64,000 nucleotides of DNA from Schizochytrium sp. TIO01 (Eukaryota; Sar; Bigyra; Thraustochytrida; Thraustochytriidae), in assembly GCA_004764695.1 (NCBI GenBank), contig SMSO01000031.1, positions 3,581,048 to 3,645,047 of the forward strand, in the 5' to 3' direction. The position numbers and the translations under genes were made by a program. The notes below the pieces were generated by a model. It was not told the DNA's origin. It made no database searches and saw only the letters and a program-made list of their open reading frames with translations. This document shows positions 1 to 64,000 of this stretch, one piece after another; the first letter of the stretch is position 1; each line of letters starts with the position of its first letter.

Positions 1-850
1 TCTCGGCATGCCCTCCTGAGATTGTTGCAGTGCTCGCGATTACGATACGCCCTGTGTTCGGGTTCCCAACGAGAACAGGATTGCGATCTTGAATCAGATC
101 AGTTTCAGAGCCTGCATAGACAGGCATAATCTGCGTCAAGGCAGTTTCTGAGATAAAATCGTCAAGCAGCGCATACGGCGAAGAGTCACTGCTGAGAGAG
201 AATGAGGATGCAAGAATATCTTTATCATCTCCAAGATCCAAATCTGCAGAACTAACAGTTTCCCAAACAACAACTACAGTTCCATTCGCGTCTGCTGCGA
301 TATCCGGATATCGTTTGTATCCAGAGCCTTCAGAAATAGCAATCGCGTAACCTTCCTCATCTCCTCGCCAAAATTGTCTATTAAGAGAGCTAGATTTATT
401 GATGTATGCGATTCTCACGCTCTCAAAAGTTGTGTCGAGAGCCCCACTGTAAATTTCAGCGGCAATATTTCGATAGGCAACCGCCCAACCTTGGTCACCT
501 AGCGCAACAAGCTGCGGTTGGGTTTGAATGCGATTCTTGCTACCCGAACTGTCTGATCTACTCACAAGAAGCGCAAACGCTTCATCACTCCATGTCTTTG
601 TTGAGCTATTACGAGTTCTATATTTGAGTTGTACGTAGTTCTTTTTGGAATTTGATACAACGGAGTATATAGCAAGACAATCGCTAGCAGCATCACACAC
701 AATAGCTGGACGTACTGATCCTGGAAAATAGAAGGCATCATCTGCACCGCACAACTCTTCTACTCCCCCCCACCCTCCAGCAGCAGCCAGCATCCGAGGC
801 CATTGAAGAAAGAGCACAAGTGCACTAAGTACAGTGGATACAGCCTTCAT
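1..850 (-). CDS. Giant sialidase-like/beta-helix surface protein, paralogue A (N-terminus only)
   Basis: The frame opens at an ATG on the minus strand (positions 848-850) and stays open for 283 codons to the left edge, so this is the 5' part of a longer gene. It starts with a signal peptide (MKAVSTVLSALVLFLQWPRM, then LAAA). It aligns throughout with the N-terminus of the gene at 3931-10369. Shared blocks include GYKRYPxxAADxNGTV followed by WE, DKDILxxSFSL, and IQDRNxV with TGRxxxxxTATI. In the longer paralogue this region is a BNR/sialidase-like beta-propeller, so an extracellular or secreted recognition domain is inferred here too. The two genes lie head to tail about 3.1 kb apart, which suggests tandem duplication followed by clear divergence. 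A C7 run at 765-771 lies just after the signal peptide, and the frame is intact across it. The actual function is unknown. Confidence 0.85.
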   Translation of the reverse strand, partial: MKAVSTVLSALVLFLQWPRMLAAAGGWGGVEELCGADDAFYFPGSVRPAIVCDAASDCLAIYSVVSNSKKNYVQLKYRTRNSSTKTWSDEAFALLVSRSDSSGSKNRIQTQPQLVALGDQGWAVAYRNIAAEIYSGALDTTFESVRIAYINKSSSLNRQFWRGDEEGYAIAISEGSGYKRYPDIAADANGTVVVVWETVSSADLDLGDDKDILASSFSLSSDSSPYALLDDFISETALTQIMPVYAGSETDLIQDRNPVLVGNPNTGRIVIASTATISGGHAE

Positions 851-1697
851 TACGGGTAATATATGAGGTAAGCGAGTACCTACCTACTTTGCTCTTGTTG
901 CATGCCTGTTTTGAGCAGCAGCCAGCTCTCTGATTCGGGTTTGCTGGAATTTGGTTTGGCCTTCCTCTTAAACCTTGTTTCGTTTGTTTTCTGTAGTTAG
1001 ACTCCTCAGTTCCTAGATACTGCTAATGCCCAGGAGCACCAGTCTTGTTTGTGTATCAGCTACCAAGAAACCTTTCAAAAGAAAACGATACCTCTAGTAG
1101 AACAAAGTCATAGCTGATCCTACGCCGAAAGCTCGGACAATTTGTTTTTGTGCATGCGCTCCTTAAAGTTGACCGCGGACTAAGCAATACTATCCATTGC
1201 ATCTTTCAGTTCGAGTAAAAACGTGCAAAGGACAGAGCGGCCCTGGTTCGTAAGAGTGCTTTAAGCGCTTAGTAAAGACTTTAAGGTGCGCTGGTGAACG
1301 AGAGAAAGCAAGCAAATGCTCTTCTCCTGGTTTTAGAGCAAAGCACAACCTGGGCCATTTTTCCGTTCATATCGCAAACAGTCTTTTGCAGCTTGCTGGT
1401 CTCTGGTCTCTGCACAAGCTCTGCGAGCGAAGGCTATGGCTGTGGCGTCCACTGCGTCGGCTAAGTTCCTGAACTTTAGTTTGCGCGGTTTGAGCTCCAC
1501 CTCCGAGTCGTCGTTTTGAGCTACCTATGCAGGTACCATGCAAAAAGTTCCAAATGCGCAAGTGCTCTACAAAAAGTGAAGAAAGAAAAGAAATGAGAAA
1601 AGAAAAGAAAAGAAAAGAAAAGAAAAAGCACCCTATTGGAAAAAAGCACCCTATTACCAAGACGAAACAAGATAATGGGACAATGGGTTTAAAGAAG

Positions 1698-1729
<32 letters not shown>

Positions 1730-3930
1730 TACGTAGTTTGCCTTTTCGTCTAAAACAAAGCAAAAGCCTGGAGCGCTTGTATGCATGCACAAATCAAGAA
1801 GACTTCTAATTCTTGGCTGAATTGTTGAAGTTAGAGTCCAACCAGGACTCTGCGTTTTTGCAGCAGTCTGAAACCTCAGCAGAACAGTATTGTGGCGCTC
1901 GATCTTCGATTCTTATTGCTTCTTCCCCGCCAATTTATCCACGTTTCGACGTCTGATGGCTATTATGATGGAGGAAAGTCTCTTAAGTTGATGCACAACG
2001 TCGCCAAAGCTCAGGCCTCTGACGATGCATCATCACGTGTGGAACATCATCTTCGACTCGGCACAGCTATCTTTACAAAGAATGATGCAAACTGCAGACT
2101 TGTCCCTGCAACTTATACGGGAGCCGTCTTCGTTCGGGGAGTTCGAAGCTTGAGCAAAGGTCACGCATCGTTGGGAGATCTCAGAGCCACCTGCATGATG
2201 GGGTACAATTATCGAAAGGCTCCTGAGCACGAAGTAATAGCAATTCGCCCAAACGTATGTCCCTCTTTAGTGCATTAGAAGACCAACAGTTGGTCGAAGA
2301 TGCCATCATTTCATGTAAAATCACAAGACCCCAAATTACATATCATCAGTCATGCGTGAAACCTCGAAAGCAGGTCTAGCGTTCCGAGCTTGCTGTTGGG
2401 GGCCGGCGCGGAGGCGAGGTCCGGCATTCCGATGGCCAAACATCGTCGCTGTTGCTGTTTTGTCATTAACTTGCCTGAACCTTTGGCGCGAGCCTCGGGC
2501 ACACCGCGTTGAGCACATGTTTAGCTCTTAACTTATTATTATTTTCTAGTTCCATTTTTTAAAAATAATCAAAGCTAAGTAAACCTTGAGTCAAACCAGT
2601 ACTAGGTAAGGGCTACTCGTAGCTACCGTAGGTGCACTATGTTAGAAATACACGGGTCCTTTAAAACTATTAGAGAATAAGAAAGAAAGAAAGAAAGGAA
2701 AAGCGTGTCAAATCTCCTTAGAATGAGGACCTAGAGAGGCGATTTCAACACTCTTCCGGGGTGTCGGCTCCATCAAGCTTCTCTCCTTCATAGTCACCAC
2801 TCTTATGATCAAGAACAGGACAACATCGTTAAAGCTGTTGGTTTTTGAGTTGACCTTCAAACCTCTGATGGTTTGTTCCAGCAATGCACTGTGTGTTTCT
2901 CAGTCAGTCAGGATTGCTGACTCTGACGTATTTCTTGACTCATAGGTGCTAAGGTATTAGTTAGGTGAGGTATAGCATGCGCAGGTAAGTTCCTTCTAGA
3001 TTATTACTAGTGCATACTGTAAGTGGAAGTTTTTAGCGACTGGTGTTCTTTACCTAAGTCTAGAGTAAGGGTATCTAAGATGTCTCATTTTCAAAGTTAT
3101 ACTTTGGAAATAAATATAATCTGGGCCTACTAATCATACTGTTTACGATAGAGGGAAAGAAAGCGAGAAAGAAAGAAAAAGGAGAATTAGTCGAAGAGCC
3201 GCAGCTACACGCATCTCAAGGGGGTTGATGTAGTAGAGTAGCAGGTAATGTTGGACGATTGAGAACGAAGTCCAATGGCACTGGTTTGGTTTAATAGGTG
3301 AACACGAACACATGGTAGCTTGGTGGGGTATATACTTAATTAGAATGACGTTTTCTTCCCGCCTTTTTGTTTGCCATTAAAAAACGTTTTTTTAATTAAA
3401 AAAGAAAAGGAAATGGAGAATTGTTTGTTTTTGCAAGTTTGAATTACAATATGTGCGACATCCTGACACAGTCAAGATCTGAGGTGATAAATTTCGAGCT
3501 TTCACGCCAAGACTATCATAATCCATCAATATTGAGCTTCAACCGTGAATCCCTACACATCGTTAAACCCTATTAATAACCCAATAATTCTTATGTTTTT
3601 GTAAAAGAAGGATTGGCCAACCTCAAATACAATGCACCACCGGCTGGAAAAATGTGCATTGTCATTACCAAATGTGGGGGAGAAGCTAACTTATGTAAAC
3701 GAAGGCCTGGTTTGGGGTAGCCTTTGGACATCTAAGCAGGAACCTTTTTAATTTCTATATATATAAACATAAGCTGAGTGAAGTTCATCCTGGAGCATTT
3801 TCATGAGCAGGATGCCAAAATCTCAATACATCGACCTAAAAATAAACCTACAAGTAACACACAATATGAGAATAATTTTCCTTGAGGGAATGCATGCCCA
3901 GGCAAAGGATAGCTTTATGAACGGTGGCGA
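851..3930. other. Intergenic spacer between the two giant paralogues
   Basis: This 3.1-kb stretch separates the 5' end of paralogue A from the 3' end of paralogue B. I see no convincing gene. The longest frames (1367-1792 on minus, 1892-2278 on plus) have no recognisable domain, and the first encodes poly-Leu from a microsatellite. It holds purine-rich simple repeats at 1596-1627 and 1699-1726, AAAG-type runs near 2680 and 3160, and AT-rich blocks near 3380. The paralogue A promoter must lie just above 850, but no motif stands out. Confidence 0.6.
1596..1726. repeat. GAAAA and GAA microsatellites
   Basis: Two purine-strand simple repeats sit close together. One is a (GAAAA)n run at about 1596-1627 and the other a (GAA)n run at about 1699-1726. 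They create spurious Lys/Arg-rich and poly-Leu open frames on the two strands. Confidence 0.9.
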
Positions 3931-6900
3931 TTATTGAAGGTCTACAGCTGTAGTAAACGGTCTGAGTTTCTCTTCTTCAGCTGTTTCTCCTTTCTTCTCA
4001 GCAGATGATAGGTGTTCAGCATCGGGGTGGTCGGCACCATGACGAAACTCCAGCATGTCGGAGGTAGAGAAGCTAGTTCCAGGGCTATGCGAAGAAGATC
4101 CTGGTGTTGGCGGATTCGACGTGCAAGCAAGACTTATACCACTTCGAGATGATGATTCAAATTCAAACGATAAATTGGGATACAGGCCATGGCGACTGAT
4201 GGTTTTATCTGCTGTGATCAGGGTGCTGTCCTCAGTTTGCTTTATAATCACCGAATTGGTCCTTGCCGAAGTTCCATCTTCTTCTGAAATGGCTTCAACT
4301 GTTTCATATCCCTCGCCTCCGCAAGGTCTAGAAACCTCCTTCTCACTAATACTATCGTCAAGCTTTACATTGTCAATCAATGGCAAATCTCCCTGCGAAT
4401 CCTCGTCAATAGCAACGCTTTTGTCACTCGGGGTATCAGGCTCCGAGTCAGCACATTTCCCATCATTATTAGATTTTCTATTTTGCAAAGATTTTGTTCG
4501 GATGCAGCAATTGCATCTGTTGTGAGCTCTTTTAGAGATCCGGAAGACGATTATAATAAACGCAGACAAAGGCACAATAAAAATAATGCAAATAACACCA
4601 GCCTCCAAAGCAACAAGGTTTTCAACCACTGTAGAGCTAAGCAAACAGATAAGAATACAGAACATCATAGCATGGGATATGGATGCCATAATGTTATCGA
4701 GTGGATTTACGTAAGGCCGTGCATGAGACTGCAAAGTTGAGCACAGAAAATTTACAAAGATAACAAAAGCAATTTGGCCCACAGTTCCGTCAGCAACTAG
4801 CAAAACAATTGATGTAAGTAGGAGCTTTCGTAAAAGCTCAATCACCTCATAATAACGCCGAAAACGCTGGCGAAAGGTTTTTTCGCGCCCTTCAATTTTC
4901 TCATTGTAATAAAGCTCATGCAAAAACGCAGCGCCGTGAACACATGGACGATGACTCATAGAGATCATGACAGAAAAAAGTATAGCAGTGCCAGGTACAT
5001 AAATGACGGCCATGGCTTTTGCAATAACTAAAAGCATCTCCATGTCGTCGCAGTTGGTTGCATAGTCAAAGCGCAGATAGCGGGAACCATCTTCCAATTG
5101 ATCACAGACAAACGACTGGAAGATTGTCGTATTGACTGAAGGAAAAACTAAGAAGATGAGAAAGATTGCAAGAAACCAAGAAGCCGAAGCGAGACTTGTT
5201 TTCTTTTTGGCCGCCTTAACAAAACACCGAACAATCGCGTAGGCAATAAAAAGGATCGCTAACAAAACCAAAGGAATAGACGTCGCGAGGATAACTTTGG
5301 TCTGATGGGTATTGGAGATTGCACAACCTGTTCTTGTAGGAAGCTTGGAAGAGTCCACGTTCAACCATGAAAATACTACTGTGAGTTTTCCCCAATTCGA
5401 CCAAAAGTCATAGGTCTGGCTAAAGACACGTTGGAAACCTGTGATGACCTGCACAAATCCAATAAGAATGCTGATTGGACCACGAGCATGAGACATAAAC
5501 TGTGATATTCCAGCTCGAGAGATCCGAAACAATTTCCGCGGGCCTGCACAGCAGCCACTGGCCGGCTTAGAGCGATCCCTTTCAGAGAGGGCGCTAGAGA
5601 AGAGGATTCCAATCACTAATGGCCATATAATGCACGCGACAGCCAGAATACTATATAGAATCGCTTGGTCAGCACGTGTTTCACTTTCTGTACATAGGGT
5701 GCACATTCCATCCGAGCCTTTGCTATAACCGTCAATACAAACTGCGCAAAAAGGGGCCAGTGTGGCCGTCCGCGCAATACAGAGCGTCAGACCATACAGA
5801 GAGGGCTCGCCTACTTCCATTTAAATTGCTTTCAAATATTGTGCTGTTCTCAGATATTCCTTTACCACCGATACAATATTTCGGGTACGGGCATTCATGG
5901 ATAACTGAAGAGGTCAATGATGCACGCCAATAGCCGGGTAGTAGCTTTAGGGTCTCAAGAGTGGAACCGGTTGAGTTGCAGTCCAGCCCTGAAGAACATG
6001 TGACAATATCAATGCTCCCAGAGCTATCTGTCATCATATAAAATCCTGAAGGAGCAACGCAATCATTCGCTGAGGTTGCTACGCCGACGGTGGTCTGTAA
6101 TTCATTTGGACAAGCCACACAACCCACCGAAATATCCTCAATGTAAGTTGCACGGGCGCACTGATCACACTCGTAATCACCATCGTCTTCAGTTCGTACA
6201 CGTTCATAGCCAGCTTTACATACAATCGAAGCGGTACTCATGGCATCACTAGGATTCGTACTTGTCCCATCCATTACTGCCACAACACGGAAGAAGCTAC
6301 CTTCACCCTCTCGAAGGCCCATACGAATTCCTCGAATGCCCGGCACTAACGTAAAGGCACAGTCTTCGACTACGTATGGAGACTCGTCAGCGCTAGTGCA
6401 AGCGAGGGCGAGATCTACAGTATCGTCATCTTCATCTCGGGTGGCGGTCCGATAAACTCCAAAATAATCTGGCTCGTCACCATTCCAAGTCCAAGTCAGG
6501 TCGACATAGCCATCAGCATCATATTCATCTTCAGAATACTTTGCAGCAGCTTGAGAGCGAACAGACTTTACACGACGTAACTCGCATCCACCTTCTTCAT
6601 AGCCATCGTCGCCATCAACAACACCAGTGCAAACACACTTAACACTGGGTGAGTAGCCGTCCTCGTTTTCATAGCATGTTCCATCGGAAGAACACGTACC
6701 AGGACACCCGATCACTGCGGTGGATGGAGCGAAAGAGGTAGCATCTCCATCGAAGGTGGTTTCTGAAAGACGAAACCGGGACTCAGAATAAACATAACGA
6801 CCAGCTTCGTCTGCAAAAGAAAGAACATCACCAGTGGTGCTGGTAAAGGTAGACCCGCTTGCAATTTGTGGAAGAGGGTTACTTCCTTCAAAATGACAAG

Positions 6901-9900
6901 CATGTATGTGTGCTGAGACACCAGCAGCAATGTAAATACTACCTCCCACACCCTTTGTACACCCATCAGTTGCCGCAGCCTGCATAGCTTCATTAAGTGA
7001 ACACTCAGCAGTCTGATAAGCACCTTGAGAGGTACTCGTTCCAACATCAATCTGAATGGCACTGCATCGTGTCCGATTTGACCATGCAATGGTCATTTCG
7101 CATCCAGACGTTTCGCGGCAAGTCAATTGGGCGGAGTTATTGTAAAAACTTACTCCACTAAGACTTGCCACAGTGCCAGCACCAGAGTACAGGGCTCCAC
7201 CCTGTGACGAAGCATCATTCAGAGCGAAGATGCATGATGCAAGATCTACCTCGGCACCCGCTAAAGATGCAATGGCTCCACCACTTTCTGATGCAGAGTT
7301 TCCATAAAAAAATGATTCCGAGAAAAGAGCTGCAACAGTTCCATCGAGATATACACTTCCTCCACTACCTTGTGTAGCTGTATTGTTTGCCAGGGAACAG
7401 TCATAGAAGTCGTATGAGTCAAGGTTAGGAGATTCTTCGTAAAATATTGCCCCTCCGTATAACGCAGTGTTAAGGTCGAAAGTACTGTTGAAAATACACG
7501 CATGAGAGTCGTCGCAAGCTGAAAACTCAGAACTTGGGGCATAGGCACCAACAACATGGAGCGCTCCACCACCAACAGCAGCAGAGTTTCCAGAAAATAT
7601 GCTACCAGTCCAAAGACTCGGAAGAACACTCCTTTTTTTGAAATCCAAGGCGCCGCCACTCATCTCTGCGCTATTGTCTGTGAAATTAGTGCTGATGATG
7701 TTCCTTATTTCTGCGCCTATTTCAATACTAATTGCACCTCCGCCTCCACCACAATGATTGCCCGAAAATAAAGAATCCTTTATGGTCCCAATATACCCCA
7801 TAACGTCGATTGCACCTGCGTTACCTGTACCCAGTCCGCTCTGTCGGTTATCGATGAATTGGCAACGATCAATAAGGCCGATAGATCCTCGGGTTTTGAC
7901 GATTGCTGCACCGCCCAAAGCTGCAGTAAGCTCTTGGAATACGCAGTCTACAACCTCATCAATTTGACCTTCTACGGTGAGACCACCACCTTGACGAATT
8001 CCAAGGGAGCCGCCAGCAGTAGTTTTGTAGAACACACAGTTAGATATACGCCACACTCGCCCAAGTACAAGAATGATGCCGCCATAACGATGTGAGCCCT
8101 GGAATGTTGTTTTGTTCATTTGAAAATGGATATTTGTCATTTCCCACATTGTTGCTTCGAGTTCAACACGAAGAAATTCCCAGCCTTCCATTTGCACCCT
8201 TTCACCTTCGCGAGGCTGTCCCACAAGAGAAATGTTGGTTCCGGCTCTTATTCTAAGCTCCTCAGTTACGTAAACTGTCGGTGCAGTGACAACAATCTCA
8301 CCATGGACAAAGTCTTCATCTAGAAGAGCATCTTGGAGTTCCTGGTAAGAATCTGCATAGCGAGTTTCAAAAACTATCGAGCCTCCTCCAAGTTCGCCAT
8401 CTGATGACTCTGTCTCATTACTGGCAATTGGTGTAGCCCATGCAACCAGAGTTGCGGGAAGCTTGCCCTCGTCATCTCCAAGACCTCTAAGGTCATTTAC
8501 AATGAAAAAGTAAGCCTCCTGTCCAGTAGATTGAATGTCCTCATATGCACCTTTTGCACACAGTCGCCGGTGGGGCCCAAGAAAGGGGGTGTTGTTAAGT
8601 TTATTTTCTTCTCGAAGAGCAAGGTAGTCGAAGGGGCAGCTCGAGTCATTTCGATACGAGCTATCTAGTTCAAGGTCCAATAAGATTTCAAAAGACATAT
8701 GGACCTGCGCACCTGAGATGTTCGGAGCAATCATGTGAATGCACTGGTCTTGCTCCGGAGCCATTTCAAGTACGTAGCTTGTAAGATTGACCACACTTCC
8801 ATCGCTTGGTAACTCGATGCTAAAACACGCGAAATCAATAGACTCATCTACGACAAAACCATGGGGTGCGACTTCAGAATCGCTGTGGTCTCCAAAAACC
8901 ACCTCATGGGTTGTGTTCATAACGCGATACGCTCCATAATCATCATCACTCGAATTCCTCCATACTGTTGCGATGATGTAATCACCTGATGATGTGGCAC
9001 TTGCGGTAATGCGGTACAACTCTATATCAAGATTATCATAATCTTCTGAGATATCTGCGAAATACGGCAAGCTCCATGTCTGACCATCGTCGGTGGATAT
9101 GCGATAAGCGACCCTTACCAAGTGTGTCCCTGGGGTTTCATAACGATAGAACACCGACCAATAGCCTTCCATTAGTGGATCTGCTACGACCATAACTTTT
9201 TCGTCTCCTTGTCGAGTTGGAAACATGAGGTGATCTACATATCCTGTTTCCTGCATTTCTAAAAGGCTTTCATCATTGGGCTGAAGCTTTGCCCACTTAA
9301 TACCGACACTTTGGTGATTCCACACCACCATCCATGTATCGGAAAAGGGGCTCCAAGCAATAGCCAAGTCTGAGTCTTTACCATCGTAGTTTGTTAATCG
9401 AAGGCGATCTTCCCAGCCACATGTATTGCTCTCTTGTTTAATCTCACTAAGCATAATGTCTGCATATCCGCTTTCAATCGTAGCAGTGACGCCCATTAAT
9501 ACGCGTCCCGTGCGTGGGTCTGCGGACATCACTGCATTGCGATCTTGGATTGTATCAGTTGTTGCACCTGCAAAGACACTCGTAACCTCGGTGAGGTCAT
9601 ACTCTGAAGTATTTTCTCGTACCCTCCCGAACGGATCATCGGAGGTAGCAAGTGAAAATGATGTTGTTAAAATATCTTTGTCGGTGCCAATATTTGTACC
9701 ATCAGCAAGGTAAGCATTGTTGGTTTCCCAAATTGCAAAGACTGTTCCATTTGGGTCTGCAGCAACAGCAGGATAGCGTTTGTATCCACCAGCTACAGAG
9801 TTTGCGATTACAGCGTTTCCGTAAGATCTTCCACGAAACATAAGACCATTCTCAGCATCTTCCTGACCAATATATGCGACGTAAATGGATTGCCCACCAG

Positions 9901-10369
9901 TACAACATTTCCCGTTTGCCCTGTAGATATATGCAAAGGTCCGGAAAACAACTGCCCAACCACTGTTACTCAGTGGTGCAACATAAGGCTGGACCTGTCC
10001 ATTTGGGTGATCTATTGCATATGCATAGTTCTCGAACAGCGCGAGGGACTTTTCACCCCAGGTTCCATTGGCATACCGCAGCTTGTAAAACAGCTGAACA
10101 ACCGAGTTTGAAGGATCTGGAACGGTGGTTTCTGGAAAAATTGAAATGCACGAATTGTTGGTGTTGCAAGCAAGCGCCGGCCTGAAAGCATTGTTTGCAG
10201 TAATGCCGCCACCATCGAGCCAATACTCTGCATACCCGCTAAATGTTGTTTGGTTTGACCAGCCCACCGCATTTCCTGCAACTTTGTGGATGTGTAAAAG
10301 TGCGCTTATTATTGACAGCGCAACCAACAAAGTATTTGCAGCAAGGCTGGGCCATCTGGCCAGCATCAT
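3931..10369 (-). CDS. Giant receptor-like surface protein: propeller, CUB, beta-helix repeats, eight membrane spans (paralogue B, frame broken once)
   Basis: Two overlapping frames (1545 codons from 10369, then the frame ending at 3931) together encode about 2,150 residues. Visible in order: a signal peptide (1-32); a sialidase-like propeller (about 35-490) with an Asp-box at STDDGQTWS (425-433); a CUB-like domain (about 540-645); a beta-helix (about 690-1130) with repeated GGAI/GGAL and FxxN/FSGN units of the polymorphic-membrane-protein type; an EGF-like CxGxCSxxGxC segment (about 1220-1262); a fibronectin-III-like stretch; Cys-rich CxxC modules; and a GHTGPFCAVC motif. Eight hydrophobic spans and a roughly 200-residue Ser/acidic cytosolic tail follow. 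Many N-x-S/T sequons fit an extracellular N-terminus. The family is known in stramenopiles, ciliates and algae, but its ligand is not. The frame shifts inside an A5 run (plus strand 5748-5752); removing one base restores the motif. This is either a sequence error or a real lesion. A role in adhesion or sensing is inferred from architecture only. Confidence 0.8.
5748..5752 (-). other. Frame-break site in the giant receptor gene
   Basis: On the coding strand the sequence is CCCC followed by five T. The upstream frame reads GHTGPF, then LRSLY and a stop. With four T it would read GHTGPFCAVCIDGY, matching the Cys-x-x-Cys module expected before the first membrane span. The break is therefore one surplus T. 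A homopolymer sequencing error is the simplest reading. Confidence 0.8.
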
Positions 10370-10642
10370 CCGCGTCTCTGCTCACGGAATTGTACTGGTT
10401 TAACTCAACTAACGATTTCTTTTTCTTGAAAGAATAGTTTAAAAGTAGTTGGTGCAGGCCACAAGTCCCTACAACTCGGACTTGGACTTGAGCTCCAGCC
10501 TATAAAGCTAGAGGCTCGCTGGTCCTTGAAGTTTGTGAGGTGAACTATGGCCCTCAAACGAGTTAAGCCTGATTTCTTCTTGCTCAGTCGCCTTTCCGCC
10601 TGCTAGATTAGTTTGGGCTTGCTTCCCTTTCCTACAGGCAGA
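10370..10642. other. Short spacer upstream of the giant receptor gene
   Basis: This region must contain the promoter and 5' leader of the minus-strand receptor gene. It has a T-rich tract near 10410-10440 (plus strand) and no recognisable element. Confidence 0.4.
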
Positions 10643-11188
10643 ATGGCTCAGGCCAAGCGTTCTCACGAGCCGGATCCTGATGCGAGTAGCTCTACCCAAA
10701 GACCACTCACACAGTCTCGCCAACGTTTGCGTGAATACTTGACCTGGTTGCTTTGCTTCTCTCCAACTCTGTCTGTGACTGCTGCTGCCGTGGTATGCGT
10801 AGCCGCCGCAAGCCCTGTTCGTCTTTATGTTGCTATTCGCTGTTTGCCAGTACGTGGTTTCTTATTGAAGACGTTCCTTTTTTTATTTAATTATATATAT
10901 ATTTTTTTTTTTAATTTTTTTTTAATAATTTTAATTTAGTTACTACTAATATAAATATATATGTATATTTTAAAGTAAGTTTTTGCTTCAGCTTTGTCTC
11001 TATATACGGGCGTAACAGTGTTTCGGTTTTCCATTATTCTTATTCGTTTAAAGTATGAACCGCGCGTGGCTCACGTGCCGCTGTCGGCTCTTGCTAAAGC
11101 AAAGGCCGAGGACGAGAGACATAACGGCAGCAGGTATTGCTCGAAATTAGACGATACAGTTGTGCCACTCCTGGTCGCCAGATGCTAG
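10643..11188 (+). CDS. Possible small spliced membrane protein (weak)
   Basis: A 69-codon frame starts at ATG 10643. It has a charged, Ser-rich N-terminus followed by a hydrophobic segment (about residues 44-66, CFSPTLSVTAAAVVCVAAA onward). It ends at a good splice-donor sequence, GTACGT, at 10850. One compatible acceptor, AAAG at 11050-11053, would join it in phase to a 44-codon segment (YEPRVAHVPLSALAKAKAED onward) that stops at 11188. The implied intron of 204 nt is extremely AT-rich, unlike its flanks. No homology is recognised. It could be an N-terminal relic of a larger gene or chance. Confidence 0.2.
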
Positions 11189-14100
11189 AGCCGAGGCTGC
11201 TACTTTTGCTCTTGCGCTTGGAGTTAATTTCATTGCTTCTTTAGAAAATGTCTCCCTACGATCTTTTGTTCACTTTCTTTTTTCCTAATGAAAGGAAGCT
11301 AGTTCATTGAGTTGTAATTTTGTAACAAATATTGAGCTCAAGAAGAACTCAAACTAACCAAAAAATTAAAACTTGCCAGTCAGATAAATAGTTAGTTAGG
11401 TAGAGCAATAGAAATAAAACTGAGCACACGCGGCAAAGAACGTCGCTAGGTGCTCCTTTTGAAGATATCTTGTTGGCAGCCTGGTAGAACCCACTCCAGC
11501 TACATGACTGGTTGGTAAAGAAAGACCTGCTACTCAATTGCAGACAAGGCCATTGCTATACTTGAATTAATATTTCGCCCCCACAACTACTAGTACCTAG
11601 GATTGTAAAGTCACAAAGAGCTTTTTAGAGTTGACATGATGAGTTTTAAAAGCCCAGCGCCATTCGTCCTCATGAAGTCGAGCTTCAAGGTGACTACAGT
11701 ATGGTGGCGGCGGCGAAGCCTCCACTGATATTCTTCTTAGCATTGCCAGCTTCTGAAAGGCTCTTCAAGGCGACACAGCGTTTACTCGAAAACCATACAG
11801 CTCACGATACTTTGTTCGATAATATTGCGCTAAGTTTGACTCGAGCACTGCACCGCTGATGCCATGATGCCGCTTGTTGCAGACCATTGACCTACTCAAC
11901 TTTGAATCCATCAAAACGTGCTCCAGTACAACGAAGAATTCGAAAGGCAATTCGAATGATCGAATGGAACTACTTCATTTCTCAGTACATGCCAAAAAAG
12001 TCTGAGTTGTACCCACTTCTGCGGGCCTGCTCGATTGCTCGCTTAATTCTTTTTTTTTTTTTAACGTCTTATTCTAAAGTATGATATTTAGGTATATATT
12101 TTTAATTAATAAATATTATAATCTAAGGTGCAAACGCCTGATACCTCGGATGATTAGTATGTATACCTCATCCGAGTCGGGGTCCATTTGTGCAAAACTT
12201 GTCGTGCAGTCCAGAAAGTACAAGTAGGTAGTTTAAGAAAGACTTCTCTGAAAAAGTCTTGACGGAGCTTCTGTGCATCCCTCACTCTGAGGTTTCGGGC
12301 TGCGCTGGAAAGTGCAAATCGGTCTGAGTTTTTGGTTCTATCTCAGTCAAATTCCTTTTTATTGTAATAATATTCGTTCTTAAACAAATTATTATAATTA
12401 AAAGAAAAGAAAAAGAAATTGGAAAAGAAACAGAGTCTTTATTTAAAAAACTCACAGCTTACAGGAGTGCTTCAATTCTGATTAAGCGTGCTCCATTGGT
12501 TTGAAGCGAAGCAACAGTCGCCAGCCATGTCCTCGTGTGGTGGTTGTCAAAATGCGTCGGTCTCGAGCTTACTGTCGCGGGTTGGCGTTGTTTCCTGCCG
12601 GTAGTCAAGAAGGTGCACCTTCGAGACTATGTTGCTGCCTAGTTTCTGCAGGGGTTAGAGGTCTCAGAGCGGAGAGAACGAAGATGTAATGAGAGTGTTC
12701 GAGGACTTTAGTAAAGACTCCGATGGCTGTCAGCATTTAGTTTGGCAAGTCAATGTAATGATCATCTTCGATAACAAGCCTGCAGGCAACGAATTGTTGA
12801 ATACTCTAGATTTCCTGCACACGGTGCTGATGAAGCGCGGCCTGCATGGAGCTCGGTCAGTGAGTACCTAAATAATCGTACTTAGCACAGTCTGATACTA
12901 AAAAAAAGCCAATGACAGATGATTGTCCACGTTGCTGTACCTACCAGCAATCACCAACATCCGCCTAACTTGGGGCCGGAAAGTCTTGCAGTACCTAGCC
13001 AAACATAATGAAGACGATGATGCGAAGCCACTGTGCCTGAGACGGCACGCGCCAACAATGGGTGGAGTTCACAGGTGTAGACAGTATGAACGAGTGAGTT
13101 TACAACTCGCAAAATCATGGAGAACCAAAGAAAACCCTAGCGGCAGGGGGCAAGTTGGTTCAAATAAGGCTGCGGAGGAAAGCTTGGCTCGTCGAAAACG
13201 CGCAGTCGTGGCGTAGGAACCCAAGAGAAACTTCTGCGGTTCCTTTCACATTGATTTGAGGCAACCGGCTTCAATTTGTTAAAGTAAATGAATTTTAGAG
13301 AATTGAGAGAGAATTAATTGGTGAAAATCCCCTCGTTCACTTTTTTTTTTTTTTTTTTTAATTTAAATTTAATATATAGGTCTTGGACCATAGAAAATCC
13401 TTGAGGAAGTAGCTGCTTGAAGAACAAAAGGCACTCGTACTGACCACCGCACCAAATGCAAAATCCTTTGTTCTTGTTCAGGGAACTGGAAGAAGATTGA
13501 GAGGCGATGCTGAAGAAGGTTACCTGAAAGTGTTCTCAGGCTGCTAATGCAACCTACCTACTCCTTTTTGCGGACAAAAGGTTTGTCGGAAAGAGAAAGA
13601 ACACCACACACTCCGCAAGTTTCCGCAAGCCACCGCAAAGTAGGTACTACAAAAGATCGGCATGGCTGAGTGCTACGACTAATCAACCAGTAGAGTCTTT
13701 GAGTCTTCAAAATAGAGGCAGCTTTTCAAAGGATAATGCACCTCGCACCATTGCAGTGAATGATAAAAGATAACTTTGTCGAATCACCACCGACTTACCC
13801 AAATTAAAATTTTTATGTCCGTGGAAACACGATGCTGCTGAATAGATGAGTTTATTTGTATTTTAGAAAGTGGACAAAGTGGCAAGTTATGAATACCGGG
13901 GAAGAGTTTCATACATGTTCAAAATGGCCTGAATTCTGTAATTACCAGAAATTGAATGGACAAAGCTTCACTGGAATTAACCAAACTTGTTTTGTTTATT
14001 TCTGCATGAAGACTGAATCTCAACTCAGAGGAACTATATCCAGATAGCGCCATCTAGCTCTCTATATGTGTAAAGCGATCGAAGTGATGTCATAAAATTT

Positions 14101-16249
14101 TACACGTCATACTACTTCAGCACGAAATGCTTACTGTCAAATTAAGAAATGCACCAATTGAGCATGGTCGTTCTAGTATCATTGACTAATACAACATTCA
14201 TTATGAGATGCTTGCCGAGAAAACCTAGCAGATATAGATACTCTCAGTGCACATAATGATAGGATGGATTCTTACCAAAATGACACATCACGTACCTTTA
14301 AAAAGTTCTAGGATCAACCTTACGTACAACACTCATTAAGACCCAGTAAAGTGGTCATCACTTCACAAGAGCAATTGTAATTATTATCGCACTGATGTAT
14401 AAGAATAAACATTCTCGGGTTGTAGACGCCATACCTTGCGAAAACAAAAACAAAAACCTACATAGCAGGCTGCTGAAACGTCGTCGATCAAATCGAATCA
14501 AAGGTTGGTTGGTGACGTGATGCCTTGCGAAAACAAAACAAAAACTTACATTGCAGGCTGCTGAAATGCCATTGATCCAATCAAACCAAAGGTTCGTCAA
14601 CGCAGCCATCTACTTATGAGTGTCATACCATGCAATCATAAGATCTCGAAAGAGCAACATATTTGATTTGTTAGATGGAATAAACTTACGCCCGTTACTG
14701 AATTTCTTGGGGCGTTGCCTTCGGCTGCTAGCGAGCGAATCCATCAATTTTCGGTTCTCATAGATAGATTATGGAAACAACTCCTTTTACAAATAGGTTT
14801 GTCACACATGCATCTTTGCAGCATATAATTGATTAAGATGAAGTAGTTAAATAATCAAGGCTCATGCAATGGTTTAATAGCAGCTTCAGGTTGAAGGCGA
14901 GAGCAGCGGGCTAATTCTTCGTAACCAGGGCTTTAGATTGGCGAGACACCATGCAGGATTGGCGAGAAACCTTGCACGGGAAGAGTAGTAATGCTAAGGT
15001 CTGCTTGTGCGAGTTGTCAATACCGCGCTACGACAGTGTTTAGACTTGCCGAGATAGTACAGCGAGGCATGGATGGACGCAGTGTATTGATGGACATAGT
15101 GTACTAATGTTAGGGATCCTCGACACGAGATTACCCATTTCATGATTTTATAATGGGTTCTAATCATCTATCATCTGGTACCATCATGATTATGGACTGG
15201 GGCTTATACACGTGTTAGTACATGCTATTGCTAAAATTACAGGACAATATAAACTAAAATCTTGCATTCTACAAGAAAGTATCCAGAAATGATAGTATAA
15301 TCAGTCTTAACTGCAGCAGCTGGTTGGACTAATGACCAAATACTGACGCGAGTTAGGCGCCCTTTCTTGAGAATTTGAGCATGCATACCCTATACATCAC
15401 TAGTAAATTCAAAAAGTCCAAACAATCATGCTCTTTGCCAAAACGGAAGAGCCAAGTGCAACTTTTGTACTTTGGCAAGTCCATCTATTTGTACTCATCG
15501 TCCATTTCGCACTGGTGCATTTTCTACCAAAAGGGAGTTTGCAGTTCCCGCTATTGCTGTAGTTGGAATTGAGAAAACACTACCTTTCAAGAACCTATTG
15601 CCTGTCTGCTTCTAACAGCCTGCAGTTTCTAACCAAAATAAGTAAATTTGCCAGCTTTCTCTAGCTAGAGAGGCAGTCAATCCTGTTGTACTACTTCTTT
15701 GCGCATCTCTTTACGTTATGTATATAGAGGTTAAATTATTAAATGACTGCCATCGCGATTCCATGGAACGTTATAAAAACATCCGTTTCATTTATTCTCT
15801 TCTTATGTCCAAGTCCTCCCTCCACGTGTACACCTGTTGCTTCCCTATAGTTTAATCTATGTACGTATTAGTCTTTCGTACATCATCGTAACTAAAGTAT
15901 GCAAGATCTGTGACGCTGGGTTCGTTCGTCCTTTCAACCTATCCATACAAACCTTCTTTGGATGCTCTTCGTTCATAAAAGGTTCACCAATGCGATATTT
16001 GCCTCGCTCTCTCAGTCTGCGAAACTGCGAAAGGGAATATATTATTTTGTAAGCGCCCAAGAACAAAATGAAGTGCTAATTGAATTTATAATGAAGTAAA
16101 AAATGGTTTACAGAGGGGCAAAAATATTAAAGTGTAGTATGCCAAAGTGAAGAATATAGCTCAAAGTAGAGTATAGATTTAGCAAAGAATCCCGTTCATG
16201 AACGACTTTTTGCAAAGAGAGCAAGCAAACCAGCTTCGCTTCGCGTTGC
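11189..16249. other. Gene-poor region, 5 kb
   Basis: No convincing gene is visible. Short frames around 11700-11862, 12501-12870 and 12923-13216 have no recognised domains. A GTGAGT donor-like sequence at 12860 lacks a supported partner. The stretch alternates GC-balanced segments with homopolymer- or AT-rich blocks (near 12050, 12360-12430 and 13340-13375). It includes an imperfect tandem duplication at 14431-14605. The apyrase promoter should lie just before 16250. Confidence 0.5.
14431..14605. repeat. Imperfect tandem duplication, unit about 88 bp
   Basis: Two diverged head-to-tail copies start at about 14431 and 14519. Both contain CCTTGCGAAAACAAAA, then TAxATxGCAGGCTGCTGAAA, then ATCxAATCxAA and CAAAGGTT. 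The differences are scattered substitutions and a small length change in the A-rich part, so the duplication is not recent. Confidence 0.85.
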
Positions 16250-17467
16250 ATGCGCTTCCAGGGGTTTGTAAGGAGCGCTGGCCGACGGCGCAGTGGAGCT
16301 AGGGGGGGTCCTCGTTTAGACCTTCTCGGCGAAAAAAGCGGCGCAGGTAAGCTCATGCGGCTCATGGACTGGAGCCGAGTTGTGGTCGCTGGCGGCGTCT
16401 TGCTCCTGCTCCTGCTTGCTTTTCTTGGCAACCGTGAATGGCACGCTCGGAATGATGCAGAAGTCATGGGCCATGGGAGTTTTCGGTCTCTGCCTATTGG
16501 CTGCGATACAGTCTGGTGCCAGACCACCCGTAACAGCATCAAACTCGCCATCGTCGCCGACTTGGACCGTCAATCCAAATTAGAACTCGGCATTAAACAC
16601 GCTGGATGGAAATCATTCTTCAAAAGGGCTACACTCTCGAAGGACTCTAATCTCGGACAGTGGGTCATCAACTGGGAACCTGATTTCCAGCTGGAGTCCC
16701 ACCTTGGTGAGGATGGCCGTGGTTTGGAGCTGAGCGAGCTCGCGACCTGGCAAGGCAAGCTCTGGACTTTTGACGACCGCAGTGGAGCTGTCTTCGAGAT
16801 AACGAACTCTAGGGAGCCTGTCTGCATTCCACGGTACATTCTTATGGAGGGCGATGGCAACAATGACAAGGGTCAGAAAACTGAGTGGGCAACTGTCAAG
16901 GATGGAAAATTGTACGTTGGAAGCTTTGGCAAACCGTACACACAGAATGGTGTCATCACTACAAGGAACAATTTGTGGATTTCAATCATTCACCCAAGTG
17001 GATTTGTCGAGCACGAGGATTGGACGAAGCGTTATGAGCGCATGCAGGTTGATACTGATAGCGTGTACCCTGGTTACATGGTTCATGAAGCTATTCACTT
17101 TGATGAAATCAACCGTCTCTGGTATGTTCTCCCTCGGCGCGTCAGTCATGACCCCTATGACGAGAAGCGCGATGAGGTTATGGGCAGCAACCTGATGCTC
17201 GTATATGACGAGAACTTCAATAAGCTCCACAAGAAGATTAGCATTGGCAGGTCCGTGCCGACCCATGGTTGGTCATCTTTCAAATTTGTCCCGTACACAA
17301 ACAATCGTGTCATTCTCGGCCTTCGCAGCATGGAGATTGAAGACAAGGCTGATGGTGCCGGTGAACAGAATACATACGTCACAATTTTTGATGTCGAAGG
17401 AAATGTCTACCTCGAGGAGGAGCTCATTCCTGGCGGCCACAAATATGAAGGAATTGAGTTTATCTAG
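16250..17467 (+). CDS. CANT1: Calcium-activated nucleotidase (apyrase, CANT1-like), type II membrane protein
   Basis: Hydrolyses nucleoside di- and triphosphates (typically UDP and GDP in the secretory pathway) in a calcium-dependent way, which helps clear the UDP released by glycosyltransferases. The 405-codon frame has a short basic N-terminus, one signal-anchor span (about residues 41-61, VVVAGGVLLLLLLAFLG) and a lumenal apyrase domain from about 100 to the end. Family blocks are clear: IVADLDRQSK, LATWQGKLWTFDDRSGAVFE, TEWATVKDGKLYVGSFGK, YMVHEAIHFD, WYVLPRRVSHDPYDE, PTHGWSSFKFVP, and the C-terminal KYEGIEFI found almost unchanged in animal enzymes. A start at ATG 16355 (MRLMDWSRV), right before the span, is an attractive alternative. 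It converges with the deubiquitinase gene, 718 bp away. The family assignment is firm and Golgi location is inferred. Confidence 0.93.
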   Translation: MRFQGFVRSAGRRRSGARGGPRLDLLGEKSGAGKLMRLMDWSRVVVAGGVLLLLLLAFLGNREWHARNDAEVMGHGSFRSLPIGCDTVWCQTTRNSIKLAIVADLDRQSKLELGIKHAGWKSFFKRATLSKDSNLGQWVINWEPDFQLESHLGEDGRGLELSELATWQGKLWTFDDRSGAVFEITNSREPVCIPRYILMEGDGNNDKGQKTEWATVKDGKLYVGSFGKPYTQNGVITTRNNLWISIIHPSGFVEHEDWTKRYERMQVDTDSVYPGYMVHEAIHFDEINRLWYVLPRRVSHDPYDEKRDEVMGSNLMLVYDENFNKLHKKISIGRSVPTHGWSSFKFVPYTNNRVILGLRSMEIEDKADGAGEQNTYVTIFDVEGNVYLEEELIPGGHKYEGIEFI

Positions 17468-18184
17468 ATATGAACACTTTTATACTTAGCTCTCATCTCA
17501 TAACGTGTTGAAAGAATAAGATTAACAAAATTATATGTAGCACCTAGCTCAAGAAATACACAACATGTATTATTTGAATTCTTTGAAGTCTGCTTGTAGA
17601 GTTATCATGCTTACTTTTGTTTTCGAGTTTGGCCTCGCATCTGATTTGAATGGAGAAGTTTTAACTCTTTTGCAAATTTATGGCGATCTGTCTTTGGACT
17701 CTTTGGAAGCCCAAGTCTAGTCTCCTACAGGACGCACGCTTTATTAACTTATCAATTAAAATGAACCCTTTGGTTTTTTTCTTTTAGACTTACACTTTGA
17801 TTTTCTTCTGTTGGCTACTGTATTTCTGATGACCAAGCAACCCTTCTACAAATATTAAAGTATGTTATTGGACACCACGCGATTAAATTGTTTGCTGTTG
17901 CGATCGGCTTGAAACCTCTTTTAACTCTAAAAAATTGTATTATCATGTCAACGCGTCATGGCGATATGTTATCCTAAGGGAACCAACAACAAAAAATGAA
18001 GTCTGTGAATAATACAATTTTCAACATCAGAAGCAGTATATATATATAGGAGAGAGAGAGAGAGAGAGAGAGAGCGCAAAAAAACAGATAAAACAGTTTT
18101 AACAGATAAGAACTAATTTAATTAATCAAAGAAACTACTCTTACGGTAAAGGAGTAACTTCCTGATTGTTGCCAATGGTCTTCT
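17468..18184. other. Convergent 3' spacer with AG microsatellite
   Basis: This AT-rich spacer lies between two convergent genes. It contains a TA run at about 18038-18048 followed by (AG)12 at 18051-18074. No gene is seen. Confidence 0.7.
18051..18074. repeat. (AG)12 microsatellite
   Basis: A perfect AG dinucleotide run follows a short TA run, about 110 bp beyond the stop codon of the deubiquitinase gene. Confidence 0.95.
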
Positions 18185-21100
18185 TTACATAACAGAACAC
18201 CGATCTGACATTGTTGTCGTCTGATGGCCCAATGCCTTTCGGGCCTCCTTGACAGTTTTGGAGTCTGGGGTTTTGCAGGGGAATAGAGCATTTACATCTG
18301 CTTCGGCAGCAATGTCTTTGCGCACATAAAATAACAAATAAGCCCCAGCATCCACAGCATCCTCTTCATCAATAGGGGAAATGATACGATCATCAAAGTT
18401 ATACCATTTGCCGGAAACCGAACTTTTCGCTTTTGCAATATAATGACCACCACCCAAACTACCAATGTGCTCCACAACACCATACAAATCATATTCAGGG
18501 GGTATTCCACCGTGTTCATGGCCACCATATGCTTTTAGTCCAACATAATCAGAATCCACTAGATTTTCCACAAGGTGTAAAGCTTCAGATTCTGCCTCCG
18601 CCTTCGCAAGTTCCTCGGGTGACTTCGCGGTTGCAGATGACACATCAGGAGAGGTTGATGTATCATAATTGCTCAGTTGGTCGAATTTATACTGAGAACT
18701 ATGTGGTGAAGATACTGTCGCGCAACATTCAGACGTAACATCCTCAGGCTCCACCTCTTCGATGTTGTCTTCGTCATCATCGCCATCTTGTTCAAACGCC
18801 TCTGTGTTCCCTCGGCTACCTGGAAAGATTCTCTTTTTCCTTATTTCGCGTCGTTCCTTCCGAATCATTGCTTTCATCGACTTTTGAGGCTGTGGGGGCA
18901 TAGCTTGTGCAAGGTATGGGCTTAAGTCAAGATCACGTGTAGGGTAATCCACTAAGTTTAAAAGCTTCCGGCTTCGATCGAAGCGCTTCAAGTGAATCAC
19001 TAAGACTGGAGGCGCACGCCATACTCCAAGTTTCATCGTATGATCATGAAATTCCTTGCATCGTGCACACCTCGCCTGATCAGCATCCACTAGTTTCTCT
19101 TGTTCTGTAAAGCTTTCTAACAATGAAGATAATGGCATACGCTTTTGTTCCTCACGGCGAGCATCCTCCACGCTAGAGTGCTTATCAATAATAGTCATTG
19201 TCAAGGACGTCGAGGTTGAGTTGCGATATGTAACAGACCCTCCATTTCCCCAATCTACAGCAATTGTGCACGGGCCAGATGCAGTAAGTGACACAGGTGT
19301 TTCATTCGGTTGCACTGGGCAACCATCACACGCTTCCATCCATGAGCAGCACCCACACGATTTTCCCTTTCTCCCCAGCAAAATTACTGTGAAACCCCAA
19401 CGAGCCCTGATCTTTTCATCAGTTATATCCTTGGACCTTGAATTATCACTTTGATAAGTACTTTCATTATCCAGACTCATAGCAACAAGCTGATCTTCAA
19501 CGGTTTCCTTTGCGTCACTCGCAAACTTTGTGCCACTAACTTGCCGAGAGATTGCTTCGTATAAAGCATATCCACTTAGTTGATCTGGACAGACCATCAA
19601 CACAAATGGCATACCCACATTTACTGAGCGCATCGGGTTTACAAAATAGCATGCATGGCGATGCCAAATGCGTTGCTCAATCTTGAGCAAGCATGGTTGC
19701 ATGGGCGCAGGATTGAGCTCACTTCGTGCAAGGAAAACCGTCCGTGTTTCACTTGCATCATAAGAATTTGTATTGAACCTAACTTCGTAAATGATCTCGT
19801 GAGCATTTTGGTTCAGCTTAGAAGATCTCCTGTTCGCAGTTTTGGTACCTACAACAATTCCAAGCATTGGCTCAGCAGCATGATCAGAGTTGCTGCAGTA
19901 AGCAACGCGTGAACCAATGTAGATGGAACAGCCTGTTGTGTCTTCTTGGGGTACCTCACCAGGAACATTTGTAGTGGCACCATCCACTCCTTCTTCACCA
20001 TCAGAACTGTCATCGTCGTCGACCTTACTGCGGTTGAGACTAGATTGCTTTTTATTTGCACCCTTTCCAAAGCAGCCAACGTCATTTTCCAAAACGGGAA
20101 TCTCAAAAGCATACAGAGGGTCCTGGGCTCGAAGTGTTTCCAACAAACGATCGTCCTCAATTATGCTGTAAATTTGTCGTTCAAAAACGTAAGCCAAGAC
20201 TAGACGATCGGATTCAAGAGACCGCTCTTCGCGCGCTTCGTGCCCATCAGACTCATTGGCTGGAGATCTCACTACGCTACCATTAACTCCAGGCTGTAGA
20301 TTAATAATAGCATCCCGTACATCACCAAAGGTTCCGGACTTCTCCACGCGCAAAGCAACTAATAGAGGGGGGCGAGCACCATCAGCAAATACTACGTGTA
20401 CATTCACAGTACGCATAGGAGAGTCTGGTAAAGGCAGGGATAACACCGAAAACGGTTCAAAACGAGCAGACTCATAACCGCAGGTATCACAGCGAAGTAA
20501 GGTTTTAAACTGCCCAGAAAACAAAGCAGTAATAATACTTAATTCCCGACGTAGATGTGCAATCCACCATTCACGAGCCACCTCCTCATCAGCCCGTCCA
20601 TCAGAGTCCTTTAATTCTACATAAGCCTTGCTTCGCACCCGGTTCAGATCTTGAGCTAAGCCATCCAGCAAAGACGAGAGGAGTTCCTGTGCATCCTGCT
20701 GCTGTACACCCATAAAACGTGTATCATGCTTTGACAATTCACGCTTAAAGCGACGCGGCGCAATAGATCCAGGAATCCGACCATTTGCCCCCCACGCTGT
20801 CCGAACAATATCAGCAAATGAGTCAGCTAAGAGTCCATGCGTGCTGTCATGGATCGATGTGTTTACATCGGCAATATATGCATCGTCCAGAATATACTGC
20901 TTCAGAAGTTCTGTGTGAATAAGGCACTGCAATGACGCAGACATGAAGCAAGTGTTTCCGAGGTTTGCCATACCTACATTGCCAAGAACATGTTGAGTTT
21001 CCTGGTGAGCATTTTGCGCAAAAGTTTCATCTCCAATCGACGAAGTCCGCGTGACAATAGAAAGAGGTCCCTTCCGGTCATTCGGTCCTGTTGTGGTATG

Positions 21101-23230
21101 CGAAGATTTTGTTGGAGAACTACTTAGATACGAACCTGTTCCATTATTACTGCTACTCCGAGTTCGCCACATTGCACCTGTCTCATGTGGTGACGGCCCT
21201 CCACCAAGCATAACGACCCGCCCATTTGAAGATTTAGAGCATTGCGCCTTGGCATCCCGTGGCTGCAATGACCGCAAGGTCTCAATACTCGCCAACGGCC
21301 AGTTACCATCCGCACTGCTAAGCTCCAAAAGGATTGTTTGACCATCTTCAAGATCAGCCTCCTCCACAGTTTCCTTCGGATCTTGAAGTAATTTCACATT
21401 AACATTCGAGTTACGATAATGGGAACCATGTGTTTTTGATGACGATCCGCTGAAAACCTCGCTAATGGGATCCGAATTATCATCAAGGACGCACCACAAG
21501 CGCATCCTCTCCGCGGAGAAGCGATCACGGTTCTGAATTGCAGCTGCTTTACGTGCAACCCCGTCTTCCTGGCTACTTAAGGTACTAAAGAAACTCTCAG
21601 TTGAATTCGTGCGCGCGCGGGGCTCGAGAACTCGGTCAAGAATCGCCCGTTCGAGATCGCGTACCGTCGATCTCCTTGAAACCTGGATGCGAGCAGGGCC
21701 TCCTGGAAAGTCATCGTCTTCAAAATCATCATTGCGATTGTCATTGTCACCATCACAAGAAGAAGCAAAGCTCCTCTGATCTGTTGAGGATCTGAATACC
21801 GACGCATAATGTGCTTCAATACTTTCACCGGGCACTTTCGATTCTACTGGCACAAATTCAGAAGAAAATTTGACACAACGCACATCAAGTGTCACAGGGA
21901 AAAGTTCAATCTCTGGTTTCTGCCCACTGAATTCACCAGGGATCACTCGACGCTCGATTATAGGACCTCCGCCATAAATATCGTGCAAGAAATTCCAGGC
22001 CTCTTGACATAAAACGATAAAGTCATGTGGGTAAGAAATTTCTGGTCGCATCGAGCAGAGATCCAATGATCCCAAATCTGCGACATTTGCTACGTCATCT
22101 TCAGGGCGTAACGAGCGAATGACGTCCCTGTTGTCAATAGGCCCAGGTCTTTGCACTTGTTGCCAACTTTGCAGTGACATATAATCCACACGACCACCAT
22201 GATAGCCGCTATATGCTTCCCATGCACGAAACCACTTTGCAGAAAGTACATACCAGGACTCGCCAGGAGTTAAAAGGTCCCGAATTGGGAGCTTGTGTAA
22301 TCGTTTAAACGTAGATCCTTCCAGAACTTGCCCACGACTAGAGTGATGCTTTAACATGTGAGCGCGTCCGTTCAAGGGTGCCGCGGCGTTTGCAGCAGCA
22401 GTACTTGCAATCGGGCTTGTGAAACGTTCTGCAGTTGGTTCTTGAAAACGGAGTTTAGTAAATGCGGCCGTCGCGGTTCCTAATGGTGTCGTTGGCGGCA
22501 ATGGGTAATAAGGCAAAGCTTCGCTTTCGTTGCTATCAGGTGAAGACAGCGCTCGAGGTGTATTTGGAACAGATTTTGAGAGTCCTGTTGACACAGGCGA
22601 CGGCAGAGGTGACGGGTTTATCGTGAGCCCGGCACGAAACATGGGGTCTAAAAGCTTCTGACCGATATGTGTAGGCCAGCTAAGAAGAGGCGCGTTCATG
22701 TAACGTACCATCGTTTTGGAGAAAGTTTCAATGGAGATCTCGTTACTGAGTACCACGGATTTGTCTTTGGACAGTCTAAAAATTTCGTCGACAAGGTCGT
22801 ATGAGGACCTACGTTCCTCATCACTGAGCCTCGGGTCGTCAAGAAGATCTGCGTAGCGCAGGAGTGTGCTCCTTGCGAGAGCTCCGTTGTTGTCATCGTC
22901 GTAGATTCGAAAAAGAAAGCGCAGTCTCTCCTCGAGCTTACTTCTGCACAGTAAACACAATCCGCATATGAACTCGAGCCAGTCGAGCGAGACACTCCTG
23001 TTTATGTCGAATACAAAGAAAATCCGGTTCGCCAGCAGCTCAGGGAGGTCCGGAAAGTCCGCGAGGACCAGCGTCTTGAAGAACACCAGCCCGATCTCGC
23101 CATACCCATGCTGAGGCGAAGACCGCGAAAGTCGCTCAAACCCACTCTGCAGCGCCCGAATTTCCACCGGACTGAACCTCTTCCGCGCCTCCGTGGCGCT
23201 AATCAGACGCCCCTGCGTCGCGCCCATCAC
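18185..23230 (-). CDS. USP32-like ubiquitin-specific protease with EF-hands and C-terminal CaaX box
   Basis: A cysteine protease that removes ubiquitin; 1,681 codons with no internal break. The N-terminus carries EF-hand-like calcium loops (FDINRSVSLDWLEF at about 74-87, YDDDNNGALARSTL at about 110-123). A DUSP domain follows at about 323-430 (SWYVLSAKWFRAWEAYSGY), then a ubiquitin-like segment. The USP core begins at the Cys box GMANLGNTCFMSASLQ, with catalytic Cys 761, and then QQDAQELL (844-851). CxxC pairs (LRCDTCG, CARCKEF) form the zinc site. The His box is GSLGGGHYIAKA (His 1596), followed by WYNFDD (Asp 1613), so all catalytic residues are present. Long Ser/acidic insertions interrupt the core. 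The protein ends in CSVM, a farnesylation-type CaaX box, which predicts membrane attachment. The EF-hand/DUSP/USP order matches animal USP32. The start could be either of two adjacent Met codons. Confidence 0.92.
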   Translation of the reverse strand: MMGATQGRLISATEARKRFSPVEIRALQSGFERLSRSSPQHGYGEIGLVFFKTLVLADFPDLPELLANRIFFVFDINRSVSLDWLEFICGLCLLCRSKLEERLRFLFRIYDDDNNGALARSTLLRYADLLDDPRLSDEERRSSYDLVDEIFRLSKDKSVVLSNEISIETFSKTMVRYMNAPLLSWPTHIGQKLLDPMFRAGLTINPSPLPSPVSTGLSKSVPNTPRALSSPDSNESEALPYYPLPPTTPLGTATAAFTKLRFQEPTAERFTSPIASTAAANAAAPLNGRAHMLKHHSSRGQVLEGSTFKRLHKLPIRDLLTPGESWYVLSAKWFRAWEAYSGYHGGRVDYMSLQSWQQVQRPGPIDNRDVIRSLRPEDDVANVADLGSLDLCSMRPEISYPHDFIVLCQEAWNFLHDIYGGGPIIERRVIPGEFSGQKPEIELFPVTLDVRCVKFSSEFVPVESKVPGESIEAHYASVFRSSTDQRSFASSCDGDNDNRNDDFEDDDFPGGPARIQVSRRSTVRDLERAILDRVLEPRARTNSTESFFSTLSSQEDGVARKAAAIQNRDRFSAERMRLWCVLDDNSDPISEVFSGSSSKTHGSHYRNSNVNVKLLQDPKETVEEADLEDGQTILLELSSADGNWPLASIETLRSLQPRDAKAQCSKSSNGRVVMLGGGPSPHETGAMWRTRSSSNNGTGSYLSSSPTKSSHTTTGPNDRKGPLSIVTRTSSIGDETFAQNAHQETQHVLGNVGMANLGNTCFMSASLQCLIHTELLKQYILDDAYIADVNTSIHDSTHGLLADSFADIVRTAWGANGRIPGSIAPRRFKRELSKHDTRFMGVQQQDAQELLSSLLDGLAQDLNRVRSKAYVELKDSDGRADEEVAREWWIAHLRRELSIITALFSGQFKTLLRCDTCGYESARFEPFSVLSLPLPDSPMRTVNVHVVFADGARPPLLVALRVEKSGTFGDVRDAIINLQPGVNGSVVRSPANESDGHEAREERSLESDRLVLAYVFERQIYSIIEDDRLLETLRAQDPLYAFEIPVLENDVGCFGKGANKKQSSLNRSKVDDDDSSDGEEGVDGATTNVPGEVPQEDTTGCSIYIGSRVAYCSNSDHAAEPMLGIVVGTKTANRRSSKLNQNAHEIIYEVRFNTNSYDASETRTVFLARSELNPAPMQPCLLKIEQRIWHRHACYFVNPMRSVNVGMPFVLMVCPDQLSGYALYEAISRQVSGTKFASDAKETVEDQLVAMSLDNESTYQSDNSRSKDITDEKIRARWGFTVILLGRKGKSCGCCSWMEACDGCPVQPNETPVSLTASGPCTIAVDWGNGGSVTYRNSTSTSLTMTIIDKHSSVEDARREEQKRMPLSSLLESFTEQEKLVDADQARCARCKEFHDHTMKLGVWRAPPVLVIHLKRFDRSRKLLNLVDYPTRDLDLSPYLAQAMPPQPQKSMKAMIRKERREIRKKRIFPGSRGNTEAFEQDGDDDEDNIEEVEPEDVTSECCATVSSPHSSQYKFDQLSNYDTSTSPDVSSATAKSPEELAKAEAESEALHLVENLVDSDYVGLKAYGGHEHGGIPPEYDLYGVVEHIGSLGGGHYIAKAKSSVSGKWYNFDDRIISPIDEEDAVDAGAYLLFYVRKDIAAEADVNALFPCKTPDSKTVKEARKALGHQTTTMSDRCSVM

Positions 23231-24098
23231 GTCCCCGCCAGGAACCAGCTATGGCGTTCGCTATATGTATGAATTCCGAATTGATGTTTCTCTGTCCTCG
23301 ATTTTTCAATAAGTAACGTGATGTGAAGTGATGTAATGTAATATACGTAGTCTCTCTACTATATTAATTATGTTGAGAGAGTGAACATATATTTTTTTAC
23401 ACAGAATTCAGAATGCCAGAACCTCCTAATTTGCTCTCTACGCAGGAAATTGAGGGCGCCCGGGATGTGCTTGAGCTAGCTCTAGCTGGCCTATAGCCAG
23501 ACTTGCTTCTCTTGCGAGCAGGAGTAGTCAAGTCGGTATATGCTTGAGAGTGAAATTTGTAGGGACTTATGTGGAATAACAATATATAGCCCCCTTCAGA
23601 ATTGATACTTTGTAATCCGAGTTCTCGTTGATGCTTATCAGAACGCGACAACCTCGCAGAAGTTAGCAAGCCGCCTCAGCCCAAGCCGCCGTCAGTTCCC
23701 TGTTTCCCTTTCGTGCAGTGCTCGCCTAGGTCAGTCTCGTCCGGTTTGCCCCTTGTAATCTGAGGCCGAGTCAACTTGTGTGTCGAACTGCAAAATCTGT
23801 GCCCGGACTATTCTCAAACGCGGCGAACTAGCTAGCACCCGCCGCCAGTGCGTGAGAGTGGGATAGGCGGGAGGAGCAGCTGCCGCGGCCTTCCTGCAGC
23901 AGCCACGTCCCAGCCCCCGGCGGCAAACAGTTATGCTAGCCCTCCTCGCGGCGATGTTGTTTCAAACCTTCAAACAATCGATCGCGCGAATCGGCGAATC
24001 GCAAATTCAAATTGTTACTATGAGCCTTCCTACCATTAGTACCTAGTACCTTAATCTTACTGATACTCGCTAGTAGGTTCTTAGTTCTGCTATTGTTA

Positions 24099-24128
24099 GC
24101 TATCTATCTATATATCTATCTATCTATC
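24099..24128. repeat. TATC-type microsatellite
   Basis: A (CTAT)n run with one TA-rich interruption, inside an intergenic region. Confidence 0.85.
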
Positions 24129-24958
24129 CATAACTATCATTTTTCAACTTTGATGTGAGTACTTATTTGCAAATCAAAATAAAAATAAAAATCATTTCTT
24201 TCCAATTTATTAGTTTACTTTATTTTGTTATGTTTTTTAATAATAAGTCTCAAGACTGATTTCCCTGTGCTTATTACTTTCTTATAGTTTTCTTCACTTT
24301 CTTTCTTTCTTCCTTTCACTTTCTTCCTTTCACTTTCTTTCTTTACATCTCCAGAGGCCTACTACCATAATAAGAGGTCATTCCCATCCAAATTCAATTC
24401 TGCTTCCCTCGACAGACAACAAATGATGAGTTTTCTGTCAAAATAGAGCGCCGTAGTTCAGGAGGAGCCCTACGTAGGCACGTACCTTCTGCTGTATTTC
24501 AATCGTAGTTTGTTTGTTGTTATGGAAATTGAAAATCCTCTTTCTCAGGTTTGATCACAGAAGAGTGAGAGAGAGATTCAATCCTCTGATTCGCAACTTC
24601 TTCTTCTTCTTCTCGGCGCTGCTCGCAGATGCCGCTGCTTCTGTGCTGCTCTGCGAGCTCCTAGAGGGCCGGGCCGAGCAGACAGGCTTTGCCAGAGTCA
24701 ACGGGTGCATGGATGAATAATTGAAGTGCTTGCTCAAATGAATGAGTGATGAATAACTAACTAATTCACCAAATGGCAATTCATCCATCGTCAATTTCGT
24801 AGGGGCCCAAACAGTTTTGCGATGCTGAGGAGACACGAACTTCGAAGCCGCGAAATAAACCACCCAGTGGGCTGCGAGCAGCAGAAGCTACGCACGGTTA
24901 CGGCCCACGCCACGGACTTTACTTCGTTCAGCTTCTGAGTTATCGATTTACATCAATA

Positions 24959-25014
24959 TTCATTCATTCATTCATTCATTCATTCATTCATTCATTCATT
25001 CATTCATTCATTCA
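24959..25014. repeat. (ATTC)n microsatellite
   Basis: A near-perfect array of about 13 ATTC units. A similar array read from the other strand, (GAAT)n, occurs at 58615-58646. Confidence 0.95.
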
Positions 25015-27458
25015 CTTGAGACCATAATATTTGGAGAAGAAGTTCTGTAGGTACGTGCGCACCCTTTCGTCGCCGGCTCGTGCCAGAACCACTTACTCGT
25101 CAGTGTCATCAACACCATAAACTGCCCGCGTGTTTGCAAGAGACGAAGGCAGTGGAGAGTACTCTCTCTCCAGCATCGACTCTGAAAGTCTGCGGCATCG
25201 AAGCCGATCAAGGACCTGAGCAGCGGCGGCAACAACTCTGCGAACCTCGCGTATGGTCGGGATGAATGAATACCAAATAGAATGTTTTTATTTTTATTTT
25301 AGACTATTTTGTTGGTGTTGAAGAATATAAATAAATGAAAACTAGGAAGGATATCAAAAACTGAACATAGTTTATCGTAATAAGAAGGCCTACCACCTGC
25401 TAGTAGCGCGAGCTTTTCCTCTCATTCTTCGCAAACGAGCGCCTGCGGTGTATTCTGCGAGTCGTATTTTAACAAAGATAAAAAATCACTAAATACCCCT
25501 AAGTTGTAGACCCGGATGACTCAACAGCGCCGCCAGAGGGAGTATAGTGGAAGTTGTCGTCGATGTACAGCGTGGCACTGAGAGACCTCAAGGCGCCCCA
25601 AATTTTTTGCACATTACTATAAATGCGCTCAGTGGAGTACTTTTATGCCGCCAGGCAGAACGTATGGTGCCCAAGGGCTTGCACGCTATTGTGAAGACTC
25701 ATTCTGTGGATGCAAGGCGCAAGGGTTACTTGAACGAAGATCAAGACCTCGCCGCACGTGGCCAGAAGCTGCGGCAGAAGTAACTCGCAATGTACCCCAC
25801 CTCTGTCCTCTCTCTGGCCGTAGGGAGGAGGTAAATAGATACCTACTTATTATGCTAATGGAGAGAACAGAAGAAAACCCAGGTTCCCCATCGATTTGTG
25901 TGTTCTGCATCTTGTGCACAGTAGTACCTCCAGAGGTAGGATGCTAACTTCTTCAAGATCGTCATGAGATGCGCTGTGGTCCTCGGGCGACTGCAAATTA
26001 TCAGTTTAGAAATATATCCTAAGCCTGACACTATTTCTGAGCGGTTTGACATGAAGGAGAGCTGAAAACTCCAGAGAGGCTTCACTGTAGATCTTTGATT
26101 AATTTGTGAATCAACCATGACTGGTTTTACTGGGAATCTTTGATTCTCAACAATCTAGGCTGAGATTCTTCTAATAATTACGTAATGAGCTGGATACTAA
26201 TATTGATGCTCATGCAAGGGCTAAATAGTGGTGCCGATAACCGATTGCTTGATTCAATGTAACAAAAGTCTTGCGAATATGAAGTTTAGGACTACACCAT
26301 TAGATCGTTTTGTGCGCTTGCACTTGGTCGAATAGATATCGTTGTTTGAGAGAGCAGACATCTCAAATTGTCTGTCGTTATGATTAGAAATGAGCTCTAA
26401 CCTAGACTATGGAAGTTCCGCCTTTAAAATACATCTACTTGGCATACCTGCTACTGGTGGTTGGGATTGCACCGTCGAATTTACAGGATGCAATTGCATC
26501 AAAACTGTCGAGGACAACAACAGAAACCTGATAGAGAGAAAATTATTTTACAAAGTCCACTCACAACGTTGCAGTAGCTCTTATCGACAATTGAATTGCT
26601 TCACATATCAACAGTCAATTCAAACCCCCTTCTTAAGGCCGTACATTGATCATTTTCGCTCAGGAATATACATCCATCCCATCTGCTTTACACAAAATTT
26701 TCGATTGCTTCTTCGTCCGTTGATTTTCCCCTCAATGCACTTCCCCGGCATTTCCATAAACCGGCGCATTACCATAAATGGCTCACCGAAGTTTTGATGA
26801 CAACACCATCGTTACTACCGCTACCTTGTGTGAATCTAAAAAAGACCAACGGAAACCGGTTACAGAGCACCAGCTAATCCCATTTTTCGTCAATTAGAAG
26901 CTTCTACTCGACTTTCCGATCGTTCAAGGTTCTTGTGATGTCGAAGGTGTCTCCGCTCGCCACGCTGGCATGTGCTTTTTAGAAGTCCTTCGTGAACAAC
27001 GAAGACACTGGAAGTTTGGCCACAGGAGATAATCTAAGTACGACGAGCGATGCATAATCTATAAAACCCCACGAGAATCGGCAGAGTATCCGCATTTTCC
27101 ACCATGAAGAGGCTGAGAAATTAAATTGCTCAAGCAGTCATAAAAAACCATGCCAAGCTGCGATACCACTTCATAAGGAGAAGAATCAAACCAAGTTGAT
27201 ATGTACATGAGGTACCAGGAATACCCTAGCTACGTAGCCACCTAACTATCTCTAGAGTTAGGTCAACAGTTGTAATGAATTTAGTTAAGAGCCTGACAGT
27301 GCCTAGTGCATAATTAGAGGAAACAGTAGATCGATCGATCAATCCTCTAGAACAGAAGAAACGACTTCGCACTCGCGAAGAAATCCAACAAAGCCATTGC
27401 CGTGCGTTTTCGCTGTAAAGCCCACGAAACCGCCGAGCGACTCTTTATTTGGTGCAAG

Positions 27459-28583
27459 ATGTCGCAGACTCTCGAGACCGGAGAGGCTGAGCTCCAGACT
27501 GCCCTCGTGCAGTACCTTTTGCAAAAGGCATCTAGCGCTTCCGACGCTGCAGCTGCACAGGCTGTTGCTGAGGATGTCGCTGCAAAGATTTTTGGTGGCG
27601 CTCGTACTGATGAGAACCAGATTGACCTTTTGAAGGTCTTCAAGGCAGGTTGCGAAAAGCTCGATATCGCTCTTAAAACTCCGGCCTCGAGCTCTCAAGA
27701 TGTTGACCCTGCTCTTGAAGCTTCTCCTAAATTCCAGAAGTACCTCACTCGCGTCAAAGAAAAGGGATTCTTCGCCGGCGTTGAAGAAGGCTCTGCGGAG
27801 TACAACGATAAATATAAGCGTCTTGTGGCCAAGTACGTTGAAAAGTTTGGATCCGATGCATCGCCTGCTGCTCCTGCTGCCCCTGCTGCTGCAGCCGAAG
27901 ACAACAGCGACGAAATTGAGGCTGACAAGCTCAAGGAACAGGGCAACCAGTTTCTCAAGGATAAGGAGTACGAGCAAGCTGTTGTGGCTTACTCTAAGGC
28001 CATTGATTTGTGTCCTGCTGGCAAGAACACATATGTGTACTATGCCAACCGTGCTGCTGCCTATGTGTACCTCAAAAACTACGAGAGCTGCCTCGAGGAC
28101 TGCAATGTCTCCATTACCCTAAACCCTGGCTACGCAAAAGCACACGCTCGTGCGTCTACTGCTGCCCTTGCACTTGGTCGCCACGAGGAGGCTCGTAAGG
28201 CCGCGAAGCGTGCTCAGGAGCTTGAGCCTGGTAACGCTGCTGCTCAAAAGACGCTGGACACCCTTTCGAAGGGCACTGTTGATGCTGCATCTAGCGGTGC
28301 CGGAGCTGGAGGCATGCCAGATATGTCGAGCTTCGCCAACATGATGCGTGGCATGGACCCTTCTGCACTTGACCAGATGCGCCAGATGGGCCAGGATGCT
28401 GGCTTCACACCCGGCGGTGGCATGCCCGACATTGGCAGCCTCATGAGCAACCCTGGTCTCATGCAAGCAGCCCAGCAAATGATGTCCCAGAACCCGCAGA
28501 TGATGCAAATGGCCCAGCAGATGATGCAGGACCCTGATGCTATGTCCAACATGATGAAGATGATGGGCAACTTTGGCAAGTAA
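27459..28583 (+). CDS. SGTA: Small glutamine-rich TPR cochaperone (SGTA-like)
   Basis: A cytosolic homodimeric cochaperone that binds Hsp70/Hsp90 tails and shields hydrophobic clients, including tail-anchored proteins upstream of the GET pathway. Using the ATG at 27459 (MSQTLETGEAEL) gives 374 residues. The frame also offers an ATG at 27402, but its extra 19 residues do not resemble the family. Residues 5-70 form the dimerisation domain. An FxxYLxxVKEKGFFAGVEEGS block follows at about 93-114. Three TPRs (about 154-268) carry the carboxylate-clamp pattern: LKEQGNQFLKDKEY, NRAAAYVYLKNY and KAHARASTA. The C-terminus is Gly/Met/Gln-rich with tandem Met-Gln repeats (AQQMMSQNPQMMQMAQQMM). The codon usage looks strongly biased, as expected for a highly expressed gene. 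Confidence 0.93.
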   Translation: MSQTLETGEAELQTALVQYLLQKASSASDAAAAQAVAEDVAAKIFGGARTDENQIDLLKVFKAGCEKLDIALKTPASSSQDVDPALEASPKFQKYLTRVKEKGFFAGVEEGSAEYNDKYKRLVAKYVEKFGSDASPAAPAAPAAAAEDNSDEIEADKLKEQGNQFLKDKEYEQAVVAYSKAIDLCPAGKNTYVYYANRAAAYVYLKNYESCLEDCNVSITLNPGYAKAHARASTAALALGRHEEARKAAKRAQELEPGNAAAQKTLDTLSKGTVDAASSGAGAGGMPDMSSFANMMRGMDPSALDQMRQMGQDAGFTPGGGMPDIGSLMSNPGLMQAAQQMMSQNPQMMQMAQQMMQDPDAMSNMMKMMGNFGK

Positions 28584-29170
28584 ATAACCTACTCAAAAGA
28601 GAGAATGTAATAGCCTTTGTCAAAAATAGATTTTGTACAGCTTCATCGCTAAAGACTTTTCATTTCTCAATTCTCTTCTCTATTTGCTTTATTCTCGCTC
28701 AAACGTGCATGTGTAGAGTTTACCGTGCTGACGTACATTGAAGCTTTTACATGGGTGACTCAAACATACAGATAGGGCCCAGTTCGTCGCCTCAAGACGT
28801 CCCAAGAATTTCCTTCCTCCAACCTATTAGGTAACGCTATACCTTCCAACCAAAATGCTACTCCTACTAATTGCAAAGCAAAAGATTTATCATAGCTTGT
28901 GATCATCAAAATGACATAACTTATTTCGTATTACGCAGGATTTGTTGCTCTTTTACCACTAAATGCTGAGTACTAAAACCCATAAAAGGACTCTGTAATA
29001 AAAAAGAAATCAACTTTTTTAATACGAGAGAGAGGAGACTTTAAAAAATAAAAATAAATAAAAGAATAAAGCTGCTACTCATACCTTATTATAGGTAGTA
29101 GAAGAATAATAAATGAGAAGGACCCTTCTTTCAATTGAAAAGGTAAGCAATCAGGCATCTCAGCACCACG
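28584..29170. other. Spacer between SGTA and the glycosyltransferase
   Basis: 587 bp between two same-strand genes. It contains an A-rich block at about 29040-29070 and no other recognisable element. Confidence 0.6.
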
Positions 29171-31975
29171 ATGGACGGCCTTGTCTGGGTGCTGGTGCTG
29201 CTTATCTGGCAGTTCTATGGGTCAGTAGTGCAGGCGTCGCGTACGCCACATGTACTCTTCGTTTCTGTTCCCGTTTACCGCCACGCGGATCCTTTAGTGT
29301 AAGTAGTTTAAAGTAATCCCTCCGTAGAGTTTCCTGGCTCGCCAAAGACTGCACCGACAACTCAAGCTTGGCGCAGAAGTAACCTGGCAGCAACGTTGCA
29401 ATTCTGGGGTTATGAAGGAGTGGCACAAGAAAAGATTATTGATGGTGTTAATGGTGCATTTGAGGTTACATCTAGACAGCTTGGCATTCTCACACAAGCG
29501 AGTGAAGCATGACATGGGCCACGAAAACCTGGTACTGTAATGCACTGCTCTTGCAAAATCCAAACAGCGGCCATGCATGGTGCAACTGGCTTTGTAAACA
29601 CTTTGGCTAAAATCATGGCCAGCAGCCTCAGCCTGCATGCACTTCAGGAAACACGTTATAAAGTCAGATCAAGCATGCCTCGGAGTCGCCCTCAAACCAC
29701 AGCACATTACATCACGTCAGATCAGTGTACGATGCATACACAAACGTGGACAAGCTGTGCCAGTTTAGGCAATACAGGATCAATACAAAAATCTTTGCCA
29801 TCAATAGTCGTTGATGGATTCATGATCTAGAACAAAGTTCGACTAACCAATAGTTTGTTGATTCCTAACGGCTTACTGCATCTCAATATTGGATGTACGA
29901 AAGTATTTTCTTTGGGAATTGTTTATGAATAGGGCGCATATAGAGAGATAGCTAGCCAATATGCAACGCAGTATGGAGTCCCTGTTCGCTTCGCAGTTCC
30001 GTCATGGTTTGCGCCCAATCTGTTTGCGGGTATGCGACAGGAATTATTGAAACTTCTTGACGTGGCTCTTCTGGACCATATTCCAGATCCGAGGCCTTTA
30101 AGCGAAGTCAAAACTCCAGATGATTTAGATTGTGACAGTACAATGTCACTAGCTATTGAGTCTTGCACGATTCACAATTATGCATGTAATTTAAGAGACA
30201 GTTCTGGTCTTTCTAACACATCAAGAGGAGATCTACGGAGGCTCTTTGAGAAGTCCATGACTGATGCCCTCCTGCGTTTATACGGTTTCAAACCAATGAA
30301 GCCGAGGGATGTGGGGGATAAATTAGAGTTTAGACGTGACTCTGGTCCACATCACCATGATTTGCCAGCACTCATAGTTGTCGATCGATACACATTGGCG
30401 GGGTTCAATTTTGCTCATTTCACCAAGACTCCATTTGTCCTTCATAACCCATGGACATTGTTAGACATCGATGAGCCTCCGCCATTTGTCAGAAGCCCTG
30501 GCGCTGGACCTAGTGCAGGAAACCTTCATATTCTATCACGCTTACGTAATTTTTGGCATCGTCTGAAAGGAAGAATTCAAGATGCCAGATATGCCCAGGA
30601 AAGCTATAGCGAGGTTCGCGAAAGTCTTAACTTAGGAAGCCTTGATGTGCCAGGCGGTTACTGTGAAGAACGCCTTGTCTTAAGTGACACAGTGCTCGGG
30701 TGGCTCGATGAGCCTCGGCCAATGCCTCCATTGCAGCAGCTGATTGGTGCGGTGTTACCTCCACGCTCCCGAATATCCTCATTTCCAGCTTCTTCAAACT
30801 TTGGGAATGGGCGTCCTGAATTCAATCAGTCGCCTAGGCATTCCCAACAAAATCAATTTTTGTTGTTGCAAGGAACCTACCCTCAAGAAGACTTAGAGGT
30901 GATATTCCGGGCCAGCGCTGATCTCAATATGACTGTGATTCAACTTGGGGAAAGATGCCTTAACTACAATCTACTCTCACGTTTTTGCGATTATTATGCT
31001 CGACATCAGCATTCTGACGTCCAGGCTCAAAGAACTGATCTAGGGGAGGAGGACATTCACGCTGAACAGATTGTTTTGCTTGCTAATGGAGATATGTCAT
31101 GTGTTCATTTAGCGGGTGTGTGCAATAATATCAAGAGACTTCTGGTCTACCCCATCCTTCCTGAGCAGCATGAAGTTGCTGCTCATGGTTACAATAGTGG
31201 AATTGTGTCTTGGATTTTTCAAGGCCCTTTGAAGCTTCGGGATGTTAAAAAAGCGTTTCGAACAACGCGGAAAGATGTACAGCAAGATCACCAACTTCGA
31301 TTATTCGGTTATTCTTTACGTGTTGCCGGCGGCACGAAGCGTGCATCGTTATGGATATCTCGAGCCCTGGATTTTGAGTTGTCTCATTTTCTGCCTTTAG
31401 ATTGCGGCCTGCCCTGGCATCAGAATCTTTTCATTGATGTCTACGCGCTGTACTTTTGCGGCTTGCTGGCTTCAGTAGTGGTCCTAAAAATTATATGGGG
31501 AATGGCTGCTGGGGCAGTTGACCCACTTTCTGAACAGGATGCAGATGGTTCATCAATTTTTAAGTTTGACGATGGCCCTTTAAAGCTTTTGAGTGATCGC
31601 GAGGCCCAAGAAAATTTATTAGATAGCGACAATTCACCAAGTATAGCGTCAAAATCTAGAAGCGCAATGCCAAGTGGTCGATCCGCATCGAATAGTAGTT
31701 TACAGAGGCGTCGTGGCCGTACAAGTGATCGTCAACAATCAGCCAATGGTGAACCAGAGACATTTTCAGGCCGTTTGCAACATGCCCAGGACAATAAAAG
31801 ATCCACGTGCAGTATCCCATCAGATTCCTTTTCTTCCACTGTTGCCTCAAAAGGTAATGAAGTAGATTGCTTCAGTACCTCAATGGAGACCCCACAAGGG
31901 GTTGAGCAAGGACAGTCAAGGCCAGGCACGCAGAGAAAGAAAAAGTTATTTTCCTACGAGAGGGTAGTTGCTTGA
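29171..31975 (+). CDS. UDP-glycosyltransferase (GT1/UGT-like), membrane-anchored; 5' part split by introns or damaged
   Basis: Transfers sugar from a UDP-sugar to a small acceptor in the ER/Golgi lumen, by family analogy. The 5' end at ATG 29171 gives a signal peptide (MDGLVWVLVLLIWQFYGSVV) followed by TPHVLFVSVPVYRHADPL, the classic GT1 N-terminal strand. Coding then changes frame: FLARQRLHRQLKLGAEVTW, ATLQFWGYEGVAQEKIIDGV, and SLPSIVVDGFMI, joining GAYREIASQYATQYGVPVRF from 29933. The long 3' exon (29933-31975) carries the rest. A degraded donor-sugar region (CVHLAGVCNN... PEQHEVAAHG) replaces the usual HGG signature. The C-terminal WISRALDFELSHF/DCGLPWHQNLFIDVYAL block and one membrane span match animal UGTs, followed by a roughly 150-residue basic/Ser tail. 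A 66-nt GTGAAG...ACAG intron (29502-29567) fits well. Other joins are unresolved, including a one-base problem near 29380 and a TAG before 29933. It could be a pseudogene. Confidence 0.7.
29299..29329 (+). other. Candidate 31-nt micro-intron in the glycosyltransferase
   Basis: A perfect donor, GTAAGT, follows the codons for HADPLV. An AG at 29328-29329 rejoins the frame at FLARQRLHRQLKLGAEV, the expected GT1 sequence. The segment contains in-frame stops and is not a multiple of three, so it cannot be translated through. At 31 nt it is unusually short for an intron; an insertion is the alternative. Confidence 0.45.
29502..29567 (+). other. Candidate 66-nt intron in the glycosyltransferase
   Basis: The donor is GTGAAG and the acceptor CAAACAG, preceded by a pyrimidine stretch (CTGCTCTTGC). 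Removing it eliminates an in-frame TGA and keeps phase, joining RQLGILTQA to TAMHGATGFVNTLAK. Confidence 0.5.
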
Positions 31976-32521
31976 ATATTAAAGTAGCCGTCATGTTCAG
32001 TCCTTGATTAAAAAGAAAAATCTGCTGTCAACAAAAGTTCTTCTTTGTCTTCTGAAATATTAACAAAATGATAGAGGAAAGGTCATCTGAATAAGAAAAC
32101 TTTGCATGCACAATTTTAATTCTTAGGGGAAAAAAAAATCAGTAATCCGCTTGCTTGTTTTGCTCCTCACTAGCTACAATAAAGCTCATTTGTGCGAATA
32201 TCTATGTTTGTCTCCTCTGCAGACATTTAGTGCACAAAGGAGGATTGTAAAAAAAATACAGATCACATCATGAACAAGGTTGTGTGAAACTGAAAAGATA
32301 CCACAGATACAACCGAGCAAGTAGAACAGCTCGAGAAACGGTGCGCTCCCCTATATATTCGAAGAGTCAATATAGACGTAAGGATCAGCAACGCTTGAAT
32401 GTTATGTGCCATATAGACGAATCAGAAAGAGAATAAAAGGAAAATCCAACTTGGTCTGTAAAGGTTGGCGAGCCCCCATTTTTCAGAGCAATCAATATTA
32501 AAGTAAGAAACACTGTGCGCT
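31976..32521. other. Convergent 3' spacer
   Basis: 546 bp between the convergent glycosyltransferase and CCS genes. It is AT-rich with A-runs near 32140 and 32250, and no gene is seen. Confidence 0.7.
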
Positions 32522-33799
32522 TTAGTAGGCCTCCCAAATGACGGTTCCATCGCACGTACAGACCTTTTTATGGTTAGATCCAACCACTGCGCTTCTTGCG
32601 ACAACGCAGGCCGCGAGCGGTGTCCAGTCCTCGTCATCAGCATGAACCACCATGCCCCGACCAATAGCCTCCCAAACCTGGAGTCCGTATACAGCTTTGT
32701 TCATCTCAAGGTTGCCCTTGGAATCAGCAATGCCAGAATAAAGAAATCCGATAGTTCCCTTCGCGGCATCTCGTGTGGTCGGCGCTTCTGCAGAGCTCAG
32801 AGCGCTGCCTTGGAAAACGCCACCCTGGCGACCAGGGCGAATATCACCATAGGAGTGAATAGCAATAGAGTAGGATTTTCCAGGCTCAAGTTTTCCAAGA
32901 GAAAGCTGCAACGCAGCAGTAGTGTTGGTCAGTTGAATGATCCGAACGACACCCAGAACGGGTCCGTGTCCAAAGTCCTGACCTCGGAATTCGCCAATAA
33001 CTGAGACGCTCTCTTCATAAGAGCCAACGTTTTCAGGCACAATAAGCGTCGCCTCGTCTGCTGCGCTAGAACCAATGATACGTGCCTCCTTTCCAGTCGT
33101 TTCGACCGCAGCAAGGACTTCCTTTGCTGCAGCAGGTGCTCTAACGACAACGAGCTCTGCGGGAACATCGATCTTCACGACTTCCCAGGAGTTCTTCTCA
33201 AGAGCCTTCCGCACAGATTTAGCGCAGCCTTCACAAGACATTTTCACAAACATTTCATAAGTGATCTCACCGCCCTCGATGGCGACGTTTTCTTGAACGT
33301 TCGGGTCCATGTTAACTTTCGAGTCCATGGCCGATGCCCCATTTTGACTCGTCACATCCGCCATTCTGACCTCCTTTGTGTCGTCTCCTTCAGCCAGTGT
33401 TCCTCCAGCACACACAGCCACTGTCGCAGGCACTAAAGCAGCCCACGCAACCAGAGATAGTCTCCACGGGGTCTCCGCGTTTCGATCGCAGTTCCAGATC
33501 TGTTGCAGCTGAGGCCGTCGCTGTCCGCCGGCCTTTCCGCCTGTTGCTCCCGAAGCGGCGTGTTCTGAGTAGTATAACTCACTTGTGCCTCGCTTTGTTG
33601 TACTGTATGTGACCTTTGCTCTACTGTAGGTCTCTCCACTTTCAACTGTACGTGCCGCTCTTTTAAAAGCTCTTCTAGTGGACCCGGCTCCAAGTGTTCT
33701 TAACGTTCTATAGGTTCCCGGTGCCGTCATCAGCCGCGACGAGCTCAGGCCGCTGCTTGAGACGCTGCCGAGGCTGCGAAGGAGGGCAGAGGAGGGCAT
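32522..33799 (-). CDS. CCS: Copper chaperone for superoxide dismutase (CCS) with long N-terminal presequence
   Basis: Delivers Cu(I) to Cu/Zn superoxide dismutase and forms its disulfide. Domain I is an HMA fold (about 178-245) with the copper motif MSCEGC (187-192). Domain II (about 262-405) resembles SOD1 (GHGPVLGVVRI, SYSIAIHSYGD, GRGMVVHADDEDW). However, its zinc loop is shortened and the first of the two HxH histidines is Ile, as in chaperones that no longer bind metal here. Domain III ends in VCTCDGTVIWEAY with the expected CxC (414-416). The 425-codon frame has about 145 residues before the HMA part. The first 110 are rich in Ser, Thr and Arg, and a hydrophobic stretch at about 114-132 follows, resembling a bipartite mitochondrial intermembrane-space presequence. 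An internal ATG at 33364 (MADVTSQNG) would give a plain cytosolic chaperone of 280 residues. Confidence 0.9.
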   Translation of the reverse strand: MPSSALLRSLGSVSSSGLSSSRLMTAPGTYRTLRTLGAGSTRRAFKRAARTVESGETYSRAKVTYSTTKRGTSELYYSEHAASGATGGKAGGQRRPQLQQIWNCDRNAETPWRLSLVAWAALVPATVAVCAGGTLAEGDDTKEVRMADVTSQNGASAMDSKVNMDPNVQENVAIEGGEITYEMFVKMSCEGCAKSVRKALEKNSWEVVKIDVPAELVVVRAPAAAKEVLAAVETTGKEARIIGSSAADEATLIVPENVGSYEESVSVIGEFRGQDFGHGPVLGVVRIIQLTNTTAALQLSLGKLEPGKSYSIAIHSYGDIRPGRQGGVFQGSALSSAEAPTTRDAAKGTIGFLYSGIADSKGNLEMNKAVYGLQVWEAIGRGMVVHADDEDWTPLAACVVARSAVVGSNHKKVCTCDGTVIWEAY

Positions 33800-35245
33800 G
33801 GGGGCGGCCTGGAGGGAAGGAGGGGCGGAAGGCGGTTACTGTATGAAGCTTGACCAAGGACTGCCTCCCTGAGGGCGCGGTGGAGGCGCGGTAGTGCGAG
33901 GAATGAATGTCGTCGATTTGGTTTTTGTCCGCGCGAAAAAAAGTTATTTAAAATAAAAAATAGAAAAAGAAAAGAAAGAAAAGAAGTTTTTTTACTATTT
34001 TTGAACTCGGAAAGATCGTGGTCAATGACGAATGTGAGAGGAGCGAGTGAGTAGTTAGTAGTAGCCAACTGTTAATGGGTGGCGCCTTCTAAAAAAAGTT
34101 AAGAGCTCTGAGAAGACGTAGGAATTTGGATGCATTTGGAAGCACACAGAAGTACTTGGGAAAGTTGCTCATGAACGGCAACGAAGTAGGGAGGTTTGAC
34201 TCTTCGAATTTGAGGAGCAGAGGCAGCCGTAGAACTTGGTTTTGAGCGATATGTTGGAGAGGATTTCAAAGCTTCATTTTTCAGTGATATATTGGAGAGG
34301 ATTTCAAAGCTTCATGCTAATCCTGGGATATCATGCTTGAAAGGCGCTAAGTTGGCGAACCCAGTGGATTATAATTTTGGCGGTTCTGGTCTTACAGATT
34401 GAAAGGTTTAGAGATAACTTGATATTGTTTCAACTTCATTGGTCTCATTCGGCTGTGCAATCGTTTCAAGGTCACATGATTAGTTATGAGTTTGCGTGGT
34501 GACTTTCCCCTCTTTCCAATACTTGAGTATTGAAAGGACTTTGGGCCATTTTCTCTAAGTATTAGTCTCCTATTCAAAGCACACAAACTTCCTGGCACAG
34601 TGACACATCGGTAAGAGGTATGTTTCGACACAGACTAACAATACGCGAGTTTTAAGCTTTTGTTCTTCGAAATGAGGAAGGTGAACACCTAATTAATGAA
34701 GAGTGGATTTTTAATCCACGAGAGTACGAATGATAACGACATACAAATTAAGGGTTGATCAACATTTTCTCAACATGAGATGGATGGCAAGCAAACTAAG
34801 TAGAAAGACAAGATAAGAGTAACATAAGTAGCACATAAAATTTGCCAGATTAGATGCTCTCTGCATACACAGCGGGGAAGCGCAGTGAGAGAGCACTATT
34901 TTCTAGGTATGTCAATGGTGTAATTAATTCCTCAAGACTAAACTAGATGGTGAGACATTTTGTTCGCTAGTTAAGCTCGGTCCCAGAGACTTTTGGCTGC
35001 GGCTTCGACAAGAGAGATAGAAAAAGAACCAAGCAGGCAAAATTAAGTTTTCATACTCCGCCTTCTTCCTCCTCCCATTAGCTCTCAGCTCATGAGTCCC
35101 ACCCAGTTCAGTCAGCCTATTAATATATCTATTATCTTATTTTCGATCACATGCTCACAGGCGCGATTACTCCAAATCATGGCGATCTTGGTCATTGTCA
35201 CAATCGAAAGCATACACAATCTTTGATTGATCTAGACATTTTCCC
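33800..35245. other. Intergenic spacer with a short tandem duplication
   Basis: 1.4 kb between CCS (its promoter side) and the 3' end of uroporphyrinogen decarboxylase. It includes a purine-rich block at about 33950-33990 and a tandem duplication at 34246-34315. No gene is recognised. Confidence 0.6.
34246..34315. repeat. Tandem duplication, unit 38 bp
   Basis: Two near-identical copies, offset by 38 bp, share TTGGAGAGGATTTCAAAGCT followed by TCAT. They start at 34246 and 34284 and differ at only two positions in the 32-bp core, so the duplication is recent. Confidence 0.9.
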
Positions 35246-36574
35246 TTAAGGGTTTGCCTGCTCGTTCATCTCACGGGAGATCTCTTGCACGGCCTTGATG
35301 AAGGCGTGAGCGTGCTCAGGATCATGGTCCGGAAGCATGCCATGGCCGAGGTTAGCAATGTAGCGCTGGGTACCGAAGCCCTGGAGCATCTCGCGAACAA
35401 GCTCCTTGATGTGTTCGGGGGAGGCGTAAAGCGCACAGGGGTCAAAGTTACCCTGGAGAGAAGCCTTAGAAATGTCGACACGACGGCGGGCCACCGCAGG
35501 GCTGATGTTCCAGTCAAGGCTCAAGGTATCGTAGTCAGAGTCAGCAAGCATCTCGAGCGATCCTTCATGGCGTACGTTACGTCCAAAAACGGTCATCGGG
35601 ACGACAGGGAGACCCTGGCGCTTGAGCTCAGCCTTGACCTTGGTGGCAATCTCACATAGGTACGGGTGAGAGAATTCCTTGTAGAGCTCTGGGGTGAGCT
35701 CACCGCCAGAGCTCTCGAACACCTCCAGGAGCTGAGCACCAGCACGCACTTTACCAACAAGGTATTCGATGATGATGTCAGTGAGGCCCTGGAGCAGACG
35801 CTTGGATGCCTCCGGGTGGTTGTATAGCCAAGACCGTACCTTGCTGAAGGTCTTGCTGCCACCTCCCTCAATCATGTAGCCCATAAGTGTGAACGGGGCA
35901 CCAGAAAATCCAATCACCGGTACTCTAGCATTAACACGCTGGCGTGTAAGGTTGACCACATCATAGACGTATCCAAGAGTCTTCTCCATGTCTGGTTTAA
36001 AGTTGAGTCTCTCAAGATCCTCGGGTGTCTTGAGTCTGTCAGGGAACACTGGTCCGCGTCCAGCCACCATCTGGACCTCCATACCCATAGCCTGCGGAAC
36101 TACGAGAATGTCAGAAAACACAATCACAGCATCAAGCGTCGGGAACCTCTCAAGCGGCTGCAAAGTGACCTCCGTGGCAAGCTCGGGGTCCTGACACATG
36201 GTGAAGAAGTCCGCCGTCTTGCGCAATTCACGAAACTCAGGCAGGTAGCGACCAGCTTGGCGGTGCATCCAAACAGGAACACGCTCAGTACGCTCTCCGC
36301 GAGCAGCTCTCAAAATCAGGTCGTTCTCAGCATCACGGAACTGGTCGAGTGGCACGCGCTTCACGCGTTGTCTAGAAGCAGCCATTTCGCCACGAGCATC
36401 GGGTTTGAGGCGGCCTTCAGTCTTGGCATTCTTGGGAGCGTTTCCGAATTCCGCAAGATCCATTCCAGAGTTACGAGCAGCAGCAATCATCACGCCAGCG
36501 CCCATGGCGGCACCTGCGCACAGTGCTCCCGCGAGAGAGGTCCATGAGGCGGAAAGGTCATGGCCGGAGCTCAT
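35246..36574 (-). CDS. UROD: Uroporphyrinogen decarboxylase
   Basis: Converts uroporphyrinogen III to coproporphyrinogen III by removing four acetate carboxyl groups, a cytosolic or plastid step of heme synthesis. Both family signatures are present: PVWMHRQAGRYLPEFR (about 100-115), which holds the Arg that binds substrate carboxylates, and GFSGAPFTLMGYMIEGGGSK in mid-protein. Also visible are FSDILVVPQAMGMEV with the catalytic Asp, LEVFESSGGELTP, LSLDWN, LQGNFDP and ANLGHGMLPDHDPEHAHAF. The domain begins near residue 75. The preceding tail contains a hydrophobic Ala/Gly segment (about 14-33), possibly an organelle presequence, and makes the protein about 75 residues longer than typical enzymes. 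The gene is divergent from NAA40, 665 bp away. It is uninterrupted and strongly codon-biased, as expected of a well-expressed housekeeping gene. Confidence 0.96.
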   Translation of the reverse strand: MSSGHDLSASWTSLAGALCAGAAMGAGVMIAAARNSGMDLAEFGNAPKNAKTEGRLKPDARGEMAASRQRVKRVPLDQFRDAENDLILRAARGERTERVPVWMHRQAGRYLPEFRELRKTADFFTMCQDPELATEVTLQPLERFPTLDAVIVFSDILVVPQAMGMEVQMVAGRGPVFPDRLKTPEDLERLNFKPDMEKTLGYVYDVVNLTRQRVNARVPVIGFSGAPFTLMGYMIEGGGSKTFSKVRSWLYNHPEASKRLLQGLTDIIIEYLVGKVRAGAQLLEVFESSGGELTPELYKEFSHPYLCEIATKVKAELKRQGLPVVPMTVFGRNVRHEGSLEMLADSDYDTLSLDWNISPAVARRRVDISKASLQGNFDPCALYASPEHIKELVREMLQGFGTQRYIANLGHGMLPDHDPEHAHAFIKAVQEISREMNEQANP

Positions 36575-37239
36575 GATTAATCAAACGAGCCGACGACGGG
36601 CGACCGCGACCGTGGATAAGAAATTGAACGAAGGAAGGTTGTGCGAAGGAAGAGGAGGAGAATGCAGCGCGAAACAGGCTAGCAAACGCAGAGGGTGACG
36701 AACAAGATCTCGCTTTGTTTTGATGGAGCCGCGAGAGACTATGTGGGAAAGCCCTGGCGCCTGGACGTGATTATAAGTCTTTTAATGTAATATATAAGTC
36801 TCTTTTAAATGGACCACCATAATTAAAGTTACCAGTAGTAAGTAATACTGCTGCTACCCTCCATTATTCGTGTTTCATTGCTTTGGCTTCAAGATTTTAC
36901 CTCATTGAGAATAGCGAAGGTTTGACTAGAAGACACTTTGAGTAAATTTGCCATCCTTTATGAGGCGGCTTGGCAAAGCTGGCAGGATGCAGCATACTAG
37001 CCTAATTTTATGCATTATCCAAATCAAAAGAACTTGAAGTTCTCCTTACTTATTAAATGTTCCTGTTTGTTATAGGTAGATAGAAAGAATAAATAAGGAA
37101 AGTTGAGAACTTAACCATCAGTCAATGGCGAGACGATGAACACTGGGTGCCAAGCAAACCCAGAAAAGGTCGCCCAGCCTGATAACCTGTGTTTGGAGAG
37201 GACAGGGACTAGTTTCCGATTTGTCAAATATTTTCGAGA
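36575..37239. other. Divergent promoter region (UROD / NAA40)
   Basis: 665 bp between two divergent start codons. It must hold both promoters. No TATA box or other motif can be assigned with confidence. Confidence 0.5.
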
Positions 37240-38085
37240 ATGGCACCTGCTCAGGCAGACTCGAGTGTGAATGCTCTGGCTAAGGATCTTGCCGCCAAGG
37301 TGAGTTTGAAAGCAGCTCCTGCTGCTGCTCCTGCTGCGAGCAAGCCAGTGCCTGGTAAGAAACCCTTGACAGCGAAGGAGCTTAAAAAGGCTGCCAAGAA
37401 GGCTGCTAAAAAAGAAGAACGATCTCGACTTGCCAATGAGAGCCGGCAGATTACGACTACTCTCAACGCAGCTCGCTTCGAAGACGATCAAACTACCCCC
37501 CGCAATCACTTGGCTAGCTTCGCTGCTTTTGCCAACTTCAAACGAGATGGCCTCGAAGCCGAGCTGCATTTCTACGCTCGTGACACTAAGGAGGGCGTGC
37601 CTTCATCTATCATGGAGCAGTGTTTTAAGATGACTGAGGCAAACATGGCGGCATCTTATGAGGAATGTGGCTGGGGTTGGAACCCCCTGAAGAAACAACG
37701 CGAACTGGAAAGCGAGGAAGCACGCCTTTTGGTTGCTCTTGACAAGGGCCAAGAAGACAAAGTGTTGGGATTTCTGCACTACCGATTTGAACGCGAGGAG
37801 GATCAGCTCGTGTTGTACGTCTATGAGGTCCAGGTTGATCAGGTTGCATGTGCACGTAAGGGTTTGGGCCGCCACCTTATGCTTCTCAGTGAGCTTATGG
37901 CCCGTCGTACTGGCATGGACTGGATCTGCCTCACCGTAATCAACTGCAACGAGGCAGCAGTGAAGTTTTACGACAAACTTGGCTTCAAGATTGATGCAAC
38001 CTCTCCTCAATACGACCAAATGGACGGTGAAGAGGACCCGCCTTACACTATTCTGTCAAAGCGCTGCAAGAAGCCAGAGGCTTAA
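37240..38085 (+). CDS. NAA40: N-alpha-acetyltransferase 40 (histone H4/H2A N-terminal acetyltransferase)
   Basis: Acetylates the N-terminal Ser of histones H4 and H2A. The 281-residue protein starts with a Lys/Ala-rich tail (about 40-62, KELKKAAKKAAKKEERSR), comparable to the basic N-terminus of animal NAA40. The GNAT domain spans about 100-275. ECGWGWNPLKKQREL and YVYEVQVDQVACARKGLG lead into the acetyl-CoA loop RKGLGRHL (206-213). LTVINCNEAAVKFYDKLGF is the helix after strand 6. The end, PPYTILSKRC, matches the family's conserved C-terminal strand. It converges with the flavoprotein gene 431 bp downstream. NAA40 is favoured over other GNATs because of the YEVQ and YxILSKR blocks. Confidence 0.92.
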   Translation: MAPAQADSSVNALAKDLAAKVSLKAAPAAAPAASKPVPGKKPLTAKELKKAAKKAAKKEERSRLANESRQITTTLNAARFEDDQTTPRNHLASFAAFANFKRDGLEAELHFYARDTKEGVPSSIMEQCFKMTEANMAASYEECGWGWNPLKKQRELESEEARLLVALDKGQEDKVLGFLHYRFEREEDQLVLYVYEVQVDQVACARKGLGRHLMLLSELMARRTGMDWICLTVINCNEAAVKFYDKLGFKIDATSPQYDQMDGEEDPPYTILSKRCKKPEA

Positions 38086-38516
38086 CCTGGCTTGAGGGTA
38101 GATCAAGCCTACCACTTTGACGCAGCCCACTCTATATTGTTCTATTTAGTTTCTTATCGACAACCAAACATAAAATCAAGTTTCATTCTAGCAAATGCCC
38201 AAACCATGCCATTTGCGTAGGTTTGATATTGAATATACCGAGTCTCTTCAGAATCTGTCTTTTTTTTTTGTTTTGTTTTTTAATTGTAAGCAATTAATAT
38301 TGTCCCGTGCGAGACTTTCTTGAATGATTTTCTTTTTTAGAAAATAAAAAAGTATAATGTGAAATGACAATGTTGTTATAAATATGAGCTTGCAGACTTT
38401 GGTCTTTGTGTCTAAAAATGTAACATTTGCGGAAGAGACACTATTGTTTTTCACTCTTGAATAGAGAAAGCACATTTACAGCCAAAGGCCATGTCATGTA
38501 GTTTTGACAAAGAATT
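38086..38516. other. Convergent 3' spacer
   Basis: 431 bp of AT-rich DNA with a T/G homopolymer block at 38258-38281. Nothing else is recognised. Confidence 0.7.
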
Positions 38517-40349
38517 CTAATGGGACGTCATCTCAACATGCTGAGTGCTGTAACCAGGTAACAACTTTTTGAGGGGGTTTGCACTGGTCGTACGCCACAA
38601 CAGCATCAATGCCTTTTCTGACATTTGCCAAAAGTAGTACCCTAGAGGGTTTCCAGAAGCTTCAAGAAGCTTGGTTTCTTCAATGACGACCTTAAGCCAG
38701 GCTGCCATAAAACCATTAATAACAAAATTTTCAAGACGAAAACTACCGTCAATTAAGCCGAGACTAACAACTTGTGCCTGGGGTACTCCTGGAGCCCTTG
38801 TAGTATGCGTAGCACCTTCTGGAAAGTATCGTAGAGGTTTCCCTAGAATATTTGCTACAATGTTTGCACAGGCAATCTCGGCTTGGAGTTCCGCGAAGAG
38901 ACCAGTACCTTGCCAAGGTTTCGAAGGTTTGTGAGATGCTACGTCTCCTACAGCGAAGATGTTGTCCATCTTAAGATTGCTCGTTTGCGAAGTTACGTTT
39001 AGCTCATCGTCAACACAGATACGGCCATCTGGACCAATGGCGCTTTTGAAGACCGGGTACAACGGCTCAGTGTTGGGTTTTAGTCCTTTGCATTCAAAGT
39101 AGAGGTCGAATGAGAGCACTCTCGGCTTCTTCTCTCCCTCAACCATGACAGAAACTGTGCTTTCGTGGATATTCAGATCAATCACCTGAGTGTTTTTGAA
39201 AAGCTCCACCCCGCGTCCACGAAGCCAGCTTTCAATGTATCTGCGCGAAGCTGGAGGCATATTTTTACAGATCTCGGCATTCCGATCAACAAGAGTAATG
39301 CGTTTGTTTGTTCCAGCGTATCGCTCGGCTAACTCTGCAACCCACTCAACACCAACATAGCCCCCACCAATGAAAACTATGTTCTTAGCATCTGCAATAT
39401 CATTTTCTGTCTTCAGTACATCTCTCCAGCGGTCGTGTGCGCACAAAGGTTCGTTCCTACCTCGACTTGGGGGTCGAGGCTTCACTACTCCGGAGGATTG
39501 CCATTGAACTCCATATCCACCGCCTGCTGCATAAACAAGATAATCAAATGGAACACGAAATTCTCCCCCCGCTTCTACAATGAGGCTGTCGCGATCCACC
39601 CGCTTAACGCGTCCTTGCACAAATCCTTGGCGTGGGTACAATCTGGTTAAGTCTTCCCAACCACCCTTTGTAAGAGCCCGGAGAATGCCTGGAGTATATT
39701 CAAAGAACTCCTTCTCATCAATAAGTGTAACGATCGTGTTGGGCAGTTTAGAACGATCAAGGTATGCTTTTGCCCGCAGGCCTGCGAAGCCACCTCCTAC
39801 AATCACGATGCGAATCGGGTCGCTGCGAGCGGGTTCTGGGATATGCTGTTCTGGCCGCTGCTGTTGTGAGAATTCGCTCTGTACTCTGTTGATCTCGCTA
39901 TTTGAAGTTGAGGCGTCTTGTAGATTTGCCTCAGATGATACGCCGCGAAGCCCAGCCCAAGTAAGAAAGTCTGTGTCTCCAGGAGTCCTTTCCGGGGCCT
40001 CAGAACACCAGCTATTAGACTCCACAAGACCCCCGTATCCAGAATATCCTAAAGCACTTGCTCCAGCTCTAGATCCAGGTGTGCTTGTACCTCCTAACAT
40101 TTCAAAGGCGTCAAACATTGAGTCATTGTCGTCCTCGACCACGTCGCGCTCGGAGTCTTCATCAGCAAAAGAAATTCCTGACGCCTTTAGATCTACCGGC
40201 TGTCCAATTTGATAACCTACAAACGGTATCGCTGACACGATGCGTCCAGACACAGCTCCAGTGACGACCACAGCAGTCCGTGTGAGGCCTAAAATACTAG
40301 TCTTGAGCTTTGCCTCAAGCCTGCTCGTCGAAGTCCGTTCTAAAGGCAT
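38517..40349 (-). CDS. Type II NADH dehydrogenase / FSP1-like FAD-NAD(P)H oxidoreductase
   Basis: A flavoprotein that oxidises NAD(P)H and probably passes electrons to a quinone. Of 610 residues, the first 178 are an extension without flavoprotein similarity. It has a basic/hydrophobic start (about 20-50) and then a long acidic, Ser/Gln-rich, likely disordered stretch. The enzyme core follows. It has an FAD-binding motif, IRIVIVGGGFAGLRAKAYL (about 179-197), the FEYTPGILRAL block typical of NDH-2/AIFM2 proteins, an NAD-binding motif, NIVFIGGGYVGVEWVAELA (323-341), and the second FAD contact DNIFAVGDVA (462-471). The C-terminus has hydrophobic helices that could seat it on a membrane. There is no EF-hand, so it is not the calcium-regulated plant type. 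NDH-2 and FSP1 cannot be told apart from sequence alone here. It diverges from the RING gene. Confidence 0.87.
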   Translation of the reverse strand: MPLERTSTSRLEAKLKTSILGLTRTAVVVTGAVSGRIVSAIPFVGYQIGQPVDLKASGISFADEDSERDVVEDDNDSMFDAFEMLGGTSTPGSRAGASALGYSGYGGLVESNSWCSEAPERTPGDTDFLTWAGLRGVSSEANLQDASTSNSEINRVQSEFSQQQRPEQHIPEPARSDPIRIVIVGGGFAGLRAKAYLDRSKLPNTIVTLIDEKEFFEYTPGILRALTKGGWEDLTRLYPRQGFVQGRVKRVDRDSLIVEAGGEFRVPFDYLVYAAGGGYGVQWQSSGVVKPRPPSRGRNEPLCAHDRWRDVLKTENDIADAKNIVFIGGGYVGVEWVAELAERYAGTNKRITLVDRNAEICKNMPPASRRYIESWLRGRGVELFKNTQVIDLNIHESTVSVMVEGEKKPRVLSFDLYFECKGLKPNTEPLYPVFKSAIGPDGRICVDDELNVTSQTSNLKMDNIFAVGDVASHKPSKPWQGTGLFAELQAEIACANIVANILGKPLRYFPEGATHTTRAPGVPQAQVVSLGLIDGSFRLENFVINGFMAAWLKVVIEETKLLEASGNPLGYYFWQMSEKALMLLWRTTSANPLKKLLPGYSTQHVEMTSH

Positions 40350-41985
40350 TTCGGATTTTCGTTAAGGATTCCCTTGTCCACAGTTGACAGGGAGATCAAC
40401 TGGAAAGACTGTTTATCCAGCTCTTAGCTCAAACGCAAACTCCGCCTCAGGTCTCACCACCACGTTGGAGATGTTGGAGATCTGTCGCGACTGTAGCTCT
40501 GATTAAAAAAAGCCACCGTAGCTATTCCACAGGTTCTGTTCAGTGATTCTTTAATAACTTTCTTTTGGCGTAAGTTAGTTACTAGTACGTACGTATATTA
40601 TTTGGTCTTTACGAAGCTGAGCGGAACTCTATAGAGGTTGATGAAAGAAAGGATGCTGCACGAAAAAGCCAAGCCAAGCAACGCCAAGCCACGCCAAGCC
40701 ACGCCATGCCAATGACTTAGGCCGAGATCAAGGTCAAGCGAGCATGTTTGCATCGTACGAAACAAATCATGAAGAGGACTTCCACGGTAAGCACGTAGGT
40801 ACTGGAAATGGATACTAGTCAAAGTACTGTCCAGAGTGCATAGAGTGCAACTTGATCGCACCTTCTTGTCATGGACGAGCTTCACGAATTCTGTAGGAAC
40901 CTGCCGTATTATTGAAAGGCCGAAGGCATAGAAGCAAAATCTCAGAAGAAGTATAGGCGCCTTCAAACCTTCGAAGAAATGAAGTCGTAGGGGTATGGTA
41001 TTCAACACGTTTCACAACCTAGTGAGAATGCCAAAAATGACCACCATGCCATTTGCAATAAGGTTTATGAGTGTTTTGAGGAGAAGGCGAGACCACTGCA
41101 GCTTTATTGTGATGTGGCCCTTGAATAACCAGGGAAACAAGAAACCAGGATAAGATTTCTTTACGAGGGCAACAGAATATGATTGCTGCTTTTGATACAG
41201 CAAAAGGAGCTGTATCTATACTGGGTATCCACTCACCGACATGGTAAGCCAGTCAAGATCGCATCAAAGAAGCATTCGCCTTTGTGCCTGCAACATGTGC
41301 ATACAAGCAAGCTTAAGAGAGATCTCAATATTGTAATGTGAAAAGAAGGTTGAAGAATAGAATCCGCTAAAACGCTACCACGGTATACCAATTGTAAAAC
41401 GAAGCTTATAAATCTGCCCAAGCTCTTCGTCAGATCTTGTGGATGGCATATTGCTTACGATGATGATTTAGTCGCGTACGATGATTGCTCAAATTGCGGA
41501 CAAAGCCTAGAAGGACATCGTCTCAACTCGGTACAGATCACGCGATACGGTAGGCATATTTCGCTGATCTGGGCCTAGGCTACTCCTACCTAAGATCTGG
41601 TTTCTCGTTCTTTGGCTTATATCATGTATCAACGATCTGCAATACTTAGGAGATCAATAAAATAATAACATTAAAATTTAGCCCCTCAGTAATAAATAAT
41701 AGCAAATACAATCGTAAAAAATCTTTTAGAAACGATGTTCATAATACTTTGCGATTTTCTTCATAACTGCGATGATGCTGAAAATAGCATGGTAGGCTCG
41801 GCAGATCGCATTCGAGGCGGGCCGCCCTCGAAGCCCAACTGCAGAGCTCGCTGGTCGGAAGCTCTTCCAGTAGCTCGCGCTGAAGGAACCTGCTGTTTCA
41901 TCGAAAAGCCAGTCTTCTGCGTAGGTCGTTCTGATCTTCTCATCTCTGACCTTGCCCTTTCTTTCAGTCTTGCTTATTTGCGACC
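40350..41985. other. Divergent intergenic region, 1.6 kb
   Basis: It lies between the flavoprotein and RING gene starts. It contains an imperfect minisatellite at 40666-40711. Frames at 40598-41421 on the minus strand show no recognisable domain. Confidence 0.55.
40666..40711. repeat. Imperfect CCAAGCCACG minisatellite
   Basis: Repeats of roughly ten bases built from GCCAAGCC/GCCACGCC words, about four to five copies with variation. Confidence 0.85.
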
Positions 41986-43636
41986 ATGCAATCAGTGCAG
42001 ACTCCTGGCAGCGCCACGCGTGTAGATGGGGAACACACCGCTGACCTTGCTGTGCAAGTCCTTCGCGTGCTAAGACACGATCAACTTACCGCAGCCATGG
42101 AAAGTGCTATACAAAAGGCCCGCGAGTGCGACGTTGAAGGGCTCGCGAGTATTGTTGAGGAGGCCGCCGCCAGAGTCAAAACAGCGAGATTGGCCCTAGG
42201 TTTACCAGAACACGAATACCCATCACCTTTAAGAAATAGTTTGCGTGCCGAGCACCTGCGATACAATTCTGGAGATGGCAGCGACGGCAGCGATTCACTG
42301 AGTTCCGAAGGAAATGTCATTCGGTTTGTGGAAAGCCTCTTTAATAACAATGACAGCATTGGTAGCAGCAATGGCAGTGATATGCAGAGTATTAGCGTTG
42401 GGAATGTAGAACATGTACAGAACTACGAAGATCAGATGAATGCCAATAATCAGAATGGCAATATTGATGGAAATGCAGTTGACGAAGGCAGTGCGAGTAT
42501 CAGTGAGGCTCAGTTTACTGCGGAGACAGTGTACGACCTCCTCAAACCAGGACACCGCTTTGAGGGCACAATTAAGATTCCAGTAGGTAGAGAGGAAGAG
42601 GAAGCAGCGAGTTTAGATCCGAGGCAAACCTTTGGCGGCCGGACGGCTTATGTAGTGGAAATCCTAAGATCCTTCAAGGATGAGGTAGGACAACAGCGCT
42701 TCCTAGTCCGCCATGCGGCACATGGCGATGAGCAGGTATGTGTTCTCACTTGTCAGGGAGATAATAGCCTTGCTTTTAACGACTTTGAAACTCTGTGTCA
42801 AGGTGTTGCTGACCCGAAGGAGCTAACCTTGCAGGGCAAGGTGTGCCAGCTGCAGCACGGGCTTGAAGAATTTCCCATTGATGGGGAGAACGGAGTGCAC
42901 ACTTTTCCACTTGAAGCTTAATCAAGACGCTGCTCGGTGCCAAGCACTACATGCCAAACTTCGTGAGGAGCTGGAAATATTTTCTTTAACATACTCTATT
43001 TATCGTGTGCTAGATCTGGAGAGAAATATGCACAATTTCGAGAGAGGCTGGGCAAATTTTAGTTACCTACCAACGGATGAAGTTTGTAGCGCTTTCCAAG
43101 ACCTGATGTCTACATTAAATGCAATGCTACTCCGTCAAGCAGATTTGTTGGATAAGCTTACCTTTAGATCTTCACAAGATAAAGAAGAAACATTGAAGAA
43201 TCTTGCCCGTCATGGTTTGAATCGGCAGGAAAATCATGCAACATGCGACGGTCTTGTAAAATTCACTGTAATGCTTCTAAACTCAGTTCTTTCATGGGTG
43301 AGCCGTCGCGATCCCCTAAAGGCAGACATTATTCGCAATCGTGCGCTGCACACGCAGCACCGGTCATCTCGAAGCTTTGATCGTTTCGATCGTGCTTTAC
43401 GCGCTGCAGAAATGCGAGTTCCTTTAGATCATCTGGAACTTAGGCAAGTGTCTCCCAAAGATCTCCCATCGGGTGCTAACTCTACGTGTTGCATTTGCTT
43501 AGAAGAGCTGTCGAATGACACGGGTATTCTGCTTCCTCCTATTTGTAATCATGCTCTCCACATAGAATGCGCAAAGAGGTGGTACTCTCTTTGCGATACT
43601 TGTCCGCAATGCCGTCGAAAGTTTGTACTATCTTGA
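41986..43636 (+). CDS. RING-H2 finger protein, probable E3 ubiquitin ligase, with one short intron
   Basis: Two overlapping frames (41986-42921 and the frame ending 43636) most likely form one gene. Removing a 76-nt segment, 42841-42916 (donor GTGTGC, acceptor CCACTTGAAG after a pyrimidine tract), joins them in phase and gives about 524 residues. The N-terminal half has a short helical region, then a Ser/Asn-rich linker (about 85-175). A beta-rich domain of unrecognised family follows (GHRFEGTIKIPVGREEEE, FGGRTAYVVEILRSF, RFLVRHAAHGDEQVCVLTC). The C-terminal end carries TCCICLEEL...PICNHALHIECAKRW...CPQC, a C3H2C3 RING-H2 with all eight ligands. Such RINGs recruit E2 enzymes; the target is unknown. 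The alternative is a single-base frameshift or two separate genes. Without splicing, the second frame would start within the first at 42863. Confidence 0.75.
42841..42916 (+). other. Candidate 76-nt intron in the RING gene
   Basis: The segment begins GTGTGCCAG and ends TTTTCCACTTGAAG, with a pyrimidine stretch near the acceptor. Its length (3n+1) is what is needed to connect the two frames, joining LTLQGK to LNQDAARCQALHAKLREELE. The donor is weaker than a GTAAGT type. Confidence 0.5.
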
Positions 43637-44332
43637 CCGACGATGCATTCTTGTCCGTAGCATTATGTGTTAATAATAGCCTTGCCAAAATATTATTGTT
43701 GATTTCTTTTTCATTTTGCACGATGTCTTAATTATTCAAAACTCATTATTTGGGGTTCTGCCTCGGTTGACTAGGAGACAGAAGCGATCAATCTAAACTT
43801 TCTATCTTTACGGAATTATAAAATGACGTACATTTAAACTAAGTCATCGTTTCAAGCACAGTTTGATGAGCTAACAAAATATTAAATACATTTGGTGATA
43901 TGCAAACGAGGAGAAACACATGAAGCAGACTATTTTTAGCTGCTCCATCTCATTTCTTTGCAAAATTACAGATATTCTGTTTCTCTTTTTCTTTTTGCCC
44001 TGCGGGAAGCTCTGCTATCTGGTGATTCAGGAGGGTGAAATTACATCTATGCATATCCAAATTGTGAGAAGCAAAAGAAAAAATAGGAACTATATGGGAT
44101 AAAATTACGAATACTGACTAAAGCCTCTCACAGACGCTTGTTTTACGAGATAAAATAATGCTATAGTAAATGATAGGTAGCCCAAATTGCAACAAGGTGA
44201 GTAGTATAAGCAGCAATCTACAGAAGCAAATGGCAGAAAAGATCTAACTAGCGCTTGTGTCAAGTGAAGGCCGGGGCTAGGAGTAAACACCAACCTCTAT
44301 AGTTTGGACCTGGTCAGCTGTAGCCCAGACAG
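43637..44332. other. Convergent 3' spacer
   Basis: 696 bp of AT-rich sequence between the RING gene and cystathionine gamma-lyase. No feature is recognised. Confidence 0.65.
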
Positions 44333-45538
44333 TTAATGCTCGGCCTCAATTTCCAACAAAGCTTGGTCAAGGTCCGCAATGAGGTCAGAAACAGCTTCGA
44401 TACCGACCGAAATACGAACCATGGCATCATCAATGCCGAGACGCTCGCGCTTCTCCTTAGGCACACTGCCGTGAGTCATAATTGACGGACTTTCTGCAAG
44501 AGATTCTACTGCACCAAGTGACTCAGCACATACAAAAAGCTTCAACGCTGAGAGAAAGCGTTTGCAGGCTTCGCGCTTATCACCGTCAGGGCCAGGCTTG
44601 ACCCAAAAGGTAATAACCATTCCTCCACCGCGTTGCTGCTTCTGAGCGATGGAGTACTGAGGGTGGGATTCTAAGCCAGGCCAGGACACGCGAGCCACAT
44701 TTGAATGGGCCTCCAAAAACTTTGCAATGTCCTCTGCATTTTCGTTAGATCGCTGCATGCGAATATGGAGGGTCTTCAAACCACGTTGACACATATAGCA
44801 ATCGAACGGACTCGGTACAGCACCTAAAGTGTTCTGAAAGAATAAGAGTTGCTTATAGATATCAGGGTTGTTCAGGCAAACCGCACCCATGACAACATCG
44901 CTGTGGCCAGCAATGCTCTTAGTGCAGGAGTGGCAAACAATATCTGCGCCAAGCTCCAAAGGGTTCTGCAGGTACGGGCTAAGAAAAGTGTTGTCAACGA
45001 CAAGAACAGCACCTGCAGCCTTGGTAATTTCGGCCACAGCAGCAATGTCTGTGACCTCAAGGTTCGGGTTGGTGGGCGTCTCAAGCCAAACGAGCTTGGC
45101 TCCTTCGACGGCAGACGTGACAGCCTCCGGGTCTTTAAAGTCTGCGAAAACGAGCTTCATGCCGTAAATGGGCTCGACACAGGTTCGCAGATAGCGCTGC
45201 GTGCCACCATAAACATCGTCAATACATACGATCTTGTCGCCGGTGCGGCAGATACTGTGCAGAATTGCGACGAGAGCAGCGCAACCTGAAGAAAAGGCCA
45301 CGCAATGGTTTGCACCCTCAGCGGCTGCTAGCGATTCCTGGAGTGCCGCACGAGTTGGATTGCCTGTACGCGAGTACTCGTAGCCTGTTGTCACTCCAGG
45401 AGCCTTTTGAGCAAATGTAGTAGCCAAAGAAATCGGCGTGGTGACCGCACCAGAAACGCGGTCTGGGTCGTTACCTGCGTGCACAAAGCGAGTACCCAGG
45501 TCTCCGTAACGCGCTACAGCACTGTTGATCTCACCCAT
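44333..45538 (-). CDS. CTH: Cystathionine gamma-lyase (PLP-dependent trans-sulfuration enzyme)
   Basis: Cleaves cystathionine to cysteine, 2-oxobutyrate and ammonia; related enzymes of the same fold are cystathionine gamma-synthase and beta-lyase. The 401 residues match the family length. The cofactor-binding pattern is complete: YEYSRTGNPTR (Tyr and Arg for the neighbouring subunit's phosphate), AFSSGCAAL, DDVYGGTQRY, LETPTNPNLEV, VVDNTFLSPYLQNPLELGAD, and the PLP lysine in SCTKSIAGHSDVVMG (Lys 207). The C-terminal domain shows KLFVCAESLGAVESLAESPS and MTHGSVPKEKRERLGI, then a VRISVGIE motif. These favour the gamma-lyase subfamily, though gamma-synthase activity cannot be excluded. There is no evident targeting sequence, so it is probably cytosolic. 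It converges with the RING gene. Confidence 0.93.
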   Translation of the reverse strand: MGEINSAVARYGDLGTRFVHAGNDPDRVSGAVTTPISLATTFAQKAPGVTTGYEYSRTGNPTRAALQESLAAAEGANHCVAFSSGCAALVAILHSICRTGDKIVCIDDVYGGTQRYLRTCVEPIYGMKLVFADFKDPEAVTSAVEGAKLVWLETPTNPNLEVTDIAAVAEITKAAGAVLVVDNTFLSPYLQNPLELGADIVCHSCTKSIAGHSDVVMGAVCLNNPDIYKQLLFFQNTLGAVPSPFDCYMCQRGLKTLHIRMQRSNENAEDIAKFLEAHSNVARVSWPGLESHPQYSIAQKQQRGGGMVITFWVKPGPDGDKREACKRFLSALKLFVCAESLGAVESLAESPSIMTHGSVPKEKRERLGIDDAMVRISVGIEAVSDLIADLDQALLEIEAEH

Positions 45539-47749
45539 CTTTGCTATTTCGAATCCTACACGACTGAAAATGTCCTATTCTACCCTACGATATTCCTCTC
45601 CGCTCCCTGGCCTGTGCGCTTCGCTGAGTTGTGCCTCCTGGCGGGCTCTTGATGAGGATTTGCCGTCCCAAACTCTCGCGATCCTGCAAATTGCAATGTG
45701 AATCTATGACTAGTTAGGTAGAACTCTTATTTATACCTAATGATTTTGTAATGATTTTGTGCTATCTTTTATAATCTCTTAAAGTATTATTTTTATCTAG
45801 TTCTAAACAGCCTGAGGTACTAGGCACTACTAGCGCTGCTAACCTACCGTTCGATAGATTGCGTTGTACTTCTACTGATTTGGCTAATTGCCCCTCTACC
45901 ATGTGCCACGAAAATGAATCCTCATGAGTTCACAAAAATGCGACCAACGACTTTCAGGTTGCCCTGACTGAACAAGCAACGAAGCATTGAAGGGAACTCC
46001 GCCAGAGCAAAAGACAAACACAGTGCGTACGATCCAAGTCTACTAGCAAGTGCCAAGAAAAGCATTGCTGATGAATAACTTGAAACAAGTATTCATCTGT
46101 TCATTCGTTTATTCGTTCTTTCGTTCGTTCGTTCATCACCTGAGGAATCGCATTTCCTTCTTTTCATTAAAAATAAAATAAAAATAGCCATTATTGCAGA
46201 AGAGAACGAGAATCAGTACCGTCAATCTGAGTTTAAGTCACGACGGGGTTTCAATGGGAGATATGTTTGATGCTGGGTACGCCTGCGAGCAGCTGTGCTG
46301 GTCGTGAGACGTGGCCTAGAGCGCTAATGCATGAGGGATTAAAGAAAATATGGCAAAAATAGGATGAGCCTGATGAGAGCTTCAGCTAACATTTTATAAT
46401 ATTATCATATTATGTTAAATAATAATAAATTGATTGAATTGCGCTCAAGTATTTATTCTCAAGTATTTATTATACAAGGGAAGAAAGTATTGAAAGAAGC
46501 CCAATATGAGCGATTGGGTTTTTACTAAAACTAAGAGGTTATAACTCACTAACTCTGACCAGTGAGAGTGACAGAACTGTATAAAATGCAAACATAAAAC
46601 ATCGATGGGTCCACGTCCGAGAGCATCTTCATCGTCTTCAAAGCGGACGAAAGACCATCGCGGAAAGTAGTAAGCATTCAGACTACCGGCCATGCTACAG
46701 AAAAATCTGAAGCTTCACCAAGTTTCTACTTTGGAATACGTCCTGTAATAATAAACCGGTATGTGCAAGGAAGGACGGTTTGCGGGGCTGGACTAGAACG
46801 ACATGCCCGTACAACCCTCGCAGCTTTGCACCGGAGAGTTTAAGCAGTGGAGTAATTGAATCAAGCTTGCTATATTATTGACAGAACCGTAAGAATTTTC
46901 GGCAGCTGTAACGAAACGTCTCCAGAATTCTCCGAGATGAGTTGTTCCCAGCACTCCAGTAGCGGCACTTCTGGCATCAAAATTATTATTATACCTAGTA
47001 CAAGAGTGTGCGAGAGTGTGTAAAGCCAAAGCTGGACGTTAAGAAGGCAATACTGGACACCCTTGTGGGCCCAAAAAAAGCACCATGAGAAAAGCCCAAG
47101 ATACTCATTGTTTATCTTCTTTTGGACTAGAAGAGATGAGGAGCAAAGTTTGGGACCTGGTGAGTTGAAGTCGGAATCTGAAAAATGGCCCTGGATGTTC
47201 AAGATATGAGCGACTGAGCCTAGTTGAGGAGAGTTCTCTCTGCACTTGAAGTTGTGATAACTGACATAACGCATGTAGGTACATTGAAATTGGCGGCGGC
47301 ATCATCGAAGGAGAGATGGGATTTATTATTGATAATCATGAAAAGTGAATAATAGAAGGGTCTGGCAACAACCTCGGACCACAGACTTCATATGTCACAT
47401 ACAGGAGCTAGACCAAGACACTGAGAATCAATGATTACGATTTAGCAAACCGCAAAACACTGCAATTCAAGTGCTAATTTTAACCTTCAGTAAGCTTGAC
47501 AAGGGGAAACCTATAGGAAAGATAAGCAAAATCTTCATTAAATAGATTCTGAAGAATTATTGTAACTACTCCAGGAAGAGAAAGGAGAGCAAATTTTCGA
47601 GAATTAAACAAAAATAATCACCTATATGAATATATCTTACTTGCAAATTAAAAGGTGAGGAAACGAAAAAAAGTTCTGAAAGAAAATCCATCATAGACCT
47701 TTTTTTAAGAAGGGATGGTCTATGGTTTATATATCTGCAAAAGGCTACC
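45539..47749. other. Intergenic region, 2.2 kb
   Basis: It lies between the CTH promoter and the 3' end of the phosphodiesterase. TTCG/TTTA-type tetranucleotide repeats occur at about 46090-46135 and an AT-rich block at about 46390-46440. Small minus-strand frames (46445-46693, 46870-47274) show no known domain. Confidence 0.55.
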
Positions 47750-50015
47750 TTATGCGATTTGGGACGGGGAAACAGATCCATTGCCCGTGGAGGATCCGAT
47801 CCTATCCTTTTCAAGAATTGTACAACAAATTTGGGATGCGGGAGTCCGCATAATGAAAGAGCGAGTACATGCAAGCTTCAGTGCACGCGTATCTGTGTAG
47901 CAGCACGCATCCGGTGACTCTGCACACGCACATATTGAACTGCAAGTTTTGCTCTCATGTACGCGGTCCATGCAGCAGAAATCATCGGTATCGCTAATTA
48001 GAGATCGCGTGGAAGATACCGTACGGCGACGTTGATTGGCGGGTGTATCAGATACTTCACCTTCGCTCGCAAGTTTTTTCCATTGCCAAAGATTTTTTCG
48101 TAGCGCATTAAGCCAAGGCTCCACTGCGACTTTTGTGCTCTCGCTCACTTGAGCAAGGCGAACCCAACTAGGTTCAATAAAACGCTCAATAAATCCAACT
48201 TCCCCGCGAGAGAATTTTCCTACTGAAGGAAGCTCGTTAGCTTCTGAGGGAGCTGAAGGGTCTGTGGAGCTCTCCAAAAGGCGACGCTCCTCATCGAGGC
48301 GTAATGACCACTCATAGTTAACTTCAAAAGAACGACTGGGATTAGAAAGGTCGGCACAGTGCATAATGAGCGCGGCGAGGCGAAGTTTACTCCGCAGAGA
48401 CGTCTCGCCCTCATTGCTTCGAGCGAGGTCGTTCAAGAGGGTATCGTGCACGGCCAGGTCCGTGCAGAGAATAGTGACCAAAACGTAGGCTGATATAATT
48501 TGCATACCCCCTTCACTTGTCCCACCAGGGTTCATTCCCCTTAGCAATGGCACTCAGAATGACAGGATGGTGCCGCAAGAGCTTGTGTGCAATTTTAACA
48601 TGATGCTTTTCCATTGTCGACAGGACTCCATTCCTCGAGACGACCTCTCGTGGATCGGTTATAGGCTGATACATCGCAGCCTTTGCAGCTTCCACTGTGG
48701 CTTTGCCATCAGTATCTGAGTCAGAATCATAATCATCCTCGTCTTCCACATCCATGTTCTCTGCATCGTCTTCTCCACCACCTCGTTCCCCCTCCGCATC
48801 GTCGCTCTCACTGCGATATTTCGACTCTTCATTCTTGCGGACTTGTTTACGGTTTGTAATAGACGATGTGGATTCCTCGCTAGGGCATATAGCTCCAGCT
48901 TGAGCTGACTTTGATATATTTGTTGATAATGCACTGTTTGTGGAGGTCGTTGTGGTGGTGGTGCTCGCGGAGGCCGTGTCATTCGCGTCAGAATTGCTTT
49001 CTGCTTTGTGGACCGTAACAACATTGCCGAACCGTTGTGCTAGGTAGCGATTGGAAAGTCCAAGGTGACCTGCATCATGGCACAGTGCAATCAGGCAAAG
49101 TAGGAGTCTTTCGTGCGGGGAGAACTCGTCAATTTGGGTCACGAGGCATCCAACAGCTTGCGTGACAGAACAGGCATGATGAAAGTTATGGAAAGGATTT
49201 TGGCTCTTGTAGAACCGACTTGTGCAGTGCACAAAACACTCAATATCAGTAAGAGAGATCTCGTTCTGAAGTCCCTGACGCTCAACAGCGAATTCATACA
49301 GTACTCTTGCAAAGGTCATCACTAGCGCTTCTGCTGGCACGGTGAGAATGTCAAATTCGGGGCTTTCCAGCTGAAAATTCTCAATCGACAGTGCCGAAGC
49401 CTGCGAAGACGCATTGCTCACCGTAGTCATGAGTGTTTCCGTGGAATCCACACTAGACAATGTCCTCCGCGGAAGTCTTCCGACATCCTTAGTCTCAGTT
49501 GCTGTGGTCTTAGGTTTCTTTTCCGCTCTGGCTTCCTCGCCTAGCGTATCTCCTTGCTCTCTGCCCATAACTTCTTTCTCCTCCTCAACTTGCTGATTTT
49601 GCTCCTTGCTTTGGTCTTTGCTTTGATCTTGGTTTTTATCGATATCTTGGTTTTTAGCTTTTGCGTAGTCCAGACCGCCGGTCGCCGCGGGCCTCCGATC
49701 GGTGTTATTTCCGGCACCTGAACTAGCCTCTGCTATTTCGAAGGATGTCTGTGGTGTCCCGGCACCCCAACCGGACCCTGTGGTCACTGCTGCGATCGCC
49801 CCCGCCGCCGCTGCCGGCGCGAGGCTTGCGAACTGCTTTGCGTTGCCCTCCTCTTGAACGGCGACCTCCTTTGCAAGCGCTCCCGAGCCCGCCCGACTCT
49901 TACTGTTTATCTTATCCAAACACCTAGCACTGCCGCCACTGGCCGCACACAATGGTCCGCCTGCGTCTCGCTGGAGTTCCATAGCACGCCGCCTTTCGCT
50001 CGCTCGCGGCCGCAC
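47750..50015 (-). CDS. Class I 3',5'-cyclic-nucleotide phosphodiesterase, frame broken in the catalytic domain
   Basis: Hydrolyses cAMP and/or cGMP. Two overlapping frames (50015-48513 and 48553-47750) each carry part of one catalytic domain. The first half has a low-complexity N-terminus (1-190). It then shows the metal motifs FHNFHHACSV (His 276, 280) and HDAGHLGLSN (His 313, Asp 314), and ends HHVKIAHKLLRHHPVILS. The second half resumes at ISAYVLVTILCTDLAVHD, with the metal Asp in HCADLSNPSRSF and the helix GEVGFIERFIEPSW. About 130 acidic/Ser/Thr residues are inserted between the HD motif and EKHH, longer than in typical enzymes. The Gln that normally precedes VGFI and clamps the purine is Glu (codon GAA). 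The frames meet at about 48510-48550. Either one surplus base or a poor 43-nt intron (GTGCCA...GTGAAG) would connect them. It may be a pseudogene or carry a sequence error. Confidence 0.78.
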
Positions 50016-50476
50016 TACGTTTTGTGACTATATCCCTGGCGCGCGAGCGAGCCTTAGCCAATCAGACTCCTTCAGCCTTTTCTTACAAATGTACTAAGGC
50101 TGTACTATTAACTAGTAGGTGAAACCGGGGGGCCCTCGTGCTACTTGTAGCACGAGAAAAAACCGCCTGGCCTGCGCAGCAATCCTTGATACAGGATTAG
50201 CGAGACGCCGCTCGAGCGAGGGCCAATCCGCCGCTTCTTTGCTTGCTACCTAAATGTATAAGACTATCCTAGGCGCAGGTAGAATCCTGGAGCGCTCGAA
50301 ACTATCGAAATCGAAATCTGCGTCAATCAAAATCAGAGAAACCAAAACTTGAGCCAAAATTGGAGTCGAAGACGTCACTGTAAATGCGATCGCAAGTGCA
50401 AAAGCCGGTGAAGACGTGACCAGAATGGGGTGGGTTCGCCAGAGTTGAACTTGAAGGCAGACTTTGCGAGATGGAT

Positions 50477-50504
50477 GTTTGTTTGTTTGTTTGTTTGTTT
50501 GTTT
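50477..50504. repeat. (GTTT)7 microsatellite
   Basis: Seven perfect GTTT units, encoding a run of Lys/Gln/Thr/Asn codons on the minus strand in a spurious frame. Confidence 0.95.
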
Positions 50505-50984
50505 GGCGAAAGGAGGTAGGTATTACAGAAGGCGGCGCTCTTTTGTTGGTGAGATCGAAGGACTGACTGTATAAGAAGATAAAGAAGAAAGAGGAGTACT
50601 TCCTGCCGTGCCGACGTCCTTCCTCAGCGCCTGATACACCCGGTTCCAGGGCACTAGCTCTGCTGCCCTGAGCTGGGCCTAGGTGATTGATTCTGCAGGT
50701 TGGAGGCTTGTCTCCAACAGCTGCAGGAGAGGCGATGGAATGATATGGAGGGAGGGAAGAAGAAGAAGAAGAAGAAGTCAAAGGAGACGCAAATACAAGA
50801 ATACAAGATGCGCCGCTTCCACGACAACCTGAAGCAAGAAACCTGCTGACAGCCTTCCCTGGAGACGAACACGATCGTCTCAAGTCCTCGCCAAGCCTAA
50901 AGTATGCAGGACCTTTGCAGCCAGCAACGGAGAGTCGAACGCGTGGTTGAACGCGTGGAAGCCTGGCTGGATGGGTGAATGGCC

Positions 50985-51004
50985 GAGCGAGCGAGCGAGC
51001 GAGC
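50985..51004. repeat. (GAGC)n microsatellite
   Basis: About five GAGC units. The same unit recurs at 53489-53510. Confidence 0.9.
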
Positions 51005-52001
51005 AAGAGAGGTTACGCAGGGTCTCGATGGCGATGCTGATGCGGTCGATCAAGGCGCGACAACAGCGCAGTCCTAGCAACAACAAGAGGAATGCCGAAG
51101 TCTGCCCGCCCCGTGCTCCCCCTTGGTGCCCAAGCCCGCTTATATCAGCTTCCGCGACAACCTGAATGACCGGCCTCGAGCGAGCGAGGGCCGAGTGAGG
51201 AATGCGGTAATGAAAGAGCGATCATGATGGAACTGGCGCGAATAGTTTAGAATTTTTTTCATTCTAAAATTCTTTACTCTTTTACTAATTTGTTTTACAC
51301 CACGGTGATTTTATTGAGTTTTTTAATTTAAAGAGAGACTTTGAAGACAGACATAGCGCTGTATTTCCCAGATGTAGGGCTATTTAAAATTTCAATTAAA
51401 AGTAAAAATAATAACAATATTATAATAAATCGTCAATTTTCAATTTGTTATATACTGTTGGCGCTTTTCTTTTCGAAGAGAAGAAAAGTACTACCTGCTA
51501 CTACTGCATATTTACTTATACGAGATGATGCTGGGCACCTGCAATCTTGTCCTTTGTTTTTGCCTGCAATGCGAAGTAAGCTCTCTCTCTGAGCAAAAAC
51601 AAGAAGCGCGAATGAACTCCATAGTAGGTTAGAAAGATCAATCAATATTGGTTGTGGAGATTATTTCGAAGTGTACTCTCTCTAATCACCATTAACTATT
51701 ACTATGCCCTCTTAGTTAGTACCTTTGCGCGATATTTCACAGACTGTGTACTCTGGCGAGGGATTCCTAAGGCCTGGTAGGCAGGGCCTACCACAGAGAA
51801 AAAAAGGAAGAGGGCAATGATCGTCTTTAGGAAGGCCTGGAATAAGAATCAATCAAATGCATGCGCTACGCTGGTTGCCTGCCTCCCTTTTGCTCCAGCC
51901 ACCAACCCCAGGCCCAAAGACCGACTTCTACCCAGGTATTTCCAGTGTTCTCACGGCCATCCTCACTTTGTTTCGTAGGGTCCGATGCGATGCTACTGTG
52001 G

Positions 52002-52050
52002 AAAGAAACGAAGAAAGAAACAAAGAAAGAAATAAAGAAAGAAACAAGCA
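52002..52050. repeat. 12-bp minisatellite (AAAGAAAYRAAG)4
   Basis: Four consecutive 12-base units, each beginning AAAGAAA and differing at one or two positions. Confidence 0.9.
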
Positions 52051-53488
52051 AAGTCTATTGATCGAAAAGAAGTCTTCGCCAATGGATGCCTTATTATTGT
52101 ATGATATCAGGCTTTAAGAGCTTGTCTCGCTCTAGCTAGATGCTTAAAAAGCAGGTTCTCAGGCGTAATGAATGGTAGTATCGTGTCTGAAAGAAATGAC
52201 AACAACCATAGGATTGAATGAATACCTGAATACTTTGGAATACAGAAGAGAACGTACTCTAAATTTCAATATTTATTTATTTATTTTATAACAAAAAAGT
52301 TAATATGAAATAATTGGTTAAAAGAAGACAGACTGCTCAGCGTGCGACGCACGGCGCGGCTGAGAGTCCCTGAGCGAAGGGTACGTCTTCTGGTTGTGTG
52401 GTAGTGGCCTTGGTCAGTCACGAGCATATTAAATCAAGAGCAGGGCTGGATTGGCAAGGACCGTCCAGCAGCTTCCGAAGCCGTTCCTGGCAATTGCAGC
52501 GCGGACGGAATTGAGAGTCTTTGACGGCAAATCTGTGTTCCCATAGCGAGAAACTTATTCGTCTTCTTTCAGTGTTCTAGCTTCTTCTATTACTATTCTT
52601 ATGCTACAATGGAAAAGTTTTTTTAATGAATGAAATAAAACATGGAAAACATGGGCTGTGCTTTCTTTTTGCTGTCACAGGGGATGATTATAATGATGAA
52701 GGAAGGTGAACCAATTGAACGAATCGGAATCAAGTTCATGAATTTGCTACGCAATTTCGAGTGAGTTTTGGGCGAAACTCAGTTGGATCCAGATTAGCGC
52801 CAAGCTATTTCTTTTGTTGGATTTTATCGATGATTTTGAGGGCAATTCTGATCTTTGGAAAAGAAGGATAAGAAGAAGAAGAAGACAGCCCTCTTGGAGA
52901 GAATCACTGGAAACAAGGAGAATTCTGTGAGGATAAAAATTAAAACTAACACTGCAAATTTTATGGTACTATGTATGCCTACTTCTTTCCCCCCGCAAAC
53001 TGGGGTACACTAGGACCTGGGCTTAAGGCCTGCTGCCAAAAAAGTAAATGACAGGGTAGGTACTACCGCTTCATGGAGTTAATGAGCCCAACCACTAGAA
53101 CTACGATCTAAAGTTCCCCATCCATCTCTATTTATTTTTGTTATTTGTACCAGAAATAAGAAGGCATAAAGATTTGGTTTAATTTTTGTTTTTTGATCTG
53201 ATATTCTAATTTAAAATACAATAAGAAAAAATTAGGATCAAAGTTAAAATAAAGAGTATATATGTCTTCGTTATTTTCATCACAAAGCACATTGCGCTCT
53301 GTGCGCTTCGAGGGCTCTTGCAGCACGACTTCTAAGATGCTCACGAGTTTGGAGAGCCCATGTTGCAATGGGTGAGCTCTATAGATGCCTCCACTGGATT
53401 GCCTTGTTCGGGCGAGGGCAACCAGTGGCTCTGGCACAGCTGGGTGCAGATTGAGCGGTGATGTGTGTTTAGATGGCAGCTGGGCAAC

Positions 53489-53510
53489 GAGCGAGCGAGC
53501 GAGCGAGCGA
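53489..53510. repeat. (GAGC)n microsatellite
   Basis: About five and a half GAGC units, the second such tract in this gene-poor region. Confidence 0.9.
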
Positions 53511-56500
53511 AGGAGACCGTTCTTGCCAAACAAAATAATCGACCGACAATGGTGACTGGCCTGATCCAGGCGGAGGCAATGCTAGAAGTTCTTGCATTGA
53601 CAGATACTTGTACAGCAGCGAGACTTTTGATGCGGTGTCGCTGCCGTGGACATATGCATGAAAAAAAGAGATGGCAATTATGATTATTCTTTTGGAAATA
53701 AGTCTTGAGAAGTGCAGCATCGCCGCGGAGAGCAAACTAATTTTAATTGGCGAGAACCTCGGTCAAGTCCTACTGCCCATTTCTTTAAAGCAGGCATTGG
53801 ACAGCTTTGCAAGATTTTGAGTTCGTTGTCCAAGTCATTTATTTTGTGGATCGATCGTCTGTTCGATCAGTTGTTCACTAACTACTGCTTCAGTTCTGAA
53901 AGTTGTTCAGAGATCGTCGTCTATTTTTTCCAAGTACCTATCGTAGAATACTGCGGTTCCAATCATTCTTGCAATTGGAAATACTCCAAGCTAATCATTG
54001 GAGATTGTTCTGCATGCAAACGTAGCGTGTTGTTCTTAGAATCAACTTGTGGGGAATGGCAGCATCAGTTGGGTACAATGTCACTCATACAATTACTATT
54101 CCTGCTATTTTACCATTCCAGCCATGAAGGTTTAGTTTTTTTTAGTTTTAGTGTTTTTCTTCTGTTTTCTGTTTCTGTTTTCTATTTTCTTTTCTTCTTT
54201 TTAAAAACTTAGCTAGCTACCTAAGTCAACATCAGACTTGTGGTACAACTTCGACTTTGGTTTTACTAGCAGATACCAAGGCCTATGAAACTAATTTGAT
54301 CACAAACACGACTTTCTAAATCTGGTGGGGCTCATGATTGCTGTCACGTAATTATTCTTTGAATCATTGCTTCTGTTTGAAGTCGTAGAATAAATTTGAG
54401 TCGTGAAACTAATTTGTGAATTCATAAAAAGCTAAAATGCCACAGTGCTTTGAGTGTTTTGAGCATCGAGTGCAAAACTTTTGGGGGATCTATGAAGGGC
54501 TGATGCAGAGTCTAATATTTCATGAGTCTAGGACCATTGGTTGATCGTAAACTAAGAGAAACAAAGCTCTGGGCTTATCTCGAGTTTAAGACTTTCTCCG
54601 TTACCAAGTTTCATGTCCACGAAAAAGAAATCTCTTAGAGTGTCAAAGCTAGCCTAATTAGTAATATTCTTAGTAGATTGTAATTACCCATTTTCATTTT
54701 TAATCTTATTTGTTACCTACCATGAACTAGTACAGTTTAATTGTAAATTTTAAAATTAAAAACGCTCTTTAAAGGTTCAGCTTAGTATAATGGTATGGTC
54801 ATGTATGCAAAGAATGGATACCATGAAGAAATCGCGCGTTTCAATCGTGAGAAAGTCGTTGATCAATTGCATCAACTGCAGAAGACAAGAATAAATTCCC
54901 TAGGTTTATTGCCAACTATGTTTTATGTTGTTTCTTTATTCCAAATTGAATAAAAATTGATAGAACTCATAAGTAGTGAGGTTTTAACAATTGAACATTG
55001 ACGTAGCAACTAGCGTTTTTGGTTGTTGTGATTCTCTTGTGCATCTTTTTTTGCTCGAAAGTACTATTTGTTCGCCACCGATATTGAGCCATGAGGAAAA
55101 AGACATGCATGCAGCTGATGTCGGGAACTATAAAAGAATGTCCTGGACCATCTCATTATCGAAGTTGCAGCGCCTGAGACTCATTCATATCGTAGCGAAT
55201 ATATGCATCGGTCACAGTGTAGATTATTTATTCTGCAGCAACCGATGTATCAAGTACCACTGATTTGTGCCTGATACCAGTTTCCTTCGTTCGTCGTATA
55301 CAGTTCCCCGCTGAAGACTCAGTAGCCATGGAGTGTAGGCTATTTCCTTTCCATCTTTTTGAAACCTCTTCCAAACAACCATGAAAGGAAGACGAAGTCT
55401 TTAAAACGAAGCTTGCTTGAGTCGCTTCGTAGAATTTATAGTAGCTCTGAAATAGTCATCTGAAACTTTTAAAAGGCGTTATGATAACTTCCTTATGATT
55501 TTTAGGTAGTTATCTATCTACCTACCATTACCATGTGTTAACACAACTATCGTATTCGTTATGGATCAATTTTGAAAAAATAAGAAAGAGATATCACATA
55601 ATTTAGTCCTATAATATATTAATTATTTTTATACATTAGTCACGACTAAGGGAAAAGATAGTTGATCTTGGGTTGACTATAGTACTTCATTTATTTTTTC
55701 TTTTCTTTTTTAAAGTAGCCTGCCGAGATACACCCTTAGTACTTTGACACAGTGCAGGAACTAGACTTGGACGATTGGGCATTCAGAATATTGACTCTTG
55801 AAGCAGTGTCATGAGTTCGAAACACTTCTTCAAAGTAGATAGGAGCTGAGTTTGAGAAAAAACTTTTAGGAGTCAAATGCTGTGGAACTATAGAATCAGA
55901 CCAAGTGGCTTTTGGTTGCAGGCTTTTGTAAGGACACTGACAGTGGTCATTCTTCATGCATTTTCCACTTTGCAATATGCCTCTTGCTTAGCTGTCCAAA
56001 CCACCAGACCTTGTCTCAACAGTAATACATTGATTTAGACTCCAAACAAAGTTGCAGTAGTAGCAAAGAAGAGGTGATCGAATAAATTGTTGAATAAAGT
56101 TCTACAACTACAAGACTAACTATTGTTTTTATTCCTTTCTTAATGTTCGGACGTACTTTTCTCCTTTCTTTTTGTCTACTATATGATGAAACTCTACCTA
56201 GTCTGGCCGAAAGCTTTCAAATGTGTTATTTCTGATGCAACTCTTTCTTTATCCATTGGTCGCGAAAGAACAGAATTAGTTTACAAATTTTCATTAAAAG
56301 TTGGTACTATTGGCAAAGTATTAAAAATGATAACATTTTCAACTAGAGCCGTTACACTAATACCACACTTGAAGGAGAGGGAAAATTGGATTCTGCAAGT
56401 GTCGCTGTCGCCACCAGCAAAAATTAACTTGATTTAAATGATGTCCTTTAAGGTCTAAGGCGATAGATTGCATGGCTGCCAAGAAAGTTGACCCATCTTT

Positions 56501-57236
56501 TTACTTCGACTTAGTTTGGAAGAAAAAAATGAACAACAACATGAATTACTTGATTACTGTCGATAATAACATATGAAGCCGAGGGCTACGAATGAGCAAC
56601 GTTCATGACCATAATAGTACTTCGAAGTGAATGTCATAGGTGGAGTTTGCAAACATGATAGGAGAGAGTCAGAAAGTTACTTTGCCTATATTTAGAAAGT
56701 TAAACTAGTCGCTTCGATATGGTAACTTGAAGTTCCTTGTAAGCTGTTTCTGACATGATCAGCATGTGTTGAAGAACTTCCAGAGAATTTTTAGCAAGAC
56801 AAATACTAAGGTCGCCGTGTACTTGCATTCATAAATAAATTGATTTTGTTTAAGTTTACTGGGTGCCTTGATCAATTAAATTTGAAAAGTCACAAGTGAT
56901 ACATTAAAAAAGTATATTTAAAAAATGGAGTTGCCGTCTTAGTTCAATTTCCTAACTCTCAACCCTTGAATTCTCTGCTCTGCATCGTATCAAGTCTATT
57001 TACATATAGTCTCTCTTTTTCTTTATTTAAAAAAGAAAAAGGGGACTCTTCTGGAACAAATAAGCATAGAAACAGGACCTAGACATTGCTTTTTAGTTTA
57101 AACTTCCTAAGATTGGGAAATGGTTTTACTGAAGAAAGGAGAATTCAATTCGTGTCGAATTTCCTGTCTTGATTTCTGGCGTACTGCGGTGGACATTTAT
57201 AACTGCTTGTATTACAGGACGTCATCAGGTTGAATT

Positions 57237-57914
57237 CTAGTTAAAGAGGTACTTGTAAGTGAGGCCAGCAGTCGAGAGTAAAGGAACCAAGAATGCGAGG
57301 TAACCAAATGGGCGGACAGCCAGAGCGCCCTTGAAGTCAACTTCCATGAGGTAAAAATGCATCGTACTCAGGCCGAGCGCAGAAATTATGCTAGGGGTTG
57401 TCATTGGATAGTACTCGAAAAGCCAGGCATTCACAATAAGAGATGAAGCCATGCCACAAAGCACCGAAATCTTTCGCTTCAGAGCAACTTGATCCTTTGG
57501 CAAGTCAGACTTGGCATCATCTAGGATGCTTGCGAAAGACTTTACCTCTGGGATATTCGGTGTGCCGTAGTACTTGTAGACGCTGTACATACTATGAACA
57601 CTGAGCATACCTGCAGAGATGTACATGAGTTCGTATGGGTTTTCAACAAGATCCATGGCCACTGGGGAAAGAGAAATGCCCAAGGTGGTAAGGCCAGCAA
57701 GTGAGATAACCTTATTCCATTGCACTGCGGAGTGGTCTGCTCCCTTGCGAACCGCGAGAACGTCCACAACATCATCCAGCTTCAGCTTCTTCTCGTTTTT
57801 ATTGTACGCAGTGTACAAACCGAGATAAGCAACTACCGTGCCAACACTCCACGCCCAGGCGGGAGCCTTTCCAGCCGAAAAGTCCATATTGACACTTGTA
57901 TTCTTCAAGCTCAC
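57237..57914 (-). CDS. Six-span membrane protein of unknown function
   Basis: I do not recognise the family. The 225-residue frame has biased, gene-like codon use and no break. An ATG at 57887 (MDFSAGKAP, residue 10) is an equally good start. Six hydrophobic segments are visible: about 20-38 (WSVGTVVAYLGLYTAY), 69-90 (ISLAGLTTLGISLSPVAM), 94-114 (MYISAGMLSVHSMYSVY), 149-170 (VLCGMASSLIVNAWLFEYY), 171-192, and 203-223 (YLAFLVPLLSTAGLTYKYLF). Charged loops include a Lys-rich stretch at 39-48 and an acidic/Lys loop at about 120-148. There is no signal peptide and no catalytic motif. It stands alone, 1.3 kb from the divergent XPB gene. Confidence 0.75.
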   Translation of the reverse strand: MSLKNTSVNMDFSAGKAPAWAWSVGTVVAYLGLYTAYNKNEKKLKLDDVVDVLAVRKGADHSAVQWNKVISLAGLTTLGISLSPVAMDLVENPYELMYISAGMLSVHSMYSVYKYYGTPNIPEVKSFASILDDAKSDLPKDQVALKRKISVLCGMASSLIVNAWLFEYYPMTTPSIISALGLSTMHFYLMEVDFKGALAVRPFGYLAFLVPLLSTAGLTYKYLFN

Positions 57915-59228
57915 CCCAACGTAGAACCTCGCGCGTGAACTGAAGGTCTCCTCTAATCACTTTTTGCTTTTATCAAGACTTTCGAAGCGAAGCCCAAGAC
58001 GGACCAAGTCTTGCACTGCGTCGGGAGTTTTTGCGCTGATTCCTGATCTCTCTGGTTTCCAAAACCCGCAAACGCAGCGTATCGAGTAGGCTCCTGCTAT
58101 CGTGCACTAGGACAACTCGACAGCTTTCTGGCACGCCACCTGCGCCTAATTTCGGTTCTGGTCTCCGGCTTGGCTTCAACCGGACCAGCTTCGACGCACG
58201 AGCAAAGAGTGAGCTCCTTTCTTTAATAACTCGTATTGTATGTCGAGCCTACTAGAGTTCTTGCATTGCTTGCTACCTTTGATGTAACTAAAGAAAGATC
58301 TTGAAGACGTTTGGGACATCTGAGGCTACCGTTTACACTAAGCGCGCACAGACTCGGAAAGTTTTATTCTTCCAGTGCATCTAGTGCCTAGCAGTCTAGC
58401 TAGGAAGAACGGCACCACCTACTTACGACAAGGTGCACTACATCGACGCCAATGGTATCGGCCTCAGACAATTGGTTCGTGCATCCGAAATGGTCGATCA
58501 CTCTTCATCAGAGGTTTGAGGACTTTATTTGGTGTCCATTGACCGCATTGAGGACCATGAGCAGCATTGCTGGGCCGGGATACTTTAGATTGAAGATCTT
58601 GGCAACTTGTTTGATGAATGAATGAATGAATGAATGAATGAATGAGTGAATGTATGATTGATTGAATGAATTGAGTTATGGAAGAGCCACGAACCCAAGG
58701 CTGGAAAGAAGAGCTGGTTCATAGAAGACGCCAGCAGGGCGACAAAAAGTACAAATGAAGCCGCAAGAAGACGAGGGTAGGTGGTCGATTGATCTCCATT
58801 TGTAACGGCGTAAGCGAGCAGAGACGGGGAACTGCGCAGACTGAGTCCAAATAGCCTTCTCTTTGAAGCTGGGAAATACCTACCCTAGCTAGGTTGTAGT
58901 AGACACTAGTGTGTTAGTATGTAATACTAGTCTAACAAGTACCGGTGAATGTTTCTTTTTTCTTTTTCTTTGTCTTTTGTTTTTGTAAGCGAGCTTGCGA
59001 TTTACAGTTTGAATCGAGAATTAAAGGCGCACAAGAAGCTTATAGGAATAATCGATACAAGCAAATATTTGAAGATTGACTTTTCACAATATACTATAAG
59101 TGAAGAATGGAAGGTATAACCCACTTGTGAAGAGCAGCCGAGGCTGAGGATCATTCGAAGGAGCTGATGAAGGATTTGAACAACTTGAAGTTGAAAGGTC
59201 TTGTAAATCAAAGTTTGTATACAAGATC
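57915..59228. other. Divergent intergenic region with (GAAT)n repeat
   Basis: 1.3 kb between the membrane-protein gene and XPB. It includes the GAAT array at 58615-58646 and a pyrimidine-rich block at 58950-58985. No gene is recognised. Confidence 0.6.
58615..58646. repeat. (GAAT)n microsatellite
   Basis: About eight GAAT units, then degenerate GAGT/GTAT/GATT units. It is the complement-type counterpart of the ATTC array at 24959. Confidence 0.95.
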
Positions 59229-61634
59229 ATGGCGTCCGTGCTAGATTTGACTGAAGACTCGGAGACAGAGGTTTCGCGGAAAAGGCCTCGACGCCGAGCA
59301 GCTAATCGCAAGAGCAAGACCTCGGCAACTCAGGATGACCGAGTGGATCAGGATGAAGAAGATGCCATGTTTGAGGCACTCTCCGAGGAGGAACGGGAGG
59401 AAGAAGCTCGTGAAGAAGACGAGGAAAATCAACTTGAAATTCTGGATTTTCGAGGAATGGACCTCAAACCTGACCATATCATCAGACCAGTCTGGGTATT
59501 ACCTTCAGGCAAAGTTCTCCTCGAGGCATCTTCTAGGTTCTACAAGCAAGCGTATGACTTTTTGGTCGCTGTTGCAGAACCCGTATCTCGGCCAAGGTTC
59601 GTGCACGAATACCGACTTACGTCGTACTCACTTTATGCAGCAGTATCTATTGGGCTAACAGCAGACTCAATCATCTCCGTGTTAGACCGTCTTTCCAAGG
59701 TCTCGCTGCCGATGGATGTTGAGAAATTCATCCGAGAGTGCACAACAAACTTTGGCAAAGCCAAAATTGTTTTGATTGAGAAGCGCATGTTCATAGAATC
59801 ACCTGATAAGTCAGTTCTTCAACGCCTAGTCCAAGCTCCAGAAATCCAAGCAGCACGTATTTTCGATATTAGCCACAGTGGCGATGGTTTCGGTCAAGGC
59901 GAGATGGTTCAACAGGAAGGTAATCACCTAAATAGTATGACCGATATAAACATCGAAGCTGCCGAAGAAGATGATGTGAATGCAGATATCACAGACGAGC
60001 GCATGCTACTTAATAACACCAATTCAGAAGCTGTTACTAAGGTAGATGTTAAGGACGAGACAATTGCTCCTGAACCATCACCCCAAGAGCCTCAGGTGGA
60101 GGAAGAACGGCTGCGTGTTTATCGTTTGGAGATTGAAGCTTCGCATGCAGAGCGCGTTCGAAGAGCATCCCTTGAACTTGACTTCCCTCTTATGGAGGAA
60201 TATGACTTCCGCGATGATCAATCTAGCCTCAAGCTACCAATTGAATTGAAACCAAGTACTGAAATTCGTCCATACCAAGAGCGAAGTCTTAGCAAAATGT
60301 TCGGTAACGGCCGGGCACGTTCTGGGATCATTGTATTACCATGTGGAGCTGGCAAGACGTTGACGGGTATTACAGCATGTTGTACAATTAAAAAAAGCTG
60401 CATCGTCCTCTGCCCAGGTGGAGAGGCTGCGGATCAATGGCGACGTCAACTCCAACAGTTTTCAACCGTTGACGAGAAGAAACATATATTTACATTTACT
60501 TCGAAAGTAAAAAATGAAGTTGACCGGACGACGCCATGCATTCTAGTCACAACCTACAGCATGATGGCTGTGACTGGTGCGAAACGCTCGAGGCATGCCA
60601 AGGAAGTTCTGGAAGCCATCTGGTCTCGTGAATGGGGTCTGATGATTCTTGATGAAGTTCACATGGCTCCTGCTCGCTACTTTCGCAAAGTCATGACCAA
60701 CATTAAGGCGCATTGTAAATTAGGTCTTACAGCAACGCTCGTGCGTGAGGATGAAAAAATCAAAGATCTCAACTTTTTGATCGGACCAAAACTCTACGAA
60801 GCGAATTGGCTCGATCTAACTGAGAGTGGTTATCTTGCTCGTGTCATGTGCATGGAAGTACGTTGTCCTATGACACCTGAGTTCTTTTCTGAGTATCTTC
60901 ATGAGCCCTCAGCGAATATTAAACAGCTCTTGTACACTATGAATCCAAACAAGTGCATCACCTGTGACTATCTTGTCAATTATCACGAATCCCGCGGAGA
61001 CCGGGTACTGGTGTTTTGTGACCATCTCATCGTCGGTAGATTTCTGGCAGACCTTTTGAACCGCGATTACGTATCAGGTTCAATGCCTTTGAAAGAGCGC
61101 ATCGTAAAGTACAGCCAGTTCCGGTTGAGTCCTGCAGCTAGCACCCTTATTCTTTCTAAAGTTGGTGACGTAGCTATTGATTTACCAGAGGCAAATGTAA
61201 TTATTCAAATGTCTGGTCATTTTGGCTCTAGACGCCAAGAGGCGCAGCGTCTGGGGCGCATCCTTCGACCGAAAGGAGATCGTCGGAGTAGCACTAGTTT
61301 TGATGCTCACTTTTATACACTCGTGTCATCAGATACAGAAGAACCTTTATACAGTGCAAAACGCCAACAATACCTTGTTGATCAAGGGTATGCATACAAA
61401 GTTTCCACAGATCTTTGTGATAAGGCTAAGATTGCACTGATGCAGGGAGCAGAGGGGAGAGTTCCCTCTGAAAATATTTTGCGTCTGCTTGATCTCGACG
61501 AACAGCTGCAGCTCTTGCAACGAATATTGGTCTTATCCAAGAACGCAATGAATGAGCGTTCCAATCAGTCCCGCATTTCAGCAAAAGCAAAGCAAAGCAA
61601 AAGAATCCTCAACCGCGCAGCAACCAGGCTTTGA
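59229..61634 (+). CDS. ERCC3: XPB/ERCC3 DNA translocase-helicase of TFIIH
   Basis: The ATP-dependent translocase subunit of TFIIH, which opens promoters for RNA polymerase II and acts in nucleotide excision repair; nuclear. The 801 residues compare with about 780 in human. The start gives a basic, acidic-flanked tail (RKRPRRRAANRK, about 17-28). The damage-recognition domain follows at about 70-200, then an acidic linker. Helicase motifs are complete: LPCGAGKTL (Walker A Lys 376), LVTTYSMM, LDEVHMAP (DEVH 475-478), LGLTATLVRED with the XPB-specific RED motif (506-508), VLVFCDH, and SGHFGSRRQEAQRLGRILR (motif VI). The thumb-like region lies at about 525-585. The C-terminal tail after about 770 is Lys/Arg-rich and stops at 61634. 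Another frame just downstream encodes ALKGGTGAAG and an acidic stretch that may be the original tail. Confidence 0.95.
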   Translation: MASVLDLTEDSETEVSRKRPRRRAANRKSKTSATQDDRVDQDEEDAMFEALSEEEREEEAREEDEENQLEILDFRGMDLKPDHIIRPVWVLPSGKVLLEASSRFYKQAYDFLVAVAEPVSRPRFVHEYRLTSYSLYAAVSIGLTADSIISVLDRLSKVSLPMDVEKFIRECTTNFGKAKIVLIEKRMFIESPDKSVLQRLVQAPEIQAARIFDISHSGDGFGQGEMVQQEGNHLNSMTDINIEAAEEDDVNADITDERMLLNNTNSEAVTKVDVKDETIAPEPSPQEPQVEEERLRVYRLEIEASHAERVRRASLELDFPLMEEYDFRDDQSSLKLPIELKPSTEIRPYQERSLSKMFGNGRARSGIIVLPCGAGKTLTGITACCTIKKSCIVLCPGGEAADQWRRQLQQFSTVDEKKHIFTFTSKVKNEVDRTTPCILVTTYSMMAVTGAKRSRHAKEVLEAIWSREWGLMILDEVHMAPARYFRKVMTNIKAHCKLGLTATLVREDEKIKDLNFLIGPKLYEANWLDLTESGYLARVMCMEVRCPMTPEFFSEYLHEPSANIKQLLYTMNPNKCITCDYLVNYHESRGDRVLVFCDHLIVGRFLADLLNRDYVSGSMPLKERIVKYSQFRLSPAASTLILSKVGDVAIDLPEANVIIQMSGHFGSRRQEAQRLGRILRPKGDRRSSTSFDAHFYTLVSSDTEEPLYSAKRQQYLVDQGYAYKVSTDLCDKAKIALMQGAEGRVPSENILRLLDLDEQLQLLQRILVLSKNAMNERSNQSRISAKAKQSKRILNRAATRL

Positions 61635-62392
61635 AAGGAGGTACTGGTGCTGCTGGTGATCGAGACGAGTATGAAGAGGACCACGATGGAGGTCACGACT
61701 CCGAGGATGATGGAGAAGAAGAAGAGGAGGAGGAGGAGGAGGAGGAGGAAGACGATGGTGGAGCTGAAGAAGAAGAAGAAGAAGAAGAAGAAGAGAAGAG
61801 GAGGATGATGACATTCTTCCTATGGTGAACACCAGCCGGCCTTATGCAAAACGCGCGAAAACAGATATGAATCTTCTCTCGGGAGCAGGATCTCTTGAAT
61901 ATTTTGAATTTAAATCTGGAGAGAAAGAATAGATATTGAGAGCATTGAATTTAATTTGTCAAGCAATTCGTCTCAGTAAATGTTCTTTTCAGCTTTATAT
62001 GTTCTCAGAACCGCACACTGAAATGACCGATCTCCGTTCCCTCCTTTTTCGTCCCATTAACTTTTTGCATAGATGATTGCTCGCCTATAATTTCTTGCAT
62101 CTTGTTGTAATTGTTTGCGAAAATACGCCTAGCTAGTATCATGATAGTTCGTAGGTACCCATTATCTATTTACATTGAAAAAACTCGGTCGTCAAAGTAA
62201 AATTTGGGATCTTTCTCTCAATGTCACACTATCTACTATCCTGTTATCTATCTACTACCTTTACCTCTTTTTCTTTTAAACTTTTTTTCTTTACTCCTTT
62301 TAAAGGTTCGGAGTCAACGGCTCGTTCCTGAAAAAACTCTAAATTTATTTTCAACAACATTTAGCACAAGCAAAAGACAAATATCAAGGACA
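61635..62392. other. Spacer between XPB and the deiminase-like gene
   Basis: The first 200 bp hold an open plus-strand frame (to 61828) with a GAG/GAA run encoding poly-Glu (about 61708-61806). The rest is AT-rich and pyrimidine-rich (62240-62300) and should include the promoter of the next gene. Confidence 0.6.
61708..61806. repeat. GAA/GAG purine microsatellite
   Basis: Interrupted (GAA)n and (GAG)n runs, almost purely purine on the plus strand. They encode poly-Glu in one frame and poly-Leu/Pro-like products on the other strand. Confidence 0.9.
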
Positions 62393-64000
62393 ATGGAGCC
62401 ACCTACACCAACCCCATATGTGCGTGGTGGAAAGTTTCTGGCCGCCTATCGGAAACTATCCACTCGATTGGAGGAGTTAGATCCTGAATCTGGCGCACAA
62501 AAGCGCACACCTCGCCAAGATGGTTGTGAAGCAATTCCATGTTGGAGACCTCATAGTACAGCCTACGTTCTTGGAAATGCAGACGAGGACGTAGCCCTTG
62601 AGATTGCAGCAGCTCTTTCTCAATTTGAGCCTGTCACAGTCTTTGTAGAGGGTCGACAATCATACATTCGCGCTCGGCGATCGCTTCCAGATCACATTCG
62701 ACTCGTCCAACTCTTCGACGTACCTTCTAAATGGAGTGAAGCCAATCCAGTGTCTTTTGCCCATGCTAGAGCTGGAGATGTACGTCTTATAGAATACAAT
62801 TGTGCGAAAGCGCCGCAAGGTGCAAAATCAACTGTTTTTCGACAGATCTGTGAAGTTGAGCGTATTCAGCGGTATCAGGGACCGGAGTTATTGCGAGGTT
62901 CTACACTTGCGCCAGAGCAGCCTTTTGTGGAAGTGAATGGTCGAGGCCAGGCTCTTCTTAGTCCTGAGCACGATGATTCGGATATAGAAGAAGCGTCTAG
63001 TCGTGAGGAGGGGAAATACATAAGTCCAATGCGACCAAACGAAATGGCTCTCTTTGTTGAAGGACAGCGTAATATTGTCTGTATGCCAAACTCACGTTTT
63101 GCAGAAGATGGGGGTATCATTGTACCTCGCACAACCACCAAAGCTAGCTCTGAGGCCTTGAAATCTCAAATTTCTCCAATACATCAGCTCGATGAACGAT
63201 ATATGGGTTTCTATATTGCAAACGGAGGAATTCTTGTTCCATCTTATAATAACCCTGAAATTGACCTGCGTGCAATGAAAGTCCTTTCGGCACTATTTCC
63301 ACGACGTCGCGTCGTGCAAATCCAAACAAATCGCTCTAGCCTTAACATTAATGAGTATGTTTTGGGAATGCCAGGCTCTGTAGCCAGGAATCTCCCGGCC
63401 TCAAGTATTGCTAGAGCATCTGCTGCACTTACTCAGATGAACGAAGCACAACAAGAGGTCCTTCGTCATCGTATGGTCATGGATCGCCGCCGTACGCGCA
63501 AGTTCCACATGCACTTTGCAGACGAAGATGACCAACTATCAAGACATGAAAGCAAATCTTCTTTTACAGACCATGATATGTCTGGCGGGGCCGAACACAG
63601 ATTGAGTTTTAGGAAATCAAAACCAACCAGTCTTCTCCATTCATTTGATGGTGGCTCAAACCAAGAAACAGTTCTTCTAGAGTCGGAATCAAAGTCAAGA
63701 CCAAACGACAATCTGTCGATTGTTGAGCAAGCTTTGACAAAAGAATCGCCTGCGCATAGTAACGAAAACATTTCAGATGCCGAGGAGTCCCCAAGTCGCC
63801 ACATTTCATCCCAACATGAAGACGACGCAGAAAGCCTACAAGATGCACAGGAAGAGCCAAAATCGAATTCAATTAGTGGTCATAGTAATGATGACTCGTT
63901 GAAGCAACTTGCACCATTAGAGCCTCCAATAGATCCTGATACTGTCGGTATTGCTGACGATCCGCAGGATAATGTTGCCTTTCTGGAGCCACCTACTGTC
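62393..64000 (+). CDS. Degenerate agmatine-deiminase (PAD-like) homologue with long acidic tail, incomplete at right edge
   Basis: Starts at ATG 62393 and stays open for all 536 codons to the window end. Residues about 43-160 follow the start of agmatine deiminases: CEAIPCWRPHSTAYVLGN where the family has its MPAEWxPHxATWMxWP-like segment, and FEPVTVFVEGRQSYIRARRS. Residues about 268-315 follow the late core: RYMGFYIANGGILVPSYN and ALFPRRRVVQIQ. The catalytic elements seem to be lost. The DxWxRDxGP position reads SKWSEANPVSF (112-122), the mid-protein His region is not visible, and the C-terminal GGGxxHC active-site Cys motif reads EYVLGMPGSVAR. About 190 further residues are Ser/acidic and probably disordered. 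This suggests a pseudoenzyme with a binding or regulatory role. The fold assignment rests on my pattern memory and is moderate. Confidence 0.6.
   Translation, partial: MEPPTPTPYVRGGKFLAAYRKLSTRLEELDPESGAQKRTPRQDGCEAIPCWRPHSTAYVLGNADEDVALEIAAALSQFEPVTVFVEGRQSYIRARRSLPDHIRLVQLFDVPSKWSEANPVSFAHARAGDVRLIEYNCAKAPQGAKSTVFRQICEVERIQRYQGPELLRGSTLAPEQPFVEVNGRGQALLSPEHDDSDIEEASSREEGKYISPMRPNEMALFVEGQRNIVCMPNSRFAEDGGIIVPRTTTKASSEALKSQISPIHQLDERYMGFYIANGGILVPSYNNPEIDLRAMKVLSALFPRRRVVQIQTNRSSLNINEYVLGMPGSVARNLPASSIARASAALTQMNEAQQEVLRHRMVMDRRRTRKFHMHFADEDDQLSRHESKSSFTDHDMSGGAEHRLSFRKSKPTSLLHSFDGGSNQETVLLESESKSRPNDNLSIVEQALTKESPAHSNENISDAEESPSRHISSQHEDDAESLQDAQEEPKSNSISGHSNDDSLKQLAPLEPPIDPDTVGIADDPQDNVAFLEPPTV

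Follow-up and report, generated by a model that had tools for sequence, protein, structure and literature searches.

Tandem array of three giant paralogues

The window, that is the whole stretch of 64,000 nucleotides analysed here (G000:C30:3581048-3645047), comes from a thraustochytrid genome of 64.06 Mb in 37 contigs, which was searched exon by exon as that of a eukaryote. Across the window the G+C content, taken in steps of 2 kb, varies between 0.36 and 0.52. Using the proteins encoded in the window as queries, we identified in the genome an array of three same-strand paralogues, A, B and C (Table 1). A preliminary description of this DNA had reported two head-to-tail paralogues; the paralogous minus-strand N-termini were confirmed, but the number of tandem copies is three. 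Further copies to the left of the window, a point raised in that description, were also searched for: B extends past the window edge and C was found further left. The spacers measure ~4.6 kb between C and B and ~3.1 kb between B and A, and genome searches with the window proteins revealed no additional copy adjoining the three. Up to the frame break in A the sequence identity is 43% for A and C, 41% for A and B, and 55% for B and C. In the same region four-fold degenerate sites differ at 66-72% between copies, showing that the duplications are old.

Table 1. Features of the array in the order in which they are encoded, followed by dispersed relatives. Residues refer to copy A (ORF1 unless ORF2 is given)
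Feature	Location	Strand	Basis or description
Copy A, whole gene	window 3931-10369	-	two overlapping frames, ORF1 and ORF2
Copy A, ORF1	window 5732-10369	-	1545 aa
Copy A, ORF2	window 3931-5820	-	629 aa
Hydrophobic N-terminal stretch, signal-peptide-like (ORF1 residues 1-33)	window 10271-10369	-	hydropathy
Propeller-like domain, putative, seven blade-like segments (residues 34-500)	window 8870-10270	-	segment spacing, shuffles, sub-threshold BNR
CUB-like region, putative (residues 501-655)	window 8405-8869	-	four invariant Cys
Beta-helix, GGA[ILV]/FxxN repeats (residues 691-1130)	window 6980-8299	-	Chlam_PMP over cut-off; motif counts
Cys-rich region ending in EGF-like six-Cys pattern (residues 1131-1262)	window 6584-6979	-	Cys pattern
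Ephrin-receptor-like Cys module (residues 1376-1440)	window 6050-6244	-	Ephrin_rec_like
Pre-membrane Cys region, PGYWR motif (residues 1441-1541)	window 5747-6049	-	common to D33 and E31
Frame break ORF1/ORF2	window 5747-5763	-	at five-T run
Common core with Cys box and eight or nine spans, nine preferred (ORF2 residues 20-436)	window 4513-5763	-	profile, hydropathy
Predicted cytosolic tail at the C-terminus, Ser/Thr-rich (ORF2 residues 437-629)	window 3934-4512	-	composition, topology
Tail motif [LI]S[FL]E[FML]	window 4159-4173	-	one occurrence per tail in A, B and C
Copy B, N-terminal part	window 1-850	-	left window edge cuts the gene
Copy B, whole gene	C30:3575520-3581897	-	single frame, 2125 aa
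Copy C	C30:3564451-3570909 (outside the window)	-	single frame, 2152 aa
D33	C33:3014962-3019959		FG-GAP repeats; found in the first genome search
E31 (L017/L018)	C31:2315893-2322141		2082-aa single frame: LRRs, Cys stalk, multi-span core, protein kinase; likewise found in the first genome search
F33			ShK and beta-helix
H31			LamG head, EF-hand end
J34			cadherin and TIG stretches

Copy A had been regarded as complete, which does not hold, since its two ORFs overlap in different frames. The overlap contains a five-T run. Similarity to B and C runs in ORF1 up to window position 5747 and resumes in ORF2 from position 5763 with no gap, and both B and C read through at the corresponding position. 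An intron as the cause of the break is not supported, because the similarity to the paralogues is uninterrupted. Four overlapping pairs of long frames were listed in the 294,000 bases scanned; a five-T run lies within the overlap in A and in L032, and is missing from the overlaps of the other two. Such a run is present in ~10% of 90-base stretches, as estimated from nine coding sequences. Thus, both giant-gene breaks (2/2) fall at T-runs against a background of ~10%, which is a hint of slippage at these sites; the number of listed pairs, four, is small. Possible origins of the break in A are a fault of the assembly, a genuine lesion and slippage during reading. The second case (L032:6032-6120, corresponding to C32:1623032-1623120) concerns a giant gene whose repeats are of the TIG and ephrin-receptor-like types and whose frames overlap like those of A; its multi-span part yielded no Pfam match at E<=0.001.

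Head and stalk of A, B and C

Signal peptides had been proposed for the paralogues. Hydropathy identifies a hydrophobic N-terminus in A and C, while B falls under the threshold used and its signal peptide is recognisable by eye only. The following domain had been described as a sialidase-like propeller. In all three copies we could pick by eye seven blade-like segments, 56-77 aa apart, within the N-terminal 470 residues; segments chosen in this way favour their own match in subsequent tests. When six blades were used to score the seventh against 300 shuffles, 4 out of 21 segments were matched by no shuffle, 5 by 4 to 15 shuffles and the remaining 12 by 20 to 300. Comparison of the propeller with itself gave P 0.07, PDB searches with the head found no match among solved structures, and ten other ectodomain pieces from the family described below matched the ABC propeller no better than controls did. 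We regard a propeller fold as likely for the N-terminal domain of A-C, though not as proven.

Its identification as a sialidase is another matter. Sialidase propellers have six blades. The possibility of an enzymatically active head, either a sialidase or another glycosidase at the cell surface, draws on a single Asp-box-like stretch in A, scoring 13.3-15.3 bits with BNR; this is below the BNR cut-off of 27, BNR is absent from the Pfam scans of B and C, the seven blade-like segments do not support sialidase identity, and no solved structure was matched. We therefore regard an enzymatic head as highly improbable. Taken as an established fact, the sialidase-like propeller does not stand, given the partial support from Pfam, PDB, self-comparison and leave-one-out tests: a propeller is plausible but unproven, and the sialidase part of the claim is not supported.

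The presumed CUB-like domain retains four cysteines that are invariant in all three copies, but neither Pfam (no match at E<=10) nor the PDB profile search (no CUB chain) lends it support. By contrast, the chlamydial-type beta-helix repeats were verified, with Chlam_PMP exceeding its cut-off of 20.6 bits in every copy (A, 37.1; B, 21.7; C, 58.1). POMP_repeat matched C, the sole copy scanned, with E 5.7e-20. A genome-wide search with Chlam_PMP, a profile of 19 positions, produced no match at E<=0.001 despite these matches in protein scans. The GGA/FxxN repeats are shared with chlamydial Pmp autotransporters; however, the C-terminal barrel of the latter has no Pfam match in A-C, which have several hydrophobic spans instead.

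Downstream of the beta-helix, an EGF-like and an Fn3-like region had been suggested. The six-Cys pattern of the former is found in all three copies, but Pfam EGF matched C only, at E 0.22 and far below the cut-off, and no Fn3 match was present in Pfam scans of A, B and C. Genuine Cys modules are present: B and C exceed the Ephrin_rec_like cut-off, whereas A does so in the genome scan (26 bits) but not in the protein scan (18.8 against a cut-off of 23.1). The stalk of A-C matches those of E31 (P 5.3e-10) and D33 (P 1.1e-6), and the beta-helix matches F33 (P 2e-9). Sequons, a weak guide to topology, are distributed 22:2 between ORF1 and ORF2 in A; C has 29, 5 of them in the tail.

Membrane core and C-terminal tails

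All copies continue into a Cys box followed by a multi-span region, the core, which we compared across the ten genes introduced below. Invariant positions across the ten cores are five cysteines, one arginine and one proline. The averaged hydropathy of these cores displays ten peaks; one pair of peaks belongs to a single fragmented stretch and another pair to a single long one, giving eight or nine spans. Accordingly, the multi-span part of the preliminary description stands, and the eight spans counted there become eight or nine by hydropathy. We favour nine spans, with the N-terminus outside and the C-terminus inside, because loop charges alternate as expected and the kinase end of E31 requires an odd number.

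The tails of A-C, as cut, comprise 165-194 aa with 16-27% Ser+Thr; those of A and C are Ser/Thr-rich, and that of B is Pro-rich with 16% Ser+Thr. Conservation between the copies differs by part: identity is 54-74% in the Cys modules of the stalk, 38-54% in the propeller-like domain and beta-helix, 30-42% in the core and 19-24% in the tail for the two copy pairs computed. Since the Cys modules are the most conserved and the tails the least, the copies may have kept related ligands while feeding different outputs.

A family of at least ten genes with a common core

The Cys-box and multi-span core is shared by ten giant genes of the genome: A, B, C, D33, E31, F33, G30, H31, I30 and J34. A search with PF24633 (DUF7630) at E<=0.1 returned seven places, three of them over the cut-off. 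The core is present at six of these (E31, F33, G30, H31, I30 and J34), the exception being K13. Conversely, a DUF7630 box can be detected in eight of the ten cores at E<=1. Searches started from five other cores returned members of the same set only. Ten genes is a lower bound, the best candidates alone having been scored: 4 of 18 Ephrin_rec_like places (C13:3871443, C34:629597, C34:902815 and C30:460725) and a sub-threshold TRP place (C36:3392191) were left aside. H31 and J34 run beyond the sequence pieces analysed.

With a profile of the ABC core, the closest relative is D33 (P 1.8e-19), followed by E31 (3.2e-16), I30 (1.8e-9), G30 (1.8e-8), F33 (1.9e-6), H31 (7.7e-6) and J34 (8.1e-4). Seven reversed cores gave P 0.037-0.57 with this profile. 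The best of 84 block-shuffled cores, derived from G30, reached P 0.00078, which is about the direct value of J34; the latter is thus weak directly and joins the family through H31, the two cores matching each other with P 3.1e-14. Core kinship was not supported for the multi-span controls K13 (P 0.67) and L032 (P 0.2), which have a DUF7630 and an Ephrin_rec_like match, respectively, nor for the TRP-like pair L031 (P 0.79 and 0.074).

While the core is constant, both ends of the proteins are exchangeable. The heads are propeller-like with beta-helix, FG-GAP, LRR, LamG, cadherin/TIG or ShK with beta-helix, and the ends are Ser/Thr- or Pro-rich tails, EF-hands or a protein kinase. The kinase of E31 (Pkinase, E 5.8e-40) has the glycine loop and the AVK, HxD and DFG motifs. 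Separate genes for the ectodomain and the membrane part, an arrangement that would have counted against the preliminary description, were not seen in this genome: head and core reside in one gene in 10/10 cases, with the frame break lying between them in copy A. The proposal of a duplicated and diverging receptor-like family is therefore supported, and the family is larger than supposed, with three tandem and seven dispersed genes having a common membrane core. The wider family, with its exchangeable heads and kinase-bearing member, is the surprising part of these results. Scans of viral contigs and of bacterial and archaeal genomes, each with two short patterns, found no relatives.

Relationship to known systems and possible function

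In build, A-C resemble the cysteine repeat modular proteins (CRMPs) of Apicomplexa and other alveolates. As described in the parts of the sources considered here, apicomplexan CRMPs have varied heads, including ephrin-receptor-like modules and a parallel beta-helix, a nine-span core and a long phosphorylated tail (PMC9815656). CRMPs, or GCC2/GCC3 domain proteins, are known from Toxoplasma, Plasmodium, Babesia and Tetrahymena, with eight to ten spans counted in Babesia and five predicted in Tetrahymena, and neighbouring duplicates occur in Babesia and Theileria (PMC9815656, PMC9670195, PMC9843837). Many CRMPs are reported from Chromera and Paramecium, and similar predicted spans from Dictyostelium (PMC9815656). 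CRMPs are required for rhoptry secretion in Toxoplasma and exocytosis in Tetrahymena, and have been proposed to be sensors of host contact (PMC9670195). The authors' attempts to identify downstream signalling partners failed, according to the sections considered (PMC9815656).

A-C have a large ectodomain of varied modules, among them the beta-helix and Cys modules, relatives with other heads, Ephrin_rec_like (GCC2/GCC3) repeats with the reservation made above for A, a multi-span core, a tail, and neighbouring duplicates as in Babesia and Theileria. The conserved core of CRMPs, as far as the consulted sections describe it, consists of two EGF-like domains and nine spans, compared with one EGF-like pattern and spans for which nine is preferred over eight in A-C. 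There are also clear differences: the heads of A-C are propeller-like and CUB-like and those of their relatives LRR, FG-GAP and cadherin/TIG; the tails are shorter than the 478 and 565 aa given in the same sections for Toxoplasma CRMPs; and the family here includes the kinase-bearing E31. A PDB profile search with the core retrieved no CRMP. On our comparison, A-C are CRMP-like in architecture. We consider it probable, though by no means certain, that the three copies are old tandem duplicates within a family of modular multi-pass receptors whose build is that of alveolate CRMPs.

Adhesion GPCRs likewise place a large adhesive ectodomain on a multi-span core, but the likeness ends there, as A-C have eight or nine predicted spans and no GAIN/GPS match at E<=1; the PDB profile search linked the core to a GPCR fusion at a mere E 0.023. 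Oomycete transmembrane TKL kinases, in the portion of PMC3019232 considered, have extracellular LRRs, and E31 similarly joins LRRs, several spans and a kinase. It differs from them in its Cys stalk and in the core of the A-C family, and A-C themselves have no kinase match.

A further question is posed by TRP-like proteins (PF06011). H31 passes the cut-off (30.5 bits versus 28.5; 33 bits in the genome scan), which allows for a channel-like core or ancestry, and TRP matched two of the ten cores at E<=1. The core could then be a channel or carrier with an extracellular lever. In that case A-C would be channels, gated mechanically or by a ligand, and not receptors that act through protein outputs. 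Against this, eight cores, including A, B and C, have no TRP match at E<=1, A-C do not attain the gathering score, the ABC core has no match in L031, the TRP-like pair of the same genome, and a kinase end suits a receptor. We consider a channel unlikely.

Alternatively, A-C might be mainly adhesins holding the cell to a surface, the core serving only as an anchor and the tail as a cytoskeletal link. The large repeat ectodomain, the higher conservation of Cys modules and head than of core and tail, and the FG-GAP, cadherin and LamG domains of the relatives would fit such a role. However, a multi-span core kept in ten genes exceeds the needs of an anchor, and the kinase and EF-hand ends point to signalling, so that a purely adhesive function seems quite doubtful.

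Most likely, as far as can be judged from sequence, A-C are ligand- or contact-sensing receptors. The reading as a receptor family is favoured because parts are swapped at both ends while the core stays, and it gains most from the paralogue E31, which joins the same core to a protein kinase. Of the earlier proposal of adhesion or glycan-sensing receptors, the receptor idea is thus strengthened, whereas 'glycan-sensing' depends on a putative sialidase-like propeller. In such a receptor, extracellular ligands or surfaces would be bound by the head, the Cys stalk would relay this binding to the core, and the predicted cytosolic end would carry the signal by recruiting partners; other members may signal via their built-in kinase or EF-hands. 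A thraustochytrid could plausibly use such receptors to sense substrate, prey or settlement and might respond by secretion, in analogy to CRMPs.

More speculatively, the Cys box with nine spans might represent a receptor module of ancient eukaryotic origin, separate from GPCRs and perhaps distant kin of TRP-like proteins; lineages would plug different heads and cytosolic ends into it, among them an active-looking kinase. Apicomplexan CRMPs would then be one specialised branch, and A-C a contact- or substrate-sensing branch in thraustochytrids; we regard this broader scenario as possible but tentative. Through a free-living family of CRMP build, in which the same core bears a kinase or EF-hands, the output side would become accessible, and the apicomplexan invasion sensor would find its place within a broader set of environmental receptors. 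The family also provides named candidates for surface sensing and settling in thraustochytrids.

Among the matches listed from the open-licence literature, titles and abstracts do not describe the family in thraustochytrids or other stramenopiles, and no paper in that literature combines 'cysteine repeat modular' with 'stramenopile'. In the sections considered, none of the candidate ectoplasmic-net proteins of PMC12221091 is recognisable as this core family, and the same applies to the contents of PMC12223298 and PMC10445921.

Further observations in the genome and the window

Two pairs of adjoining frames were noted in the genome. L031 (C31:2835845-2843145) consists of two TRP-like frames with PF06011 over the cut-off and long Thr/Pro-rich stretches before the spans. 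L033 (C31:1504560-1509635) consists of two Cys-rich frames, each with one span by eye and with Ephrin_rec_like over the cut-off in both.

Elsewhere in the genome, a PfaA-type polyunsaturated fatty acid synthase frame is located at C4:612080-617209 (1157.4 bits with in-frame neighbours against a cut-off of 1010.1). Another frame at C4:608161-611037 has a PfaA-type match of 925.7 bits, and an oppositely oriented frame of 2044 aa nearby (C4:591651-594563) has a PfaA-type match below the cut-off. In the control, 0/14 genomes had a PfaA-type match over the cut-off and 11 had one below it. The opposite-orientation arrangement is one known in thraustochytrids.

Within the window, an apyrase gene (16250-17467; PF06079, E 8.2e-97) adjoins the array. 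A 647-aa ORF at 30032-31975 has no Pfam match at E<=1e-5, and the stretch at 48513-50015 matches cyclic-nucleotide phosphodiesterase (PF00233, E 1.9e-10).
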